From positions 62,001-126,000 of the forward strand of contig NZ_JOHR01000017.1 in NCBI RefSeq assembly GCF_000719775.1: a stretch of 64,000 nt of DNA, read 5' to 3'. The DNA comes from Streptomyces sp. NRRL F-5135. GTDB taxonomy: Bacteria > Actinomycetota > Actinomycetes > Streptomycetales > Streptomycetaceae. The translations under genes were made by a program, and so were the position numbers. Positions 1 through 64,000 of the stretch are shown in pieces. Numbering within the stretch: the stretch's first letter is position 1; each line of letters opens with the position of its first letter. The notes under the pieces were generated by a model that had not been told where the DNA came from, made no database searches, and saw only the letters and a program-made list of their open reading frames with translations.

Positions 1-384
1 ACCCCCGGTGGTGGGCTGGAGGGCGACGAGACCCGAGAGGCCGCCGCACTGCGCGAACTGGCGGAGGAGACGGGAATCACAGAGGTCGAGCTGGGGCCCG
101 TTCTGTGGCGGCGGATCTGCTCCTTCCCGTTCGACGGACGGCGCTGGGACCAGGACGAGTGGTACTTCCTGGCACGTACCCGCCAGACGAAGACCTCTCC
201 CGGTGGGCTGACCGAACTGGAGCGGCGCAGCGTCGCGGGTATGCGGTGGTGGACCTCCGCCGAACTCTCCGCGGCGCGTGAGACGGTGTACCCGACCAGG
301 CTCGCCGAGCTGCTGCGCACGTTGCTCGACGAGGGTCCCCCGGACGCCCCGGTGGTCCTCGCTCCCGAAAACGTCCAGGGGTGA
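1..384 (+). CDS. NUDIX hydrolase, 3' part only
   Basis: The frame is open from the first base and stops at TGA 382-384, leaving 127 residues. Near the new N-terminus it carries a full NUDIX box: G-G-L-E-G at the start, then REAAALRELAEETGI, matching Gx5Ex7REUxEExGU. That box binds the metal for hydrolysing a nucleoside diphosphate linked to another group. The substrate cannot be read from this sequence. The upstream part of the gene lies outside the window. The next gene (DUF2469) starts 49 bases downstream on the same strand. Confidence 0.85.
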   Translation, partial: TPGGGLEGDETREAAALRELAEETGITEVELGPVLWRRICSFPFDGRRWDQDEWYFLARTRQTKTSPGGLTELERRSVAGMRWWTSAELSAARETVYPTRLAELLRTLLDEGPPDAPVVLAPENVQG

Positions 385-433
385 GGGAGCCGGGAGCACA
401 ATGGGGGGACGTACGGCTGAAGGGGAACATGCC

Positions 434-742
434 ATGAGCGCCGAGGACCTCGAAAAGTACGAGACCGAGATGGAGCTGAAGCTCTACCGGGAGTACCGAG
501 ACGTCGTCGGGCTGTTCAAATACGTGATCGAGACCGAGCGTCGCTTCTACCTCACCAATGATTACGAGATGCAGGTGCACTCGGTGCAGGGTGAGGTCTT
601 CTTCGAGGTCACGATGGCGGACGCATGGGTCTGGGACATGTACAGGCCGGCCAGGTTCGTCAAGCAAGTCCGGGTCCTCACGTTCAAGGACGTGAATATC
701 GAGGAGCTGAACAAGAGCGATCTCGAACTGCCCGGCGGCTGA
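434..742 (+). CDS. DUF2469 domain protein
   Basis: A 102-residue acidic, soluble protein starting MSAEDLEKYETEMELKLYRE, with no signal peptide or membrane segment. Length and sequence fit the DUF2469 family, which is conserved next to yraN and yifB in actinobacteria; its function is not known. I chose ATG 434 because AAGGGG lies just upstream (about 420-425) and the conserved family start follows it. The longer frame from 278 would overlap the NUDIX gene. The central part is aromatic-rich (ADAWVWDMYRPARF). Confidence 0.85.
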   Translation: MSAEDLEKYETEMELKLYREYRDVVGLFKYVIETERRFYLTNDYEMQVHSVQGEVFFEVTMADAWVWDMYRPARFVKQVRVLTFKDVNIEELNKSDLELPGG

Positions 743-872
743 GGAGCGTCAGCGACGAGTCCGTGATCTCCTCCGGGAGGGTGGCCGACTTATCCACATC
801 GCGTGAGTTGTCCACCAAGATCCACTCATGACGACCGGTCGCGTCAGAGTCGGTGCCGGAGGTGGTGCCGAA

Positions 873-1250
873 ATGAACGCGACGGGGGCGCTGGGGCGGT
901 ACGGCGAGGAGCTGGCGGCCCGACGGCTGGCGGGGGCGGGAATGACCGTCCTGGCCCGCAACTGGCGGTGCGGCAGGACCGGCGAGATCGACATCGTGGC
1001 CCGGGACCGGGACGCCCGGGGCCTGGAGGTGCTGGTCGTCTGCGAGGTGAAGACCCGCAGGGCCGGTTCGTTCGAACATCCCATGGCCGCCGTGACCCGG
1101 CGGAAGGCGGACCGGCTCAGACGGCTCGCCGAGTGCTGGCTGGACCGGCGCGGCGGCCCGCCGCCCGGCGGCGTGCGCATCGATCTGGTCGGGGTCCTGC
1201 TGCCCCGGTACGGCGCGCCGGTGATCGAGCACGCGCGGGGCGTGGCCTGA
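873..1250 (+). CDS. YraN family endonuclease-like protein
   Basis: A 125-residue protein of the YraN/UPF0102 family with a Holliday-junction-resolvase-like fold. Visible motifs are [12 protein letters not shown] at the N-terminus and the restriction-endonuclease-like core GEIDIVARD followed by [12 protein letters not shown], giving the E-x-D and E-x-K positions. I chose ATG 873 because the family normally begins [12 protein letters not shown] and GGAGG lies about 10 bases upstream; ATG 828 would add 15 poorly conserved residues. The stop abuts the start of the next gene (yifB-like), suggesting co-transcription. The cellular role of the family is not settled. Confidence 0.88.
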
Positions 1251-2879
1251 ATGGGATTCGCACGCGCGTGCTCCGTGGCGCTGGTGGGCGTCGAGGGGGT
1301 GGTCGTCGAGGTCCAGGCGGATCTGGAGCCGGGAGTGGCCGCGTTCACCCTGGTGGGCCTGCCGGACAAGAGTCTGGTGGAGAGCCGGGACCGGGTCAGG
1401 GCGGCGGTGGTGAACTCCGGCGCGGAATGGCCGCAGAAGAAGCTCACGGTCGGGCTGAGCCCCGCGTCCGTGCCCAAGGGCGGCAGCGGCTTCGATCTCG
1501 CCGTCGCGTGTGCCGTGCTGGGCGCCGCCGAGCGGGTCGCCCCCGAGGCGATCGCCGATCTGGTGCTGATCGGGGAACTGGGGCTGGACGGGCGGGTCCG
1601 GCCGGTGCGCGGGGTGCTGCCGGCGGTGCTCGCGGCGGCGGAGGCGGGCTACCGCCGGGTGGTGGTCCCCGAGCGGACCGCGGGGGAGGCGTCGCTGGTC
1701 CCCGGGGTGTCCGTCCTCGGGGTACGGAGCCTGCGCCAGCTCATCGCCGTCCTGACCGACGAACCGGTGCCCGAGGAGCCCCCCGACGCGGCCGCGGGAC
1801 GACCGGACCCGATGCCACCGGGGCTGATGGTCGCCGGCGCCGGGGTGGGCACCGGCCCGGCGACCGGCGCCGGGGCGGGCCCGGGCCATCGCCCCGACCT
1901 GGCGGACGTGGCCGGTCAGGCGGCTGCCCGGACGGCCCTGGAGGTGGCCGCCGCGGGCGGACACCACCTCCTGCTCCACGGGCCGCCCGGCGCCGGCAAG
2001 ACGATGCTGGCGGAGCGGCTGCCCGCGGTCCTGCCACCGCTGACTCGCCAGGAGTCCCTCGAGGTCACCGCCGTGCACTCGGTGGCGGGCATCCTGCCCC
2101 CGGGGCAGCCGCTCGTGGACACCGCGCCCTACTGCGCCCCGCACCACTCGGCGACCATGCAGTCCCTCGTGGGCGGCGGGAACGGGCTGCCGAGACCGGG
2201 GGCCGTCTCGCTGGCTCACCGCGGAATCCTCTTTCTGGACGAGGCGCCCGAGTTCTCCGCCCGGGCGCTGGATGCCCTGCGGCAGCCGCTGGAGTCGGGC
2301 CACGTGGTGGTGGCGCGCAGCGCCGGCGTGGTGCGGCTGCCCGCCCGCTTCCTGATGGTGCTGGCCGCCAACCCCTGTCCGTGCGGGCGGCACACGCTGC
2401 ACGGGGCGGGATGCGAGTGCCCGCCCTCGGTGATCCGCCGGTATCAGGCGCGGCTGTCCGGTCCGCTGCTCGACCGGGTGGATCTCAGGGTCGACGTGCG
2501 GCCGGTCGACCGGGCGGACCTGCTGGGGCGGGGCGGGCGGGGCGAGTCCACGGAGACGGTCGCCGCACGGGTCCGCGGGGCGCGTGAACGGTCGGCGGCA
2601 CGCCTGGACGGCACGCCTTGGTCCGTCAACAGCGAGGTACCCGGGCACGAGCTGCGCACGCGCTGGCCGCTGGGCCCCGGCGCGCTCGCGGCGGCCGAGC
2701 GGGACCTGGAACGCGGGCTGCTCACCGCCCGGGGGGTGGACCGGGTGCTCCGGGTGGCCTGGACGGTCGCGGATCTCGCCGGGCACGACCGGCCGACCGT
2801 CCGTGACGTGGCGCTGGCCCTGGAGCTGCGGACGGGGATCGCCCGGGGCGCGACAGCTCTGGCGGGGGAGGCGTCATGA
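1251..2879 (+). CDS. YifB family Mg chelatase-like AAA ATPase (ComM-like)
   Basis: A 542-residue ATPase. The N-terminal ChlI-like domain includes FTLVGLPDKSLVESRDRVR. The AAA core has Walker A GPPGAGKTM (about residue 246), Walker B ILFLDEAPEF, and a C-terminal Mg-chelatase domain with a cysteine cluster around CPCG...CECP. In naturally competent bacteria the relative ComM is a branch-migration helicase; the actinobacterial role is inferred. It starts on the base after the yraN stop and overlaps dprA by four bases (ATGA). With dprA this forms a yraN-yifB-dprA DNA-processing operon. Confidence 0.92.
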   Translation: MGFARACSVALVGVEGVVVEVQADLEPGVAAFTLVGLPDKSLVESRDRVRAAVVNSGAEWPQKKLTVGLSPASVPKGGSGFDLAVACAVLGAAERVAPEAIADLVLIGELGLDGRVRPVRGVLPAVLAAAEAGYRRVVVPERTAGEASLVPGVSVLGVRSLRQLIAVLTDEPVPEEPPDAAAGRPDPMPPGLMVAGAGVGTGPATGAGAGPGHRPDLADVAGQAAARTALEVAAAGGHHLLLHGPPGAGKTMLAERLPAVLPPLTRQESLEVTAVHSVAGILPPGQPLVDTAPYCAPHHSATMQSLVGGGNGLPRPGAVSLAHRGILFLDEAPEFSARALDALRQPLESGHVVVARSAGVVRLPARFLMVLAANPCPCGRHTLHGAGCECPPSVIRRYQARLSGPLLDRVDLRVDVRPVDRADLLGRGGRGESTETVAARVRGARERSAARLDGTPWSVNSEVPGHELRTRWPLGPGALAAAERDLERGLLTARGVDRVLRVAWTVADLAGHDRPTVRDVALALELRTGIARGATALAGEAS

Positions 2880-4081
2880 CGTCCGCAGCGGACCGGACGG
2901 AGCGGCTCGCCCGAGCCGCGCTGACCCGCGTCTTCGAGCCGGGTGACGAGCACGGCGGGCGATGGCTGCGCCGGTTCGGCGCCGTCCGGCTGCTCGCCCT
3001 GCTCACCGCGTCCGGCGAGGGCGGGGGCCGCCCGCAGGACGGCGTCGGCGACCGGCTCACCGAGGACCGGCTCACCGGAGTCGGCGAGCGGCGGCTGCTC
3101 GGCTATCGCGCCCGGGCCGCGACCGTCGCTCCGGAGCGCGACCTGGCTGCGGTGGCCGCGGTCGGCGGCCGGTTCGTGTGCCCCGGCGACCGGGAGTGGC
3201 CCAGTCAGCTCGACGACCTGGGCGAGGCCGCGCCCATCGGGCTCTGGGTGCGGGGCGGGCCGGACCTGCGGATCTGGTCCCTGCGGTCCGTCGCCGTCGT
3301 CGGGGCCCGGGCGTGTACCTCGTACGGGGCACATATGGCGGCGAGCCTCGGTACCGGGCTGGCCGAGCGGGGCTGGGTCGTCACCTCCGGCGCGGCGTTC
3401 GGTGTGGACGGCGCGGCGCACCGTGGGGCGCTGGCGGCGGGCGGTGCCACGGTGGCGGTCCTGGCCTGCGGGGTCGATGTGGTCTATCCGCGAGGTCACG
3501 CCGAGTTGATCGGACGCATCGCCGAACAGGGCCTCGTCGTCGCCGAACTGCCGCCGGGCGCCCATCCCACCCGCAGCAGGTTCGTCCTGCGCAACCGGGT
3601 GATCGCCGCCCTCACCCGGGGGACCGTCGTGGTGGAGGCGGAGTACCGCAGCGGGTCACTGGTGACGGCACGCCGCGCGCAGCGGCTGGGGCGCTTCACG
3701 ATGGGCGTGCCCGGCCCGGCCACCAGTGGTCTCTCGGCCGGCGTGCACGAACTGCTGCGCGGGGAAGGAGTGCTGGTCACGGACGCCGCGGAGGTGGTCG
3801 AGCTGGTGGGTGACATCGGTGATCTCGCGCCGGTAAGGCACGGGCCCCTGCTGCCCAGGGATCTGCTCGACCCGGCCGCCGCGCGGGTGCTGGAGGCGCT
3901 GCCGGCCGGGGCCCCGGGCGGGGTGGCGGACATCGCGCGCGACGCCGGGACGACACCGGACGAGGCGCTCGCCACGTTGTACGAACTCCACTCGTTGGGG
4001 TTCGTCGAGCGGCGCGGCGAAGGGTGGCGGATCACCGCGCCGACGGCAGTGCCCGACACGGCACGGCGAGGCGGTACTTGA
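2876..4081 (+). CDS. dprA: DNA-processing protein DprA
   Basis: A 401-residue DprA/Smf protein, which binds single-stranded DNA and loads RecA onto it. The Rossmann core is clear: VAVVGARACTSYG, then GWVVTSGAAFGVDGAAHRGA, and later VVVEAEYRSGSLVTARRA. A C-terminal winged-helix (DprA_WH) segment runs from roughly residue 320 (ARVLEALPAGAPGGVADIA). It is longer than the roughly 300-residue core of non-actinobacterial homologues because of an N-terminal helical extension. The ATG overlaps the yifB stop, indicating translational coupling. Confidence 0.93.
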   Translation: MTSAADRTERLARAALTRVFEPGDEHGGRWLRRFGAVRLLALLTASGEGGGRPQDGVGDRLTEDRLTGVGERRLLGYRARAATVAPERDLAAVAAVGGRFVCPGDREWPSQLDDLGEAAPIGLWVRGGPDLRIWSLRSVAVVGARACTSYGAHMAASLGTGLAERGWVVTSGAAFGVDGAAHRGALAAGGATVAVLACGVDVVYPRGHAELIGRIAEQGLVVAELPPGAHPTRSRFVLRNRVIAALTRGTVVVEAEYRSGSLVTARRAQRLGRFTMGVPGPATSGLSAGVHELLRGEGVLVTDAAEVVELVGDIGDLAPVRHGPLLPRDLLDPAAARVLEALPAGAPGGVADIARDAGTTPDEALATLYELHSLGFVERRGEGWRITAPTAVPDTARRGGT

Positions 4082-4333
4082 CCTCGAGCATTCGGGTGAA
4101 AGGGTGATGCGGGTGCCCCGCGTGCCCGGGCCGGTGATCCCCGGGGGCCCGCGCGAGCGGTGCCACCCCCCGGTCACGCGGTGCGGACGGTGGTGCCGGC
4201 GCGGGCGGGCGCGGTCGGATCTCCCTCGCGTACCGCGACCGTGCAGTCACGCTACGCTCACCTGCATTCCGGCCCAGACAGACAGCTTCCCGCAGTTTCC
4301 CGCACTTCACGGCAGAACGGCTCAAGGCAACGC

Positions 4334-5170
4334 ATGCCCCAGCACACCTCCGGGTCCGACCGCGCGGCAGTGCCCCCCGCCGCCCGGGGCACCGTGCGAC
4401 CGCCCGCGCCCTCGTCGCTCGACGAGCTGTGGCGGTCCTACAAGGCAACGGGCGACGAGCGGCTGCGCGAGCAGCTGATCCTGCACTACTCACCGCTGGT
4501 GAAGTACGTCGCGGGCCGGGTGAGCGTGGGGCTGCCGTCCAATGTCGAGCAGGCGGACTTCGTCTCCTCCGGCGTCTTCGGGCTGATCGACGCGATCGAG
4601 AAGTTCGACATCGACAGATCGATCAAGTTCGAGACCTACGCGATCACCCGGATCCGGGGCGCGATGATCGACGAACTGAGGGCGCTGGACTGGATCCCCC
4701 GCTCGGTACGGCAGAAGGCGCGCGCGGTCGAGCGCGCCTACGCCACGCTGGAGGCACAGCTGCGGCGCACGCCCACCGAGGCCGAGGTCGCCGCGGAGAT
4801 GGGGATCATGCTGGAGGAGCTGCACGCGGTTTTCAGCCAGCTCTCGCTGGCGAACGTGGTGGCGCTGGAGGAACTGCTGCACGTCGGCGGCGAGGGCGGC
4901 GACCGGCTCAGTCTGATGGACACCCTGGAGGACACCGCGGCCGACGACCCCGTGGAGGTCGCGGAGGACCGCGAGCTGAGACGGCTGCTGGCGGGCGCGA
5001 TCAACACGCTGCCCGACCGTGAGAAGACCGTCGTCACGCTCTACTACTACGAGGGACTGACCCTCGCCGAGATCGGCCATGTCCTCGGGGTGACCGAGAG
5101 CCGGGTCAGCCAGATCCACACCAAGTCCGTGCTCCAACTCCGGGCCAAACTGGCCGACGTCGGCCACTGA
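4334..5170 (+). CDS. whiG: RNA polymerase sigma factor WhiG
   Basis: A 278-residue FliA-type sigma factor. Region 2 is seen in [20 protein letters not shown] and [19 protein letters not shown]; region 3 follows [17 protein letters not shown]; region 4 ends [20 protein letters not shown]. The N-terminus [12 protein letters not shown] matches WhiG as I know it from Streptomyces, where it commits aerial hyphae to sporulation. ATG 4334 gives the expected length of about 280 residues. It has its own 252-base upstream region after dprA, so it is probably transcribed independently. WhiG is normally held inactive by RsiG with c-di-GMP; no anti-sigma gene is adjacent. Confidence 0.96.
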
Positions 5171-5188
5171 CGCTCTGCCACGGATCCC

Positions 5189-6679
5189 TCACCGTAGAGT
5201 GGAGGGCGTGCCAAGGATTCGAGCGGCCTCGGTGGCCGAGCACCGGACGATGCAGCGCGGCGCCCTGCTGGACGCCGCACGCTCCCTCCTCTCCGAAGGC
5301 GGCACGGAAGCGCTGACCTTCCCCGCGCTCGCCGAGCGCACCGGACTCGCCAGATCCTCGGTGTACGAGTACTTCCGCTCGCGCGCCGCCGTGGTCGAGG
5401 AGCTGTGTGCCGTCGACTTCCCGGTCTGGGCCGCGGAGGTCGAGGCCGCGATGGCACGCGTGGACTCCCCCGAGGCGAAGATCGAGGCGTATGTGCGCCG
5501 GCAGCTGGCGCTGGTCGGTGACCGCCGGCACCGCGCGGTCGTCGCCATCTCCGCGAGCGAGCTGGACGCCGCCGCCCGGGAGAAGATCCGGGCGGCGCAC
5601 GGCGGGCTGATCGCGCTGATCGTGGAGGCACTCGGCCACCTGGGCCACGAGCAGCCCCGGCTCACGGCGATGTTGCTCCAGGGCGTGGTGGACGCCGCTG
5701 TCCGGCGCACGGAACTCGGCGTGGCGGAGACCGCCCAGGAGATCGCCGACGCGGCGGTCGCGATGGCCCTGCGGGGCGTCCGGGGCTGACCCCGCGCGGG
5801 CTGTCGCGCGTACGCGGCCGGGCCGTGCGGCACCCCCACCCCCGGTGTGCCGCCGTACGCGGCAGCCGCGTACGGCACCATTCCGTACGGCACCATTCCG
5901 TACGGTGCCGGCGCGCAAGGCGCCGCGACGTACGTCGCCCACGCGCGCGGTGTCCCGCCGAACCCCCCGGCTCCCACGGCGAGGGGCGGGCTTCCGTGCA
6001 GTGGCAGCAGCCGGGACGGGGGCCTGCGGAGCAGCCCGGGCGGGAGCAGGGACAGCGGGTTCAGGTACGTCTCGCCCCGTCGCAGGCCCCAGTGCAGACA
6101 CCCCGTCGAGCAGTGGTCGCGCGGGCCCGGCGCCAGCGTGGCCACGACCTGACCCGCGCTCACCTCCTCGCCCTCCGCCACGAGCGGCTCCACCGGCTCG
6201 TACGTGATCCGCAGCGGACCGCCGCGCACGCCGGGCATGCCTCGTGAGCCCCGTGGGCCCGGCGCGGACAGGGCGATCGACAGCACCCCCCGCCCCGCGA
6301 CCCGGCCCGCGTGGAACACCCGGCCCGACGCCGCGGCCCGTACCGGATCGCCCGGGGCGGCGGCCAGGTCCACACCGCGGTGGCCCGCCCCGTACGCCGA
6401 CAGCGGTGGCTCCCAGCCGCGCAGCACCGTCGGCCGGGAGCCCACCGGCCATGCCCGGCCCTCGGCCGTCCCGGCCGCCGCCCCGGCCCCCGAGGCCCGC
6501 GCCCGGGCCGGTTCCGGCAGCGCCAGTACGAGGATCGGCAGGAGAACCAGCACGAGCGTCGGCGCGAGCCGGCGGACCGTGCCCGGGAACCGGCGCGGCG
6601 GGTGGAGGCGCGGCGGGTGGAGGCGCGGCGGGTGGAGGCGGCGGGCGGGGCGGGAAGCGGCGGTACGGTCGGTCGTCAT
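5189..6679 (-). CDS. M23 family metallopeptidase with run-on C-terminus
   Basis: ATG 6679 opens a secreted LytM-type peptidase: a basic proline-rich N-terminus with a tandem RLHPP repeat, a hydrophobic segment LVLVLLPILVLALP, then the peptidase. The zinc ligands are visible as GHRGVDLAA (H...D) and CLHWGLRRG (the HxH position, here HWG). Conserved sequence ends at about 5990 after YLNPLSLLPP, but no stop follows. The frame continues some 270 codons, through a PYGMVPYGMVPY repeat, antisense across the whole TetR gene. The tail is either a natural stop loss or a frame error; the real product may be about 230 residues. Role: cell-wall peptide cleavage, inferred from family. Confidence 0.7.
   Translation of the reverse strand: MTTDRTAASRPARRLHPPRLHPPRLHPPRRFPGTVRRLAPTLVLVLLPILVLALPEPARARASGAGAAAGTAEGRAWPVGSRPTVLRGWEPPLSAYGAGHRGVDLAAAPGDPVRAAASGRVFHAGRVAGRGVLSIALSAPGPRGSRGMPGVRGGPLRITYEPVEPLVAEGEEVSAGQVVATLAPGPRDHCSTGCLHWGLRRGETYLNPLSLLPPGLLRRPPSRLLPLHGSPPLAVGAGGFGGTPRAWATYVAAPCAPAPYGMVPYGMVPYAAAAYGGTPGVGVPHGPAAYARQPARGQPRTPRRAIATAASAISWAVSATPSSVRRTAASTTPWSNIAVSRGCSWPRWPSASTISAISPPCAARIFSRAAASSSLAEMATTARCRRSPTSASCRRTYASIFASGESTRAIAASTSAAQTGKSTAHSSSTTAARERKYSYTEDLASPVRSASAGKVSASVPPSERRERAASSRAPRCIVRCSATEAARILGTPSTLR
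5208..5789 (+). CDS. TetR/AcrR family transcriptional regulator
   Basis: A 193-residue regulator with an N-terminal TetR helix-turn-helix (LTFPALAERTGLARSSVYEYF) and a helical ligand domain behind it. I chose GTG 5208 because a TAGAGT hexamer at 5195-5200 would place transcription almost on that codon, fitting a leaderless mRNA; GTG 5199 is the alternative. Target genes are unknown. The gene lies entirely antisense to the run-on part of the M23 peptidase frame, which is unusual. It is conserved just downstream of whiG in Streptomyces. Confidence 0.85.
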   Translation: MPRIRAASVAEHRTMQRGALLDAARSLLSEGGTEALTFPALAERTGLARSSVYEYFRSRAAVVEELCAVDFPVWAAEVEAAMARVDSPEAKIEAYVRRQLALVGDRRHRAVVAISASELDAAAREKIRAAHGGLIALIVEALGHLGHEQPRLTAMLLQGVVDAAVRRTELGVAETAQEIADAAVAMALRGVRG

Positions 6680-6956
6680 GCGCTCACCGTGCCGCGTGAC
6701 GCCCGGACCGCGCTGATCATGGTCCGGATCTGTGGACTACTGACGGGTTGTGGACATCGCCGTCACCCGTGGGTGCGAAGGTCCCGTACACTTCATGTGG
6801 CGATCCGGGTCACCGGGTCGACTTCGCACGCCCCGCCATCGGCCCCTTCGAGCCGATGCTCGCGCCTCTCGGTCCTCCGCGGCACGGCGCACCGGGGCGT
6901 CAGGCGCGACTGCCGTCCGGCGGACGCGACAACCGAGTACCTCAAGGAGTACGGCC
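6680..6956. promoter_or_regulatory. rpsB: rpsB upstream region
   Basis: This 277-base gap separates the divergent M23 peptidase and rpsB. A TACACT hexamer at 6787-6792 fits an actinobacterial -10, about 165 bases before the rpsB start, leaving a long leader. I see no clear -35 match and no hairpin strong enough to name. A long leader would fit the S2-type autoregulation known for rpsB mRNA, but that is inference. Confidence 0.3.
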
Positions 6957-7862
6957 ATGGCCGTCGTCACGATGCGGGAGCTGCTGGAGAGCGGCGTCCA
7001 CTTCGGTCACCAGACCCGTCGCTGGAACCCGAAGATGAAGCGCTTCATCTTCACCGAGCGCAACGGCATCTACATCATCGACCTGCTCCAGTCGCTGTCG
7101 TACATCGACCGCGCCTACGAGTTCGTCAAGGAGACCGTCGCCCACGGCGGCTCCATCATGTTCGTCGGCACGAAGAAGCAGGCCCAGGAGGCCATCGCCG
7201 AGCAGGCGACGCGCGTCGGCATGCCCTACGTCAACCAGCGCTGGCTGGGCGGCATGCTCACCAACTTCTCCACCGTCTACAAGCGCCTCCAGCGCCTGAA
7301 GGAACTCGAGCAGATCGACTTCGAGGACGTGGCCGCCTCCGGCCTCACCAAGAAGGAGCTCCTGGTTCTCTCCCGCGAGAAGGCCAAGCTGGAGAAGACC
7401 CTTGGTGGTATCCGCGAGATGCAGAAGGTGCCCAGCGCCGTCTGGATCGTCGACACCAAGAAGGAGCACATCGCCGTCGGTGAGGCGCGCAAGCTCCACA
7501 TCCCGGTCGTCGCGATCCTCGACACCAACTGCGACCCCGACGAGGTCGACTACAAGATCCCGGGCAACGACGACGCGATCCGCTCCGTCACCCTGCTCAC
7601 CCGCGTGATCGCCGACGCCGTCGCCGAGGGCCTCATCGCCCGTTCCGGCGTCGCCACCGGTGATTCGAAGCCGGGCGAGAAGGCGGCCGGCGAGCCCCTC
7701 GCCGAGTGGGAGCGCGACCTGCTCGAGGGTGAGAAGAAGGACGGCGCCGACAAGCCCGCCGAGGCCCAGGCCGACGTCCAGACCTCCGCCGAGACGGAGA
7801 AGGCCGCCGACGCCGAGCAGGCCGCCGCCCCGGCCGCCGCGGCGGACGCCGAGCAGGGCTGA
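6957..7862 (+). CDS. rpsB: 30S ribosomal protein S2
   Basis: A 301-residue S2 beginning [20 protein letters not shown], with the S2 signature regions [20 protein letters not shown] and [20 protein letters not shown]. It assembles late into the 30S head-platform junction. The C-terminus has an acidic, alanine-rich tail of about 50 residues ([18 protein letters not shown]) common in actinobacteria. ATG 6957 is set by AAGGAG about 10 bases upstream; the longer frame from 6750 lacks homology. A 13-bp hairpin separates it from tsf, so tsf may be expressed partly by read-through. Confidence 0.97.
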
Positions 7863-7882
7863 CCTTCCCGGATTCCGTGGTC

Positions 7883-7913
7883 GACGGCGGGGGCCCCGGC
7901 GGCCCCCGCCGTC
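7883..7913 (+). terminator. rpsB-tsf intergenic hairpin
   Basis: A perfect 13-bp inverted repeat (arms 7883-7895 and 7901-7913, loop of 5) lies 20 bases after rpsB and 39 before tsf. It has no U-run. It could be a partial terminator or processing site that sets the S2 to EF-Ts ratio. Confidence 0.6.
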
Positions 7914-7952
7914 CAGCCGTATCTTTCAGACTTCGAGAGAGAATTACAGATC

Positions 7953-8789
7953 ATGGCGAACTACACCGCCGCTGACGTCAAGAAGCTCCGTGAGCTCACC
8001 GGCGCCGGCATGATGGACTGCAAGAAGGCGCTGGACGAGGCCGAGGGCAACGTCGACAAGGCCGTCGAGCTGCTGCGCGTCAAGGGCCAGAAGGGCGTCG
8101 CCAAGCGCGAGGGCCGCTCGGCCGAGAACGGCGCCGTCGTCTCCCTCATCGCCGACGACAACTCCTCCGGCGTGCTGCTGGAGCTGAAGTGCGAGACGGA
8201 CTTCGTCGCCAAGGGCGAGAAGTTCCAGGCCGTGGCGAACAAGCTCGCCGCCCACGTCGCCGAGACCTCCCCGGCCGACCTCCAGACGCTGCTCGCGTCG
8301 GAGATCGAGGGCGGCAAGACCGTCCAGGCGTACGTGGACGAGGCCAACGCCAACCTGGGCGAGAAGATCGTCCTGGACCGCTTCACGCAGTTCACCGGCG
8401 GTTACGTGGCCGCCTACATGCACCGCACGATGCCCGACCTCCCGCCGCAGGTCGGCGTTCTCGTCCAGCTGGACAAGGAGAACGCCGAGGTCGCCAAGGA
8501 CGTCGCGCAGCACATCGCCGCCTTCGCGCCCAAGTACCTCAGCCGCGACGAGGTCCCGGCCGAGACGGTGGAGAACGAGCGCCGGGTCGCCGAGGCGACC
8601 TCCCGCGAGGAGGGCAAGCCCGAGGCGGCCCTGCCCAAGATCGTCGAGGGTCGGGTCAACGGCTTCTTCAAGGACGTCGTCGTCACCGAGCAGCCCTTCG
8701 CCAAGGACAACAAGAAGTCCGTCCAGAAGATCCTGGACGAGGCCGGTGTCGCCCTGACCGGCTTCTCCCGGATCAAGGTCGGCGTCTGA
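7953..8789 (+). CDS. tsf: Elongation factor Ts
   Basis: A 278-residue EF-Ts, the nucleotide-exchange factor that removes GDP from EF-Tu. The N-terminal UBA-like domain ([20 protein letters not shown]) and the core motif [14 protein letters not shown] are both present. ATG 7953 follows GAGAGAGAA. The order rpsB-tsf-pyrH-frr-cdsA is the classical bacterial arrangement. Codon use is strongly biased to C-ending codons, as expected for a highly expressed gene. Confidence 0.97.
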
Positions 8790-8898
8790 GGCTGTACGCG
8801 ATCAACCGAAGACCCCGATAGGGTCTGACGCAGCCGCCCGCGTGTGCCCGCCGGCACACCTTCGCCGACGCGGCCGGGCGGCCGCAGATCTGACGAGG

Positions 8899-8944
8899 AG
8901 GCCATTGCCGCGAGAGGGAACCGCAAGGACCCGGGCAATGGCCT
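8899..8944 (+). terminator. Terminator-like hairpin before pyrH
   Basis: A perfect 11-bp inverted repeat (AGGCCATTGCC at 8899-8909 and its complement at 8934-8944) is followed by TCTTC. It lies 109 bases after tsf and 28 before pyrH. It probably ends the rpsB-tsf transcript, or attenuates entry into pyrH. Confidence 0.6.
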
Positions 8945-8971
8945 TCTTCGTATGCGCACGAGGAGATCTCC

Positions 8972-9781
8972 ATGGAACAGGCCGACACGAGCGGCGACGG
9001 CAACAACAGCGACCAGGGCACGCCGGGCCACGAGGACGCGGCGCGCGGCGGCCGCAAGAAGCCCCGCCGCTTCATGCTGAAGCTGTCCGGTGAGGCGTTC
9101 GCCGGCCGGGGCGCGCTCGGCGTCGACCCCGACGTCGTCCACGCCATCGCCCGCGAGATCGCCGCCGTCGTCCGGGACGGCGCACAGATCGCGGTCGTCA
9201 TCGGCGGCGGCAACTTCTTCCGCGGTGCGGAACTCCAGCAGCGCGGTATGGACCGGGCCCGCTCCGACTACATGGGCATGCTCGGTACGGTCATGAACTG
9301 TCTGGCGCTCCAGGACTTCCTGGAGAAGGAGGGCGTCGACTGCCGGGTGCAGACCGCCATCACGATGGGCCAGGTCGCCGAGCCCTACATTCCGCTGCGC
9401 GCCGTGCGCCACCTGGAGAAGGGGCGCGTCGTCATTTTCGGCGCGGGCATGGGCATGCCGTACTTCTCCACCGACACCACCGCCGCCCAGCGTGCCCTGG
9501 AGATCGATGCCCAGGCCCTGCTGATGGGTAAGAACGGGGTGGACGGGGTGTACGACTCCGACCCCAAGACGAACCCGGGAGCGGTCAAGTTCGACGCCCT
9601 GGAGTACAGCGAGGTGATCGCCGGTGATCTGCGCGTCGCCGACATGACCGCGATCACCCTGTGCCAGGACAACAAACTGCCGATCCTCGTCTTCGAATTG
9701 CTGACCGAAGGCAATATCGCGCGTGCGGTCAATGGTGAGAAGATCGGCACGCTCGTGAGCGACCAGGGCACCCGGGACTGA
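8972..9781 (+). CDS. pyrH: UMP kinase
   Basis: A 269-residue UMP kinase of the amino-acid-kinase fold, converting UMP to UDP. Motifs: [12 protein letters not shown] (phosphate-binding lysine), [30 protein letters not shown] and the late [17 protein letters not shown]. An N-terminal extension of about 30 polar residues precedes the conserved core, so a later start is possible, but ATG 8972 has a good GAGGAG site and no rival. It lies between tsf and frr, on the same strand. Confidence 0.96.
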
Positions 9782-9919
9782 GCCGGAGCGGCCCCGCACG
9801 GGGATGGACAAAGCCCTGCCGGTCGGACACCGTGCAGGAAAGACGCCAGGAAAGACGCGACGCAGGATCCGTCGGCCTATGAGCACGCCGGGCCCACTCA
9901 AGACACGCAGGAGCAAGTG

Positions 9920-10477
9920 GTGATCGAAGAGACCCTCCTCGAAGCCGAGGAGAAGATGGAGAAGGCCGTCCTGGTCGCCAAGGACGACTTCGCCGCGATC
10001 CGCACCGGGCGTGCGCACCCGGCCATGTTCAACAAGATCGTGGCGGACTACTACGGCGCCCTGACCCCGATCAACCAGCTGGCCTCGTTCTCCGTGCCGG
10101 AGGCGCGGATGGCCGTGGTCACCCCGTTCGACAAGAGCGCGCTGCGCAACATCGAGCAGGCGATCCGGGACTCCGACCTCGGGGTCAACCCGAGCAACGA
10201 CGGCAACATCATCCGGGTGGTGTTCCCCGAGCTCACGCAGGACCGCCGCAAGGAGTTCATCAAGGTCGCCAAGACCAAGGCCGAGGACTCGAAGATCTCG
10301 ATCCGTGCCGTCCGCCGCAAGGCCAAGGAGACCATCGACAAGCTGATCAAGGACGGCGAGGTCGGCGAGGACGAGGGCCGGCGCGCGGAGAAGGAGCTCG
10401 ACGACACCACGGCGAAGTACGTCGCCCAGGTGGACGAGCTGCTGAAGCACAAGGAAGCCGAGCTGCTCGAAGTCTGA
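9920..10477 (+). CDS. frr: Ribosome recycling factor
   Basis: A 185-residue RRF, the usual length. It splits post-termination ribosomes together with EF-G. Recognisable segments are [14 protein letters not shown] and the conserved hinge and three-helix bundle through [20 protein letters not shown]. Two adjacent GTG codons exist; 9920 has the better spacing (6) from AGGAG at 9909-9913, 9917 being only 3 away. The stop shares one base with the cdsA ATG, so the two are translationally coupled. Confidence 0.95.
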
Positions 10478-11727
10478 TGAACGACTCTTCCCGGGGAGCC
10501 CCGCCGACAGCCGGCTATTGGGGCGCGTACGAGCAGGGGGCCGGCCCGGCGGTGGACGCCGCCCGCGAGGGGCGTCCGGCGGGCCCCGCCCACGAGGGGT
10601 ATCCCGCCGCCGCGGCCCATGACGGGTACGCGGCGGGCCCGGGTCACGACGGGCGGCCGGTGGGCACCGCCTTCGACGGGTACCCGGCGGGTCCCGCCCA
10701 CGACGGGCGGGACGCCCAGCAGACTCGCCCCATGCCCATCGTGCCCGACGGACCCGCAGGCGGCGGGGACCAGGACGACGACCGGGGGGCTGCCCGGCAG
10801 GACGGCCCGGCCCCCCGCGCGCGCCGTGACGACACCCCGCAGGAGCCCGTGGCCGTGCCCCCGCCCGCCCCGCCGGAAAGGCCGGAACAGCCGCGATCGG
10901 AGGAACCGCCGAAGAAGCGGGCCGGCCGTGACCTCCCGGCGGCCATAGGGGTCGGTGTCGGTCTCGGCGCGGTGGTCGCGGCATCGCTGTTCATCGTCAA
11001 GGCCGTGTTCGTCGGCGTGATAGCGGTTGCCGTGGTGATCGGGCTCTGGGAGCTGACCACCCGGCTCTCCGAGCAGAAGGGCATCAGGCCGCCCCTCGTC
11101 CCGCTGGCCGTGGGCGGCGCGGCCATGGTCGTGGCGGGGTACGCGCGCGGCCCGGAGGGCGCCTGGGTCGCCATGGCCCTCACCGCGCTCGCGGTGCTGA
11201 TCTGGCGGATGACGGAGCCGCCCGAGGGCTATCTGAAGGACGTCACCGCGGGGCTCTTCGCCGCGTTCTACGTCCCCTTCCTCGCCACGTTCGTCGCGCT
11301 GATACTGACCGCCGACGACGGCCCGTGGCGCGTGCTGATGTTCCTGGTGCTCACCGTCGTCAGCGATACGGGCGCGTACGCGGTGGGCTGGCGCTTCGGC
11401 AGGCACAAGCTGGCGCCGCGCATCAGTCCCGGCAAGACGCGCGAGGGCCTGGCCGGAGCGGTCGTCTTCGCCATGGTGGCCGGCGCGCTCTGCATGCAGT
11501 TCATGATCGACAACGGGGCCTGGTGGCAGGGCCTGCTGCTCGGCCTGGCGGTCGCGGCCAGCGCCACGCTCGGTGACCTCGGCGAGTCCATGATCAAGCG
11601 GGACCTCGGCATCAAGGACATGGGCACGCTGCTGCCCGGGCACGGCGGCATCATGGACCGGCTCGACTCCCTGCTGCCCACGGCCCCCGTGATGTGGCTG
11701 CTCCTGGTGCTGTTCGTAGGCTCCTGA
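10477..11727 (+). CDS. cdsA: Phosphatidate cytidylyltransferase
   Basis: A 416-residue membrane enzyme making CDP-diacylglycerol from phosphatidate and CTP. The first 145 or so residues are a Gly/Pro/His-rich, probably disordered cytosolic stretch with a repeated HDGYxAGP-like unit. Several membrane helices follow. The CDS family signature lies near the C-terminus: SDTGAYAVGWRFGRHKLAP, then DLGESMIKRDLGIKDMG and GHGGIMDRLDSLL. It is longer than the enterobacterial enzyme only because of the N-terminal extension, common in Streptomyces. It ends just before a terminator hairpin and the left AICE junction. Confidence 0.95.
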   Translation: MNDSSRGAPPTAGYWGAYEQGAGPAVDAAREGRPAGPAHEGYPAAAAHDGYAAGPGHDGRPVGTAFDGYPAGPAHDGRDAQQTRPMPIVPDGPAGGGDQDDDRGAARQDGPAPRARRDDTPQEPVAVPPPAPPERPEQPRSEEPPKKRAGRDLPAAIGVGVGLGAVVAASLFIVKAVFVGVIAVAVVIGLWELTTRLSEQKGIRPPLVPLAVGGAAMVVAGYARGPEGAWVAMALTALAVLIWRMTEPPEGYLKDVTAGLFAAFYVPFLATFVALILTADDGPWRVLMFLVLTVVSDTGAYAVGWRFGRHKLAPRISPGKTREGLAGAVVFAMVAGALCMQFMIDNGAWWQGLLLGLAVAASATLGDLGESMIKRDLGIKDMGTLLPGHGGIMDRLDSLLPTAPVMWLLLVLFVGS

Positions 11728-11747
11728 CCAGCTCCTACGCCGCCCCG

Positions 11748-11776
11748 GGGCCCGCTGTCCACAGGACGGCGGGCCC
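11748..11776 (+). terminator. cdsA terminator
   Basis: A 13-bp stem (arms 11748-11760 and 11764-11776, loop ACA) with one T-G wobble, followed by TTCGTCGT. It starts 20 bases after the cdsA stop, and only 9 bases separate it from the 42-bp att repeat. Before insertion the rlmN promoter must have lain very close to or within this hairpin. Confidence 0.75.
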
Positions 11777-11785
11777 TTCGTCGTA

Positions 11786-11827
11786 CGTCTGCGACACTGG
11801 ATCCACCATGCCTGTACCCGGAGAACT
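11786..11827. repeat. Left attachment site (42-bp repeat copy 1)
   Basis: These 42 bases are identical to 25810-25851. The identical block begins 22 bases before an ATG and ends 20 bases into that reading frame. This copy keeps the chromosomal sequence to its left (cdsA terminator, presumed original rlmN promoter) and joins element DNA on its right. Confidence 0.93.
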
Positions 11828-11840
11828 TGCCGACGCCTGA
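11808..11840 (+). pseudogene. Stranded rlmN start: 10-codon ORF
   Basis: The original rlmN start codon, still next to its native upstream DNA, now reads MPVPGELADA and then TGA at 11838-11840. The first seven residues are those of RlmN (MPVPGEL); the last three come from the element. It is therefore the amputated head of rlmN, too short for an enzyme. Whether it is transcribed or translated is not shown by the sequence. Confidence 0.8.
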
Positions 11841-11847
11841 CCGGCAA

Positions 11848-11888
11848 AGTGCCCTCTACCAGCGGTTTTGCCGCCGACAGAGGGCACT
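11848..11888 (-). terminator. int terminator hairpin
   Basis: A perfect 10-bp inverted repeat (AGTGCCCTCT at 11848-11857 and its complement at 11879-11888), with a small inner GCGG/CCGC stem in the loop. It lies 29 bases past the int stop in the direction of transcription, between int and attL. It probably stops int transcripts from entering the chromosome. Confidence 0.65.
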
Positions 11889-11894
11889 CATTTT

Positions 11895-11916
11895 GTCTCT
11901 GGGCCGTCTCTGGGCC
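11895..11916. repeat. Left candidate integrase arm sites
   Basis: A perfect tandem duplication of the 11-mer GTCTCTGGGCC, at 11895-11905 and 11906-11916. Two one-mismatch copies occur at the other end of the element, 25709-25719 and 25720-25730. Position inside both ends and the tandem spacing of one helical turn fit arm-type binding sites for a tyrosine integrase. Confidence 0.55.
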
Positions 11917-11917
11917 G

Positions 11918-13159
11918 TCATGCGGCTTCCTGCGCGGGGCGTAGGACCTGATCCACGGCCCGGCGGGCGCGCTCCTTGCTGGTCGGCATGAGGTGCGCGT
12001 ACACCCGGAGCGTCATCGCGGGGTCGGCATGGCCAAGGTACTCGCTCACGGCCTTGATACTCTCCCCAGCGTCCAGCAGTACGGACGCGTAGAAGTGCCG
12101 GAGGGCGTGCATGCCGTGTTCGCGCGCCGACTCGTGAGCCTGACCCTGATCGGCTCTGGGGATGAAGCCGGCCGCCGCGATCGCGGGCTTCCAGTCCTGA
12201 ACGTTGAAGTTGCCGCGCCAGACGATTCCGCCGGCCGTGTTCGTGAACAGCAGTCGCTTGGTCACCAGCGGCCCATCCGGTTTCTTCCAGGGCAACGTGA
12301 TGGCAACGGGCTTGACGGCGTCCATGTGGGCCCGGAGCGCGTCAGCCACCGCATCGGGGAGCGGCACGTCTCGTTCCTTGTTGCCCTTGGGCGGGGCGAA
12401 TACGGCCTTTCCGTTGATGAGTTTCACTTGTCGCACTACGTGCAACGTGTTCCCGGTGAAATCGAGCGCGTCATCCTCAGCAAGTCCGATGATCTCCCCT
12501 TGTCGGAGCCCACAACCCGCGCCGACGTCGCTCATCGCCTGATACCTCTGGGGAAGCGCCGCACGTACGGCAAGTACCTGCTCCGGTAGCCACGGGACGA
12601 CGCGCCCCGGCTCGACGGTAGGGGGACGCACGGACTTCGCGGCGCATGGATTGCGACTGAGTAGGCCGTCATCGACAGCGGCTGACAAGACGGCCCGCAC
12701 GTTGGCGTAGATGATTCGGGCGTACGAACCCTCGATCGGCGAGTCTTCCAGCTCGCGAACGAGTTGCTGAATGTGCGAGGGACGGAACGAATCGAGCGGG
12801 CGGGGTCCGATCCGTGGAAAGGCGTGGAGACGTAGCCGTGTCTCCGTCGCGATCCGCGTCGTGAGATCGGTGGTCTGAGCACTCAACCAGCGCTCCGCGA
12901 ACTGCCGAAACGTGGTTCGTGCCGCTTTCGGGTCGACGTACGTCCCGCTGGACATGTCGACCTCGATCCGATTCAGCCAGTCCTCGGCAAGGCGCTTTTG
13001 CTTGTCGGCGAAGCTCTTGGACTTCTCGGTGCCGTCGGGGCCGATGTAGCGGGCGCGGTAGCGCATGCCCGTGCCGTAGCGGTCGGTCCTGACGCGGATG
13101 GGCTTACCGTCAGGGCCTGTCTCGTTCTTGTACCAACGGTCTTGGATGTGGCCGGCCAA
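11918..13159 (-). CDS. int: Tyrosine-type site-specific integrase
   Basis: A 413-residue phage-type integrase. An N-terminal arm-binding/SAM-like core domain (TFRQFAERWLSAQTTDL) is followed by the catalytic domain: Arg in GCGLRQGEIIGL (about residue 218), His-x-x-Arg in MHALRHFYASVLLDAG (about 350), LGHADPAMTLRVYAHL with the nucleophilic Tyr near 388. I chose TTG 13159 because AAAGGAC precedes it by about 7 bases and family members commonly begin MAGHIQDRWYK; GTG 13180 would add seven residues with no ribosome site. It lies beside attL, with xis upstream, the usual integration module. It should catalyse recombination at the 42-bp rlmN site. Confidence 0.93.
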   Translation of the reverse strand: MAGHIQDRWYKNETGPDGKPIRVRTDRYGTGMRYRARYIGPDGTEKSKSFADKQKRLAEDWLNRIEVDMSSGTYVDPKAARTTFRQFAERWLSAQTTDLTTRIATETRLRLHAFPRIGPRPLDSFRPSHIQQLVRELEDSPIEGSYARIIYANVRAVLSAAVDDGLLSRNPCAAKSVRPPTVEPGRVVPWLPEQVLAVRAALPQRYQAMSDVGAGCGLRQGEIIGLAEDDALDFTGNTLHVVRQVKLINGKAVFAPPKGNKERDVPLPDAVADALRAHMDAVKPVAITLPWKKPDGPLVTKRLLFTNTAGGIVWRGNFNVQDWKPAIAAAGFIPRADQGQAHESAREHGMHALRHFYASVLLDAGESIKAVSEYLGHADPAMTLRVYAHLMPTSKERARRAVDQVLRPAQEAA

Positions 13160-13240
13160 GGGTGAGTCCTTTCGAAGCACGCCACGGGGAGGGCCCGCCC
13201 GGGCCCTCCCCGTGGGTTGAGCGGTGGGTGCGGTCGCCTG

Positions 13241-13471
13241 TCAGGCGGCGTCCTGATCGGCGCTCTTGGCGCGGGTGACGTAGGCGTGGACGTCGGCGGG
13301 GTCGTAGCGGACGTACCTGCCGATGCGGAAGCCGGGCGGGCCTACGCGCTTCTTGCGCCACTGGTAGACGGTCTCTTTGGGGACGTCGAAGATCTCGGCG
13401 ATGTCGTCGGGGGTGAGGTAGCGGTCGGGGAGGCCCGAGCGCAGAGTGTCGGTGATCGATGGGGTTGTCAT
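13241..13471 (-). CDS. xis: Excisionase-like MerR-type DNA-binding protein
   Basis: A 76-residue protein with a winged helix-turn-helix of the excisionase/helix_turn_helix_17 family: YLTPDDIAEIFDVPKETVYQW followed by GPPGFRIGRYVRYDPADV. It directs the integrase towards excision and may autoregulate. ATG 13471 follows GGGAGACGCCC. It lies 81 bases upstream of int on the same strand, so int and xis probably share a transcript. The iteron-like repeats begin just upstream and could overlap its promoter. Confidence 0.9.
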   Translation of the reverse strand: MTTPSITDTLRSGLPDRYLTPDDIAEIFDVPKETVYQWRKKRVGPPGFRIGRYVRYDPADVHAYVTRAKSADQDAA

Positions 13472-13541
13472 GGGCGTCTCCCGAGCAGGGGGAGGGGCAA
13501 TCCGGCGCTGAGGGCCGCGTATGTCCGAGGTGCGGATTTCT

Positions 13542-13747
13542 GCGTCACCGCGTCATCTGGGTCATTCATCCCTCTGACCAGCGGTTTTGTTGTGACGCAG
13601 GGGTTTGGGGTGCGTCAACTGGTGACGCGGGCTCTCGTCATGGGGTGACGCGGCTGACGCGGGGTGACGCAGACATGGGCTGTCTGCGTCACCGCTGTAG
13701 CGGCAGGTCACGGAGCGTTTGCCGCCCCTGAGTGACGCGGGTGACGC
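13542..13747. repeat. Iteron-like GTGACGC cluster (candidate origin)
   Basis: Eight exact GTGACGC heptamers in 206 bases: forward at 13592, 13622, 13645, 13664, 13732 and 13741; reverse at 13542 and 13686 (first base of each). Near-copies occur at 13612 and 13654. Such density is far above chance even at this base composition. The position beside the replication genes suggests Rep-binding iterons, or operators for xis control. Confidence 0.55.
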
Positions 13748-13862
13748 AGCGTCCCTTTCCTTCGGACAAGAGAGAGGGGGGTGTCTGTTGTGGTGCGGTG
13801 CGTGTTCAGGCGTGAAGAAGGAGCCGCTTCGCGGCGCGACCACCGCAGGGCGGCACGCCGCC

Positions 13863-13914
13863 GAACAGCAAGAGGAGCACCCCCGGGGGGTGAGGCGTGC
13901 TCCTCTTGCTGTTC
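13863..13914 (-). terminator. rep terminator
   Basis: A perfect 18-bp inverted repeat (arms 13863-13880 and 13897-13914, loop of 16 containing CCCCCGGGGGG) begins 20 bases past the rep stop on the minus strand. It is the strongest hairpin in the element and probably ends the transfer/replication transcript before the origin region. Confidence 0.75.
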
Positions 13915-13934
13915 ACGGCGTCATGGGCCGCCGG

Positions 13935-15413
13935 TCAGAACGCCGGGTCCTGCTGGTGAGGGGGCAGCGGGGCCGGGGGCCGGGTCATCTCGATGTAGCG
14001 GGCCTTGCTGGTGCGGCCCCAGTCGATGAGGACGCCCCGGGCCGCGAGGGTCGGTTGAAGGCGCTTGAGACGGTCTGAGAGGACCTTGCCCGTGGTCGGC
14101 CAGCCTTTCGGCAGGGGGCGGCAGTCTTCGCCGCTGTAGAGACCCGTGAGGCAGTGCAGCCACTCAGCGGACGTCATCCGCTGCTCCGCCCCCGCGTCCA
14201 GGCTGGCTGCGTGCTTCAGCACTGTCTGTGCCAACAGGTCGCCTTCAATGACGTCATCGTTGAGGTCGTCCAGGCTGGCCCGGTAGGCGGCGAGAGCTCC
14301 CAGACCGGTGGCCGCGTCGAGTTGCGCGCACAGGTGGGCGAAGTCGGCCATGCGCAGATCGGTCGGGATATCCGCTTCCGCCGCGCGCACCTGGACCGTG
14401 AGGTCCAGCAGCGAGCCGAGGATCACGGGCAGGGCCTCTTCGAACTCCGTCCACAGTTCCGCTTCGGTGCGCCGGGTGCGGGGGCGTTCCAGACGCAGCG
14501 GCAGGAGGCGTTCGGCGAGGTCGGGGCGGATGACGCCCACGTCGATGCCGGTGAGCAGTAGCGGCCGGCGGTAGCGAGCACGCACGACGTCTCCGTCGGT
14601 GTAGAGGGCGCGTTTGATGGTTTCGGCGCCGGTGACGATGCAGCACATCAGGTCGGAGAGATCGGGGGCGAGGTGGGAGAGGTTGTCCAGGGCGGTGACC
14701 CATCCGGCGGCCACCGCCGCGATCAGGTTCTCCTCATCCTTCGGTGCCCGGCGTAGGTCGCCGGTCATGCCCTCGATGATCCGTACGAGCATCCGCCCGC
14801 CGGTGGACTTGCCCGCACCCTGGGGACCGGTGAGGAACGGGGCGGGGACGGGCACGGACGGCCCCAGGCAGCCGATGAGCCAGGCGATGGCCAGGCACTC
14901 GGTCTCGGCGTTGGCGAAGTTGCACAGCCTCAACAGCAGATCGATGCCTTTGCCGTCGGTGTCCTTGGCCGGCAGGGGAAGTTCTCCGGTGAGCTGAGTG
15001 CGCCGCCAGCACACCTCACGAGGATCGGGGGTGACGATCTCCCACCCGGTGGGGTGGATACGGACCGACTGCCCGTCATCGCGGCCCAGGTCGAGCCACG
15101 TCGCACCGTCGAACCCGGGGGCGACGCGAATGTGTACGGGCTGCACGTCCTGGTTCAGTGCCAGAGCTTCGATCAAGTCGAGTGCCTCCTTGAGGGCGGT
15201 GCCGTTGAAAACGCCGTGTCCGTCGTTGAAGAGGCCGACCATGAGTTCCTGGCGGTGGCTGCCGGTCGTCCCCTGGGAGCGGATGGGGCGGGCCACGGGG
15301 TGGCCGTTGCGCTGCGCGTACACGGTTCCGTCGGCGGTGCGGAAGTAGCGGAAGTGCGTTTGCGCGTAGTCGGTGATGATCTGGCGGGCGGGGTTCTTCT
15401 CGTCGTCGGACAT
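13935..15413 (-). CDS. Replication ATPase/helicase-like protein
   Basis: A 492-residue P-loop protein resembling the helicase half of primase-helicase replication proteins. Walker A is FLTGPQGAGKST (about residues 197-207). A core around TALDNLSHLAPDLSDLMCCI and a following RPLLLTGIDVG strand fit a AAA+/SF3-like engine. The C-terminus is winged-helix-like and basic. I chose ATG 15413, two bases past the stop of the primase-polymerase gene, because the frame extending further upstream only shadows that gene. With the upstream gene it probably melts and primes the element origin. No exact family name is certain. Confidence 0.82.
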   Translation of the reverse strand: MSDDEKNPARQIITDYAQTHFRYFRTADGTVYAQRNGHPVARPIRSQGTTGSHRQELMVGLFNDGHGVFNGTALKEALDLIEALALNQDVQPVHIRVAPGFDGATWLDLGRDDGQSVRIHPTGWEIVTPDPREVCWRRTQLTGELPLPAKDTDGKGIDLLLRLCNFANAETECLAIAWLIGCLGPSVPVPAPFLTGPQGAGKSTGGRMLVRIIEGMTGDLRRAPKDEENLIAAVAAGWVTALDNLSHLAPDLSDLMCCIVTGAETIKRALYTDGDVVRARYRRPLLLTGIDVGVIRPDLAERLLPLRLERPRTRRTEAELWTEFEEALPVILGSLLDLTVQVRAAEADIPTDLRMADFAHLCAQLDAATGLGALAAYRASLDDLNDDVIEGDLLAQTVLKHAASLDAGAEQRMTSAEWLHCLTGLYSGEDCRPLPKGWPTTGKVLSDRLKRLQPTLAARGVLIDWGRTSKARYIEMTRPPAPLPPHQQDPAF

Positions 15414-15415
15414 GG

Positions 15416-16291
15416 TCACAGTCCCAACCTGGTACGGGCGTTGGTCCACGCGTCGGTGCAGTGCCGGGCCGTCTCGCCCTTGGCCTGAGCGGCGGAGAAC
15501 AGTCGCGCGACGTGCGTGTCCCTGAGACAGCCGCACCGACCGTGAGTGGACAGCACGGCGAGAAAGGTGCGGTAGACCGTGGCGTGGATCGTGCTGCGGG
15601 CCTCGGTGATGCGCTGCTCCGCCATCGCGATGCCACGGTCCAGGTATGTGGGAGTGCGGTGAGGGCACTCGCCCTGTCCGCGCGTCAGGGGCACGGTGAG
15701 GGCCTGTGGCGCCGTGCGGGAGGGGGACGGTTCCTTTACTGCCAGCGCGCGCACAGCGTCCGGGAGAGCGGCCGTGGCGCCGGTGCCGGGGCCGAGCCAA
15801 CGGGCGTAGGACATCGTGGACTTGATGTCGACATCCTCACGGACGCCGTTCACGGACCGCATGGTGCCCCGGTAGATCCAGTGCTCGCCCCGCGCCGTGG
15901 TCACGGTGCGGGTGGCGGGCAGGGCGGTGCGGGCCCATGCGACGGCCGCCGCGGTGTCGAGGTCCACGACGGTCAGGCCGGCGCCGCCGGGGTGGTAGGC
16001 GACGGCCCCGGCCTGCCTCCACGCACGCGCCCAGGGGTGGGAGGTGAGTACGGCCGGATCGGTGGTGGCGGCGGCCCAGGCGTGGCAGGGGGCGGGGCAC
16101 TGGCAGGGGCCGGCCTCCTTCATGTTTGGCCGTCCGCCACAGGCGACGGCCGCGCATGACCGGCAGTTGCCGACGGGGAGCTTCCCGGCCCGCAGCGGCA
16201 GGACCGGCACCCCGGCGGACGCCAGCGCCAGGGCGGTGGTCAGTAAGGGGGATTCGGCGCCTACTCGTCGGATCGGGGCAGGTTGGGTCAT
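15416..16291 (-). CDS. Bifunctional DNA primase/polymerase, N-terminal domain protein
   Basis: A 291-residue Prim-Pol protein of the archaeo-eukaryotic primase superfamily. Visible features are VPVLPLRAGK at the start of the domain, a cysteine cluster (CRSCAAVACGG...CQCPAPCHAW) near residues 38-65, the metal-binding VVDLDTAAAV, and RGEHWIYRG at the nucleotide-binding strand. I chose ATG 16291 because GGAGG precedes it by 8 bases; the longer frame from 16435 has no ribosome site. It is coupled to the downstream helicase gene (2-base gap). This RepPP-like pair is a known replication type in AICEs. Confidence 0.88.
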   Translation of the reverse strand: MTQPAPIRRVGAESPLLTTALALASAGVPVLPLRAGKLPVGNCRSCAAVACGGRPNMKEAGPCQCPAPCHAWAAATTDPAVLTSHPWARAWRQAGAVAYHPGGAGLTVVDLDTAAAVAWARTALPATRTVTTARGEHWIYRGTMRSVNGVREDVDIKSTMSYARWLGPGTGATAALPDAVRALAVKEPSPSRTAPQALTVPLTRGQGECPHRTPTYLDRGIAMAEQRITEARSTIHATVYRTFLAVLSTHGRCGCLRDTHVARLFSAAQAKGETARHCTDAWTNARTRLGL

Positions 16292-16330
16292 GCTGGATGC
16301 CTCCAGTTCTGTAGGAAGTGCTTGGAGACC

Positions 16331-16366
16331 GGGGCGGCCGTGACTTTGGCGAGAGGCGGCCGCCCC
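16331..16366 (-). terminator. Hairpin after the TGT-like gene
   Basis: A perfect 10-bp inverted repeat (GGGGCGGCCG at 16331-16340, complement at 16357-16366) begins 8 bases past the TGT/DpdA-like stop on the minus strand. It lies before the primase gene's ribosome site, so it may partly separate the two units. Confidence 0.55.
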
Positions 16367-16374
16367 AGCCGTGT

Positions 16375-17169
16375 TCAGGCGGCGAGTTCGGGTTGCTGCC
16401 ACGGGGGCAGCGCGTTCAGGACGCGGGTGCGCCACTGGAGTGCGTAGGGCAGGCAGTTGGCGCAGTTCTTGTGAGTGGTGTGGCCGGGCAGGGGCGGGCG
16501 GTGCCGTGCGTGGGTGGACCAGGCGAGGGAGTCGGCGGAGGTGAGCAGGTGGCCGACCCTGGCCAAGCCCAGGGTCTTGAAGCCGAACCCATGCAGCTTG
16601 AGCCCGTGGGCGGCCATGGCGGTGACGATGGCGGCGCCCTTGGCGGTGGACTGCAGACGGCAGACCGAGCCGAGCCCCACGGTGGGCTCACGTCGAAGGT
16701 CGACCCCGGCCCGCTCGTAGAGCTCCCGGCAATGCTCGTACTCCTGGACGGTGCTGCCCTGCAGAGTGGGGATGATCCGCAGGTCCGGCGCCATGGAACG
16801 CAGTTCGAGGAAGTTCGCGACGGTCCGGCGCTGGTGTTCCACGACGCTGAGGCCGGTTCCGGCAAAGGTGTTCGGTCCGGCCTTTCCGCCATGGATGATG
16901 AGGTCTTCACACATCCAGTCCTGACCAGCAGCCCAGTCGTAGGGGCCGACGTGCTCCCAGATACGACGCAGGTCGTCCACGTACTGACGGGGTGTGCGGG
17001 TCCACCGGCCATGCTTCTGGAGCTCTGAGAATCCGCCGGAGTCGACCGCGTACCGGCCGATCGCGACCGGCAGAGTACGGGCAACGGCGAAATGCTCGGA
17101 CTTCAGGAACAGCGGCACGTCCGTGAGCTTGACCCAATGCCGTTTATGGGTCGTGAGGTAGAAGCGCAC
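16375..17169 (-). CDS. TGT/DpdA-like deazapurine base-exchange family protein
   Basis: A 264-residue protein with the layout of a tRNA-guanine transglycosylase barrel. VDSGGFSEL (about residues 42-50) matches the catalytic DSGGFQ region. IPTLQGSTVQEY (about 133) matches the VQG strand. VGLGSVC and LHGFGFKTLGL (about 192-202) match the glycine-rich binding strand. THKNCANCLPYA (about 232-243) resembles a zinc site. Relatives called DpdA insert 7-deazaguanine bases into DNA. No preQ0-making genes accompany it here, so substrate supply would have to come from the host, or the role differs. GTG 17169 follows AGGGAG; the gene lies 9 bases from the preceding small membrane gene. Family call inferred from motifs. 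Confidence 0.65.
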   Translation of the reverse strand: MRFYLTTHKRHWVKLTDVPLFLKSEHFAVARTLPVAIGRYAVDSGGFSELQKHGRWTRTPRQYVDDLRRIWEHVGPYDWAAGQDWMCEDLIIHGGKAGPNTFAGTGLSVVEHQRRTVANFLELRSMAPDLRIIPTLQGSTVQEYEHCRELYERAGVDLRREPTVGLGSVCRLQSTAKGAAIVTAMAAHGLKLHGFGFKTLGLARVGHLLTSADSLAWSTHARHRPPLPGHTTHKNCANCLPYALQWRTRVLNALPPWQQPELAA

Positions 17170-17178
17170 GGCCGCTCC

Positions 17179-17319
17179 CTACAGGTTGGGGATGGCGTCG
17201 ATGACGGCGGTGGAGGCGAGGAAGAACCCGAACCCGGCGGCCGTGAAGGCGGCACCGGCGCTGAGGGAGTTCGAGCGGAGCAGGAAGAACAGGACGACGA
17301 GGGAGACGGTCAGTGCCAC
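17179..17319 (-). CDS. Small membrane protein (46 aa)
   Basis: Starting at GTG 17319 (AGAAAGG seven bases upstream), the frame encodes 46 residues that are almost wholly hydrophobic: LTVSLVVLFFLL, a short polar turn RSNSLSAG, then AAFTAAGFGFFLASTAVIDA. It should form a two-helix hairpin in the membrane. It overlaps the upstream gene by 10 bases. Tiny membrane proteins near tra are typical of the spread (Spd) functions of Streptomyces elements, but I cannot assign a specific family. Confidence 0.6.
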   Translation of the reverse strand: MALTVSLVVLFFLLRSNSLSAGAAFTAAGFGFFLASTAVIDAIPNL

Positions 17320-17573
17320 GGCGTGCCTTTCTTCTCGGTGGTCGGGTTGGGGCGGGTGCCGGCCGCGTGGGTGCGGCGGCCGGAGTTGAGGACGCGGCGG
17401 CCGAGTCGGAGTCGGCGGCGCTGTCCGTGGCAGCGGCGACAGACCTTGGCGCGCTTGCGCAGTTCGCGAAGGCCGGTTCCGGCGCACTTGCGGCAGGGCC
17501 CGAACGGGCTGACCGCGCACAACACTGCGTAACCGGCGGCGTAGAGGAGTAGGGCGGTGCTAGCGATGAGCAT
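17310..17573 (-). CDS. Membrane-anchored small zinc-ribbon protein
   Basis: An 87-residue protein: one N-terminal membrane helix (ASTALLLYAAGYAVLCAV), then a DnaJ-like pair of CxxC motifs, CRKCAGTG and CRRCHGQ, in a strongly basic tail rich in Arg. The Cx2C-x(n)-Cx2C arrangement suggests one zinc ion. ATG 17573 is preferred over GTG 17576, with GGGAG about 10 bases upstream. It lies between tra and the 46-aa gene. A membrane-tethered nucleic-acid contact would fit the basic tail, but the function is not known. Confidence 0.65.
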   Translation of the reverse strand: MLIASTALLLYAAGYAVLCAVSPFGPCRKCAGTGLRELRKRAKVCRRCHGQRRRLRLGRRVLNSGRRTHAAGTRPNPTTEKKGTPWH

Positions 17574-17624
17574 CACGGGGTGACTCCCGGTTGCGGGCGG
17601 GTTTTCGGGGGTTGCGGCAGGTCA

Positions 17625-17714
17625 GCCGCTAGACGCTAGTTCGCTGATCAGCGGGCGGATGGGCCGCTAGCGGGGCCGCTAGACCTAGCAACGCGGCGTG
17701 CTAGGTCTAGCGGT
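17625..17714. repeat. CTAG-rich repeat/palindrome locus beside tra (clt candidate)
   Basis: Seven CTAG tetramers lie within 83 bases (17629-17711), in repeats of GCCGCTAG (17625, 17664, 17676) and a perfect 15-bp inverted repeat (17677-17691 and 17700-17714, loop of 8). The palindrome starts 10 bases past the tra stop on the minus strand. It can serve as the tra terminator. The repeats could also be the cis-acting transfer locus bound by the Tra ATPase, which in other Streptomyces elements is a cluster of short repeats close to tra. Confidence 0.5.
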
Positions 17715-17724
17715 CGTGATGGGG

Positions 17725-19863
17725 TCAGGCAGCGGCCCGGTCGGCGTCACGGCGCGTAATCGCGGCGGTGACGTCGGCGCGTTCGATACCGCGCCGGTTC
17801 TTGCCTTCACCGGCGTCGGTCTGGCCCCAGACCTGACCGGTCTTGATGCCCCACGGCTTGAGCGCGGCGGTGACGTTCTCGCCCTTCCACCCGGCGTAGA
17901 CCTCGGGCCGCAGCTCGGTCAGCCGCGCGGCGATGCGCTCGCACCACACAGCCTTTTCGTCGGCGGCGATGACGTCGGCCACGTCAGTGAGGATGTCCGC
18001 GCCAGCTGTCTTCTCCGGGCCCTTGCCGATGGCGTGGCCGGTGACGTTGCCGTACTTCTCGCGCACCTGGCGGGCGCGGGCGGCGATGCGTTCGGCGGCG
18101 ACCGCGTCCACGAACGCGGACGCGACGATGCGCGGGTCATCACCTTCACCGGCCATCCAGCAGATGCCCCGGTCGGAACGGGAGAACATCGTCGCCCGGT
18201 AGCCGGACTTGTACATGCTCGTGCCGAGCACCATGTCGTTCGCGGGCTGGCCCATCACCTTCAGGCAGAACCGCAGCACCGCGTTCGCACTGATACCGGT
18301 CGGCAGGGATTTGGCGTCGGGCCGCTGGGTGCCGAACAGAGCCACGATCCCCAGCGCCGGGCCGCGCTTGACCAGGTCGGTGCAGATCGCTTCGATCTCC
18401 TTGCCGTACTCCTCATGCTCGAACGGCACCTGGCACTCGTCGAACCCGGCCACGATCGGATGCAGCCCCAGCGCCTTGTCACTGGCCAGTTCCGGAGTCA
18501 CCTTCGACTCCGGGCAGCGCGAACGCGGCAGGGACTTGATGACCTTCGCCCGGCGCCGCAGCTCCTCTTTGAGTTCCCGGAGCGCGTCGAGGACGTATTC
18601 GATGTCCTCGGTCTCTTCACCGGCCCGGTAGCGGTGGCAGACCGGTTCCAGGGCGCCGAAGTCGCCGGTGCCCTTGAAGTCGAACGCGTGGAGTTCGGCG
18701 CGGGGGTCGAGTGCGGCGATGAGCAGGAACAGCCGCATCAGGAACGTCTTGCCCATCCGCGGAATGCTGCCGACGACGACGGAGGCGAACATGAGCGTCA
18801 CCGCGACGTCGCGCATGCGCTGGTCGTTGCCGAACACGACCGGCTTGAACAAGTCCACCGTGCCGGACTTCGCCAGCGGCCACGCCGGTTTGGTGGTCTC
18901 GTTCATGGGCTTGTCCCCGACCCACAGCACCAGCCGACCCTCATGCTCGGCCGGATCCGGGGCGGGCCACACACAGCCGACCTTGCGCCGCAGACCGGAC
19001 GCCAGGGGTTTGCGGGACTCCATGATGTCCTCGGGGGTGACGCCGTAGGGCAAATCGAGGTCGGCGCGGTAGCCGGGCCCGTCCCGCACGATCTCCGAGA
19101 CGAACCGCAGACCGTTCATGTCCCCGCCCTTCTTGATGGCGGCCGACACCTTGGCGTTGCCGATGCTGTCCAGCCCCCGCAGCACGATCGACCCGGTGAG
19201 CTTCTGCACCTCGGTCTTGAGGACGGCCGGGCCGACCACGGGGGCGTCGGGCTGCTGTCCGGCCATGCCGAGCAGCATCACCCCGCCGGCCGCGAACGCG
19301 TACAGGAAGGCGGGGGCCATGACGTAGAGCCACAGCGCGAACCCGGTCCCGAACACCGCCGCGACCAGGGTGACCATGCCGCGCAGACGCACCCGACCGG
19401 CCCGCAGACGCGACAGGCGCATGTACTCCTCCACGTCCTCGGACCGCACCGCCATCGCCCGCAGCGGCGCCGCTTCCCGGTCCCACACCCACCGGTTGGT
19501 GGAGGCCACGAACCGGCACGCTCCCCGTGGGGACATCAGCGTCAGCCGTCCGGCATACACGGGTACCCGCACCCCGTGATAGAGCGCGGAGTATCCGGCG
19601 TTCGCGACGGCGTGGCGGGCCGTGGCGGTGAAGTCCCGGCGGTTGGTCAGCCACCCGGCCAGAACCGGCTTCCGCTTCTCGCTGCGGACTCCGGGGGCGG
19701 GAAGGTGGGGGTTGTCGACCGGCACGGCCGCTGGCGCGTTTTCGGACCACCCCGACTCGGGCGCGGTCTCGGCCGGGGTCGGCGGGGCGGCGGCCGGTTC
19801 CGTCTCGGTGTCGGTGGCGGGAACCGCCCGCAGATGCGCGGGCGGCGGCGATGTATCCGTCAT
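17725..19863 (-). CDS. tra: FtsK/SpoIIIE-type conjugal DNA transfer ATPase
   Basis: A 712-residue TraB/TraSA-type motor expected to translocate double-stranded DNA at the hyphal septum. It has a disordered Pro/Glu-rich N-terminus, a short membrane region near residues 155-200 (MVTLVAAVFGTGFALWLYVM...FAAGGVMLLGMAG), Walker A GSIPRMGKTF (about 365), Walker B HPIVAGFDECQ (about 470), and a C-terminal winged-helix gamma-like region ending KNRRGIERADVTAAI that would read the clt repeats. ATG 19863 has AGGAGA 9 bases upstream. No relaxase is present, as expected for this mechanism. The closest known relatives are chromosome-integrating Streptomyces elements. Confidence 0.92.
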   Translation of the reverse strand: MTDTSPPPAHLRAVPATDTETEPAAAPPTPAETAPESGWSENAPAAVPVDNPHLPAPGVRSEKRKPVLAGWLTNRRDFTATARHAVANAGYSALYHGVRVPVYAGRLTLMSPRGACRFVASTNRWVWDREAAPLRAMAVRSEDVEEYMRLSRLRAGRVRLRGMVTLVAAVFGTGFALWLYVMAPAFLYAFAAGGVMLLGMAGQQPDAPVVGPAVLKTEVQKLTGSIVLRGLDSIGNAKVSAAIKKGGDMNGLRFVSEIVRDGPGYRADLDLPYGVTPEDIMESRKPLASGLRRKVGCVWPAPDPAEHEGRLVLWVGDKPMNETTKPAWPLAKSGTVDLFKPVVFGNDQRMRDVAVTLMFASVVVGSIPRMGKTFLMRLFLLIAALDPRAELHAFDFKGTGDFGALEPVCHRYRAGEETEDIEYVLDALRELKEELRRRAKVIKSLPRSRCPESKVTPELASDKALGLHPIVAGFDECQVPFEHEEYGKEIEAICTDLVKRGPALGIVALFGTQRPDAKSLPTGISANAVLRFCLKVMGQPANDMVLGTSMYKSGYRATMFSRSDRGICWMAGEGDDPRIVASAFVDAVAAERIAARARQVREKYGNVTGHAIGKGPEKTAGADILTDVADVIAADEKAVWCERIAARLTELRPEVYAGWKGENVTAALKPWGIKTGQVWGQTDAGEGKNRRGIERADVTAAITRRDADRAAA

Positions 19864-19907
19864 GCTGGGGGTCTCCTGTCTCGCCCCATGTGGGCGGTCG
19901 GGTTGGG

Positions 19908-19952
19908 CCCGGGGCGGCCGAACGCCCGGCCAAGGAAGCCGGCCGCCCCGGG
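19908..19952 (-). terminator. Hairpin between the 63-aa gene and tra
   Basis: A perfect 13-bp inverted repeat (CCCGGGGCGGCCG at 19908-19920 and its complement at 19940-19952) lies directly after the small gene at 19959-20150 and 45 bases before tra. It may limit read-through into tra. Confidence 0.55.
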
Positions 19953-19958
19953 GCGTAG

Positions 19959-20150
19959 TCACTTGCCGCGCTTCGCGGCCTTCTCGGCGCGCTTGGCGTC
20001 CTCGCGCTTCGCAGCCTTGTCCGCGATGCGGTCGAGCTTGCGCATCTGCTTTGTGGTCAGCTCCCCGCCCCGCAGAGCGGCGACAAGGGAGATGCCGAGC
20101 ACGCGGGCGGCCTCGGTGTGGTTGATGTCGTCGTAGTCGCTGATCCGCAC
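19959..20150 (-). CDS. Small basic protein with HTH-like N-terminus (63 aa)
   Basis: GTG 20150 with GGAG five bases upstream encodes 63 residues. The first half (DINHTEAARVLGISLVAALR) looks like a short helix-turn-helix; the second half is a highly basic, alanine/lysine-rich helix (AAKREDAKRAEKAAKRGK). It may bind DNA. I know of no named family. Hairpins flank it on both sides, so it forms its own transcription segment within the leftward block. Confidence 0.6.
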   Translation of the reverse strand: MRISDYDDINHTEAARVLGISLVAALRGGELTTKQMRKLDRIADKAAKREDAKRAEKAAKRGK

Positions 20151-20188
20151 GGCGGCTCCGTTCCGGGCCGGACTGTCCGGCTCCCCAC

Positions 20189-20214
20189 CGCGCCCGGCAC
20201 GTAGGCCGGGCGCG
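20189..20214 (-). terminator. Hairpin after the KOW-like gene
   Basis: A perfect 10-bp inverted repeat (CGCGCCCGGC at 20189-20198, complement at 20205-20214, loop ACGTAG) begins 12 bases past the stop of the 20227-20418 gene. Confidence 0.55.
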
Positions 20215-20226
20215 TCTGGGCAGCCG

Positions 20227-20418
20227 TCAAGCCGGCCGGAGCTCGTGCGTGTGGCACAGGACGGGGCCGATCAGGGGACTGATGCGGTGGACGGTCCACC
20301 GGCCGGCCGTGAGCGGGCCGGGCGGCACCTCGTCCACGATCCGGCCCGTCCGTCCGACCGCGCGAGGGTCATCCGCACACGCGACGATGCGCACCTTGTC
20401 GCCGGGCTTGAACCTCAT
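20227..20418 (-). CDS. Small SH3/KOW-like protein (63 aa)
   Basis: ATG 20418 overlaps the previous stop by four bases (ATGA). The 63-residue product begins MRFKPGDKVRIVACADD and continues AVGRTGRIVDEV, the pattern of a KOW or SH3-like beta barrel. It ends with a Cys-His pair (VLCHTHELRPA). Its role in the element is unknown. It is translationally coupled to the two-helix membrane protein upstream. Confidence 0.7.
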   Translation of the reverse strand: MRFKPGDKVRIVACADDPRAVGRTGRIVDEVPPGPLTAGRWTVHRISPLIGPVLCHTHELRPA

Positions 20419-20780
20419 GACCGCCCCTTGCGTAGGGCCTTGGCGGCGGCCTTGCCGTCCGTGCCGCCGACCGTGCGCACGACCGTCACCACGCCCCACG
20501 CTGTGGCGACGATGACCAGGGCGACCACAGCGAGGGACGCGGCCATGGACGTGATCGCGGCGATAAGCATCGGACCGAAGTAGACGGACGCGCCGACCGC
20601 CCCGGCACCGACCCCGGCACCGAGGGCGACGCGTTGCGTGGTCCGGTCCGGCGGGGCCTGATGGATGTGCTGGTGCACGATCTGCGGTTGCTGCTGGATG
20701 GCGGGCAGGTGGGAGGGGTCGACGTAGACATGCCGCCCGTCCGGGAGCTGCACCACCGCCTGTGTCTGGGCAGGGTCCAT
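20415..20780 (-). CDS. Two-helix membrane protein, DUF6251-like
   Basis: A 121-residue protein: a polar N-terminus containing LPDGRHVYVDPSHLP and a Gln/His-rich segment (IQQQPQIVHQHIHQAPP), then two membrane helices from about residue 52 (ALGAGVGAGAVGASVYFGPM; ASLAVVALVIVATAWGVVTV) and a basic tail. I recognise this as resembling the DUF6251 family common in Streptomyces AICEs, without a known function. ATG 20780 has AAGGA five bases upstream. It is the first gene after the tRNA-like hairpin. Confidence 0.75.
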   Translation of the reverse strand: MDPAQTQAVVQLPDGRHVYVDPSHLPAIQQQPQIVHQHIHQAPPDRTTQRVALGAGVGAGAVGASVYFGPMLIAAITSMAASLAVVALVIVATAWGVVTVVRTVGGTDGKAAAKALRKGRS

Positions 20781-20813
20781 AGTGGTCCTTCCTGGGTGGG
20801 AGGGGTGCGGGAG

Positions 20814-20863
20814 TGCCCCGGGCCGGATTTGATCCGGCGCCCTCACGGCGTGGATGCCGGGGC
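20814..20863 (-). ncRNA. tRNA acceptor/T-arm-like minihelix
   Basis: Read on the minus strand, GCCCCGG (20863-20857) pairs with CCGGGGC (20821-20815) as a 7-bp outer stem, followed by an unpaired A. Inside lies a 5-bp stem with loop ATCAAAT (20838-20822) that matches the tRNA T-arm consensus TTCAAAT except at one base. Only 18 bases lie between the 5' acceptor strand and the T-arm, so D and anticodon arms are absent. It begins 12 bases past the methyltransferase stop, so a plain terminator role is possible. Confidence 0.4.
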
Positions 20864-20874
20864 TGGTGTGCGGG

Positions 20875-22017
20875 TCAGGCGACGCGTGAGCGGCCGGTGT
20901 CGGCACTCGAGGTGAGTTGCAGGAGGGCTGCCGTGGCCTGTTGCGGCATGACGCCGTTGCCGAGTGCCTTGAGCTGTGCGCTGCGGGACAGTGCGGGGAC
21001 GTCGGTGACGTGGCCGGCGGGCAGGCCCATGAGCCATTCGACGAAGGGCGGGTTCAGCCGTCCCAGAGCGTCAGTTGGCCGGGGAGCGGGGCGCCCGAGG
21101 ACGGCTTCCCAACGCGTGACGGCCGGGCCGTACTCGCCGAAGTCGATGCCGGGGGCTGTAGCAGCATCGTCGCGTCCGTCAGGGTCCTGCCGTACCCGCC
21201 GGCGTAGGGCGTCCCGTCCGGCCGATGGTTCCGTGTTCCGTTCGAGTCGGCGACGGTCGGCGTGGGCAGCAGCTCCCCCACCTCCGCCGCCAGGCTCTTG
21301 CCGTGCCTGCCTGCTTCCTGCGACGGGGTGCGTCTGGTCTGCCGGTTCTCGTTCTCCGACGCCCGTGGGGTGGGCAGCAGAGAGACGACGTGCCGCAGAT
21401 TCATCCCGCCCTGGGCGGCGTGTCCGGGCCCGGTGTTCTCCGAGGTCGACGGGGTCGGAAGCAGAGAGGTGACGGCGGTGGGAAGCTGCCCCCTCTGCCC
21501 ACCGCCGCGCCAGTCCCTGGCTGCCGGTGTCGGCAGGCCACGCGAGGAAGAACAGTCGGTTGCGCTGGTGAGCGGCGCCGATGTCGGACGCGCGTACACA
21601 GCGCCATTCCGCATCGAACCCGAGCGCGGCAAGGTCACTGAGCACGGTGTCGAATCCGAGGGAAAGGTGACCTGCGACGTTCTCAAAGACCGCGAGCCGG
21701 GGTCGTAGAACCCCAAGGGCACGGGCAATGTCGGGCCAGATGTGCCGGGCATCCTTGGTTCCCTTCCGTTTGCCGGCGGAGCTGAAGGGCTGGCACGGGT
21801 AGCCGCCCGTGACGATGTCGACCGGTTCCACCGTGTGCCAGCCGACGGCCGTGAGGTCCCCGAGGTTGGGCACGCCGGGGTAGCGGTGGGCGAGGATGCG
21901 GGCGGCTCCGGGGTCGTTGTCCGCCACCCACGCGAGCGTGCCGCCGAAGACGGCCTGTACGGCCATGTCCAGACCGCCGTAACCGGTGCACACCGAACCG
22001 ATCCGCAGCGCGCTCAC
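20875..22017 (-). CDS. DNA (cytosine-5-)-methyltransferase
   Basis: A 380-residue C5 methyltransferase. Motif I is GSVCTGYGGLD near the N-terminus. Motif IV is GGYPCQPFSSAG with the catalytic Cys (about residue 73). ENV of motif VI is in VFENVAGHLS. Motif VIII is HQRNRLFFLA (about 150). Motifs IX-X are at the C-terminus (PPFVEWLMGLPAGHV; ALGNGVMPQQATAAL). The roughly 160-residue target-recognition region between VIII and IX is low-complexity in this frame because a second frame is also open there. GTG 22017 overlaps the previous stop (GTGA). No restriction enzyme is adjacent, so it is probably an orphan methylase protecting the element or altering host methylation. Confidence 0.9.
   Translation of the reverse strand: MSALRIGSVCTGYGGLDMAVQAVFGGTLAWVADNDPGAARILAHRYPGVPNLGDLTAVGWHTVEPVDIVTGGYPCQPFSSAGKRKGTKDARHIWPDIARALGVLRPRLAVFENVAGHLSLGFDTVLSDLAALGFDAEWRCVRASDIGAAHQRNRLFFLAWPADTGSQGLARRWAEGAASHRRHLSASDPVDLGEHRARTRRPGRDESAARRLSAAHPTGVGEREPADQTHPVAGSRQARQEPGGGGGGAAAHADRRRLERNTEPSAGRDALRRRVRQDPDGRDDAATAPGIDFGEYGPAVTRWEAVLGRPAPRPTDALGRLNPPFVEWLMGLPAGHVTDVPALSRSAQLKALGNGVMPQQATAALLQLTSSADTGRSRVA
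21054..21752 (-). CDS. ORF nested in the methyltransferase gene, LPTP-repeat protein
   Basis: In another frame of the same strand, 232 codons are open within the methyltransferase gene. The product has protein-like order: an N-terminal section with RSLRTSQVTFPSDS and LPRSGSMRNGAVYARP, then repeats headed by LPTP at 24-36-residue spacing (GLPTPAARDW, LLPTPSTSEN, LLPTPRASEN, LLPTPTVADS, degenerate LLQPP), each preceded by a hydrophobic-ended segment, and the end GQLTLWDG. From memory, similar LLPTP-repeat sequences occur widely in predicted proteins linked to phage and element methylase genes. Start codon uncertain (ATG 21752 is the longest). Translation is not proven; it may be an overprinted gene or a frame-conserved shadow. 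Confidence 0.45.
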   Translation of the reverse strand: MPGTSGPTLPVPLGFYDPGSRSLRTSQVTFPSDSTPCSVTLPRSGSMRNGAVYARPTSAPLTSATDCSSSRGLPTPAARDWRGGGQRGQLPTAVTSLLPTPSTSENTGPGHAAQGGMNLRHVVSLLPTPRASENENRQTRRTPSQEAGRHGKSLAAEVGELLPTPTVADSNGTRNHRPDGTPYAGGYGRTLTDATMLLQPPASTSASTARPSRVGKPSSGAPLPGQLTLWDG

Positions 22018-22877
22018 GCGGACACCTCGGAGGGGACGAGGGAGAGCTGGCCGGGAGACGGTTGCGGGCCGCGTTCGTCCTCCAGGCGGGCGAACACCTT
22101 CTTCACGTACGAGGTGCTGCGGGTGGCCTGTCGCGCGGTCTCGGTGACCGGGGTGCCCATCACCCAGCACGCGCGGATCACGTTCGCCGCCGCTTCGGTC
22201 GGCAACCTCTCGCCGGGCTCGCCGGTCACCTCTTCGCCGGTGTCCGACGCGGGGACGGCGAGTGGCCACACCCGGCGGTCACCACAGATGACCAGCGCAG
22301 AGACATCCTCGGATGCGGACGGCCGCTCCGGGCGGGCAGGCGCGGCGGTGGACACCTCCGGCGCAGCGGTCGGGGCCCCCTCGATGGGGTGCTGCACTGG
22401 ATCGGAAGCGGGCAGCGGGGTGACCACGGGCACCACTGGTTCGGTGTCCGGCCGGTGGTGGAGAACCTTCGCGACGAGGTCCGAGCCGAAGTAGATCGAC
22501 CCGACCGGAAGCGAGGTGGCGAGCAGAACCAGGGCCCAGTTGGCGGGGTCCCAGTCGGCCAGTCGACCCCAGTCGACCGACCGGCCGTGCAGCGCGGGCA
22601 CGAGTCCGTGGACGTAGTTCAGGATGAGCGAGGCGATCGTGTAGGTGGCGAGCACCCGCAGCGCGAACCGCCGGTCGTCCCGGTCCGTCAGAACCAGGGT
22701 GGCGATGAGGGCCAGTGCCATCAGTCCGTCGACTACGAACGGGTACAGGTTCGCGGCCGTCTCGTCCGCCCCGATCGCACGGGCCACATCCCGCAGCGCG
22801 TTCCACGACACCCGAAACGCCATGGCGACCACGCCGACCAGCGCCAGGACGAGCAGCGTCTTAGCCGTGCGGTTCAT
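22014..22877 (-). CDS. DUF2637 membrane protein, spread (Spd)-type
   Basis: A 287-residue protein. Four predicted membrane helices lie in the first 135 residues (AKTLLVLALVGVVAMAF; VVDGLMALALIATLVL; ATYTIASLILNYVHGL; NWALVLLATSLPVGSIYF), fitting DUF2637. A Pro-rich linker leads to a C-terminal helix-turn-helix-like part (ANVIRACWVMGTPVTETARQ...STSYVKKVFARL). Such proteins occur in most Streptomyces conjugative elements and are linked to plasmid spread between hyphal compartments. ATG 22877 overlaps the previous stop; its own stop overlaps the methyltransferase start. Confidence 0.85.
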   Translation of the reverse strand: MNRTAKTLLVLALVGVVAMAFRVSWNALRDVARAIGADETAANLYPFVVDGLMALALIATLVLTDRDDRRFALRVLATYTIASLILNYVHGLVPALHGRSVDWGRLADWDPANWALVLLATSLPVGSIYFGSDLVAKVLHHRPDTEPVVPVVTPLPASDPVQHPIEGAPTAAPEVSTAAPARPERPSASEDVSALVICGDRRVWPLAVPASDTGEEVTGEPGERLPTEAAANVIRACWVMGTPVTETARQATRSTSYVKKVFARLEDERGPQPSPGQLSLVPSEVSA

Positions 22878-23056
22878 CGCTCGCCACCCTCAACCGTCAC
22901 GATCAGGCTCGCGATGACGACCCCAGCACGGCCCACCAGAAAGGCCAGGTCGGCATCCGTCACGGTGGCCCAGTCGATGCCCTTCAGGTCGGAGAGCAGC
23001 CGGCGGGCACCCTCCACACAGTGCTGGTCCGTGCCGGTCAGCGGGCGGGCGCTCAT
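22874..23056 (-). CDS. Small hypothetical protein (60 aa)
   Basis: ATG 23056 overlaps the Pycsar-like gene stop (ATGA), and its stop overlaps the DUF2637 start. The 60-residue product (TDQHCVEGARRLLSDLKGID then ADLAFLVGRAGVVIASLIVT) looks like two amphipathic to hydrophobic helices, probably soluble or membrane-associated. No family recognised. Its fixed place in a four-base-overlap chain makes it a real gene. Confidence 0.65.
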   Translation of the reverse strand: MSARPLTGTDQHCVEGARRLLSDLKGIDWATVTDADLAFLVGRAGVVIASLIVTVEGGER

Positions 23057-23514
23057 ACCGCACCCCCCACCGCGATCACAGCGGCCACGATCAGCAGCAC
23101 ACCGGCGACCCCGATCAGGTCGACCGCCCGACGGAGGTTCGAGAACTTCCGCACAGCGAGACGAGACAGGCCCGCGATGTCCTGTGCGCGGGTGTCCTCG
23201 GACAGAGCAGCAGTGATTTCCTCAACGGTGAGCGTGGCCCACCGGGGGAAGCCGAACGGCCGTTGCCGCCGGCCGCCAAGGTTGGGGCGGACCGCCCGGA
23301 GCAGGAGAGCCGCCGCAGCGAGCAACAGGGCGACGCCGAGCCCGCCGACCACGTACGCGGCGACCGGCAGACGCACGCCGGACGAGATGGACCAGATACC
23401 GGCCAGCAGAGCCCCGACGAACGCCAGCAGCAGGGCCGTCTTGTTGTCGGTCCGCGCGATCTCCGCCTTCACTTCCGCGTGCGCGGACGTGAGGTTCTTG
23501 TCGAGGGCGCTCAC
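23053..23514 (-). CDS. Pycsar-effector-like (PycTM) membrane protein
   Basis: A 153-residue protein. An N-terminal amphipathic helix (LTSAHAEVKAEIARTDNKTA) leads into membrane helices ALLLAFVGALLAGIWSI and VAAYVVGGLGVALLLAAAAL. A soluble segment follows (PRWATLTVEEITAALSEDT...AQDIAGLSRLAVRKFSNLRR), then a final helix VAGVLLIVAAVIAV. This layout is that of the Pycsar effector membrane family, which in defence systems disrupts the membrane on cyclic-pyrimidine signalling. No cyclase gene is present in this window. It sits in an overlap chain of transfer-region genes, so it may serve entry exclusion or spread instead. Confidence 0.7.
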   Translation of the reverse strand: MSALDKNLTSAHAEVKAEIARTDNKTALLLAFVGALLAGIWSISSGVRLPVAAYVVGGLGVALLLAAAALLLRAVRPNLGGRRQRPFGFPRWATLTVEEITAALSEDTRAQDIAGLSRLAVRKFSNLRRAVDLIGVAGVLLIVAAVIAVGGAV

Positions 23515-23783
23515 GCGGCACCCCCGGGCACGGTCGTCTCGGTAGCGGCGCGGTTCGAGAGCTCCCGGCGGGCGGCCAGCGCCCGGTTCCGGGCCCGGCG
23601 GATCCGCCGGATGTCCAGCTCGGTCGGCGTGCGGTCGAGGGTGACGATGTGCGCGTCCAACAGGTCGACGTCCGCCGCGATGACGGGCATCTCCACCTCG
23701 ATCGCGTCCAGCTCGGCGGCCGTCGGCTCAAGCCACGGTTCGAACGCCGTAACAGCGTCCTGAACAGTAACGATGTGTTCCAT
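23511..23783 (-). CDS. DUF6284-like protein
   Basis: A 90-residue soluble protein, first gene of the leftward chain. It begins MEHIVTVQDAVTAFEPW and continues EPTAAELDAIEVEMPVIAAD, with a basic helix around DIRRIRRARNRALAARREL. It matches my memory of the DUF6284 family, found in AICEs next to Pycsar-effector-like genes; function unknown. ATG 23783 has GAGAGGA upstream. Because it is first in the unit, a KorSA-controlled promoter should lie upstream of it, beyond the hairpins. Confidence 0.75.
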   Translation of the reverse strand: MEHIVTVQDAVTAFEPWLEPTAAELDAIEVEMPVIAADVDLLDAHIVTLDRTPTELDIRRIRRARNRALAARRELSNRAATETTVPGGAA

Positions 23784-24379
23784 TGGGTCGTGTTCCTCTC
23801 AAAGGCGGAACGGCCCGTTGCGGCTCCCGGGGTGCCACCCGGGAGCCGCGTGCCGTTGAAGTCGGTTCCGGCTCCCCTCAGCGCTGCTCGTGCGAGACGA
23901 GCAGCGGAGGCAACCGGCCGCCGCAAGAGGCGGCGAAGGTCGTAGATGCGCGGGCCTGAGCCGCGCCGGACACCTTTTGCGGGAGGTGACGGCCCGTCGT
24001 ACGCGATATGGATCTGTGCCTCAGTCCCGCTCCTCCGAGGAATCGCATCTCGGTCTCTTCGCGTGGCGTGCCCGCCCTCGGGCAGATCCGTTCTTTTGAG
24101 TCGGCTCGTGTCCCTCTCGGGGAGGTGACCGACTGGTCTCCACTCGCCCCGGCCGGAGTCGTCACGGCCGTCGTACTGCGGTGGATCACGCTGTGGAGTT
24201 GTTGTGCAGCTCGAAGCAGCCCAAAGAGAGGCCCTTCAAGGCAGAGCTACGTACATGACACCCCGTATGGCTTGTCTGGAGGAGTGCCTTGGCAAGAGGA
24301 TGCCCGGGGGCGGGTTGGAGAGTCAAGCCCCCTGGTCTACCTTGTCTGGAGGAGCTCACTTCAGGAGGCGGGAGGCGCC
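23784..24379. promoter_or_regulatory. Divergent control region between transfer block and korSA
   Basis: 596 bases with no convincing gene. Three hairpins lie close to the leftward block: arms 23820-23831/23838-23849 (12 bp), 23883-23891/23897-23905 (9 bp) and a short GCCGCC/GGCGGC pair near 23916-23935. A 14-bp direct repeat (24271-24284, 24341-24354) precedes korSA. The region must hold divergent promoters for the leftward block and for korSA; I could not fix -35/-10 boxes with confidence. Confidence 0.45.
24271..24354. repeat. 14-bp direct repeats upstream of korSA
   Basis: CTTGTCTGGAGGAG occurs twice without mismatch, at 24271-24284 and 24341-24354; the copies start exactly 70 bases apart. 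The second copy ends 25 bases before the korSA start. They are candidate KorSA operators or duplicated promoter segments. Confidence 0.45.
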
Positions 24380-25150
24380 ATGCGGCGCGGCATGACGAAG
24401 GCTCAGGAAATCGCGGCTGATCTGCGAGAACAGATCGAGTCGGGCGACCTTGAAGGAGGTGCGGCCCTGCCGAGTGAGGCAGAGATGATGCGCGCCTACG
24501 GGTACAGCCGAGAGACCATCCGCGCCGGCGTGCGCATGCTGGTCGATGAGGGGTTGGTTGTCACCGGCCAGGGGCAAGGCAAGTACGTCCGGCAGGACTT
24601 CGAGCGTGTCGTCTGGAACTGGACGACGCTGGAAAGTCGCAGTCGCCACGCGACCGCCGTTGAGGGCAAGACCGCCGGCGACCAGTGGGCCAGCGCGGTT
24701 TCCGGTGACGGGAAGACGCCCCGGCAGGAGATCAGCGTTTCCATCGTGGAGCCCCCGGAGCACGTGCGGGAGTCCCTTGGTCTGCCAGAGGGAGGGCTAG
24801 CGGTCAAGCGGCAGCGCGTGCGGTACGTCGACAGTCGACCGTACGCACTGGCCGACTCGTACTTTCCGCCGGACCTGGTCACCGGAACTCCTCTGATGGA
24901 GCCACGCGACGTATCCGCCCCCGGCGGGGTGCTCGCGTCGGTGGGCCTTATCCAGGTCAGGTATCGAGACGAAATCACGGTGCGCATGCCGGCGCACAAG
25001 GAAGCGGAACTTCTCGCCCTGCCCGCCGCTACCCCCGTGGCGGAGCACACCAGGACTGGCTACGACGCAGACGGAAAGGCGCTGCGTTGTATGGTCACGA
25101 TCCTTCCGGGAGATAGGCACAAGATTCTTTATGAGGTCGACAGTGACTGA
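24380..25150 (+). CDS. korSA: KorSA-like GntR family transcriptional repressor
   Basis: A 256-residue GntR/HutC-subfamily regulator. The N-terminal winged helix (AQEIAADLREQIESGDLEGG...LPSEAEMMRAYGYSRETIR) is followed by a UTRA-type ligand domain ending GRDxKAL-like DADGKALRCMVTILPGDRHK. In pSAM2 the KorSA repressor silences replication and transfer genes. The position and divergent orientation support the same job. ATG 24380 is favoured by GGAGG at 24371-24375 and AGGAGG at 24363-24368; ATG 24392 is possible. It overlaps the GNAT gene. Confidence 0.88.
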   Translation: MRRGMTKAQEIAADLREQIESGDLEGGAALPSEAEMMRAYGYSRETIRAGVRMLVDEGLVVTGQGQGKYVRQDFERVVWNWTTLESRSRHATAVEGKTAGDQWASAVSGDGKTPRQEISVSIVEPPEHVRESLGLPEGGLAVKRQRVRYVDSRPYALADSYFPPDLVTGTPLMEPRDVSAPGGVLASVGLIQVRYRDEITVRMPAHKEAELLALPAATPVAEHTRTGYDADGKALRCMVTILPGDRHKILYEVDSD

Positions 25151-25706
25151 ACGGCTACGCCCGGCGGCAGGTGCCGACATTCCCGCGTTGATGAAGCTGC
25201 GAACCGAAGCAGAAGAGTGGCTTAGGTCCAAGGGAACCGATCAGTGGAGCGATCCCGAAACCGGCGCCCGTGCCATCGGGAAGTGGCACGAAGCGATTGA
25301 CGAGGGGCGCGCGTGGGTGGTCGAGGATCCTGCGAAATCGATCCTCGCGACAGTGAGCCGGGGGCCCGTCGATCGGGATTTCTGGACCGATGAGGACCGG
25401 CCCGAATCCGCGTTCTACCTGTACAAGCTCATCGTGTCGCGAGCGGCGGCGGGCCGGAAGCTTGGTGCGCGGATCGTCGACTGGACATCCCGGGTGGCGG
25501 CCGTCGAGGGGCGGACGTGGGTGCGCATCGACACGTGGCGGTCCAACACCGACCTACACGCCTACTACGAGCGCATCGGTTTCAAGCACGTACGGACCGA
25601 GAGCCCGGATCACCGGCGGTCCGGGTGGCTCGCGCAACGGCCGGTCGACGCGCTCGCGCACCCCGATTACCTGCTACGGGTCGGCTCTCCGTACGTGGAG
25701 CGGTAG
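25143..25706 (+). CDS. GNAT family N-acetyltransferase
   Basis: A 187-residue acetyltransferase with the GNAT core: an N-terminal strand RLRPAAGADIPALMKLR, the acetyl-CoA loop region YLYKLIVSRAAAGRKLGARI (motif A with R/Q-x-x-G-x-G/A-like AAGRKLG) and a late YYERIGFKHVRTE. Substrate unknown. I chose GTG 25143, which overlaps the korSA stop with GAGG six bases upstream; ATG 25131 would add four residues. Co-transcription with korSA suggests a role in element maintenance, or a host-benefit cargo. It ends four bases before the right arm-site repeats. Confidence 0.85.
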   Translation: MTERLRPAAGADIPALMKLRTEAEEWLRSKGTDQWSDPETGARAIGKWHEAIDEGRAWVVEDPAKSILATVSRGPVDRDFWTDEDRPESAFYLYKLIVSRAAAGRKLGARIVDWTSRVAAVEGRTWVRIDTWRSNTDLHAYYERIGFKHVRTESPDHRRSGWLAQRPVDALAHPDYLLRVGSPYVER

Positions 25707-25708
25707 TC

Positions 25709-25730
25709 GCCTCTGGGCCGTCTGTGGGCC
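25709..25730. repeat. Right candidate integrase arm sites
   Basis: Two adjacent 11-mers, GCCTCTGGGCC (25709-25719) and GTCTGTGGGCC (25720-25730), each differ at one base from the left-end repeat GTCTCTGGGCC. They lie 80 bases inside attR. The same orientation and tandem spacing at both ends point to protein binding during recombination. Confidence 0.5.
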
Positions 25731-25809
25731 GTCCGAGGGCGGCCCACAGCGGCCAATGATGACCAATGACGACCTACGCGGGCCCGATGTCAGACAGGTC
25801 ACAGCGGGT

Positions 25810-25851
25810 CGTCTGCGACACTGGATCCACCATGCCTGTACCCGGAGAACT
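25810..25851. repeat. Right attachment site (42-bp repeat copy 2)
   Basis: Identical to 11786-11827. Here the repeat restores rlmN: its 20 last bases are the first codons of the intact gene. Everything upstream of base 25810 is now element DNA, so rlmN has lost its native upstream sequence beyond -22. Confidence 0.93.
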
Positions 25852-26938
25852 GACTTTCGTCGCGCCCCGCGGAGCCAAGAAGCCCCCGCGGCACCTCGCC
25901 GACCTCACCCCCGCCGAGCGCCGTGAGGCGGTCGCCGCGGTCGGCGAGAAGGCCTTCCGCGCCAAGCAGCTGTCACAGCACTACTTCGCGCGCTACGCCC
26001 ATGACCCCGAGCAGTGGACGGACATCCCGGCCACCGCGCGCCGGAAGCTCGCGACGGAGCTGCTGCCCGACCTGATGTCGGTGGTACGGCACATCTCCTG
26101 CGACGACGACGCCACCCGTAAGACGCTCTGGCGGCTGCACGACGGCACGCTCGTCGAGTCCGTCCTGATGCGGTACCCGGACCGGGTCACGATGTGCGTC
26201 TCCTCGCAGGCGGGCTGCGGGATGAACTGCCCGTTCTGCGCCACCGGACAGGCGGGCCTGGACCGCAACCTCTCGACCGCCGAGATCGTGCACCAGATCG
26301 TCGAGGGCATGCGCGCCCTGCGCGACGGCGAGGTGCCCGGCGGGCCGTCCCGGCTGTCCAACATCGTCTTCATGGGCATGGGAGAGCCGCTGGCCAACTA
26401 CAACCGGGTGGTCGGCGCGATCCGCCGGCTGACCGACCCGGCGCCGGACGGGCTCGGCCTCTCCCAGCGCGGGATCACCGTCTCCACGGTCGGCCTGGTG
26501 CCCGCGATGCTGCGCTTCGCCGACGAGGGGTTCAGCTGCCGGCTCGCGGTCTCGCTGCACGCGCCGGACGACGAGCTGCGCGACACCCTCGTCCCCGTCA
26601 ACACGCGCTGGAAGGTGCGGGAGGTGCTGGACGCCGCCTGGGAGTACGCGGCGAAGTCCGGCCGCCGGGTCTCCATCGAGTACGCGCTGATCCGCGACAT
26701 CAACGACCAGGCGTGGCGGGGCGACCGGCTGGGCCGGCTGCTCAAGGGCAAGCGGGTGCACGTCAATCTGATCCCGTTGAACCCCACCCCGGGCTCGAAG
26801 TGGACGGCGTCGCGCCCCGAGGACGAGCGGGCGTTCGTGGACGCGATCGCGGCGCACGGCGTGCCGGTGACCGTACGGGACACGCGTGGCCAGGAGATCG
26901 ACGGGGCATGCGGTCAGTTGGCGGCCTCGGAACGGTAG
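25832..26938 (+). CDS. rlmN: Dual-specificity RNA methyltransferase RlmN
   Basis: A 368-residue radical-SAM enzyme that methylates C2 of A2503 in 23S rRNA and A37 in some tRNAs. The cluster motif Cx3Cx2C is in [17 protein letters not shown]; the other catalytic Cys lies near the C-terminus ([16 protein letters not shown]). The substrate-handling motif [15 protein letters not shown] is intact. ATG 25832 is inside the att repeat and matches the stranded start at 11808. An in-frame ATG at 25766 in element DNA could add 22 residues, but has no ribosome site. The product is full length, so insertion spared the protein but changed its upstream control. Confidence 0.95.
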
Positions 26939-27044
26939 AGCGCCGCCGGGCGCGGCGAGGCCGCCCGCGCGGGTGCGCGGCCGCCCCGGGTGTGCGGAGA
27001 CCGCGCTCGGGTAATCTTGGCTCGAACCAATTGCATATTTTCCG

Positions 27045-27150
27045 ACAGGGGAGCGCCACAGCGCTGAGAGTGCGGTACGGACGCGTCAGATCCGGTCCGG
27101 TCCGCAGACCCTCTGAACCTCGCCCAGGTCATTCTGGGTAGGGAGTTCGG
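27045..27150 (+). promoter_or_regulatory. TPP (thi-box) riboswitch
   Basis: The thi-box core elements are present in order: ACAGGGGAGC at the 5' side, GCTGAGAGTGCGG, then GACCCTCTGAACCT and GGTCATTCTGGGTAGGGA. They form the two parallel helical arms that bind thiamine pyrophosphate. It lies 92 bases before thiB, with a second hairpin over the ribosome site, so ligand binding probably controls translation. Confidence 0.93.
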
Positions 27151-27214
27151 ACATCACTCAAGCTGTTGCGCCCTGCCCGTCGCCGGTCCCCGGCCGCGGG
27201 CGGGGCCGCGTCTT

Positions 27215-27234
27215 CTCCTGGCATTCCCAGGAGG
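27215..27234 (+). promoter_or_regulatory. thiB Shine-Dalgarno sequester hairpin
   Basis: CTCCTGG (27215-27221) pairs with CCAGGAG (27227-27233) over a 5-base loop, covering AGGAGG at 27229-27234, the ribosome site of thiB. It is a plausible expression platform for the TPP riboswitch: closed when ligand is bound. Confidence 0.6.
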
Positions 27235-27241
27235 AAAACCA

Positions 27242-28351
27242 GTGGGCATCACCAGCATCACCAGGACGGCGTGCGCCGCACTCGCCACCGCGCTCGGCGT
27301 CTCGGCGCTGGCCGCGTGCGGAGGGTCCGGCTCCGGTACCGGGGCGTCCGACGGGGCGGGCGGGTCCGGGTCGAAGACCGTGACCCTCGTCAGCCACGAC
27401 TCGTTCGCCGCCTCGCCGGGTGTCCTGAAGGAGTTCACCAAGGAGACCGGCTACACGGTCAAGGTGCTCAAGAGCGGTGACGCCGGAGCAGCCCTCAACA
27501 AGGAGATCCTCACCAAGGGCTCGCCCCAGGGCGACGTCTTCTTCGGCGTCGACAACACCCTGCTCTCCCGGGCCCTCGACAACGGCCTGTTCACGCCGTA
27601 CCGGGCCAAGGGGCTCGACCGGGTCGACGCCGGCACACAACTCGACAAGGACAAGAACCGAGTCACCCCGGTCGACACCGGTGACATCTGCGTCAATTAC
27701 GACAAGAAATACTTCGCCGACAAGAAGCTGGCGCCCCCGTCCTCCTTCGACGACCTCCTCGAGCCCGCCTACAAGAACCTGCTCGTGACGGAGAACGCGA
27801 GCACGTCCTCGCCGGGGCTCGGGTTCCTCCTGGGCACGGTCGCCCGGTACGGCGACGACGGCTGGCAGGACTACTGGAAGAAGCTGAAGGCCAACGGCGT
27901 CCAGGTCGTCGACAGCTGGGAGCAGGCGTACAACGAGAACTTCTCCGGTTCGGCGGGCGGGAAGAAGGCCCACGGCGACCGGCCGCTCGTCGTCTCGTAC
28001 GCCTCCAGCCCGCCCGTCGAGGTGCTGTACGCCGACCCGCGTCCCGGCGAGGCTCCGACCGGCGTGGCCACCGGGACCTGCTTCCGGCAGACCGAGTTCG
28101 CCGGGCTTCTCCAGGGCGCGCGGAACGAGGCCGGCGGAAAGGCCCTGCTGGACTTCCTGATCAGCGAGAGGTTCCAGGCCGACATGCCGCTGAACATGTT
28201 CGTGAACCCGGTGGTCGAGGGAGTGCGCCCGCCCGAGCTGTTCACGAAGTTCGGAGCCCGGGTCGACCGCCCCGAGACCGTGGCACCCGACCGGATCGCC
28301 GCCCACCGAGAGCAGTGGATCCAGTCGTGGTCCTCACTCGTCGTGAAGTGA
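27242..28351 (+). CDS. thiB: Thiamine ABC transporter substrate-binding lipoprotein
   Basis: A 369-residue periplasmic-type binding protein (exported lipoprotein in actinobacteria). The signal sequence ends in a lipobox, VSALAACGGSG, followed by a Gly/Ser linker. The mature part shows the ThiB fold: VTLVSHDSFAASPGVLKEF, GDVFFGVDNTLLSRAL, VDTGDICVNYDKKYF. GTG 27242 has AGGAGG seven bases upstream. It heads thiB-thiP-thiQ under the TPP riboswitch and should scavenge thiamine or its phosphates. Confidence 0.93.
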   Translation: MGITSITRTACAALATALGVSALAACGGSGSGTGASDGAGGSGSKTVTLVSHDSFAASPGVLKEFTKETGYTVKVLKSGDAGAALNKEILTKGSPQGDVFFGVDNTLLSRALDNGLFTPYRAKGLDRVDAGTQLDKDKNRVTPVDTGDICVNYDKKYFADKKLAPPSSFDDLLEPAYKNLLVTENASTSSPGLGFLLGTVARYGDDGWQDYWKKLKANGVQVVDSWEQAYNENFSGSAGGKKAHGDRPLVVSYASSPPVEVLYADPRPGEAPTGVATGTCFRQTEFAGLLQGARNEAGGKALLDFLISERFQADMPLNMFVNPVVEGVRPPELFTKFGARVDRPETVAPDRIAAHREQWIQSWSSLVVK

Positions 28352-30120
28352 CCGCGAAGTCCGCGAAGTCCGCAGAGACCGCGAAGTCCGGGAAGACCGC
28401 GACGGTGGCGAAGACCGCCGAGGCCGCCGCCCTGTCGCGATACGCGGGCGCGAAAGCCGGGCGGCGCGGCGGTGCGAGGCCCGGCGGCCTGGTGCGGCTC
28501 GCCCTGATGGCCGTCCCCGTGACGTTCTTCGCGGTCTTCTTCGCCTACCCCGTGGCCTCGATCGTCGGTCGCGGCCTCGCACCGGACGGCGCCTGGCGGC
28601 CCGGCCGGATCGTGGACGTACTCGGCCGGCCCGACCTCCTCGGCGTCCTGTGGTTCACCACCTGGCAGGCGCTCGCCTCGACCGCGCTCACCCTGCTGCT
28701 CGCCCTGCCCGGCGCGTACGTCTTCGCACGCTTCGAGTTCCCCGGCAAGCGGCTGCTGCGCGCGGTCGTCACCGTGCCGTTCGTGCTGCCGACCGTCGTC
28801 GCCGGCACGGCCTTCCTGGCGCTGCTCGGGCGCGGCGGACTGCTGGAGCAGCTGTGGGGCGTCCGGCTCGACACCACCGTCTGGGCGATCCTCCTGGCTC
28901 ACGTGTTCTTCAACTACGCGGTGGTCGTACGGACCGTGGGCGGCCTGTGGGCACAACTCGACCCGCGGCAGGAGGAAGCCGCCCGGATGCTGGGCGCGAG
29001 CCGCCTCGCCGTCTGGTGGCGCGTCACCCTGCCCGCCCTCGGCCCGGCCGTGGCGGCCGCGGCCCTGATGGTCTTCCTGTTCACGTTCACGTCCTTCGGC
29101 GTGGTCCAGATCCTGGGCGGCCCGTCCTTCGCCACGGTGGAGGTGGAGGTCTACCGGCAGACCGCCCAGCTCCTCGACCTGTCCACGGCGGCGGTGCTCA
29201 CGCTGGTGCAGTTCGCGGCCGTGGGGACCGTCCTGGCGGTGCACGCGTGGACCGTACGGCGCCGGGAGGGCGCGCTGCGGCTGGTCGACCCGGCGCTCAC
29301 CGCGCGCCGGCCGCGCGGGGCCGGACAGTGGGCGCTGCTCGGCGGGGTGCTGGGCAGTGTGGCGCTGTTGCTCCTGCTGCCGCTCGGGGTGCTGGTGGAG
29401 CGCTCACTGAACGGTCCCGCCGGTTACGGCTTCGCCTCCTACCGGGCGCTCGCGTCGGCGGAGGCGAGCGGCGGCACCTTCCTCGTACCGCCGCTGGAAG
29501 CGGTCGCCAACTCGCTGCGGTACGCCTTCGTCGCGACCCTGATCGCCCTGGTGGTGGGCGGGCTGGCGGCGGCGGCGCTGAGCCGGCGAGCCGGCCGGCT
29601 CGTCCGGGGTTTCGACGCGCTGCTGATGCTGCCGCTCGGGGTGTCGGCGGTGACCGTCGGCTTCGGCTTCCTGATCGCCCTGGACGAGCCGCCGCTGGAC
29701 CTGCGGGCCTCCTGGATCCTGGTCCCGCTCGCCCAGGCGCTGGTGGGCGTGCCGTTCGTCGTACGCACCATGCTGCCCGTCCTGCGGGCGGTGGACACCC
29801 GGCTGCGGGAAGCCGCCGCGGTCCTCGGCGCGTCGCCGCTGCGTGCCTGGCGCGAGGTCGACCTCCCGCTGGTGCGGCGGGCGCTGCTGGTCGCGGCGGG
29901 GTTCGCGTTCGCCGTCTCGCTCGGTGAGTTCGGCGCGACGGTCTTCATCGCGCGCCCGGACCGGCCGACGCTGCCGGTGGCCGTGGCGCGGCTGCTGGGC
30001 CGCCCCGGCGAGCTCAACTACGGGCAGGCCATGGCCCTGTCCACCGTGCTGATGGTGGTGTGCGCGGTCGCCCTGCTCGCGCTGGAACGGATCCGTGACC
30101 AGCACTCGGGGGAGTTCTGA
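28348..30120 (+). CDS. thiP: Thiamine ABC transporter permease (two-domain)
   Basis: A 590-residue fused permease with two copies of the binding-protein-dependent transport domain. The first EAA-like loop is around EEAARMLGASRLAVWWRV, the second around REAAAVLGASPLRAWREV. Roughly twelve membrane helices are spread along it. The N-terminal 45 residues are an Ala/Lys/Thr repeat (TAKSAKSAETAKSGKTATVA) of low complexity, probably cytosolic. GTG 28348 overlaps the thiB stop (GTGA), the start favoured here; the frame extends further up. It supplies the membrane path for thiamine. Confidence 0.92.
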   Translation: MTAKSAKSAETAKSGKTATVAKTAEAAALSRYAGAKAGRRGGARPGGLVRLALMAVPVTFFAVFFAYPVASIVGRGLAPDGAWRPGRIVDVLGRPDLLGVLWFTTWQALASTALTLLLALPGAYVFARFEFPGKRLLRAVVTVPFVLPTVVAGTAFLALLGRGGLLEQLWGVRLDTTVWAILLAHVFFNYAVVVRTVGGLWAQLDPRQEEAARMLGASRLAVWWRVTLPALGPAVAAAALMVFLFTFTSFGVVQILGGPSFATVEVEVYRQTAQLLDLSTAAVLTLVQFAAVGTVLAVHAWTVRRREGALRLVDPALTARRPRGAGQWALLGGVLGSVALLLLLPLGVLVERSLNGPAGYGFASYRALASAEASGGTFLVPPLEAVANSLRYAFVATLIALVVGGLAAAALSRRAGRLVRGFDALLMLPLGVSAVTVGFGFLIALDEPPLDLRASWILVPLAQALVGVPFVVRTMLPVLRAVDTRLREAAAVLGASPLRAWREVDLPLVRRALLVAAGFAFAVSLGEFGATVFIARPDRPTLPVAVARLLGRPGELNYGQAMALSTVLMVVCAVALLALERIRDQHSGEF

Positions 30121-30136
30121 TGGCGGAGGTGTGCTG

Positions 30137-31177
30137 ATGGGTCTGCTGACTCTGTCGGGCGTGACCGTACGGTTCGGCTCCCGCACCGCGCTCGACGCGG
30201 TGGATCTGGAGATCGCCGAAGGGGAGATCGTCTGTCTGCTCGGACCGAGCGGCAGCGGCAAGTCGACACTGCTGCGCGTGGTCGCGGGTCTCCAGCCGCC
30301 CGACGGCGGACGGGTCGCGCTCGACGGCGCCGACCAGGCACGGGTGCCCGCGCACCGGCGAGGGGTCGGGCTGATGTTCCAGGACCACCAGCTCTTCCCG
30401 CAGCGCGACGTGGCCGGCAACGTCGCCTTCGGGCTGCGGATGCGGGGTGTGCCCCGGGCCGAACGCGCGCCGCGCGTGACGGAGTTGCTGGACCTCGTCG
30501 GGCTGCCGGGCGCGGGGAGCCGGTCCGTCGCCGCCCTCTCCGGCGGCGAGCAGCAGCGGGTCGCCCTGGCCCGGGCGCTGGCCCCGAGCCCCCGGCTGCT
30601 GATGCTGGACGAGCCGCTCGGTCAGCTGGACCGCGGCCTGCGGGAGCGGCTCGTGGTCGAACTGCGCGGCCTGTTCGGGCGGTTGGGTACGACCGTGCTC
30701 GCGGTCACCCACGACCAGGGCGAGGCGTTCGCCCTCGCCGACCGGGTCGTGGTCATGCGCGAGGGGCGGGTGGCCCAGACCGGCACGCCGCTCGCGGTGT
30801 GGCAGCGCCCGGCCTCGGCGTTCGTGGCCCGGTTCCTCGGCTTCGACAACGTCGTGCCCGGCACCGTCAGCGGATCGGCCGCCGACACGGTCTGGGGCAA
30901 GGTCCCGGTGCCGGCCGGCTCGGCGCAGGGCGAGCGTACGGTCCTGATCCGCCCCGCGGGGGTCCGCACGGCCGACCCGGCCGAGGGCCTGCGCTGCACG
31001 GTCGAGGCCCGTACGTTCCGGGGCAGCCGGGTCGCCGTCCTGCTGCGCCCCGAGAGCGGTCCGCTCCTGGAAGCCGAGTGCGGCCCGCGGGACGCGCCGC
31101 CCGAGGGCGCGACGGTGGGCGCGGTCTTCGCCGAGGAGGACGTGGTCGTGCTCCCGGACGGCCCGGGGGAGTCCTGA
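30137..31177 (+). CDS. thiQ: Thiamine ABC transporter ATP-binding protein
   Basis: A 346-residue ABC ATPase. Walker A is GPSGSGKSTLL, the signature LSGGEQQRVALARAL, Walker B LLMLDEPLGQLD, and the switch His is in VTHDQGEAF. The C-terminal 110 residues form a TOBE-like extension. ATG 30137 has GGAGG (30125-30129) seven bases upstream, 16 bases after the thiP stop. It powers ThiP. The frame from 30095 would overlap thiP and is not favoured. Confidence 0.93.
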   Translation: MGLLTLSGVTVRFGSRTALDAVDLEIAEGEIVCLLGPSGSGKSTLLRVVAGLQPPDGGRVALDGADQARVPAHRRGVGLMFQDHQLFPQRDVAGNVAFGLRMRGVPRAERAPRVTELLDLVGLPGAGSRSVAALSGGEQQRVALARALAPSPRLLMLDEPLGQLDRGLRERLVVELRGLFGRLGTTVLAVTHDQGEAFALADRVVVMREGRVAQTGTPLAVWQRPASAFVARFLGFDNVVPGTVSGSAADTVWGKVPVPAGSAQGERTVLIRPAGVRTADPAEGLRCTVEARTFRGSRVAVLLRPESGPLLEAECGPRDAPPEGATVGAVFAEEDVVVLPDGPGES

Positions 31178-31201
31178 CGCGTGTTCCCGCGGGCGACCCG
31201 A

Positions 31202-31870
31202 TCAGGGTCCCGGCGGGCCGGGGCGCACGAGCCCCAGTTCGTACGCCAGGATCACCGCCTGCGCCCGGTCCCTGAGCGCCATCTTCGCGAACAGCCGGTT
31301 GATGTGCGTTTTGACGGTGTGGTCCGAGATGGTCAGCCGATCGGCGATCTCCGCGTTGGACAGGCCCCGCGCTATCAGGACCAGCACCTCGGCCTCCCGG
31401 GCGGTCAGCGTGTCCGGGGAGCGCGCGGGCACCGTCGCCGACCGCTGCCGCGCGAACTCGGCGATCAGCCGTTTGGTGACCTCCGGCGCGAGCAGCGCGT
31501 CGCCCCGCGCCACCACCCGTACGGCGTGCAGGAGTTCCGGGAACGTCGCGTCCTTGAGGAGGAAGCCGCCCGCTCCCGCCGCGAGAGCGTCGTACACGTA
31601 CTCGTCGAGGCCGAAGGTCGTCAGCATCAGCACTTTCGTGGCCCCGCCGGACGCGGCGAGGATCTCCCGGGCCGCCTCGATGCCGTTCTTGTGCGGCATG
31701 CGGATGTCCAGCAGGGCCAGGTCGGGGCGCTGCTGGGCGGCCACCCGGACCGCCTGGACGCCGTCCGCGGCCTCGCCCACGACCGCGATGTCGTCCTGCG
31801 TGGCCAGCAGGTTGACGAAGCCGGTCCGCACGACGGCCTGGTCGTCCGCCACGATCGCCCTGATCACCAC
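31202..31870 (-). CDS. Response regulator, NarL/FixJ (LuxR) family
   Basis: A 222-residue regulator: receiver domain with DD pair in IVADDQAVVR, phospho-acceptor Asp in LALLDIRMPHKNG, Lys in GFLLKDATF, and a C-terminal LuxR helix-turn-helix (LTAREAEVLVLIARGLSNAE...ISDHTVKTHINRL). It overlaps the stop of its partner kinase gene; GTG 31870 is 10 bases from GGAGG, GTG 31867 is the alternative. The pair is convergent with thiQ. Its targets cannot be read from the sequence. Confidence 0.92.
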   Translation of the reverse strand: MVIRAIVADDQAVVRTGFVNLLATQDDIAVVGEAADGVQAVRVAAQQRPDLALLDIRMPHKNGIEAAREILAASGGATKVLMLTTFGLDEYVYDALAAGAGGFLLKDATFPELLHAVRVVARGDALLAPEVTKRLIAEFARQRSATVPARSPDTLTAREAEVLVLIARGLSNAEIADRLTISDHTVKTHINRLFAKMALRDRAQAVILAYELGLVRPGPPGP

Positions 31871-33075
31871 GGGAGTTCCGCCTCCACCAGAAAGCCGCCG
31901 CCGGGACCCGGACCGGCCGTGAGCCGCCCCCCGAGGAGGGCGGCGCGCTCGCGCATCCCCGCCAGACCGTGCCCGCCGGGCCGACCGGCGGCGGGACCCG
32001 GGCCGTCGTCGCCGACCCGGATCGACAGCCGGCCGGCCCCGTAGCCGATCTCCACCAGCGTACGGGCGCCCGGAGCGTGCCGGCGTACGTTGGTCAGCGC
32101 CTCCTGCACGATGCGGTACGCCGACAGCTCCCAGCCGGCCGGCAGCGCGGTCCGCTCGCCCGTGATCCGCAGCTCCGCCCGGCCCCCCACCGCGCGGTGC
32201 TGCTCCAGCAGTTCGTCCAGGGCGTCGAGCGTGGGCTGCGGGGCGAGTGCCGCCCGCTCGTCCGGCCCGGTGCGCAACACTCCGAGCAGCCGTCGCAGTT
32301 CGGCCATCGAGGAGCGGGCCGTGCCCGCGATGTCCTGGAAGGCCGTTCGGGCCTGCGGGGAGAGGCCGGGCGTGGTGTACGCGGCGCTCTCCGCCTGCAC
32401 CGCGATCATCGACACCGAGTGGGAGACCACGTCGTGCAGTTCGCGGGCGATCGCCGCGCGTTCCGCCTCGGCCGCCCGCCGCCGCTCCATGGCGATCAGC
32501 CGCCCCTGGGCCACGTCCCGCTCGCGCCGGGTCTCCTCCCGCGCCCGTACGGCGTCGCCCGCGCTCACGGCGCCCAGGATGACCACCGTCAGCACGAAGG
32601 TCTCGGCGTACAGCCCGGGGGAGTACCAGTAGCCCTTCGCCTGTGAGGGGAACAGCCCTTCGGCCGCCCGCTGCCAGGTGCCCATGTGGATCAGGTTGAC
32701 CGCCAGGGAGGCCAGGAAGCCGCCGCCGATGACCAGAGCCGGGTGCCGGACCCGCCGTCGGCCCAGGGTGTAACAGCCGGTCAGCCCGCTCACCGCCGCC
32801 GCGAGGTAGAGGTTCGAGCCGGGGCTGGCGGCGAAGCCGGCCAGCGCCGCGGTCACCGTCAGGATCGCCACGGCGGGCAGCGCGCCGCGCCACATCAGTG
32901 ACGCCGTCGAGACGAGCACGGCCGTCGCGACGGTCGCGCTGCCCGGCCAGAACGACAGCTCCAGCACGGCGCCGCAGGTCACCAGCGCCCCTGTGATCCA
33001 GGGATAGGCGGGGGCCCCGACCGCGCGGCGCAGCCGTCCCCGCCATGCCGGACGCCCGTCCGGGATCTCACTCAT
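31864..33075 (-). CDS. Sensor histidine kinase, HisKA_3 family
   Basis: A 403-residue kinase. Around five to six hydrophobic segments occupy residues 20-175 with no large external loop. The dimerisation/phospho-acceptor motif AAIARELHDVVSHSVSMI carries the conserved His. The HATPase_c part shows YRIVQEALTNVRRHAPGA and VGDDGPGP, GHGLAGMRERAALLGG. The few extracellular residues suggest a membrane-embedded signal. ATG 33075. It is co-transcribed with its response regulator. Confidence 0.92.
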   Translation of the reverse strand: MSEIPDGRPAWRGRLRRAVGAPAYPWITGALVTCGAVLELSFWPGSATVATAVLVSTASLMWRGALPAVAILTVTAALAGFAASPGSNLYLAAAVSGLTGCYTLGRRRVRHPALVIGGGFLASLAVNLIHMGTWQRAAEGLFPSQAKGYWYSPGLYAETFVLTVVILGAVSAGDAVRAREETRRERDVAQGRLIAMERRRAAEAERAAIARELHDVVSHSVSMIAVQAESAAYTTPGLSPQARTAFQDIAGTARSSMAELRRLLGVLRTGPDERAALAPQPTLDALDELLEQHRAVGGRAELRITGERTALPAGWELSAYRIVQEALTNVRRHAPGARTLVEIGYGAGRLSIRVGDDGPGPAAGRPGGHGLAGMRERAALLGGRLTAGPGPGGGFLVEAELPW

Positions 33076-33246
33076 GCCCTCGATTCTTCGGCACGCCGAC
33101 GGCCGAACGCGTCGGAGCACGGGTTGATTCGTGGCTCCTCCTCGTGCCACGGGTCCACGCGCGGGACCGGAGCCACGGCCGACGCCCCGCGACGGCGCTC
33201 TCCCTACCGTCGTGACCAGCGGAAAGGGCCGAGCGAGGGGGGATCC

Positions 33247-34923
33247 GTGACCGGTTGGTGGGGGCAGGGCGCGGCGAAAAGGCGGAGGGGTGGGACACGT
33301 CCGCCGGTGGGGCCGGCGCGGACGCGTCCGCCGGTGGGGCGCGCGGTGGCACTCGGCTGGGCGGCGTGCGCGGTCTGCGCGCTCCTCCTCGGCCTCGTGT
33401 CGGATCTCGTTCCGCACCGGGTGTGGGGCCTGACCGCGGCGGCCGGTTACACGGCGGCGGCCCTCGTGGCGGCGCGGCGTCCCGGCCCCGGGCGGCGGGC
33501 GGTACGGCTGTCCACCGCGGTGGCGGTGGCCGGTGCGGTGGCGCTGCCGTTGCTGCTCCTGCTCGCCACGGGCCGGGCACAGCTGGAGGTCCAGGTCGTG
33601 GAGCGCTCGGGCACGCTGCTGGCCACGACCGGCAGTCCGTACCTGCCGGAGCCGGACCGGGTCGCCGAGCACAATCCGTACCTGCCCGGGATGGCGGTCC
33701 TCGGCCTGCTCCCGGGCGACGCCCGATGGTCGTTCGCCGCGGTGTTCCTGGCCGCGCTGGCCGCCGCCCGTCCGGCGGGGCCGGGAGCCCGTGGCGCGGG
33801 TCCGGGTGCCGGGGCCGCCGGGCCGGATGCCCGTACGCCCTGGCGGGACCGGATCGCGCTGGTCGCCGCGTGTCCGCCGGTGGCGCTGCCGCTGGCCGTC
33901 GGCGGGGTCGACCTGCCCGTCGCGGGGCTGATGTGCACGGCGGTGGCGTACGCCGCCCGGGGGCGGGCGGGAGCCGCCGGGCTGGTCCTGGGGGCGGCGG
34001 CCACACTGAAGTGGACGGCGTGGCCCGCGCTGCCGGTGGCCGTCGCGCTGCTCGCCGTGCGGTCCGGGCGGCGAGCGGCGCTGCGCTGTGCGGCGGGCGC
34101 CCTGGCGGTCGTGGCGGCGGTGGTGGCCCCGGTTGCGCTGACCGACCCGGGCGGCCTCCACCGCGACGCCGTGGCATTCCCCCTGGGGCTGACCGACGTG
34201 GCGTCGCCAGCCGCCAGCCCGTTCCCCGGCCGGCTGCTCGCCGACCACGTCCCCGGGGGTACGGTCGTCGCGGCCGCGCTGCTGGCGCTCAGTGCCCTCG
34301 CCCTGGCCGCCTCGCTGCTGATACGCCCGCCCGCCACCGGCCCGGAGGCGGCGCGGCGGCTCGCGCTCGGGCTCACCGTGGCCATCGCGCTCATGCCGGC
34401 GAGCCGCTTCGGCTATCTCGTCTGCCCCCTGGTGCTGTGGGCGTGCTTCCCCGGGGCCGGGTCACCTGGTCAGCGGGACCGCCGCGAGCGCGGCCACCGC
34501 CCAGGTCAGCGGGGCGAACAGGGCGAGCAACGCGACCGTCCGCACCACCGCCGCGGTACGCAGGACCGCGGCGGGCGCGCCCAGCCGGTACAGGGAGTCG
34601 ATCAGCGCGGCCCGGGTCTGCCGGGACTCCAGCGCCGCCATCAGAGCCGTGGCCGCCGTACAGCCGACGACCAGCGTCGCGCCGAGGGCCGTGAGGGGGC
34701 CGAAGGGACGCTCGTCGCCGGGGCCGTACAGCGTCGCGGCGGCGAACACGCCCGACAGCACCGCGCACAGCACGCCCAGCGGGCGGCCGATGCGGTGGGC
34801 CTCGGCCATCAGCATGCGGCCCGCGAGCAGCCGGACGGCGCCGGGGCGCACCGTCTGGAGCAGCAGTCCGCACAGGTGGGTGAGGCCCGGGCCGGCGAGT
34901 GCCAGACCCACGGCGGTCAGTGA
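33247..34923 (+). CDS. GT87-like polyprenol-dependent membrane glycosyltransferase, run-on C-terminus
   Basis: GTG 33247, after a G-rich site, opens a very hydrophobic protein with about nine membrane helices. Loops such as TTGSPYLPEPDRVAEHNPYL and VAFPLGLTDVASPAASPFPG resemble the GT87/DUF2029 family of polyprenyl-phosphate-sugar transferases. Conserved sequence ends with FGYLVCPLVLWACF near 34450, but no stop follows. The frame runs another 150 codons antisense over the convergent permease gene as a Gln/Arg-rich tail. The true product is perhaps 400 residues plus an accidental extension. Function inferred; substrate unknown. Confidence 0.65.
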   Translation: MTGWWGQGAAKRRRGGTRPPVGPARTRPPVGRAVALGWAACAVCALLLGLVSDLVPHRVWGLTAAAGYTAAALVAARRPGPGRRAVRLSTAVAVAGAVALPLLLLLATGRAQLEVQVVERSGTLLATTGSPYLPEPDRVAEHNPYLPGMAVLGLLPGDARWSFAAVFLAALAAARPAGPGARGAGPGAGAAGPDARTPWRDRIALVAACPPVALPLAVGGVDLPVAGLMCTAVAYAARGRAGAAGLVLGAAATLKWTAWPALPVAVALLAVRSGRRAALRCAAGALAVVAAVVAPVALTDPGGLHRDAVAFPLGLTDVASPAASPFPGRLLADHVPGGTVVAAALLALSALALAASLLIRPPATGPEAARRLALGLTVAIALMPASRFGYLVCPLVLWACFPGAGSPGQRDRRERGHRPGQRGEQGEQRDRPHHRRGTQDRGGRAQPVQGVDQRGPGLPGLQRRHQSRGRRTADDQRRAEGREGAEGTLVAGAVQRRGGEHARQHRAQHAQRAADAVGLGHQHAAREQPDGAGAHRLEQQSAQVGEARAGECQTHGGQ

Positions 34924-35754
34924 CCAGCCCGCCAGTACTCCGGCCGGGCTGCCGTCGAACCGCCCCGGCAACGGCAGCGCCGTGCCGCCGCCCCGGCTCG
35001 CGTACGTCTCGATCGCGAAGCCCGCGGCCGTCAGCGCGATGCCCCAGGGCAGTCCGGCGGGGGCCGCCGGAGCGGCCGACGGCGGGGGAGGAGGTGCGGC
35101 CGTGCGGGGCCGTTCCGTGTCGGTCTCGTCCACGTCGGCCGATGCCGATGCCGATGTCGATGTCGATGGCGCGGTCGATGCCGCTGACGACGCCCGTCCC
35201 GGGGCCGTGCCGGAAGCGGCTGCCCGGGAACGGGCGGCGCCCGCGCCGTCCGGGCTCGCGGCCCGTACCGCGTACCACGTGGTGACGCCGGCCAGCACCG
35301 GCACCACCGCCAGCAGCATCAGCGCCGCCCCGAGCGGCAGGGGCCGGCCCGGGGCCAGCAGCTCCGCCCCCTCGCCCGTGAACGGCGGCCCGGCCAGGTC
35401 CCCGCGCAGATGCAGGAACGAGAGCAGCGCCACCGCGCTGCCCAGCGCGCAGGTCACGGCCGCCGAGGTGGCCGCCAGCATCGACAGCCGAGCGGGGCCG
35501 AGTCCCACCGCCGACAGCCCGGAGCGGGCCCGCGTGCCCGGGTCCGTACGTCCCACGGCGGCCGCGAACTGCGCCGCCGCCACCACCGGGACCAGCGACC
35601 ACAGCAGTCGCACCGCGGACCCGGCGGGATGGTCCACCGCCCACCCCAGGGTGCACAACAGCAGGAAACCGACACCGGCCGAGGCCGCCGCGACCAGCAG
35701 CCGGCGTACCTGGACGAGCGCGTGGCCGCCGCGGCCTAGACGGAGAGCGAGCAC
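34462..35754 (-). CDS. ABC transporter permease
   Basis: A 430-residue membrane protein with about eight to ten hydrophobic helices in two halves. They are separated by a long Ser/Ala/Asp-rich linker around residues 175-215 (STSTSASASADVDETDTE), encoded by near-tandem GATGCC/GATGTC triplets. The C-terminal half has an FtsX-like pattern (ALMAALESRQTRAALIDSLY...APAAVLRTAAVVRTVALLAL). GTG 35754 overlaps the ATPase stop by 19 bases. It is the partner of the upstream ATPase; the transported compound is unknown. The 3' end is covered antisense by the run-on of the GT87-like gene. Confidence 0.8.
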   Translation of the reverse strand: MLALRLGRGGHALVQVRRLLVAAASAGVGFLLLCTLGWAVDHPAGSAVRLLWSLVPVVAAAQFAAAVGRTDPGTRARSGLSAVGLGPARLSMLAATSAAVTCALGSAVALLSFLHLRGDLAGPPFTGEGAELLAPGRPLPLGAALMLLAVVPVLAGVTTWYAVRAASPDGAGAARSRAAASGTAPGRASSAASTAPSTSTSASASADVDETDTERPRTAAPPPPPSAAPAAPAGLPWGIALTAAGFAIETYASRGGGTALPLPGRFDGSPAGVLAGWSLTAVGLALAGPGLTHLCGLLLQTVRPGAVRLLAGRMLMAEAHRIGRPLGVLCAVLSGVFAAATLYGPGDERPFGPLTALGATLVVGCTAATALMAALESRQTRAALIDSLYRLGAPAAVLRTAAVVRTVALLALFAPLTWAVAALAAVPLTR

Positions 35755-36464
35755 GCCGCCCGGCCTTCCGCCTCGGACGGCCGCTCCGAGCCGACGCGGC
35801 GCCCGTCCACCAGCCGGACCACGCGGTCGGCGACCGTCGTCACCTCCGCGTCCAGCGTGGCCAGCACCACCGTGATCCCGTGCGAGCGCGCCGCCGTGGT
35901 CAGCGTACGCAGCACCTGGGCCCGGTCCGGGCCGTGCAGCGGCGCCGTGGGCTCGTCCGCGAAGAGCACGGCGGGCGCGGCGACCAGGGCACGTGCCACG
36001 GCGACCCGCTGGCGCTGCGCCTGGAGCAGGGCGTACGGACGTCTGGCGGCGCAACGGCCGATGTCGAGCCGCTCCAGCCACTCCAGCGCCTTCGTCCTGG
36101 CCGCCCGGTGGGACACGCCGGACATCAGCAGGGGCAGTGCCGCGTTCTCCCACGCGGTCAGCTCCGGTACGAGTTCGGGCTCGGGCCCGATCCAGCCGAA
36201 GCGGTCGCGGCGCAGCTGTTCGCGCTGGACGGCGTTCATGGTGTGCACCGGCGCGCTGTTGAACCAGACCTCGCCCCGCTGCGGCACCAACTGACCCGAC
36301 AGGCAGCGCAGCAGGGTCGTCTTGCCGCTGCCGCGCGGGCCGTCGACGGCGAGGATCTCGCCGTCGCGCACGCCGAGCGAGACCTCCTCGAGGGCCGGCG
36401 AGCCGCCCAGGAAGCAGTGCAGGGAGCGCGCCCACAGCACGTCGTTGTCGGGTGGGGCCACCAT
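35736..36464 (-). CDS. ABC transporter ATP-binding protein with unusual signature motif
   Basis: A 242-residue ABC ATPase. Walker A is GPRGSGKTTLL and Walker B AVLFADEPTAPL. The signature position reads ALLQAQRQRVAVARAL: the LSGGQ core has become LLQAQ, while the flanking QRVAxARAL is intact. The switch His is replaced, VVLATLDAEVTT having Leu where VTHD is usual. ATG 36464 has GAGG eight bases upstream; GTG 36473 is possible. It is coupled to the permease. The changes suggest low or regulated ATP turnover. Confidence 0.85.
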   Translation of the reverse strand: MVAPPDNDVLWARSLHCFLGGSPALEEVSLGVRDGEILAVDGPRGSGKTTLLRCLSGQLVPQRGEVWFNSAPVHTMNAVQREQLRRDRFGWIGPEPELVPELTAWENAALPLLMSGVSHRAARTKALEWLERLDIGRCAARRPYALLQAQRQRVAVARALVAAPAVLFADEPTAPLHGPDRAQVLRTLTTAARSHGITVVLATLDAEVTTVADRVVRLVDGRRVGSERPSEAEGRAACSLSV

Positions 36465-36897
36465 GGCGTACACCTCGGTTCTGATCGACAGGTCTCGGGG
36501 CAAGGTCTCGGGGCAAGGTCTCGGGGAAACCTCGGGGTAAGACGTCGGGCACGGTGTCAAGGCACGGCCTGAGGGCACGGTAGGGACGCGGGCCGGGGAG
36601 GGCGGACAGCACACGGCCCGGTGGCCGTCCTTCTCACTCGAAAGAGGCACCGGCGCCTCCGCGTGCGTACCGCCCGCGTACCGCGGCGGTGCCGGCCGCC
36701 GCGTACGCGGGCCGGATCCGAGCGCCGCGTACGTGGCCCTCCGCCCGAGCGCCACGTACGCGTGCGGGTGCCGGTGACCGACGGTGGTCCCGTCCCCGTC
36801 CCGGAGTCATAAGGTGGGGGTTGTCTCACCCACCGGACAACGGGCCACCGCACCGCTGCCGGCAACCGAACCGCTACTTCCGACAGGAGGGGTGGCA
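36465..36897. promoter_or_regulatory. Divergent region between ABC pair and aldehyde dehydrogenase
   Basis: 433 bases without a gene. It holds a 13-bp tandem repeat (36491-36540), then a stretch rich in GTACG palindromes (ACGCG/CGTACG around 36670-36765). The dehydrogenase promoter should lie near 36810-36830 (CATAAGGT), with AGGAGG at 36885-36890. I see no RNA gene. Confidence 0.4.
36491..36540. repeat. 13-bp tandem repeats
   Basis: GGTCTCGGGGCAA is repeated at 36491-36503 and 36504-36516, then with one change at 36517-36529 and a shorter relic at 36530-36540. They lie just upstream of the ABC ATPase start. Confidence 0.7.
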
Positions 36898-38337
36898 GTG
36901 ACCACCGAGCCGCGTCGTCTGCGCAACTACATCAACGGGGAGTTCCGGGATGCCGCCGAGGGCGGGACCATCGAGGTGATCAACCCGGCCACCGGCGAGG
37001 CGTACGCCACCGCCCCGCTCTCCCGGCAGGCCGATGTCGACGCCGCCATGGCGGCCGCCGAGGCCGCCTTCCCGGCGTGGCGCGACACCGTTCCGGCCGA
37101 ACGCCAGAAGGTGCTGCTCAAGATCGCGGATGCCTTCGAGGAGCGCGCGGAGGAGCTGATCGCGGCCGAGTCCGAGAACACCGGCAAGCCGCTGGAGCTG
37201 ACCCGCACCGAGGAGATCCCGCCGATGGTGGACCAGATCCGCTTCTTCGCGGGCGCCGCGCGGATGCTGGACGGCCGCTCGGCCGGCGAGTACATGGACG
37301 GTCTGACGTCCATGGTGCGCCGGGAGCCGATCGGCGTCTGCGCGCAGGTCACACCGTGGAACTACCCGATGATGATGGCGGTGTGGAAGTTCGCGCCCGC
37401 CCTCGCGGCGGGCAACACCGTGGTCCTCAAGCCGTCGGACACCACCCCGGCCTCGACGGTGCTGATGGCCGAGATCATCGGAGCGATCGTTCCCAAGGGC
37501 GTCTTCAACGTGATCTGCGGCGACCGGGAGACCGGCCGGGCGATGGTCGAGCACCCGACGCCCGCGATGGCCTCCATCACCGGGTCCGTACGCGCCGGCA
37601 CCCAGGTCGCCGAATCGGCGGCCAAGGACCTCAAGCGGGTGCATCTGGAGCTCGGCGGCAAGGCGCCCGTCGTCGTCTTCGAGGACGTCGACATCGCCAA
37701 GGCCGTCGGCGCCATCGCCGAGGCGGGGTACTTCAACGCGGGCCAGGACTGTACGGCCGCGACCCGGGTCCTCGTCCACGAGTCCGTCCACGACGAGTTC
37801 GTGACGGCGCTCACCAAGGTCGCCGAGGGGACCAGGACGGGCACGCCCGAGGACGAGGACGTGCTCTACGGACCGCTGAACAACGCGAACCAATTGGAGC
37901 GGGTCTCCGGCTTCATCGAGCGGCTGCCCGCGCACGCCCGGGTCGAGACGGGCGGACACCGGGTCGGTGACAAGGGCTACTTCTTCGCGCCCACCGTCGT
38001 CTCCGGGCTCCGGCAGGACGACGAGATCATCCAGAACGAGGTCTTCGGGCCGGTCATCACCGTCCAGTCCTTCACGGACGAGGCGCAGGCACTCGCGTAC
38101 GCGAACGGCGTGGAGTACGCCCTCGCCTCCTCGGTGTGGACCAAGGACCACGCGCGGGCCATGCGGATGTCGAAGGCGCTGGACTTCGGCTGCGTCTGGA
38201 TCAACACCCACATCCCGCTGGTCGCGGAGATGCCGCACGGCGGCTTCAAGAAGTCCGGGTACGGCAAGGACCTGTCGGCGTACGGCTTCGACGACTACAC
38301 GCGCATCAAGCACGTGATGACGTCGCTCGACGGCTGA
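36898..38337 (+). CDS. Aldehyde dehydrogenase, aminobutyraldehyde type
   Basis: A 479-residue NAD(P)-dependent aldehyde dehydrogenase of the usual length. The catalytic Cys is in NAGQDCTAATRV, the general base Glu in LELGGKAPVV, the nucleotide segment TPWNYPMMMAVWK, and the C-terminal bridging domain begins EVFGPVITVQ. Overall features, and the polyamine genes nearby, suggest gamma-aminobutyraldehyde (putrescine route) as substrate. GTG 36898 has AGGAGG seven bases away; GTG 36892 is too close. Its product GABA would feed gabT at 49,413. Confidence 0.88.
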   Translation: MTTEPRRLRNYINGEFRDAAEGGTIEVINPATGEAYATAPLSRQADVDAAMAAAEAAFPAWRDTVPAERQKVLLKIADAFEERAEELIAAESENTGKPLELTRTEEIPPMVDQIRFFAGAARMLDGRSAGEYMDGLTSMVRREPIGVCAQVTPWNYPMMMAVWKFAPALAAGNTVVLKPSDTTPASTVLMAEIIGAIVPKGVFNVICGDRETGRAMVEHPTPAMASITGSVRAGTQVAESAAKDLKRVHLELGGKAPVVVFEDVDIAKAVGAIAEAGYFNAGQDCTAATRVLVHESVHDEFVTALTKVAEGTRTGTPEDEDVLYGPLNNANQLERVSGFIERLPAHARVETGGHRVGDKGYFFAPTVVSGLRQDDEIIQNEVFGPVITVQSFTDEAQALAYANGVEYALASSVWTKDHARAMRMSKALDFGCVWINTHIPLVAEMPHGGFKKSGYGKDLSAYGFDDYTRIKHVMTSLDG

Positions 38338-38639
38338 ACCGGCCGCCGGTCCGGGCCGGTGACGGTCCGGGCCGGTGACGGTACCGGTGGTACGAGGCGG
38401 GTGGCGGATACGGGTCCGCCGTCCGCCTGTCTCCTTCCCGCCCTCTGCTTCCCGCTCTCCGCCTTCCTCCGCCGCTCTTTTCACCCTTTCCTGTTTCGCC
38501 GCCCGGATCCATCACCCGAACGGCCCACGCCGTTTCGTGACCGCGCCTCAGTTCGGGCGTGGTTCGGGCCGTTCTCGCCGGGCGCGTTCCGGCGGGCGGT
38601 CCTACAGTCCTGTAACAGGCCCTGCCTACAGGAGGAGCG
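38338..38639. promoter_or_regulatory. Aquaporin upstream region
   Basis: 302 bases without a gene. A direct repeat of CGGGCCGGTGACGGT lies near 38352-38382, followed by a pyrimidine-rich stretch. CAGGAGGAG at 38630-38638 is the aquaporin ribosome site. A palindromic CCTGTAACAGG (38608-38618) lies at about promoter distance and may be an operator. Confidence 0.35.
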
Positions 38640-39593
38640 ATGGCGGAAACCAGTGCAACGGGTGCGGGGGCGCACACCACTGCCAGACGCCGTGGATATC
38701 CGCACGGCCTCGGCGGTGAACTGCTGGCCGAATTCCTGGGCACATTCGTACTGATCCTGCTGGGCTGCGGATCGGTCGCGGTGGCGGTCGCCGGGCTCCC
38801 CGGGTCGGGGCGGCAGGCGGTCGCGTTCGGGCCGGCGAACTGGCTGATCATCTCGTGGGGATGGGGACTCGCCGTGGTCTTCGGGGTGTACGTCGCCGGA
38901 GGCGTCACCGGCGGCCACATCAACCCCGCCGTCACCCTCGCGTTCGCCGCGCGCCGGGGATTTCCCTGGAAGAAGGTCGTCCCGTACTGGGCCGCCCAAT
39001 TCCTGGGTGCTTTCATCGGCGCCGCCGTCGTATTCTCCGCCTACAGCTGGGCCATCGACGACTTCAACAACAAGGCCGGGGTGGCGCGCGACAAATCACT
39101 CGCCACCTTTTCGATTTTCGCCACCTTCCCGGCCCAGTACTTCGGGAATTCCTGGTGGGGGCCGCTGCTCGACCAGATCATCGGCACCGCCGTACTCCTG
39201 GTGCTGGTCTGCGCGCTCATCGACAAGCGGAACACGGGCCCGGCGGCCAATCTCGCCCCCTATCTGATCGGTCTGGTCGTCGTGGCCATCGGCCTGAGCG
39301 TCGGGACGAACGCGGGCTACGCGATCAACCCCGCCCGGGACTTCGGCCCGCGGCTGTGGACGTACGCCGTCGGGTGGGGCGATATCGCGCTGCCGGGCAC
39401 CTTCCAGTGGTTCAGCGACTACATGTGGATCCCCATCGTCGGCCCGTTCATCGGCGGCCTCGTCGGCGTCGTCGTCTACGACCTGTTCGTGGGGAAGGTG
39501 CTCCTGTCCCGGGGCGAGGCGATGGCCCCGGTGGAGGCGCGCAAGGGCGCCGAGCCGGGCCCGGCCGACGAGGAACCGGGCGCCGACCGATAA
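38640..39593 (+). CDS. glpF: MIP family aquaporin/glycerol facilitator
   Basis: A 317-residue channel with six membrane helices and the two half-helix motifs GGHINPAVTL and YAINPARDFGPR. The Asp after the second NPA-Arg (NPARD) marks the glycerol-conducting GlpF branch rather than a strict water channel. It has 20 extra polar N-terminal residues and a 35-residue charged tail. ATG 38640 has AGGAGGAG upstream. No glycerol kinase is adjacent; the convergent GDPD gene could release glycerol-3-phosphate, a loose functional link. Confidence 0.9.
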   Translation: MAETSATGAGAHTTARRRGYPHGLGGELLAEFLGTFVLILLGCGSVAVAVAGLPGSGRQAVAFGPANWLIISWGWGLAVVFGVYVAGGVTGGHINPAVTLAFAARRGFPWKKVVPYWAAQFLGAFIGAAVVFSAYSWAIDDFNNKAGVARDKSLATFSIFATFPAQYFGNSWWGPLLDQIIGTAVLLVLVCALIDKRNTGPAANLAPYLIGLVVVAIGLSVGTNAGYAINPARDFGPRLWTYAVGWGDIALPGTFQWFSDYMWIPIVGPFIGGLVGVVVYDLFVGKVLLSRGEAMAPVEARKGAEPGPADEEPGADR

Positions 39594-39640
39594 GGGCTTG
39601 CAGATCATCAAGACAACACCTTGATGATCTGCAAGCCCTT
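39592..39640. terminator. Bidirectional terminator between glpF and GDPD
   Basis: A perfect 21-bp inverted repeat (arms 39592-39612 and 39620-39640, loop ACAACAC) overlaps the glpF stop codon and lies 28 bases from the convergent GDPD stop. The longest perfect stem in the window. Confidence 0.85.
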
Positions 39641-39667
39641 GGACACCGGTTGAGCCGGTCCGCCCGG

Positions 39668-40435
39668 TCACGCCTCTCGGCCGGAGGCCAGCAGCGCGGA
39701 CAGTACGTCGATCCGGTTCGTCGTGATCGAGTCCACGCCCCGCGCGACCAGCCGTCGCATGACACGCCGGGTGTCCACGGTCCAGGCGGAGACCAGCAGC
39801 CCGGCCCGGTGATCACGCGCCACCGACTCCGCGCTGACGAGCCCGAAGCGGTAGTTGAGCCAGCGCGGGCGGACGGCCGCGAGCAGGGCCGGGCGCGGTG
39901 GCGCGAGCGTCGTCCAGGTCATGGCGATCTCGGCGGTTCCGTCGGCGGCGCGGACGGCCAGCATCGTGCCGGGGCCCGCGCAGTAGCGCACGCGCTCCGC
40001 CGCGCCGCCCTCGCGCACGACGCCGACGACCGTACGCACCGACTCCTCGGTGGCGCCCGGGAGGTCGATCATCAGCGGGTCCCCGTCGGTCGCGCGGAGC
40101 GCCTCCCGCAGCGTCGGCACACCGCCGTCGGTCAGCTCCCGTACCTGACGGACAGTCAACTCCGTGAGCCGCCGTTCATGGCCCCACAGTCGCTTCAGCG
40201 AGGAGTCGTGCAGCAGGACGGGCACACCGTCCCGGGTGGTCCGGACATCGATCTCGACCACGTCCGCGCCGTGTTCGCGCGCCGACCGGACCGACGCGAT
40301 CGTGTTCTCCCGGACCCGGTAGGGGTCACCGCGGTGGCCGACGGCCACGACGGTCCGTCGGCCACCGGCCCGTTGACCGGCGGATCCTTGACCGGCTGAT
40401 CCTTGGCCGTCGGGCAGGCCGCAGGCCGCCGTCAC
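39668..40435 (-). CDS. Glycerophosphodiester phosphodiesterase
   Basis: A 255-residue GDPD-family barrel enzyme that cleaves glycerophosphodiesters to glycerol-3-phosphate and an alcohol. The catalytic motif VGHRGDPYRVRENTIAS is followed by GADVVEIDVRTTRDGVPVLLHD, with the HR...E.D...H set intact. The barrel closes at SAWTVDTRRVMRRLVARGVD. No signal peptide is seen, so it is cytosolic. GTG 40435 overlaps the deaminase stop (GTGA); GTG 40447 is the alternative. A short QGSAGQGSAGQ repeat lies near the N-terminus. Confidence 0.88.
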   Translation of the reverse strand: MTAACGLPDGQGSAGQGSAGQRAGGRRTVVAVGHRGDPYRVRENTIASVRSAREHGADVVEIDVRTTRDGVPVLLHDSSLKRLWGHERRLTELTVRQVRELTDGGVPTLREALRATDGDPLMIDLPGATEESVRTVVGVVREGGAAERVRYCAGPGTMLAVRAADGTAEIAMTWTTLAPPRPALLAAVRPRWLNYRFGLVSAESVARDHRAGLLVSAWTVDTRRVMRRLVARGVDSITTNRIDVLSALLASGREA

Positions 40436-41466
40436 CGCGCGAGCCACTTGTCGGTGTACGCGTCGATCTCCTCGCTGATCGCCCGCTTGCCCGCCTGATC
40501 GAGGAAGGACGCCTCGACCGCGTTCTTCGCCAGGGACGCCAGCCCCCGCTCGTCCAGGTCCAGCAGCCGGGCGGCGATCCCGTACTCCTGGTTGAGGTCC
40601 GTGCCGAACATCGGCGGGTCGTCACTGTTGATCGTCACCAGTACCCCGGCCGCCACCATCGCCTTGACCGGGTGCGCGTCGAGGGCCGTGACGGCGCGGG
40701 TGGCGATGTTGGAGGTGGGGCACACCTCCAGCGGAATCCGGTGCTCCGCCAGGTGTGCCAGCAGCACCGGGTCCTGGACGGCGCTGGTGCCGTGGCCGAC
40801 GCGCTCCGCGCCCAGCTCGCGCAGCGCGTCCCAGATGGTCTCCGGGCCGGTGGTCTCGCCGGCGTGGGGCACGGACCGCAGCCCCGCGGCGACGGCGCGG
40901 TCGAAGTACGGCTTGAACTGGGGCCGGGGAACGCCGATCTCCGGGCCGCCCAGACCGAACGAGACCAGTCCTTCGGGCCGCAGGTCCAGGGCGAGCCGGG
41001 TGGTCTCCTCGGCCGCCTCCAGCCCGGCCTCGCCCGGGATGTCGAAGCACCAGCGCAGGACGACCCCCAGCTCCCGCTCGGCGGACCTCCGCGCGTCCTC
41101 GATCGCCTCCATGAACCCCTGCTCGGGGATGCCCCGGCTGGTGGAGCTGAACGGGGTCACCGTCAGCTCGGCGTAGCGGATGTTCTGCCGGGCCATGTCC
41201 CGGGCGATCTCGAACGTGAGCAGCCGTATGTCCTCGGGCGTGCGGATCAGGTCGACCACGGACAGGTAGACGTCGATGAAGTGCGCGAAGTCGGTGAAGG
41301 TGAAGTACTCGGCGATGGCCTCGGGATCGGACGGCACCCGCGAGTCGGGGTGCCGGGCGGCGAGGGCGGCCACCGTACGCGGTGAGGCCGAGCCGACGTG
41401 GTGGACGTGCAGCTCTGCCTTGGGCAGCCCCGCGATGAACGCGGTGAGGGACTGCGGATCGGCCAT
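40432..41466 (-). CDS. Adenosine deaminase-family deaminase, possibly aminodeoxyfutalosine deaminase
   Basis: A 344-residue metal-dependent deaminase. Metal His pair is in KAELHVHHVGSAS, then HAGETTGPETIWDAL, GHGTSAVQDP, EVCPTSNIATRAV, and INSDDPPMFGTDL. The HVHHVGS start differs from the HLHLEGS/HxHLDG of classical adenosine deaminases. In streptomycetes using the futalosine route, a COG1816 deaminase of this kind acts on 6-aminodeoxyfutalosine for menaquinone synthesis; this gene could be that one. I cannot tell which from sequence alone. ATG 41466. It is coupled to GDPD. Confidence 0.85.
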   Translation of the reverse strand: MADPQSLTAFIAGLPKAELHVHHVGSASPRTVAALAARHPDSRVPSDPEAIAEYFTFTDFAHFIDVYLSVVDLIRTPEDIRLLTFEIARDMARQNIRYAELTVTPFSSTSRGIPEQGFMEAIEDARRSAERELGVVLRWCFDIPGEAGLEAAEETTRLALDLRPEGLVSFGLGGPEIGVPRPQFKPYFDRAVAAGLRSVPHAGETTGPETIWDALRELGAERVGHGTSAVQDPVLLAHLAEHRIPLEVCPTSNIATRAVTALDAHPVKAMVAAGVLVTINSDDPPMFGTDLNQEYGIAARLLDLDERGLASLAKNAVEASFLDQAGKRAISEEIDAYTDKWLAR

Positions 41467-41702
41467 CGGGACCTCCGGATGATGGAAGCGGACACCTAGC
41501 CGGTACGGCTCCGGCGGTGCGGGTCGTCCGAGCGGGCCGCGGTGAGCCCGCAGGGGGTGCGAGGCGGCGCGCGGGGCCCGCTACGGCGACGGAACACACC
41601 GCCGTCACCGGGCGTCCGCTCGGGCAGAGGTCATCGTAGGCCGGGCCGGATCGGTGTCGGACCGAGGCCGTAGCATGACGGGACGACGATGGGGAGGCCC
41701 AC

Positions 41703-42458
41703 TTGCCAGACAACACAGAACAGCCGTCGGGCCGCTACGAGCCCCAGGATCCCTGGGCGCCGCCGGGGAGCGCGGCCCAGCCGGCCAAGCCGGACCCGGG
41801 GGCGGCCTCCGGACCGGGAGCGGGGTCCATACCCGGGTCGGGTTCGGGATCCGGTGCGGCCTCCGGACCGGGGTCGGTGCACGACATGCCGACCGTGGTG
41901 GAAATACCGGGCGCGGCACCGCAGTCCGGGTCCTCCGTCCCCCCGCCGCCGACCGCCCCCGGCGGACCGGCTTCGCCCGCCCCGGGCCCGTACGGCTACC
42001 CGGCCGCGCCGCCCGTGCAGTCGGCGCCCGGAGCCCAGCAGTCCGCGACCCCGTACGGCGCCGGCCCGGGCGGCCCGGCCTACGGCTACCCCGCCACCGG
42101 CTACCCCGCCTACGGCAGCCCCGGCTGGCAGGCGAACTCGGGCAACAACGGTATGGGTATCGCCGCGATGGTGCTCGGCATCATCGGCGTGGTCGGGTTC
42201 TGCATGTGGGGCCTCGGTGTCGTCCTCGGTGTCCTCGCGCTGATCTTCGGCGTCATCGGCCGCCGCCGCGCCCAGCGGGGCGAGGCGACGAACGGCGGGA
42301 TGGCGCTGGCGGGCATCGTCCTGGGGTCCATCGCCACACTCATCAGTGCCGCGTTCCTCGCCTTCCTGATCTGGGCGATCGCGACGGGCGAGAGCGACTA
42401 CGACACCACGGACGAAGACCCCTTCGCCACCTCGCTCGTGGTCGGTCCCGCCCGCTGA
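41703..42458 (+). CDS. DUF4190 membrane protein
   Basis: A 251-residue protein. The first 145 or so residues are a Pro/Gly/Ala-rich low-complexity region, ending in repeated YGYPATGYPAYG. A DUF4190 hairpin of two membrane helices follows (AAMVLGIIGVVGFCMWGLGV; MALAGIVLGSIATLISAAFL), with a basic loop between (GRRRAQRGEATNGG). TTG 41703 is set by GGGGAGG five bases upstream. Function unknown; such proteins are often close to cell-envelope genes. Confidence 0.82.
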   Translation: MPDNTEQPSGRYEPQDPWAPPGSAAQPAKPDPGAASGPGAGSIPGSGSGSGAASGPGSVHDMPTVVEIPGAAPQSGSSVPPPPTAPGGPASPAPGPYGYPAAPPVQSAPGAQQSATPYGAGPGGPAYGYPATGYPAYGSPGWQANSGNNGMGIAAMVLGIIGVVGFCMWGLGVVLGVLALIFGVIGRRRAQRGEATNGGMALAGIVLGSIATLISAAFLAFLIWAIATGESDYDTTDEDPFATSLVVGPAR

Positions 42459-42700
42459 ACCGGACCGGGGCGGGAGCACCGACCGATGCCCGGTCCGAGC
42501 CGGCGCGGAGCGAGGCCCCGGTGCGGGGAGTTCGTGTCGTGTGCGGGTCACTCGGCCGTGGCCCGGGGCCCGTGGTCCCGGCTCGTTCGGCTCCCTCGGC
42601 GCAGGCGGGCGGGCGCGGCCCCCGGCCGGGGGCTCCCCGGCTCCGGACCCGGATCTCGTGGGCCACCCGGCGCCGCTTCTCCACCGTCCGTGCTCAGGGC

Positions 42701-43309
42701 TCAGCCTTCGGAGCGGAGCCGTTCCCGCGCCTCCATCAGTGCGAAGCCCAGCAGGTTGAGGCCGCGCCAGCGCGCCGGGTCCCGCGCCCGCTCGTCGTCC
42801 GCCGCAAGGCCGATGCCCCAGACGCGGTCCGTCGGGCTGGCCTCCACGAGTGTCCGGTCGCCCGTCGCCAGCAGGAACGACCGCAGCTCCGGATGGTGGC
42901 CGAACTTGTGGACGCTGCCCGCCACGACGATCCCGTACCGCTCGCGCTCCCAGACGCTCTCGTCGAAACCGCGCACCAGCCGCCCCGCCCGCTTCGCGAG
43001 GGCGGGGTTGCCCGCCTCGATCGCGGACCGCTCGGCCTCCTCGTCCTTGAAGAGCCGGGCCTTGGCCGCCATCATCCAGTGCTCGGCGGTCGGATAGGTC
43101 ACCCCGTCGACGGTGAAGGGCGAGGGCCACCACTGGCTGAGGCAGGCCGGGCCCGGCGTCCCGTCCCGGCGGGGCCTGTGGCCCCAGAAGAACAGGTACG
43201 TGATCCGCTCGCCGCGCCCGGCCGCCTCGACCAGTGCGGCGGTGGTGCGCACGGCCCCCGCCGTGCCGTCCTCCGCGTCCGGCACGGAGTCCCCCGTGAT
43301 CTCACTCAT
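42701..43309 (-). CDS. NADAR domain N-glycosidase-like protein
   Basis: A 202-residue NADAR (YbiA-like) protein. Motifs: YLFFWGHRP, LSQWWPSPFTVDGVTYPTAE, HWMMAAKARLF, NPALAKRAGRLVRGF, GIVVAGSVHKFG and SPTDRVWGIGL. YbiA-type members break the N-glycosidic bond of riboflavin intermediates. Other NADAR proteins remove ADP-ribose from guanine in DNA, as antitoxins. No DarT-like toxin lies next to it here, so a housekeeping role is more likely. ATG 43309. It is convergent with the DUF4190 gene and divergent from the polyamine operon. Confidence 0.88.
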   Translation of the reverse strand: MSEITGDSVPDAEDGTAGAVRTTAALVEAAGRGERITYLFFWGHRPRRDGTPGPACLSQWWPSPFTVDGVTYPTAEHWMMAAKARLFKDEEAERSAIEAGNPALAKRAGRLVRGFDESVWERERYGIVVAGSVHKFGHHPELRSFLLATGDRTLVEASPTDRVWGIGLAADDERARDPARWRGLNLLGFALMEARERLRSEG

Positions 43310-43370
43310 GTCCCCCAGTCTGCCAACACCCACTGACACTCGCCCCGCCACCCGTCCCCGGAGCGCCCCC

Positions 43371-44597
43371 ATGTACGACGGACCCCGTCGTGTGACCCAA
43401 ACGGCCGGATCCCCCCGGACCGCCGCCGCCCTCACCCGGCGTTCGCTGCTGCGCGCCACCGGCGCCGGCGCGCTCTCCATCGGCCCCCTCGGCACGCTGG
43501 CCGGCTGCGGCATCCCGCCGGCCCGGCGCGGCGGCGACGGCCCCACCGCCCCCGACCACTCGGCCGACGAGAAGCGGGTCGTCTTCTCCAACTGGACCGA
43601 GTACATGGACGTCAGCGAGGACGGCGAACGCCACCCGACCCTCCAGGACTTCACCAGGCGCACGGGCATCAAGGTCTCCTACACCACCGACATCAACGAC
43701 AACGTCGAGTTCTTCGGCAAGATCCGGCCCCAGCTCGCCGCCGGGCAGGACACCGGACGCGACCTCGTCTGTGTCACCGACTGGCTGGCCGCCCGCATGA
43801 TCCGGCTCGGCTGGGCCCGGCCGCTGAACCCCGCCAACCTGCCGCACGCCTACGCGAACCTGGCCGCCCAGTTCCGCTCGCCCGACTGGGACCCGGGGCG
43901 CGCGCACAGCTACCCGTGGACCGGTACCGCGACCGTCATCGCCTACAACGCCAGGGCCACCGGCGGCCGTACGGTCGACTCCGTCTCCCAACTGCTGGAC
44001 GATCCCCGGCTCGCCGGCCGGGTGGCCCTGCTCGCCGAGATGCGCGACACGGTCGGCATGACCCTGCTCGACCTCGGCAAGGACCCGGCGGTGTGCACCG
44101 ACGAGGACGTCGACGCGGCGCTCGCCCGGCTGCGGGGCGCCGTCGACCGCGGTCAGATCCGCCGGTTCACCGGCAACGACTACACGGCCGACCTCGACAG
44201 CGGCGACATCGCGGCCTGCCTCGCCTGGGCGGGGGACGTCGTCCAGCTCCGCGCCGACAACCCGGACATCAAGTTCGCCATTCCCGCGAGCGGTTACCTC
44301 AGTTCCACCGACAACCTGCTCGTCCCCGCCGGCGCACGGCACCAGACGAACGCCGAGAAGCTCATCGACCACTACTACCGGCCGCCCGTCGCGGCCCGGC
44401 TCGCTGCGTACATCAACTACGTCTGCCCGGTCGACGGCGTACGCGCCGAACTCGCCCGTATCGACCCGTCGATGGCCGACGACCCCCTGATCATCCCGGA
44501 CGCGGCGACGGCCGCCGCCTCGCACGCCTTCCGCTCGCTCGGCGGCGCGGAGGAGACCGCGTACGAGGAGAAGTTCGCCACGCTCATCGGCGCCTAG
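43371..44597 (+). CDS. Polyamine ABC transporter substrate-binding lipoprotein
   Basis: A 408-residue PotD/PotF-type binding protein. A twin-arginine-like leader (LTRRSLLRATGAGALSI) ends in a lipobox, TLAGCG. The mature part opens VVFSNWTEYMDVSEDGE and contains SYTTDINDNVEFF and GRDLVCVTDWLAARMI, typical of spermidine/putrescine binders. ATG 43371 with GGAG eight bases upstream. It heads a four-gene operon with an ATPase and two permeases, and should deliver putrescine-type polyamines to the importer. Confidence 0.9.
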   Translation: MYDGPRRVTQTAGSPRTAAALTRRSLLRATGAGALSIGPLGTLAGCGIPPARRGGDGPTAPDHSADEKRVVFSNWTEYMDVSEDGERHPTLQDFTRRTGIKVSYTTDINDNVEFFGKIRPQLAAGQDTGRDLVCVTDWLAARMIRLGWARPLNPANLPHAYANLAAQFRSPDWDPGRAHSYPWTGTATVIAYNARATGGRTVDSVSQLLDDPRLAGRVALLAEMRDTVGMTLLDLGKDPAVCTDEDVDAALARLRGAVDRGQIRRFTGNDYTADLDSGDIAACLAWAGDVVQLRADNPDIKFAIPASGYLSSTDNLLVPAGARHQTNAEKLIDHYYRPPVAARLAAYINYVCPVDGVRAELARIDPSMADDPLIIPDAATAAASHAFRSLGGAEETAYEEKFATLIGA

Positions 44598-44610
44598 GAA
44601 CCGTGAACCC

Positions 44611-45822
44611 ATGACAGAGCCCATATCCCCCCAGGCCGTCCCCGTCCCCGAACCGGGAGCCGCCGGTGATCTCCGCCTCGCCGGGATCAGCAAGACGTAC
44701 GGCACGGTCCGGGCCGTCCGGCCCCTCGACCTCACCGTGGAGCAAGGATCCTTCTTCGCCCTCCTCGGCGCCTCCGGCTGCGGCAAGACCACCACCCTGC
44801 GGATGATCGCCGGACTGGAGGAGCCCACCACCGGCGCGGTCCTCCTCGGCGGCCACGACGTCACGGACCTGCCCGCGCACAAGCGCCCGGTCAACACCGT
44901 CTTCCAGAGCTACGCGCTCTTCCCGCACCTCGACGTCCACGAGAACGTCGCCTTCGGCCTGCGCAGGCGCGGCATCAGGTCCGTACGCGCCAAGGTCGGC
45001 GAGATGCTCGACCTGGTCCAGCTCGGCGACCACGCCCGGCGCAGGCCGCACCAGCTCTCCGGCGGTCAGCAGCAGCGCGTCGCCCTGGCCCGAGCGCTGA
45101 TCAACCGGCCGCGCGTGCTGCTGCTGGACGAGCCGCTCGCCGCCCTGGACCTCGCGCTGCGCCGCCGGATGCGACTGGAGCTCAAGCGCGTCCAGACCGA
45201 GGTCGGCATCACCTTCGTCCATGTCACGCACGACCAGGAGGAGGCCATGGCCCTGGCCGACACCGTCGCCGTGATGAACGCGGGCCGGGTCGAGCAACTG
45301 GGCCCTCCCGCCGAGCTCTACGACCGTCCCGGGACCCCCTTCGTCGCCGGCTTCCTCGGTACCTCCAACCTGGTCGAGGCCACCGTCACCACCACGGGCG
45401 GCGACGAGATCACGGTCACCGCCGGCGGGGTGGCACTCCGCGTGCCCGCCGGGCGCTGCCCACGCGACATCGCGCGGGGCGACACCCTCCTGATCGGCGT
45501 CCGCCCCGAGAAGATCTCCCTCACGCACGCCGACGACACCGGAACCGGCAGTGGCGGCGTCGGCGGAGCCGCTGACGGCGGAGGTTCGGTGGCCGACGGC
45601 CGCAATCGCCTCACCGGCCGGATCGTCGACGCCGCGTTCCTCGGTGTCTCCACGCAGTACGTGATCGACAGCCCCGTCCGGGCCGGACTGGAGGTGTACG
45701 TACAGAACGTGGACCACGGCCGAGGGCCGTGGCCCGGCGCCGAGGTGGTCCTGCACTGGGACCCCGCGCACACCTTCGGCCTGCGCGACGAGCCGGCCGC
45801 CGCGACCGGGGGAGGGATATGA
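44611..45822 (+). CDS. potA: Polyamine ABC transporter ATP-binding protein
   Basis: A 403-residue ABC ATPase with a C-terminal TOBE_2 domain. Walker A GASGCGKTTTL, signature LSGGQQQRVALARAL, Walker B VLLLDEPLAALD, switch VTHDQEEAMAL, all intact. It lies 13 bases after the binding-protein gene and overlaps the first permease start (ATGA). A Gly/Ser-rich insert (GTGSGGVGGAADGGGS) is in the TOBE region. Confidence 0.92.
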   Translation: MTEPISPQAVPVPEPGAAGDLRLAGISKTYGTVRAVRPLDLTVEQGSFFALLGASGCGKTTTLRMIAGLEEPTTGAVLLGGHDVTDLPAHKRPVNTVFQSYALFPHLDVHENVAFGLRRRGIRSVRAKVGEMLDLVQLGDHARRRPHQLSGGQQQRVALARALINRPRVLLLDEPLAALDLALRRRMRLELKRVQTEVGITFVHVTHDQEEAMALADTVAVMNAGRVEQLGPPAELYDRPGTPFVAGFLGTSNLVEATVTTTGGDEITVTAGGVALRVPAGRCPRDIARGDTLLIGVRPEKISLTHADDTGTGSGGVGGAADGGGSVADGRNRLTGRIVDAAFLGVSTQYVIDSPVRAGLEVYVQNVDHGRGPWPGAEVVLHWDPAHTFGLRDEPAAATGGGI

Positions 45823-46793
45823 GCGCGACAAAGGTCTCCGGGAGTGAGGTGAGAGCGCCGGAGATCCCCGGGGGCGACACGAACGCGCCGGAGGTCTCCG
45901 CCGACCGCGCTCGGCCGGGAGCACCCACCCGCCGCGGGGCGCTGCCTTACGTGCTGCTCCTGCCCGCCGTCCTGTGGCTGCTCGTCCTCTTCCTCGTGCC
46001 GATGGTCTACCAGGCGTCGACGTCCCTCCAGACCGGTTCCCTGGAGGAGGGCTTCGAGGTCACCTGGCACGTACGCACCTACGCGGACGCGTTCGGCGCG
46101 TACTGGCCGCAGTTCGCGCGCTCCCTGCTGTACGCGGGCTCCGCCACGCTCCTGTGCCTGGTGCTCGGATACCCGCTCGCCTACCTCATCGCCGTCAAGG
46201 CGGGCCGCTGGCGCCACACGCTGCTGGTCCTCGTCGTCGCGCCGTTCTTCACGAGCTTCCTGATCCGTACGCTCGCCTGGAAGGCGATCCTCGCGGACGG
46301 CGGTACGGTCGTCGCCCTGCTGGACCGGCTCCACGTCCTCGACGTCACCGGCGCGCTCGGCTGGACCGAGGGGAACCGGCTGCTGGCCACGCCCCTGGCG
46401 GTCGTGTGCGGGCTGACGTACAGCTTCCTGCCGTTCATGATCCTGCCGTTGTACGCGTCCCTGGACCGCGTGGACGTCCGGCTCCACGAGGCCGCGCGCG
46501 ACCTCTACGCGTCCGCGCCGGCCGTCTTCCGCAGGGTCACGCTCCCGCTCTCCCTCCCCGGCATCGTCTCCGGCACCCTCCTCACCTTCATCCCGGCCAG
46601 CGGCGACTACATCAACGCCGAACTACTGGGCTCCACCGACACCAGGATGGCCGGCAACGTGATCCAGTCGCAGTTCCTGCGCGTGCTGGACTACCCGACG
46701 GCCGCCGCGCTCTCCTTCCTGCTCATGGCGGTCGTCCTGCTGCTGGTCACGGTGTACATCCGCCGGGCCGGAACGGAGGACCTCGTCCGATGA
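45819..46793 (+). CDS. potB: Polyamine ABC transporter permease, PotB-type
   Basis: A 324-residue permease with six membrane helices and the EAA loop HEAARDLYASAPAVFRRV. A 40-residue polar N-terminus precedes helix 1 (YVLLLPAVLWLLVLFLVPMV). ATG 45819 overlaps the potA stop and its own stop overlaps potC. With PotC it forms the channel of the importer. Confidence 0.92.
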   Translation: MSATKVSGSEVRAPEIPGGDTNAPEVSADRARPGAPTRRGALPYVLLLPAVLWLLVLFLVPMVYQASTSLQTGSLEEGFEVTWHVRTYADAFGAYWPQFARSLLYAGSATLLCLVLGYPLAYLIAVKAGRWRHTLLVLVVAPFFTSFLIRTLAWKAILADGGTVVALLDRLHVLDVTGALGWTEGNRLLATPLAVVCGLTYSFLPFMILPLYASLDRVDVRLHEAARDLYASAPAVFRRVTLPLSLPGIVSGTLLTFIPASGDYINAELLGSTDTRMAGNVIQSQFLRVLDYPTAAALSFLLMAVVLLLVTVYIRRAGTEDLVR

Positions 46794-47749
46794 GCGGCAC
46801 GCCCGCACCGACACCCGCACCCACGTCCGCACTCGCACCCGGACAAACACCAGCGCGGAGGCCCACCGCGACGCCCGCGGCGACGACCGCCCCGCGCGGG
46901 GCGCCACGCCGACGCCGCCGACGGGCGGGGCCCCCTCTCGTGACCCTCGCGGGCCTGCTGACGCTGTGCTACCTGGTCCTGCCCAACCTCGTCGTCCTCC
47001 TGTTCTCCTTCAACAAGCCGGACGGGCGCTTCAACTACACCTGGCGGCGCTTCTCCGCCGACGCCTGGACCGACCCGTGCTCGGTCGCCGGCCTGTGCGA
47101 CTCCCTGGCGCTCTCGCTCCGGATCGCCGCCTGGGCGACGCTCGGCGCCACCGTCCTGGGCACCGCCGCCGCCTTCGCGCTCGCACGTCACCGTTTCAGG
47201 GGACGGCCGGGCGTCAACGCGCTGGTCTTCCTGCCGATGGCGATGCCCGAGGTCGTCATGGCGGCCTCGCTGCTCACACTCTTCCTCAACCTGGGCGTGC
47301 GCCTGGGGTTCTGGACCGTCCTCCTGGCGCACATCACCTTCTGCCTCAGCTTCGTGGTGACGGCCGTCAAGGCACGGATCCTGTCCATGGACCCGAGGCT
47401 GGAGGAAGCCGCACGCGATCTTTACGCCGGGCCGGTCCGGACGTTCCTGCGCGTCACCCTGCCGATCGCCGCACCCGGGATCGCGGCGGGCGCGCTGCTG
47501 GCCTTCGCGCTCTCCTTCGACGACTTCGTCATCACGAACTTCACCGCGGGCTCGGCCGTGACCTTCCCCATGTACGTCTGGGGCTCGGTGCAGCGCGGCA
47601 CCCCGGTGCAGGTCAATGTGATCGGTTCGGCGATGTTCGCCGTGGCCGTGGCGGCGGTGGCCGCCGGGCAGTTGGTGGGCCGCCACCGCCGGGCGAGAGC
47701 GGACCGCCGCGCGGGCACGCCAAAGTCATGGCACGAAGTCGCGTCATGA
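46790..47749 (+). CDS. potC: Polyamine ABC transporter permease, PotC-type
   Basis: A 319-residue permease with six membrane helices and the EAA loop EEAARDLYAGPVRTFLRV. The first 45 residues are Pro/Thr-rich, then a cluster of arginines before helix 1 (LVTLAGLLTLCYLVLPNLVV). FALSFDDFVITNFTAG is a strong PotC marker. ATG 46790 overlaps potB. It is the last transporter gene of the operon. Confidence 0.92.
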   Translation: MSGTPAPTPAPTSALAPGQTPARRPTATPAATTAPRGAPRRRRRRAGPPLVTLAGLLTLCYLVLPNLVVLLFSFNKPDGRFNYTWRRFSADAWTDPCSVAGLCDSLALSLRIAAWATLGATVLGTAAAFALARHRFRGRPGVNALVFLPMAMPEVVMAASLLTLFLNLGVRLGFWTVLLAHITFCLSFVVTAVKARILSMDPRLEEAARDLYAGPVRTFLRVTLPIAAPGIAAGALLAFALSFDDFVITNFTAGSAVTFPMYVWGSVQRGTPVQVNVIGSAMFAVAVAAVAAGQLVGRHRRARADRRAGTPKSWHEVAS

Positions 47750-47827
47750 GCCGCCGCCCCCGCGCTCTCCCTCGTGGACGCACATGTCAGCGACGCGGAA
47801 CAGTGACACGGAAGGGAGGCCAGGCGG

Positions 47828-48403
47828 ATGACTGGCGCGGGGGCGGGCCCGGGGACGAGGAGCGCGGTGGACTGGCTGGTGTCGGCGGCCCCGGATCCCG
47901 AGGCGTGCCGGTCGGAGTGGGAGCGCGGCCCGGCGGGGGTGACGCTCCTGCCGGCCGGACGCCGCTGGGACGTCCTGATCCTGCCGGGCGCGCTCGGCCG
48001 TCCGGCTCTGGACGTGCTCACCCGGCTCGTCGACCGGCCCGGCCCGGTGCTCGCCGGCTTCGGGGACACCCGCCTGGGATTCTTCGTACCGCCGGGAACG
48101 GTCGCGCGCTGGGTCGGTACGGGGGTACGGGGCGCGGGCCGGGGCGCCTGGATCGCCGTCCCGTACCCGGGCCGCACGAGTGGCGGGACGCGCTGGCTGA
48201 TCCCGCCGGACGGCTCGGGCACGCTCACCGATCTGCCGGTCCTGGAGCGGGCGATGCATGAGGCGGCGGCCGGCCTGGTGGCTCAGGGCCCGGGCCGAGG
48301 TCCGGGCCGGGGGCCGGGTCCGGCTCCGATGCCGGGTCGGAGGCCGGGCTCGGGTTCTGGCCCCGATCCGGACCGGGGGAGCGGCGCGGGGTACGACGGC
48401 TGA
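47828..48403 (+). CDS. Small conserved protein resembling a truncated Prim-Pol-like fold
   Basis: A 191-residue soluble protein: SAVDWLVSAAPDPEACRSEW, then TLLPAGRRWDVLILPGALG and GPVLAGFGDTRLGFFVPPGT. It resembles short Streptomyces chromosomal proteins with the N-terminal strand pattern of primase-polymerase domains, but no DxD metal site is visible. Function unknown. ATG 47828 has GGAGG upstream. The last 45 residues are a Gly/Pro/Arg repeat (GRGPGRGPGPAP) that overlaps, antisense, the 3' end of the PAP2 gene by 179 bases. Confidence 0.65.
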   Translation: MTGAGAGPGTRSAVDWLVSAAPDPEACRSEWERGPAGVTLLPAGRRWDVLILPGALGRPALDVLTRLVDRPGPVLAGFGDTRLGFFVPPGTVARWVGTGVRGAGRGAWIAVPYPGRTSGGTRWLIPPDGSGTLTDLPVLERAMHEAAAGLVAQGPGRGPGRGPGPAPMPGRRPGSGSGPDPDRGSGAGYDG

Positions 48404-49244
48404 GCGAGGCGCGGGGTCGGCCGGGGCGGACGTACGAGCCCGCCACGGCCGCGAGGACCAGCAGCATCCCGCACAGGGCCACGCTCGCGAGCACGTCGAC
48501 CGGCCAGTGGTAGCCGCGCAGCAGCAGACCGGTGCCCGTCGCCAGCGTGAGGAGGACGGCGACGGGCACCGTCCGGCGCCACCCGGCGTACGGAGCGAGC
48601 AGCAGCGCCGCGCCGCCGTACGCGATCATCGCCGTGGCCGTGTGGCCCGAGGGGTAGTAGCCCGTCGCGTCGGTCAGCGGTCCCGGCCGGTCCGTCCAGA
48701 CCTTCAGCGGGACCACGACGAGCGGCACCGCGACCGCCGCCAGCGCGACCGCCAGGGCCGGACCGCGCCGCCCCCGCCACAGCGCGTACGCCACCGCGAG
48801 GACGAGGACGGGCAGCGCGACGAGCGGGCCCCCGAGGTCGGCGCAGAACTGCGCCAGCGGCTGCGGCCCCCGGCCGGCGAGCCGGAGCTCCACCCGCTCG
48901 TCCGGGAGCAGCAGCGGACCGCGCACGGCGACCTGCCAGGTGAGCACCGCGAAGAGGACCGCGCACACCGCGAACGTACCGGACGCGCGGGCGGGACGGG
49001 TGCGGGAAGGAGAGCGGGAGAAAGAAGGCGGCCGCCCGGGAACAGGGGGGACAGTTCCGGGGCGGCCGTCAGGACCGGTGTGCCGCGCGCCCCGGGGGGT
49101 GTGGGGCGGGCGGCCATCCGATCGGTGAGGAGTTCTGGAGCCCGAAGCCCCAGTGGTGTGCGCGAAGGCACGACCGAAGCGGAGCTGGGGATGCTCCACG
49201 CCGGTGTCGCCCGCAGTCCCCTGCGAGCGGGGTGTTTCTCTCAT
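48225..49244 (-). CDS. PAP2 family phosphatase
   Basis: An integral-membrane PAP2 phosphatase with the three active-site motifs: KVWTDRPGP (KxxxxxxRP), YPSGHTATA (PSGH) and GYHWPVDVLAS (SRxxxxxHxxxD-like). About six helices. It could act on lipid phosphates or undecaprenyl pyrophosphate. The start is uncertain: ATG 49244 is used here, but the first helix begins only near FAVCAVLFAVLTW, with a Pro/Arg-rich stretch before it. The C-terminal tail is a Pro/Asp/Gly repeat overlapping the opposite gene. Confidence 0.8.
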   Translation of the reverse strand: MRETPRSQGTAGDTGVEHPQLRFGRAFAHTTGASGSRTPHRSDGRPPHTPRGARHTGPDGRPGTVPPVPGRPPSFSRSPSRTRPARASGTFAVCAVLFAVLTWQVAVRGPLLLPDERVELRLAGRGPQPLAQFCADLGGPLVALPVLVLAVAYALWRGRRGPALAVALAAVAVPLVVVPLKVWTDRPGPLTDATGYYPSGHTATAMIAYGGAALLLAPYAGWRRTVPVAVLLTLATGTGLLLRGYHWPVDVLASVALCGMLLVLAAVAGSYVRPGRPRASLSRRTPRRSPGPDRGQNPSPASDPASEPDPAPGPDLGPGPEPPGRPPPHASPAPGPADR

Positions 49245-49412
49245 CTGCGGAAACCGTACGCGAGGCGAGAGGGCCCCGACAGCCGCGAACGCCACCCGCC
49301 ATCGCCCTCGCACACCTTCTTCACACGCCCTGACAGGTGTGGAGCGGGCGGTGTGCCACCGCAGGGCGTTGTGTCATGGCGAGGCGGTGTGGCGTGGTGA
49401 GGCGGGGACCGC

Positions 49413-50747
49413 TCAGAGGTCGGCCAGCGCGTTCTCCAGGATGTCCAGGCCCTCCTCCAGCAGGTCCTCACCGATCACCAGGGGCGGCAGGAAGCGCAGC
49501 ACGTTGCCGTACGTGCCGCAGGTGAGCACCAGCAGGCCCGCCGCGTGGCACGCGGCGGCGAGCGCGGCCGTCGCCTCGGGCGCGGGCTCCTTGGTCCGCC
49601 GGTCCTTCACCAGTTCGATGGCGATCATGGCGCCGCGGCCACGGACGTCGCCGATGAGGTCGTACTTCTCCCGCAGCGCCGACAGCCGCCCCTTCATGAC
49701 CGTCTCGATGCGCCGGGCCTTCGCGGGGAGGTCCAGTTCCTTCATCGTCTCGATGGCGCCGAGCGCGGCGGCGCAGGCCACCGGGTTGCCGCCGTAGGTG
49801 CCGCCCAGTCCGCCCGGGTGCGCCGCGTCCATGATCTCGGCGCGGCCGGTGACGGCGGCCAGCGGCAGGCCGCCCGCGATGCCCTTCGCGGTGGTGATCA
49901 GGTCGGGGACGACCCCCTCGTCCTCGCACGCGAACCACCGGCCGGTGCGGCAGAACCCGGACTGGATCTCGTCGGCCACGAAGACGATCCCGTTGTCCCT
50001 GGCGAACGCCGCGAGCGCCGGCAGGAAGCCCTTCGCGGGCTCGATGAAGCCGCCCTCGCCGAGCAGCGGCTCGATGACGATCGCGGCGACGTTCTCGGCG
50101 CCGATCTGCTTGCTGATCTGGTCGATGGCCTGGGCGGACGCCTCGGGACCACAGTTCTCGGGCCCGGTCGGCCAGCGGTAGCCGTAGGCGACCGGCACCC
50201 GGTAGATCTCCGGGGCGAACGGCCCGAAGCCGTTCTTGTACGGCATGTTCTTCGCGGTCAGCGCCATGGTGAGGTTCGTACGGCCGTGGTAGCCGTGGTC
50301 GAAGACGACGACGGCCTGGCGTCCGGTGTACGACCGGGCGATCTTCACGGCGTTCTCGACGGCCTCGGCACCGGAGTTGAACAGCGCGCTCTTCTTCGCG
50401 TGGTCGCCCGGCGTCAGCTCCGCGAGCCGCTCGCACACCTCCACGTACCCCTCGTAGGGCGTGACCATGAAACAGGTGTGGGTGAAGTCGGCGAGCTGGG
50501 CGGCCGCCCGGCGCACGACGGCCTCGGCGCTCGCGCCGACCGAGGTCACGGCGATGCCGGAGCCGAAGTCGATCAGCCGGTTGCCGTCCACGTCCTCGAC
50601 GATGCCGCCGCCCGCGCGGGCGGCGAAGACGGGCATCACGGACCCCACGCCGCGGGCGACCGCGGCGGTCCTGCGCGCCTGCAACTCCTGGGACGTGGGG
50701 CCGGGGAGGGCGGTGACGACACGGCGCTCCTGCGGGACTGCGTTCAT
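49413..50747 (-). CDS. gabT: 4-aminobutyrate aminotransferase
   Basis: A 444-residue class-III PLP aminotransferase. The PLP lysine is in LITTAKGIAGGLP; the phosphate site and sheet show FNSGAEAVENAVKIAR, FDHGYHGRT and VADEIQSGFCRTG. It transfers the amino group of GABA to 2-oxoglutarate, giving succinate semialdehyde. ATG 50747. Divergent from the membrane ATPase gene; the PucR and aldehyde dehydrogenase genes downstream fit a GABA-utilisation cluster. Other omega-amino acids could be substrates. Confidence 0.92.
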   Translation of the reverse strand: MNAVPQERRVVTALPGPTSQELQARRTAAVARGVGSVMPVFAARAGGGIVEDVDGNRLIDFGSGIAVTSVGASAEAVVRRAAAQLADFTHTCFMVTPYEGYVEVCERLAELTPGDHAKKSALFNSGAEAVENAVKIARSYTGRQAVVVFDHGYHGRTNLTMALTAKNMPYKNGFGPFAPEIYRVPVAYGYRWPTGPENCGPEASAQAIDQISKQIGAENVAAIVIEPLLGEGGFIEPAKGFLPALAAFARDNGIVFVADEIQSGFCRTGRWFACEDEGVVPDLITTAKGIAGGLPLAAVTGRAEIMDAAHPGGLGGTYGGNPVACAAALGAIETMKELDLPAKARRIETVMKGRLSALREKYDLIGDVRGRGAMIAIELVKDRRTKEPAPEATAALAAACHAAGLLVLTCGTYGNVLRFLPPLVIGEDLLEEGLDILENALADL

Positions 50748-51037
50748 GAGGGGCTCCTGGGGTGTGTCCGGGGCGGGCCCGGGTGCGTCTTTCCTCGCAG
50801 GCTAGGGGCGGGGACGGGGTACGGGCACGCGCCGTTCAGGAGTGTTCGGGGGTGTGTCGTTGTCCGCCATGGACATGGCCCGGCGGGTAGGCGGCGGTCC
50901 TGAGACGGTCGGGCCGGGCCCCGAGCGGGCAACGTCCGTACGGGCGGGGGGCGATGACCTGCCGCCCGAGGGGTGGCCATGGTCATACATTGAACGGGTA
51001 CGACAGGGCGGACCGACTGCGCAGGGGGCAGGGCTAT
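50748..51037. promoter_or_regulatory. Divergent gabT/ATPase intergenic region
   Basis: 290 bases without a gene. TACATT at 50986-50991 could be a -10 for the ATPase gene. I see no strong palindrome that would mark a PucR site. Confidence 0.3.
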
Positions 51038-53251
51038 ATGGGAACCGACGGCACGCACGACGCACGGGACACTCGCGCCACTTCCCTGCCGCGTCAGGCA
51101 GGACCGCCGCAGCCACTGGCCCCGCCGCCCATGCCGTCCGTGCCGCCACCATCCGTTCCGCCTCCCGCCGTGCCGCCTTCGGCCGTACCGTCCGCGGCCG
51201 TGCCGCCTCCGGCCGCGCCATTCGGCGCCGGGGCACTGCCGCCCGAGCCGGGGCACGCCCCTGCCGCGACCGCCGGCCCCACGCTGCGCGAGTGGCTCCA
51301 TGTGCCGCGGACCGCCGACGCGCCGGGCGTCTGGGCGTACGGGCACCGCGCGCGCCCCCCGGAGGAGCCGGAGCGCACGCCGACGCGGCAGCTCGTCAGC
51401 GGCGCGCTGATCTCGGCCCTCGCCGGACTGCTGCTCTGGTCGCTGCTGTGGAACAACTACCTCGGCGGCTTCTGGCTCTGGCCGCTCTACATGTTCACGC
51501 CCGACTCCTGGCGCGGGACGATGGCCTCGGTCGTCGCCGCGTACGTCTACTACGCGCTGGTCGTCGGCGGCCTGCTGGTCCTGTTCGGGCGGCTCGGCCG
51601 GTGGGCCGAGCTGGGGCGGCGCGTGCTCGGTCACCGTCCGGCCCGGGCGGCGAAGGAGGCGGCCCCGCCGCCCCTCGAGCCCGAGGACGATCCGGCCGAG
51701 TGGCCCGACCTGCGGGCCGCCGGCCAGAGCGAGACCGCGGGCCGGCTCGCCGCCGAGGTGCGCGACGGGCGCATGAACGACGTCGACTACGCCAGGATCC
51801 GGCGCGCCTGGCTCTCCGTGCGCGCCGACCCCACCCGGCTCACGGCCTTCACCGAGGCCGTGCGCGGCACGGGCGCCGCCGCCTGTGTCCACCCCTCCGG
51901 CAAGCGGGACCTGCCCGTGCGCGCGGCCCGGCACGACCTGCTCGCACGCCAGGTCAGGATCGGCACGGTCCAGGACGGGGAGCGCAATCCGTACTCCAGG
52001 CGCGGCACCGGGCTCGCGCTGGACCCGGCCGTGCTGGGCACGTCGCTGCTGGCCGTGGGGCCGCCCGGGGCCGGCAAGACCGGCTCCCTGGTCCGGCCGG
52101 TGGTGGAGTCGCTGGCGCTCCAGGCGCTCGCCGGGCAGGCCGCGGTCGTCGCCGTCTGCGCCGCCGGCACCCCGCTCGGGCCCGACGACGCCTATGACGT
52201 CGTCGTCCGGGTCGGCGACCCCGACTCGGTGCACGACCTCGACCTGTACGGCGGCACGAACGATCCGGACGAGGCCGCCGCCCTCCTCGCCGAAGGGCTC
52301 GTCGGGGATCTCGCGGACCAGGACGGCAGGCGGGCCACGACGGCACTCGCCCAGCTGCTCGGTCCGTTCGGAGTGGCGCACGGCCGGCTGCCCGGCGTAC
52401 CGGAGCTGCGGGAACTGCTCGACGGCGAACCGGCCGCGCTGGCCACGCTGCGCGAGGCGCTGGACGCCGGGGGACACGGCGCGATGCGGCGGGAACTCGA
52501 CGCGCGCGAGCGGCAGTCGGGCACGCCCGGCGACCCGGGCCGGGCGCTCGCGGACCGATTGGCGTTGCTGGACCGGCCCGCCTTCGCGGGGTTCTTCGAC
52601 ACGCGCGGGCGCACCAGGCCGTTCTCCCCGCGCGCCCTGGAACACCCGCTGCGGGTCAGGATCGACCTGCCGGAGCGCGGCCACGCCGAGGCGTCCCGGA
52701 CGCTGGCGCGGCTGGTGCTGGCGCAGTTCACGGCGAACGCCGCGGCACGCGCGGACCGGTCCCTCTTCGTCTGCCTGGTCCTGGACGACGCGACCCGCAC
52801 GCTCACCGCTGAGACACTGCGCGGAGTGCAGCGGCTGCGCTCGGCGAACGCGGGCGCGGTGCTGACGCTGCGTACGCTCGACGACGTACCCGAGACACTG
52901 CATACGGCGCTGCTCGGGGCCGTCGGATGCAGGATGGCGTTCTCCGGCATCACCACCTGGGACGGCAAGCGGTTCGCGGAGGCCTGGGGCACCGAATGGG
53001 TGCAGACCCGGGACGTCACCCAGCGCACGGTCTTCGCCGACCAGCCGCTGACGCGCGCCATCCACGCCTTCCGCAAACTCGTCACGGGCAAGGCCGTGAC
53101 CACGGACGCGGTGACCGTACGGACCGTGGAACGGGAGCGCTGGTCCGCGTCCGACCTGGCACATTCCGTGCCGGCGGGCCACGCGGTGCTGTCGCTGCGG
53201 ACGGTGCGGGGCGAGCACGCGCCGCCGCTGCTGGTGGACCTGCGGAGCTGA
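51038..53251 (+). CDS. Membrane-anchored P-loop ATPase of TraD/FtsK-like type
   Basis: A 737-residue protein. It has a Pro-rich N-terminus (PPPSVPPPAVPPSAVPSA), two membrane helices near residues 120-190 (GALISALAGLLLWSLLWNNY; VVAAYVYYALVVGGLLVLF), then an ATPase domain: Walker A VGPPGAGKTGSLV, Walker B LFVCLVLDDATRT, sensor-like AGAVLTLRTLDDV. The layout matches coupling-type DNA or protein translocases, but this is a chromosomal gene conserved near gabT in streptomycetes, outside the AICE. Role unknown. ATG 51038 is preferred over an upstream frame without a ribosome site. Confidence 0.75.
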   Translation: MGTDGTHDARDTRATSLPRQAGPPQPLAPPPMPSVPPPSVPPPAVPPSAVPSAAVPPPAAPFGAGALPPEPGHAPAATAGPTLREWLHVPRTADAPGVWAYGHRARPPEEPERTPTRQLVSGALISALAGLLLWSLLWNNYLGGFWLWPLYMFTPDSWRGTMASVVAAYVYYALVVGGLLVLFGRLGRWAELGRRVLGHRPARAAKEAAPPPLEPEDDPAEWPDLRAAGQSETAGRLAAEVRDGRMNDVDYARIRRAWLSVRADPTRLTAFTEAVRGTGAAACVHPSGKRDLPVRAARHDLLARQVRIGTVQDGERNPYSRRGTGLALDPAVLGTSLLAVGPPGAGKTGSLVRPVVESLALQALAGQAAVVAVCAAGTPLGPDDAYDVVVRVGDPDSVHDLDLYGGTNDPDEAAALLAEGLVGDLADQDGRRATTALAQLLGPFGVAHGRLPGVPELRELLDGEPAALATLREALDAGGHGAMRRELDARERQSGTPGDPGRALADRLALLDRPAFAGFFDTRGRTRPFSPRALEHPLRVRIDLPERGHAEASRTLARLVLAQFTANAAARADRSLFVCLVLDDATRTLTAETLRGVQRLRSANAGAVLTLRTLDDVPETLHTALLGAVGCRMAFSGITTWDGKRFAEAWGTEWVQTRDVTQRTVFADQPLTRAIHAFRKLVTGKAVTTDAVTVRTVERERWSASDLAHSVPAGHAVLSLRTVRGEHAPPLLVDLRS

Positions 53252-53454
53252 GCCCGGCCGGGCGAGCAGGCGTACGGGGACGTACGGGTCCGGCGCGGGG
53301 GGCCGCCATGTGCGGGTGGCATAACCGGCACCCCTACGCCTTGTCGTACAACCTGGCAGAATGAGGGGATGCCGTTCATACGGGACGGCGTACGGGGCCG
53401 TGGAGCCGCCCGCGGCCCTGCCCCTCCGCTGCCGAAGGCCCTACGGTTCCCCCC

Positions 53455-55074
53455 ATGCCGCCCACCCTCGCCTCCCTCGTCCAGCATTCGGCGCTCCAAC
53501 TCACCGTGCGCGCGGGGGAGGACGGGCTCATGGCTCCGGTGCGCTGGGTGCACGCCAGCGAGCTGGCGGACCCCGTCCCGTACATGGAGGGCGGCGAGCT
53601 GCTCCTGATCACCGCGGCGGCGCTGGACGCCGAGGACCCGGAGAAGATGGAGCGCTACGTGGGGCGGCTGGTGGACGCCGGGGTCGTGGGCCTCGGCTTC
53701 GCCGTCGGCGTGAACTACCCGGACATCCCGGACGCGCTTCTCGGGGCGGCCCGGTCGGCCGGCCTGCCGCTGCTGGGCGTACCCCGGCGCACCCCGTTCC
53801 TCGCGATCAGCAAGGCCGTGTCGGCGGAGATCGCGGCGGACCAGTACCGGGCGGTGACGGCCGGGTTCGAGGCGCAGCGGGAGCTGACCCGCGCCGCGCT
53901 CACCGACGGGCCCTCCGAACTGCTGGCCCGGCTGGCGGCGCACGTGGACGGCTGGGCGGCCCTGTACGACGCGTCCGGCGCGGTCGTCGCCGCGGCGCCC
54001 GACTGGGCGGCCCGGCGGGCGGCCCGGCTCTCGGCGGACATCGAGCGGCTGCGGGAGCGGAAGATGCCGGCGAGCACGGTGGCCGGCGAGCCCGGGGGAT
54101 GCGGGGAGGAGACCGGCGAGGAGCCCGCGGGGGAGGCCGGGGGCGACCGGGTGGAGCTCCACTCCCTGGGCACCGGCCGCCGGATGCGCGGCGCCCTGGC
54201 CGTCGGCACGGCGTCGGCCCTGGGCACGGCGGAGCGCTACGCGGTGCACTCGGCGGTGGCGCTGCTCACCCTCACCACCGAGCGCTCCCGCTCCCTCCAG
54301 GCGGCGGAACAGCGCCTCGGCGCGGCGGTGCTGCGGATGCTGCTGTCCGGGCAGCCGGACCACGCGCGGGCCGTGGCGGGCGACCTGTACGGAGAACTGC
54401 TCGACGCGCCGTTCCGGCTGCTGGTCGCGGAGGTGACCGACGCCGTGCCGGACTCCGGTGACATCCACCCGCTCCATGTCCTCGCCGAGTCCTTGGAGAC
54501 GGCGGCCGCGCGGGCGGGCGAGGCGACGCTGACCGTGCCGGACGGCGGGAAGCGGCTGGCGGTCCTGGCCGCGGACGGGGGAGCGGTGGTCACGGCCGCC
54601 GGCGAGTACGCCGGATGGGAGGCGGAGGACGTCGGCGTGGTCATCGGTCTCTCCGCGCCGACGGGCCCGATCGCGGCGGCGGGCGCGTACAAACAGGCCG
54701 AACAGGCGCTGTCGGTGGCCAGGCGGCGCGGTCGCGCGCTGGTCGAGCACGAGGACCTGGCGGCGGGCTCGATCCTGCCGCTCCTCGCGGACGACGCGGT
54801 ACGGGCGTTCGCGGACGGCATGCTGCGCGCGCTGCGCGAACACGACGCGAAGGGCCGCGGCGACCTGGTCGCCTCCCTGCGCGCCTGGCTCTCGCGCCAC
54901 GGCCAGTGGGACGCGGCGGCGGCGGACCTGGGCGTCCACCGCCACACGCTGCGCTACCGGATGCGCCGGGTGGAGGAGATCCTGGGCCGCTCGCTGGACG
55001 ATCCGGACGTGCGGATGGAGCTGTGGCTGGCGCTGAAGACGACCGCGCCGGTGCGGCTGCCGCCGACGGGCTGA
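53455..55074 (+). CDS. PucR family transcriptional regulator
   Basis: A 539-residue regulator: N-terminal PucR domain (LQLTVRAGEDGLMAPVRWVH...PVPYMEGGELLLIT), a central GGDEF-like/diguanylate-related region without catalytic residues, and a C-terminal PucR helix-turn-helix (AAADLGVHRHTLRYRMRRVE). ATG 53455 has no ribosome site, but TACGGT about 8 bases upstream would fit a leaderless transcript. Lying between the gabT and aldehyde dehydrogenase genes, it probably responds to GABA or an intermediate. Confidence 0.9.
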   Translation: MPPTLASLVQHSALQLTVRAGEDGLMAPVRWVHASELADPVPYMEGGELLLITAAALDAEDPEKMERYVGRLVDAGVVGLGFAVGVNYPDIPDALLGAARSAGLPLLGVPRRTPFLAISKAVSAEIAADQYRAVTAGFEAQRELTRAALTDGPSELLARLAAHVDGWAALYDASGAVVAAAPDWAARRAARLSADIERLRERKMPASTVAGEPGGCGEETGEEPAGEAGGDRVELHSLGTGRRMRGALAVGTASALGTAERYAVHSAVALLTLTTERSRSLQAAEQRLGAAVLRMLLSGQPDHARAVAGDLYGELLDAPFRLLVAEVTDAVPDSGDIHPLHVLAESLETAAARAGEATLTVPDGGKRLAVLAADGGAVVTAAGEYAGWEAEDVGVVIGLSAPTGPIAAAGAYKQAEQALSVARRRGRALVEHEDLAAGSILPLLADDAVRAFADGMLRALREHDAKGRGDLVASLRAWLSRHGQWDAAAADLGVHRHTLRYRMRRVEEILGRSLDDPDVRMELWLALKTTAPVRLPPTG

Positions 55075-55340
55075 GAGCGGGTTCCCTCCTCGGTGGGTCC
55101 CCGGCGGCGCCCCGCCACCGCGCCGACGCGGCACTGGGGAAGAAGCAGCCGCGCGGTGCCGGACGCCCGCGCGGGCAGCGGGGCCGCAGGGCCGCCGAAG
55201 TCCCGTGCCGCTACGAAATGGCGCACGCCCCCACCTCACCGCTCCACCATGGACAAGCCGTTCCCCGCCGCTCCGCCCCTACCGTGGGAGCAGGCACCCA
55301 GCCATCACCACCCGCCTACTGGGAAGGGCCCGGACTCGCC

Positions 55341-56786
55341 ATGACTTCCACCCACGCTTTCTGGCTCGCCGGCCGCCAGGCCACCGGTGAGGAGACGCTC
55401 GACGTGACGTCCCCCTGGGACGGCCGGGTCGTCGGTACCGTCTCCGTGCCGACCGAGCGGCAGGTCGAGGAGGCCGTCGCCGCCGCGCACTCCGTGCTCG
55501 ACGAGTTCGCCGCGACCCCCGCGCACGTCCGCGCCGCCGCCCTCGACCACGTCTCGCGCCGGCTCGTCGAGCGCACCGAGGAGATCGCCCGGCTGATCTC
55601 CGCCGAGAACGGCAAGCCCCTCAAGTGGGCCCGGGGCGAGGTCGGCCGTGCCGTGTCCGTGTTCCGGTTCGCGGCCGAGGAGGCCCGCCGGTTCAACAGC
55701 GGGGACTCCCAGCGCCTCGACACCGACGCGGGCGGCACCGGCCGGCTCGCGTTCACCCGGCGCTTCCCCCGGGGCGTCGTCCTCGGGATCGCGCCGTTCA
55801 ACTTCCCCCTCAACCTCTGCGCGCACAAGATCGCCCCGGCCATCGCCGTCGGCGCCCCGATCATCCTCAAGCCCGCCCCGGCCACCCCGCTCTCCGGGCT
55901 CCTCCTCGGCGAGCTGCTGGCCGAGACCGAGCTGCCCGAGGGCGCCTGGTCCGTACTGCCGGTGCCGAACGACCGGATGCCCGCCCTCGTCCAGGACGAG
56001 CGGCTGCCCGTGATCTCCTTCACCGGTTCGGACAAGGTCGGCTTCGCGATCATGGACTCGGTGCCGCGCAAGCACTGCACGCTCGAACTCGGCGGGAACG
56101 GCGCCGCCGTCGTCCTCGCCGACTACGCGAGCGAGAAGGACCTGGACTGGGCGGCGAGCCGGATCGCCACCTTCTCGAACTACCAGGGCGGCCAGTCCTG
56201 CATCTCCGTCCAGCGCGTGATCGCCGACGCCTCCCTGTACGAACGGCTCGTGCCCAAGATCGTCGCCGCCGTCGAGGCCCAGGTCACCGGGGACCCCGCC
56301 GACGACGCCACCGACGTGGGCCCGCTCGTCAGCGAGGACGCCGCCAAGCGCGTCGAGTCCTGGGTCGACGAGGCCGTACGGGAGGGCGCCCAGCTGCTCA
56401 CCGGAGGGAAGCGCGACGGCGCGAGCTACGCGCCCACCGTGCTCGCCGACGTGCCCGACCACACCACGCTCGCCCGCGAGGAGGTCTTCGGGCCGGTTCT
56501 CACCCTGCGCCGGGTGGAGGGCGAGAGCGAGGCGTACCAGCGGGTCAACGACTCCAAGTACGGCCTGCAGGCCGGGGTCTTCACCCATGACCTCCAGACC
56601 GCCTTCCGGGCCCACCGAGCCCTGGAGGTCGGCGGTGTGATCGTCGGCGACGTCCCCTCGTACCGCGCCGACCAGATGCCGTACGGCGGTGCCAAGCAGT
56701 CCGGCGTCGGCCGCGAGGGCGTGCGCTTCGCGATGGACGACTACACCTACGAGCGGGTCATGGTGTTCACCGGCCTGGAGCTGTAG
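55341..56786 (+). CDS. Aldehyde dehydrogenase, probably succinate-semialdehyde type
   Basis: A 481-residue aldehyde dehydrogenase. Catalytic Cys in YQGGQSCISVQR, Glu in LELGGNGAAVV, nucleotide loop FNFPLNLCAHK, C-terminal EVFGPVLTLRR. With gabT 4.6 kb away and PucR adjacent, oxidation of succinate semialdehyde to succinate is the best inference, though the motifs are shared by many aldehyde dehydrogenases. ATG 55341; a preceding GGAAGGG serves as a weak site. It lies 266 bases after pucR, on the same strand. Confidence 0.85.
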   Translation: MTSTHAFWLAGRQATGEETLDVTSPWDGRVVGTVSVPTERQVEEAVAAAHSVLDEFAATPAHVRAAALDHVSRRLVERTEEIARLISAENGKPLKWARGEVGRAVSVFRFAAEEARRFNSGDSQRLDTDAGGTGRLAFTRRFPRGVVLGIAPFNFPLNLCAHKIAPAIAVGAPIILKPAPATPLSGLLLGELLAETELPEGAWSVLPVPNDRMPALVQDERLPVISFTGSDKVGFAIMDSVPRKHCTLELGGNGAAVVLADYASEKDLDWAASRIATFSNYQGGQSCISVQRVIADASLYERLVPKIVAAVEAQVTGDPADDATDVGPLVSEDAAKRVESWVDEAVREGAQLLTGGKRDGASYAPTVLADVPDHTTLAREEVFGPVLTLRRVEGESEAYQRVNDSKYGLQAGVFTHDLQTAFRAHRALEVGGVIVGDVPSYRADQMPYGGAKQSGVGREGVRFAMDDYTYERVMVFTGLEL

Positions 56787-56931
56787 GACCGCCGGCGCGC
56801 GGGCGGCCCCGGCCTCCGCGCGCCCGGGTGGACGACTGGTGGGGCGCACCGGAATCGGGTAGATACGGACGAGTGGTACCAGTTGGCGCGTCCACCGTCC
56901 GGACCCCACTCCCCGGCGAGGTGAGTTCCCC

Positions 56932-58920
56932 ATGTCCGCACCCTCCGTCCCCTCAGAAGCGTCCGTACCGCAGGAGCCGCACGGCACGCCCAAGGTCACC
57001 GAGCGGGAGGCGCGCCAGGTCGCCGAGGCCGCCCGGGAACAGGGCTGGCGCAGGCCGAGCTTCGCCAAGGAGCTGTTCCTCGGCCGGTTCCGGCTCGACC
57101 TGATCCACCCCCACCCGCTGCCCGCGCCCGACGACGTCAGGCGGGGCGAGGAGTTCCTGGCGAAGCTGCGCGCCTTCTGCGAGACGGAGATCGACGGGGC
57201 GCTGATCGAGCGCGAGGCGCGGATCCCCGACGAGGTGGTGCGCGGTCTGAAGGAGTTGGGCGCGCTCGGCATGAAGATCGACACCGGCCACGGCGGTCTC
57301 GGCCTCACCCAGGTGTACTACAACCGGGCGCTGGCCCTGGTCGGCTCCGCCAGCCCGGCGGTCGGGGCGCTGCTCTCCGCGCATCAGTCCATCGGCGTAC
57401 CGCAGCCGCTCAAGCTCTTCGGCACCCGGGAGCAGAAGGACGCGTTCCTGCCGCGCCTGGCCCGTACCGACATCTCGGCGTTCCTGCTCACCGAGCCGGA
57501 CGTGGGCTCCGACCCGGCCCGGCTGGCGACCACGGCCGTGCGGGACGGGGACGCGTACGTGCTCGACGGCGTGAAGCTGTGGACGACCAACGGGGTCGTC
57601 GCCGATCTGCTGGTGGTCATGGCCCGGGTGCCCGCCTACGAGGCCGACGCGCGGGGGGACGGCCGGGGCGGGATCACCGCGTTCGTCGTCGAGGCCGGCT
57701 CCCCGGGCATCACGGTCGAGAACCGCAACGCGTTCATGGGCCTGCGCGGCCTGGAGAACGGTGTGACCCGGTTCCACCGGGTCCGGGTCCCGGTGGCGAA
57801 CCGCATCGGCCCGGAGGGCGCCGGCCTCAAGATCGCCCTGACCACCCTCAACACGGGCCGGCTCTCGCTGCCCGCCATGTGCGTGGGCGCGGGCAAGTGG
57901 TGCCTGAAGACCGCACGCGAGTGGTCCGCGGCCCGGGAGCAGTGGGGCAAACCGGTCGCCCGGCACGAGGCGGTCGGCGCGAAGATCTCCTTCATCGCGG
58001 CGACGACGTTCGCGCTGGAGGCGGTCGTGGAACTGTCGTCCCAGATGGCGGACGAGGATCGCACCGACATCCGGATCGAGGCGGCCCTGGCCAAGCTGTA
58101 CGGCTCGGAGATGGGCTGGCTGATGGCCGACGAACTGGTCCAGATCCGGGGCGGACGCGGTTTCGAGACGGCGGATTCGCTGGCGGCCCGCGGCGAACGC
58201 GCCGTGCCGGCCGAGCAGATGCTCCGCGACATGCGCATCAACCGCATCTTCGAGGGCTCCACGGAGATCATGCACCTGCTGATCGCCCGCGAGGCCGTCG
58301 ACGCCCACCTCGCCGTGGCGGGGGACATCATCGACCCGGAGGCGTCCCCGCGGGACAAGGCGAAGGCCGGCGCGCGGGCCGGCGCGTTCTACGCCCGCTG
58401 GCTGCCGAAACTGGTCGCGGGTCCGGGCCAACTGCCGGGCGCGTACGGCGCCTTCCACCACCCGGGCCACCCGGACCTGTCGGCACGGCTGCGCTACGTC
58501 GAGCGGACGTCGCGCAGGCTGGCCCGGTCCACCTTCTACGCCATGTCGCGCTGGCAGGGGCGGATGGAGACCAAACAGGGCTTCCTGGGGCGCGTGGTGG
58601 ACATCGGCGCGGAGCTGTTCGCCATGAGCGCCGCCTGTGTGCGCGCCGAACTGCTGCGCTCGCGCGGGGAACACGGCCGTGAGGCGTACCAGCTGGCCGA
58701 CGCCTTCTGCCGGCAGGCGCGGATCCGAGTGGAGGAGCTGTTCGGCCGGCTGTGGTCCAACACGGACGAGCTGGACCGCAGGGTCGTCGGCGGGGTCCTG
58801 GCCGGCCGGTACGCCTGGCTGGAGGAGGGCATCGCCGACCCGAGCGGCGAGGGCCCCTGGATCGCGGACGTCACCCCGGGCCCGTCGCGGCGGGAGAACG
58901 TGCACCGCCCGATCCGGTGA
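56932..58920 (+). CDS. Acyl-CoA dehydrogenase, VLCAD-like
   Basis: A 662-residue acyl-CoA dehydrogenase with a C-terminal extension of about 200 residues beyond the usual core, as in VLCAD/ACAD9-type enzymes. The FAD/substrate segments ISAFLLTEPDVGSDPARLAT, LKLWTTNG-like VKLWTTNGVVAD and FEGSTEIMHLLIAREA are clear. It catalyses the first oxidation step of acyl-CoA beta-oxidation. ATG 56932. Convergent with the GH64 gene across a strong hairpin. Confidence 0.92.
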   Translation: MSAPSVPSEASVPQEPHGTPKVTEREARQVAEAAREQGWRRPSFAKELFLGRFRLDLIHPHPLPAPDDVRRGEEFLAKLRAFCETEIDGALIEREARIPDEVVRGLKELGALGMKIDTGHGGLGLTQVYYNRALALVGSASPAVGALLSAHQSIGVPQPLKLFGTREQKDAFLPRLARTDISAFLLTEPDVGSDPARLATTAVRDGDAYVLDGVKLWTTNGVVADLLVVMARVPAYEADARGDGRGGITAFVVEAGSPGITVENRNAFMGLRGLENGVTRFHRVRVPVANRIGPEGAGLKIALTTLNTGRLSLPAMCVGAGKWCLKTAREWSAAREQWGKPVARHEAVGAKISFIAATTFALEAVVELSSQMADEDRTDIRIEAALAKLYGSEMGWLMADELVQIRGGRGFETADSLAARGERAVPAEQMLRDMRINRIFEGSTEIMHLLIAREAVDAHLAVAGDIIDPEASPRDKAKAGARAGAFYARWLPKLVAGPGQLPGAYGAFHHPGHPDLSARLRYVERTSRRLARSTFYAMSRWQGRMETKQGFLGRVVDIGAELFAMSAACVRAELLRSRGEHGREAYQLADAFCRQARIRVEELFGRLWSNTDELDRRVVGGVLAGRYAWLEEGIADPSGEGPWIADVTPGPSRRENVHRPIR

Positions 58921-58933
58921 CGACGGCGGCGTG

Positions 58934-58969
58934 GCGGAGCGCGGCGGGCGGTCGCCCGCCGCGCTCCGC
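58934..58969. terminator. Bidirectional terminator between acyl-CoA dehydrogenase and GH64
   Basis: A perfect 17-bp inverted repeat (arms 58934-58950 and 58953-58969) with almost no loop, 13 bases after the acyl-CoA dehydrogenase stop. It should end both converging transcripts. Confidence 0.8.
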
Positions 58970-58970
58970 A

Positions 58971-59021
58971 CGGCTCAGCTGAACGGGCGGCTCAGCTGAA
59001 CGGGCGGCTCAGCTGAACGGG
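58971..59021. repeat. Triplicated 17-bp unit around the GH64 stop codon
   Basis: CGGCTCAGCTGAACGGG is repeated exactly three times (58971-58987, 58988-59004, 59005-59021). The innermost copy holds the GH64 stop and its last residues (PFS). The two outer copies repeat that stop in the trailer. Confidence 0.85.
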
Positions 59022-60235
59022 TCGAGCGTGATGAACGCCGCCTGCGGGTTGCCGTCGGTCACCAGCGACTCGTGGTTGCCGACGTCGTCGAAGGCGAAGG
59101 CGTACGCCTTGCCGTCGGCCATCTGGGCGTGGATGGCACGCGCGTAGTGGTTGGTGACCGCGTCCTTGTAGAAGTTTGCGTTGTCGGCGTCCGGCTGGTT
59201 GGGGTTGGACAGGAGCGTGGAGCGGTTGTAGCCGGCGCACAGGGTGCGGGAGATCGGCCCGCGTACGGCGTCGTTGGGCGCGTCCAGCAGCTTGTGGCAG
59301 CCGAAGACCGAATCGGCGTCGGGCTTCTGGAACGAGGTGACGACCGCGCCCGCGCCGTTGGTGAAGTTCATGACGTTGCCGGAGACACGGCCGAAGTACT
59401 TGGTGTTCGGCTGGTCCTTGAACGGCGTCACCGTCAGCGTCGAGGACGCGTACTTGGTCCAGACCCGGTTGATGTAGTCGTTCATCACGGTCGCGGGCAG
59501 CACCCCGGTCCCCACGGCGTGACCGGGCGAGAGCGCGCGCAGGATCGTGCCGTCGGAGCGGGTCTGTATCAGGTTGGCCCAGCCGCCGGACTGCGACTTG
59601 AGCGCGTTGTAGAACGCGTTGTAGCCGCCGGGCTTGAGGTGGCCGGTGTTCTTCGTGGTGCCGTTCGCGAGCTTGACGCCGACCGCGTAGGGCGCGGAGA
59701 CCATGTCCACCTGCGTGCTGTTGATCCACAGCCCGCCGTCGTTGAGCGTGTACTCGGTCCAGTTGAACAGGATGTTCCGGTTCGGGTCGCTCGGGTTCTG
59801 CACGGCGGGCTGAACCAGGCCGCCGGTGGTGAGCCGGAAGTCGAGCTTCTGCCCGTACGAGAAGTACACCCGGCCCGAGAACTTCGGCAGGCGGATGGTG
59901 AGGGACTGCCCGTTGGCGGGCCCGGCGATCGACGCGTCGGGCGCGGGCGTGGGCGGATTGCCGCCGGCGGGCCAGGGGTGGAACGTGCCGTTCGCGTCGG
60001 CCCAGCCCTGTCTTCCCGTCGCGAGATCGGTGCCGAGGTTGTAGAGGTAGACGCGATCGTTGCGGCCGGACTTGTTGGTGATCGTGATCGGGATGGTCGC
60101 GGGCACGGCGGCGGTGTTCCCGGCCTCCGGCGCGGCCTTGCCGGGGGCCGCGGTGGCGGGCCCGGCGGCCACGAGGCCGGTGGTGAGGAGCGCGGCGGCG
60201 GTCAGTGAGACCAGCGGTTTGCGTATGGGGGGCAC
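59009..60235 (-). CDS. Secreted GH64 beta-1,3-glucanase
   Basis: A 408-residue glycoside hydrolase family 64 enzyme. The signal peptide (IRKPLVSLTAAALLTTGLVAAG) ends near TAAAP. The mature domain shows ITNKSGRNDRVYLYNLGTDL, KFSGRVYFSYGQKLDF, NWTEYTLNDGGLWINST and YAFAFDDVGNHESLVTD. GH64 releases laminaripentaose from beta-1,3-glucans such as fungal walls. It is convergent with the acyl-CoA dehydrogenase gene; a perfect 20-bp palindrome 25 bases upstream suggests carbon-source control. Confidence 0.9.
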   Translation of the reverse strand: MPPIRKPLVSLTAAALLTTGLVAAGPATAAPGKAAPEAGNTAAVPATIPITITNKSGRNDRVYLYNLGTDLATGRQGWADANGTFHPWPAGGNPPTPAPDASIAGPANGQSLTIRLPKFSGRVYFSYGQKLDFRLTTGGLVQPAVQNPSDPNRNILFNWTEYTLNDGGLWINSTQVDMVSAPYAVGVKLANGTTKNTGHLKPGGYNAFYNALKSQSGGWANLIQTRSDGTILRALSPGHAVGTGVLPATVMNDYINRVWTKYASSTLTVTPFKDQPNTKYFGRVSGNVMNFTNGAGAVVTSFQKPDADSVFGCHKLLDAPNDAVRGPISRTLCAGYNRSTLLSNPNQPDADNANFYKDAVTNHYARAIHAQMADGKAYAFAFDDVGNHESLVTDGNPQAAFITLDPFS

Positions 60236-60643
60236 GGCTCTGCCTCCTGAGGTGTGGGGGTTCTGAGAGCGCTCTCAGAATCAGGCCGGGAGGAGGATGT
60301 GTCAACGAACTGTGCGGTTATGCACACGCGGTGACGGTGTGTCGGGCAGGTGCTGTCGGGCACCGGACGGAGGGACGGTCCCTCGGTGCTCGACGGCCCG
60401 CCGCTGTCTCGACGGGGCGCCTCGGCCCGTGCCGCGTGACGTGCCTCGCCGTCCGGGGCGGGGCTCCACCACGTTCCGAGACGACGCGCACCGCACCACG
60501 CCGAGCACCGCCCCACACCCCACACACCGCCCCGCGCACCACATCCCGCGCACTCCGCGGCGCGCACCGCGCCCGGACACCGGCCGGGCTCTCCGCCCGG
60601 GCCGCGTGTCCGGGGCCCTCGCGGATGAGGCGAGAATGGGGGC
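60236..60643. promoter_or_regulatory. Divergent region between GH64 and dxr
   Basis: 408 bases without a gene. It holds a perfect 20-bp operator palindrome (60261-60280) beside GH64, a C-rich low-complexity stretch of ACACC/CGCACC units near 60480-60560, and the dxr promoter area. No RNA gene recognised. Confidence 0.45.
60261..60280. promoter_or_regulatory. LacI-type operator palindrome
   Basis: TTCTGAGAGCGCTCTCAGAA is a perfect 20-bp palindrome with the central GAGCGCTC core seen in actinobacterial LacI-family operators (for example the cellobiose repressor site). It lies 25 bases upstream of the GH64 start, where a bound repressor would block transcription or elongation. Confidence 0.75.
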
Positions 60644-61933
60644 ATGAGCGACAGCCCATCCCCTCTCGCCGATCCGCACACCACCTTCGACCCGGTCGAA
60701 GGCCGCCGGGACGTCGTCGTCCTCGGCTCCACCGGCTCCATCGGCACGCAGGCCATCGACCTGGTCCTGCGCAACCCCGACCGCTTCCGCGTCACCGCGC
60801 TGTCCGCCGCCGGCGGCCGGGTCGACCTGCTCGCCGAGCAGGCCCGGCGGCTGCGGGTGCGCACCGTCGCGGTCGCGCGCGAGGACGCCGTCCCCGCGCT
60901 CCGGGAGGCGCTCGGGGAGCGGTACGGGACGGGCGAACCGCTCCCCGAGATCATCGCCGGTCCCGACGCGGCCACGGACCTCGCGGCCTCCGACTGTCAC
61001 ACCGTGCTCAACGGCATCACCGGTTCCATCGGCCTCGCCCCGACCCTCGCCGCGCTCACGGCCGGCCGCACGCTCGCGCTCGCCAACAAGGAGTCGCTGA
61101 TCGTCGGCGGCCCGCTGGTCACGGCGGTGGCCCGGCCCGGCCAGATCATCCCCGTCGACTCCGAGCACGCCGCCCTCTTCCAGGCGCTGGCCTCCGGAAC
61201 CCGGGCCGACGTCCGCAAGCTGGTGGTGACGGCCTCGGGCGGTCCCTTCCGCGGCCGTACGAGGGCCGAACTGGCGCACGTCACCCCCCAGGACGCCCTC
61301 GCCCACCCCACCTGGGCCATGGGCCCGGTGATCACGGTCAATTCCGCGACCCTGGTCAACAAGGGCCTCGAAGTGATCGAGGCACATCTTCTTTACGACA
61401 TTCCCTTCGACCGGATTGAGGTGGTCGTCCACCCCCAGTCGTATGTTCACTCGATGGTGGAATTCAGCGACGGCTCGACCCTGGCCCAGGCGACCCCGCC
61501 CGACATGCGCGGGCCGATCGCCATCGGTCTGGGCTGGCCCCAGCGGGTACCCGACGCGGCTCCGGCGTTCGACTGGAGCAAGGCGTCGAGCTGGGAGTTC
61601 TTCCCGCTCGACACCGAGGCGTTCCCCTCCGTGGGTCTCGCCCGCAGGGTGGGCGAACTCGGCGGTACGGCCCCCGCGGTGTTCAACGCCGCGAACGAGG
61701 AGTGCGTCGACGCGTTCCTGGCGGGCCGGCTGCCGTTCAACGGCATCATGGATACGGTCACCGAGGTCGTGGAGGAACACGGCGGGGAGCACGGCCACCC
61801 CCGCGAAGGAACCTCGCTCACGGTGACGGACGTCCTCGAGGCAGAGTCCTGGGCCCGTGCCCGGGCCCGGGAGAAGGCGGCGACATTGGCAGCGACATCG
61901 GGCGAACAGCAGCCGGCGGAGGCTCGCGCATGA
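60644..61933 (+). CDS. dxr: 1-Deoxy-D-xylulose 5-phosphate reductoisomerase
   Basis: A 429-residue enzyme of the MEP isoprenoid pathway, converting DXP to MEP with NADPH. The nucleotide motif is [16 protein letters not shown]; the metal site and substrate loop are in [21 protein letters not shown] and [10 protein letters not shown]. Usual length plus about 25 N-terminal residues. ATG 60644. Its stop overlaps the rseP start; ispG lies two genes on, so two MEP-pathway genes flank the site-2 protease, as in other actinobacteria. Confidence 0.95.
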
Positions 61934-63231
61934 CGATTCTGTTGACGGTCCTCGGCATCCTGGTGTTCATGGCCGGACTGCTCTTCTCCATCGCCCTGCA
62001 CGAACTCGGCCATCTCTCCACGGCCAAGATGTTCGGTATCCGGGTGCCTCAGTACATGGTGGGCTTCGGGCCCACCGTCTTCTCCCGGCGCAAGGGGGAG
62101 ACGGAGTACGGGATCAAGGCCATTCCGCTCGGCGGCTACATCCGCATGATCGGGATGTTCCCGCCGGGCCCCGACGGCCGGATCGAGGCGCGCTCCACCT
62201 CGCCGTGGCGCGGAATGATAGAGGACGCGCGCTCCGCGTCCTTCGAGGAGCTGCAACCGGGCGACGAGAACCGCCTGTTCTACACGCGCAAGCCCTGGAA
62301 GCGCTTGATCGTGATGTTCGCGGGCCCGTTCATGAACCTCGTCCTCGCCGCCGTGATCTTCATCGGCGTGGCGATGAGCTTCGGCTTCCAGACCCAGACC
62401 ACCGAAGTGGCCGGTGTGCAGAAGTGCGTGATCGCGCAGAGCGAGAAGCGCGACACCTGCGCCAAGGGCGACCCGGTCTCGCCCGCCCAGGCGGCCGGGC
62501 TCAAGGAGGGCGACAAGATCGTCGCCTTCAACGGCGAGCACGTCGAGGACTGGGCCACGCTCTCCGACCTGATCCGCCGGACGATCGGCCCCGCCAGCAT
62601 CACCGTCGAGCGCGGCGGTACGGAGCGGGTGCTGCACGCCACGCTCGCCACGAACATGGTGGCGAAGAAGGACTCCGACGGAGAGGTGGTCCCGGACCAG
62701 TACGTGCCGGCCGGCTACCTCGGCTTCGCAGCCTCCACGGAGATCGTCCCGCTGTCCTTCGGCCAGTCCGTCGAGCGGATGGGCACGATGATGGAGGACG
62801 GCGTCCACTCGATCATCGCCCTGCCGTCCAAGATCCCCGACCTGTGGAGCGCCGCCTTCGGGGACGGCCCGCGCAAGGACGACTCGCCGGTCGGCGTGGT
62901 CGGCGCGGCACGGATCGGCGGCGAGGTGATGACGCTGGACATCCCGGCCCAGAACCAGATCGCGATGATGCTGTTCCTGCTGGCCGGATTCAACCTCTCC
63001 CTCTTCCTCTTCAACATGCTGCCGCTGCTGCCGCTGGACGGCGGCCACATGGCGGGCGCGCTCTGGGAGTCCCTGCGGCGTTCGCTGGCACGCCTGTTCA
63101 AGCGGCCCGACCCCGGCCCGTTCGACGTCGCCAAGCTGATGCCGGTCGCCTATGTCGTGGCGGGCATCTTCATCTGCTTCACGCTGCTCGTCCTGGTCGC
63201 CGACGTCTTCAATCCCGTCAAGATCAGCTGA
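61930..63231 (+). CDS. rseP: Site-2 membrane zinc metalloprotease, RseP type
   Basis: A 433-residue M50 protease. HELGH is in the first membrane helix ([18 protein letters not shown]); the third metal ligand is in [11 protein letters not shown]; a PDZ domain lies between ([19 protein letters not shown]). It should cut membrane-bound anti-sigma factors or signal peptide remnants. The ATG overlaps the dxr stop (ATGA). In the S2P family the Asp of the LDG motif completes the metal site, and both motifs are intact here. Confidence 0.92.
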
Positions 63232-63283
63232 CCGGGGAGCACGGCGCGGGCCCGGCGTCCGGGCCGGCTTCCCACCCCTCCGC

Positions 63284-63313
63284 GCGGCCGGACACCGAGG
63301 TGTGTCCGGCCGC
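63284..63313 (+). terminator. rseP terminator
   Basis: A perfect 12-bp inverted repeat (arms 63284-63295 and 63302-63313, loop of 6) followed by GTGTTTTCG. It lies 52 bases past rseP and 118 before ispG, so ispG probably has its own promoter. Confidence 0.75.
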
Positions 63314-63431
63314 GTGTTTTCGCGGTGGACCGGGGCCGGGATGTGCTCCCCGGACGGGCGGTGGCGTAATCTCGGGTGACGGAGCCCGCCGATCTCGGGA
63401 CCTTGATCCACAGCTTGGGGTTGCACAGCAG

Positions 63432-64000
63432 ATGACTGCTATTTCTCTCGGAATGCCGTCCGTTCCGACGAAGCTGGCCGACCGAAGGGTCAGCCGTCAG
63501 ATCCAGGTCGGGAACGTGGCCGTCGGCGGGGACGCGCCCATCTCGGTGCAGTCGATGACGACGACCCGGACCTCCGACATCGGCGCGACGCTCCAGCAGA
63601 TCGCCGAGCTGACCGCCTCCGGCTGCCAGATCGTCCGGGTGGCGTGCCCCACCCAGGACGACGCCGACGCGCTCGCGACCATCGCCCGCAAGTCGCAGAT
63701 CCCCGTCATCGCGGACATCCATTTCCAGCCGAAGTACGTGTTCGCGGCGATCGACGCGGGCTGCGCGGCGGTCCGGGTCAACCCGGGGAACATCAAGCAG
63801 TTCGACGACAAGGTCAAGGAGATCGCGAAGGCGGCCGGCGAGACGCGCACCCCGATCCGTATCGGTGTGAACGCCGGCTCGCTCGACGCGCGGCTGCTGG
63901 CGAAGTACGGCAAGGCCACGCCCGAGGCGCTCGTGGAGTCGGCGCTGTGGGAGGCGTCGCTCTTCGAGGAGCACGGCTTCCGGGACATCAAGATCTCCGT
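63432..64000 (+). CDS. ispG: 4-Hydroxy-3-methylbut-2-enyl diphosphate synthase, 5' part
   Basis: The first 189 codons of IspG (GcpE), an iron-sulfur enzyme that converts MEcPP to HMBPP in the MEP pathway. The frame is open at the window end. It begins [20 protein letters not shown] and shows the TIM-barrel segments [49 protein letters not shown] and RIGVNAGSL. The cluster cysteines lie beyond the window. ATG 63432. Confidence 0.94.

What the first reader, a model, noticed from the sequence alone, without database searches (positions are those of the whole stretch)
21054..21752. A second protein appears to be encoded inside the C5-methyltransferase gene
Seen: a 232-codon frame within the methyltransferase has periodic LPTP-headed repeats with similar spacing and framing, and a non-repetitive N-terminal part with RSGSMRNG. 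Random shadow frames do not produce such order. It covers the variable target-recognition region plus motif VIII, where the same bases read as HQRNRLFFLA in one frame and LTSATDCSSS in the other. From memory, LLPTP-repeat proteins are frequent in phage and element genomes beside methylases. Inference: an overprinted gene, or a target domain that is used by frameshifting.
Basis: partly seen in the sequence, partly recalled or inferred. Interest (0 to 1): 0.8.

Follow-up and report, generated by a model that had tools for sequence, protein, structure and literature searches.

The report
Gene nested inside a methyltransferase gene
A second protein, built of interchangeable repeat cassettes, appears to be written in another reading frame inside a DNA-methyltransferase gene of mobile elements and phages, and it probably helps the enzyme choose its DNA target.

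Summary
The 232-codon LPTP frame (21054-21752, minus) is a nested gene kept by selection, not a shadow. Its length alone proves little, since this GC-rich window is full of long shadow ORFs. Relatives decide it. In 51 non-redundant low-GC viral relatives, chosen by the methyltransferase frame, the +1 frame from RHLWP to motif VIII has 0 stops in 3468 codons (138.5 expected), and 4-fold sites of the methyltransferase frame differ half as often there; 72 control ORFs show no depletion. In Streptomyces-type relatives the codon signature sits in the LPTP frame over the repeats in 29 of 30 loci, while the methyltransferase frame stays open in 33 of 36 (9.1 expected). The likely product is a second chain (beta) of a two-chain C5-methyltransferase, in the manner of M.EcoHK31I and M.AquI: alpha catalyses, beta carries the target-recognition region as LPTP cassettes, no type twice in one array (0 against 39.0 and 36.6 expected). 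In relatives, cassettes and motifs IX and X lie now in one frame, now in the other. Frameshifting is not supported. Expression, complex formation and specificity are untested; AlphaFold does not fold the cassettes.

The parts
20875..22017 (-). alpha: C5-methyltransferase, frame 0, likely start GTG 22017, 380 aa (ORF open to 22269); motifs I-VIII, IX and X
   Evidence: Pfam DNA_methylase 1.4e-28 over aa 89-248 of the longer ORF; phrog_363 and phrog_116 over most of its length; start inferred from the beginning of homology
21054..21752 (-). beta: nested +1 frame, ATG, 232 aa, phrog_1008 family
21760..21767 (-). GGAAGGGA, Shine-Dalgarno-like, 7 bases before the beta ATG; also forced in part by alpha residues
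   Evidence: purine-rich stretch at the same place in the 16 GC-rich loci that have the ATG
21537..21752 (-). N-terminal part of beta (SLRTSQ, RSGSMRNG), on the bases of alpha ENV to motif VIII; both frames held
   Evidence: synonymous-site test
21462..21536 (-). LPTP cassette 1
   Evidence: type with 32 members
21378..21461 (-). LPTP cassette 2
   Evidence: type with 64 members
21270..21377 (-). LPTP cassette 3, type also found in L004, L005 and L098
21162..21269 (-). LPTP cassette 4
   Evidence: type with 32 members
21054..21161 (-). beta tail from LQPP to ...GQLTLWDG and stop
   Evidence: similar tails in several listed relatives, partly a shadow of alpha LGRLNPPF
21019..21057 (-). motif IX of alpha (LNPPFVEWLMGLP)
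   Evidence: C-terminal match to phrog_1008
20938..20964 (-). motif X of alpha (LGNGVMPQQ)

Best explanation
The locus makes two proteins from the same bases. Alpha (frame 0) is the catalytic chain of a cytosine-5 DNA methyltransferase; its stretch under the LPTP array is a tolerant linker that mainly has to stay open. Beta (+1 frame, 21054-21752) starts at its own ATG inside the alpha gene, runs over the bases of alpha up to motif VIII in the other frame, and then carries an array of LPTP cassettes at the place where C5-methyltransferases have their target-recognition region. Beta most likely assembles with alpha and supplies target recognition, perhaps one target per cassette, so that the element protects its DNA against several restriction enzymes. 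Shown: both frames are kept by selection in relatives, and in some phages the cassettes are fused in frame between motifs VIII and IX. Inferred: translation from the internal ATG, the alpha-beta complex, DNA recognition by the cassettes, one target per cassette.
For: (1) Low-GC viral relatives chosen by frame 0, 51 non-redundant: +1 stops 0 of 3468 codons from RHLWP to motif VIII (138.5 expected), 16 of 7235 after it (136.3), 106 of 1173 just before the alpha end (41.8), 81 of 3151 upstream (80.0). Controls: 1616 against 1558.9 in 72 other ORFs. (2) Frame-0 4-fold sites differ by .631 upstream and .547 at motif X, but .324 and .226 in the overlap; six close Streptomyces-type loci .383 and .391 against .224 and .227; eleven loci .443 and .450 against .319 and .318. 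(3) GC highest at the LPTP wobble base in the array in 29 of 30 GC-rich loci. (4) Frame 0 open through beta in 33 of 36 GC-rich loci, 9.1 expected. (5) phrog_1008 covers the window beta and betas of low-GC viral loci. (6) Cassettes in frame with alpha between VIII and IX in Ramsey-like phages, where the +1 frame before motif VIII is still held. (7) No cassette type twice in an array, 0 against 39.0 and 36.6. (8) Two-chain C5-methyltransferases exist (passage).
Against: No expression, proteomic or methylation data. AlphaFold folds neither the window beta (mean pLDDT 57.3) nor the cassettes of the fused form (mostly below 50), so a recognition domain has no structural support; bad alignment of shuffled cassettes may be the cause. 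The window alpha alone holds all catalytic motifs and might work without beta. A paper places the predicted recognition domain of M.EcoHK31I in the larger chain, against this model. The ATG before RHLWP is missing in 11 of 50 low-GC loci and in 16 of the 32 GC-rich loci where RHLWP was placed. In eleven GC-rich loci frame-0 4-fold sites in the array are no lower than in the N-terminal overlap. Lack of repeated cassettes could come from deletion between similar repeats.
Confidence: 0.66

Rival explanations
1. Beta is a real nested gene but works apart from the enzyme, for example as an anti-restriction or regulatory protein that happens to sit in a tolerant part of alpha.
For: Double selection does not say what beta does; the window alpha has all motifs; the cassettes do not fold in the models.
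Against: In Ramsey-like phages the cassettes are in frame in alpha between VIII and IX; in 74 of 80 low-GC loci beta carries motif IX, which alpha lacks; in GigiOuiOui, Upyo and Samy it carries IX and X.
Confidence: 0.2
2. One protein is made by frame changes: ribosomes pass from alpha into the LPTP frame after motif VIII, and in the window layout back again before motif IX.
For: It would put the cassettes where fused phages have them.
Against: Two changes would be needed in the window; no -1 slippery heptamer; in the low-GC set the +1 frame is held far upstream of motif VIII and frame 0 is held through the array.
Confidence: 0.05
3. The LPTP frame is a GC-rich shadow of a conserved alpha.
For: Many long shadow ORFs in the window; parts of beta mirror alpha motifs (SGSMRNG over GFDAEW).
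Against: Permutation that keeps alpha does not give the open +1 frame in low-GC relatives; 72 control ORFs show none; codon signature and wobble changes follow the LPTP frame in the array.
Confidence: 0.03

Closest known systems
M.EcoHK31I (YGGCCR), two-polypeptide C5-methyltransferase
   Same: Motifs I-VIII and X on the large chain, motif IX on a smaller one (passage of PMC3404938). By pattern, 74 of 80 low-GC viral relatives have alpha with I-VIII and X and beta with IX. That its small-chain gene lies inside the large-chain gene is recalled; the 1995 paper was not held.
   Different: In the window IX is in alpha. The passage puts the predicted recognition domain in the larger chain; here the variable region is held in the LPTP frame. 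Whether M.EcoHK31I has LPTP cassettes was not tested: I had no sequence of it.
M.AquI (CYCGRG), alpha/beta C5-methyltransferase
   Same: [quoted passage not shown] GigiOuiOui, Upyo and Samy phages have this layout.
   Different: In the window IX and X are in alpha and beta is nested whole. The AquI paper was not held.
Multispecific Bacillus phage C5-methyltransferases (M.H2I, SPR kind)
   Same: Several recognition domains in tandem give several targets (passage of PMC8936443); here several different cassettes stand in tandem in the same region.
   Different: As far as I recall one chain and one frame there; sequence kinship was not tested; specificity here unknown.
phrog_1008, and Paenibacillus phage Shelly SHELLY_56
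   Same: phrog_1008 is the family of beta. The Shelly record annotates SHELLY_56 as 'g55 internal gene' inside a DNA-cytosine methyltransferase gene; Leyra has a like nested gene.
   Different: The family is only called 'DNA methyltransferase'. The record gives no account of selection, cassettes or frame exchange.

Membership tests
C5-cytosine DNA methyltransferase (PF00145) | motifs I-VIII with catalytic PC | tested here: met
   Pfam 1.4e-28; GYPCQPFS, ENV and HQRNR present
C5-cytosine DNA methyltransferase (PF00145) | motifs IX and X | tested here: met
   alpha C-terminus matches phrog_1008 at 4.9e-32 and phrog_363; pattern
phrog_1008 | profile match of the LPTP frame | tested here: met
   5.9e-27, profile 64-209 of 329
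Two-chain C5-methyltransferase, M.EcoHK31I kind | a second polypeptide from its own reading frame | tested here: inconclusive
   nested frame under selection, but no product shown
Two-chain C5-methyltransferase, M.EcoHK31I kind | IX on the small chain, I-VIII and X on the large one | tested here: not met
   window: IX in alpha; by pattern met in 74 of 80 low-GC viral relatives
Two-chain C5-methyltransferase, M.EcoHK31I kind | both chains needed for activity | not testable with these tools
   needs an enzyme assay
Split C5-methyltransferase, M.AquI kind | IX and X on the second chain | tested here: not met
   window: both in alpha; met in some relatives
Multispecific phage C5-methyltransferase | several different recognition domains in tandem | tested here: inconclusive
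   four cassettes of four types; that they recognise DNA is not shown
Multispecific phage C5-methyltransferase | more than one methylated target | not testable with these tools
   needs methylome data
Programmed -1 frameshift gene | slippery heptamer | tested here: not met
   no X_XXY_YYZ in alpha

The most novel reading that the evidence does not exclude
Phage and element C5-methyltransferases share a combinatorial target-recognition system: a library of LPTP cassettes, each a specificity unit, is shuffled between genomes, not repeated within an array, and held in a nested overlapping gene; the array and motifs IX and X can be handed from one reading frame to the other, so that related stretches of DNA build either a two-chain or a one-chain enzyme.
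Probability: 0.35. Interest if true: 0.9.

Novelty: new variant of a known kind. Interest (0 to 1): 0.76.

Why it matters
Long same-strand overlaps with selection in both frames are rare in bacteria (general knowledge). This one spans some 200 codons or more and occurs in viral contigs and in genome bins of many phyla, in a gene that is usually annotated as one methyltransferase; in the listing the LPTP proteins that have a name are called hypothetical. If beta is the specificity chain, cloning alpha alone would give inactive or wrongly described enzymes, and the cassettes would be a catalogue of methylation specificities waiting to be read. The change of frame between relatives is also a test case for how overlapping genes arise and come apart.

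Tried and rejected
Shadow ORF: rejected by codon permutation and by control ORFs. Frameshifting: no -1 slippery heptamer, constraint starts too far upstream. Structure: AlphaFold gave no usable model of the cassettes alone or fused; Foldseek on the fused model finds M.HhaI and other C5-methyltransferases, as expected of the catalytic part; the beta profile finds no solved chain at E<=0.01. Pfam and NCBIfam have no match for the window beta at E<=1. Literature: eight searches (listings) and passages of PMC3404938, PMC3439449, PMC6456624, PMC3711429, PMC4722110, PMC8936443, PMC6070908 and PMC11860570 showed no account of this nested gene. The library holds open-licence papers only, so this is weak. 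PMC6070908 says that overlapping genes were penalised in its annotation.

Limits of the tests. One search was meant to use the beta frame but used frame 0; I kept it, since selection by frame 0 is the fairer test of beta. For the same reason the reciprocal count (frame-0 stops 0, 276.5 expected) is biased. Of 81 low-GC loci (80 and L005), 2 were dropped for an unmatched motif VIII and 28 as redundant; L096 was dropped. Control ORFs were taken by length only and may include shadows. One search left out loci whose C-terminus is not in frame 0; one search repeats it on all 36. Of the 3 loci with frame-0 stops there, L036 and L043 have their C-terminus in the beta frame, and L026 was mis-phased by my script, as its alpha match is broken upstream. 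In one search region B is mis-set for loci with an insert after ENV and L007 is mis-cut; its +1 counts (17 against 42.1, 7 against 23.1) go the same way but I rest nothing on them. Layouts were called by pattern: alpha was not placed in 8 of 43, 0 of 80, 3 of 32 and 18 of 30 loci. Cassette types depend on my cut-off; one protein (L005) was entered twice, which one search corrects (986 cassettes). The fused arrays count only cassettes in the database protein, not those in its beta frame. The tree is a quick one with long branches; 20 of 95 rows were unsure and left out of the count of changes.

Full report
What is there. On the minus strand the window holds a C5-methyltransferase ORF (20875-22269 open, likely start GTG 22017; Pfam DNA_methylase 1.4e-28) near an FtsK/SpoIIIE-like gene (below the Pfam cut-off) and a DUF2637 gene, which suggests an actinomycete integrative element (inference). 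Nested in it, in the +1 frame, is the 232-codon frame 21054-21752, with a non-repetitive N-terminal part on the bases of alpha up to motif VIII, four LPTP-headed cassettes and a tail. Motif numbers here are recalled, not from a call.

Window alone. Length is not evidence: 203 ORFs of 120 aa or more are listed. But the codon-position GC changes frame inside the gene: it is highest at frame-0 position 3 upstream (up to .94 in windows of 50 codons), at the LPTP wobble position in the repeats (.852 against .671 and .652), and again at frame-0 position 3 after the array (.833). In 29 of 30 GC-rich loci the LPTP wobble position is highest in the array (the window's own locus included).

Relatives. 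The LPTP frame has 1390 database matches at E<=1e-3 among 7986 scored candidates and belongs to phrog_1008, whose profile also matches the C-terminus of alpha: profile 64-209 is met by the LPTP frame, 223-321 by alpha. So a family that is one protein elsewhere is spread over two frames here. 40 of 200 genomes searched in the window's family have a match, the window's own in the list. 247 phage records match, all under 60% identity, 186 of them Mycobacterium, and 3 plasmids. The beta of a low-GC viral locus (L044) has 3859 matches. A scan of genome contigs with the beta of L004 gave 30 loci, 29 of them metagenome bins, titled Acidobacteria, Proteobacteria, Bacteroidetes, Clostridia, Nitrospirales, Verrucomicrobiia, Gemmatimonadetes, Planctomycetes, Treponema and others, and one Streptomyces. 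In the 21 of 30 where a script placed alpha, the +1 frame over motif VIII is open for 177-425 codons, the +2 frame for 7-121.

Selection test 1, stops. Eighty low-GC viral loci were found with a frame-0 query. In 75 of 81 (with L005) the +1 frame is open for 199-317 codons; permutation of synonymous codons gives means of 66-163 for the longest run and reached the observed length at most 5 times in 200. The other 6 have an interrupted alpha; a long +1 frame over the array is seen there too. In 51 non-redundant loci +1 stops number 0 of 3468 codons from RHLWP to motif VIII (138.5 expected, s.d. 8.4), 16 of 7235 after it (136.3, s.d. 9.6), 81 of 3151 upstream (80.0) and 106 of 1173 at the alpha end (41.8). 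Depletion begins about 36 codons before RHLWP (0 of 1555 against 40.8). An ATG lies at -41 to -38 in 38 of 50 loci (19.5 expected) and at -2 in 39 of 50 (21.5 expected); 48 of 50 have one between -46 and -2. Which one is used is open. Seventy-two other ORFs of the same contigs give 1616 stops against 1558.9, longest +1 run 139.

Selection test 2, synonymous sites. Low-GC set: alpha 4-fold sites differ by .631 upstream and .547 in the last 30 codons, but .324 before motif VIII at like protein identity (.727 and .710), and .226 in the array; +1 4-fold sites in the array differ by .469. Six close Streptomyces-type loci.383 upstream.391 after the array.224 before motif VIII.227 in the array; +1 in the array .419. 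Eleven loci.443.450.319.318 and .409. So both frames are held before motif VIII; in the array the LPTP frame is held and alpha is free apart from stops: frame 0 is open through beta in 33 of 36 GC-rich loci, 9.1 expected, with 8 stops against 59.9 (s.d. 6.4).

Layouts (by pattern). Low-GC viral: 74 of 80 have alpha with I-VIII and X, beta with cassettes and IX. GC-rich set: 17 of 43 have the window layout (alpha with IX and X, beta with cassettes only), 3 the first layout, 3 beta with IX and X; 12 are partial calls and 8 were not placed. Ramsey-like viral: 15 of 32 have cassettes, IX and X in alpha and still a cassette in beta; 4 have IX and X in beta; 10 are other calls and 3 not placed. Of the 12 fused loci examined, in 6 the beta frame stops 3 or 4 codons before the array goes on in alpha (L008, L126, L127, L134, L143, L149); in 5 the gap is 44-74 codons, and in L137 the frames overlap. 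In 14 fused loci the +1 frame before motif VIII is still held: 0 stops of 462 against 6.5, and 4-fold difference .243 against .467 upstream at like identity. On a quick tree of alpha the four layouts need at least 10 changes over 75 placed rows, where 3 would be the fewest possible. So cassettes and motifs IX and X pass between the frames, which is hard to explain unless both frames serve one enzyme.

Cassettes. After correction 986 cassettes fall in 160 clusters, 36 with five or more members; the third cassette of the window has 74 members, 71 in the window and the proteins and one each in L004, L005 and L098. No array holds a type twice: 0 against 39.0 (s.d. 4.7) in 120 arrays (proteins and window) and 0 against 36.6 (s.d. 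4.0) in 113 arrays (proteins), with position kept; 0 against 36.5 and 25.4 on 107 and 88 distinct arrays. The low-GC viral set is too small to tell (0 against 1.4). This fits cassettes of different function, or loss of similar repeats by recombination.

Mechanism. The best reading is a two-chain C5-methyltransferase: alpha the catalytic chain with a free linker, beta the recognition part, made from its own ATG with GGAAGGGA in front. A purine-rich stretch stands at the same place in the 16 GC-rich loci with that ATG, though alpha residues force part of it. Precedents for two chains are M.EcoHK31I (IX on the small chain) and M.AquI (part of the variable region and IX-X on the small chain), from a passage of PMC3404938; the original papers were not held. 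Against it: the passage places the predicted recognition domain of M.EcoHK31I in the larger chain; AlphaFold folds neither the window beta (mean pLDDT 57.3) nor the cassettes of the fused chain, whose catalytic and C-terminal parts are mostly above 90; and nothing was measured.

What is known. Phage Shelly has an annotated 'g55 internal gene' in its cytosine methyltransferase gene, and Leyra a nested second 'DNA-cytosine methyltransferase'. I found no description of the double selection, the cassettes or the frame exchange in the searches named under Tried and rejected. The kind, a two-chain C5-methyltransferase, is known; the variant, with a nested cassette gene and frame exchange, seems not to be.

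Noticed in passing
L053, L061, L077, L091, L110 (viral contigs): Five of 80 low-GC viral methyltransferases have a six-base difference that puts a stop codon in the alpha frame just before the catalytic cysteine; the rest of alpha, and beta, are open. Readthrough, a split alpha or a recombination scar are all possible.
   Followed up: partly
   Followed up: partly
L008, L126, L127, L134, L143, L149: In 6 of 12 fused loci the beta frame stops 3 or 4 codons before the cassette array goes on in the alpha frame, as if one array were shared by two frames.
   Followed up: partly
L116: Alpha of this viral contig has two adjacent stops near its N-terminus but is otherwise open, beta included.
   Followed up: no
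window 17725-19962 and 22014-22877, minus strand: FtsK/SpoIIIE-like gene (below the Pfam cut-off) and DUF2637 gene near the methyltransferase, as in actinomycete integrative elements (the comparison is recalled).
   Followed up: no
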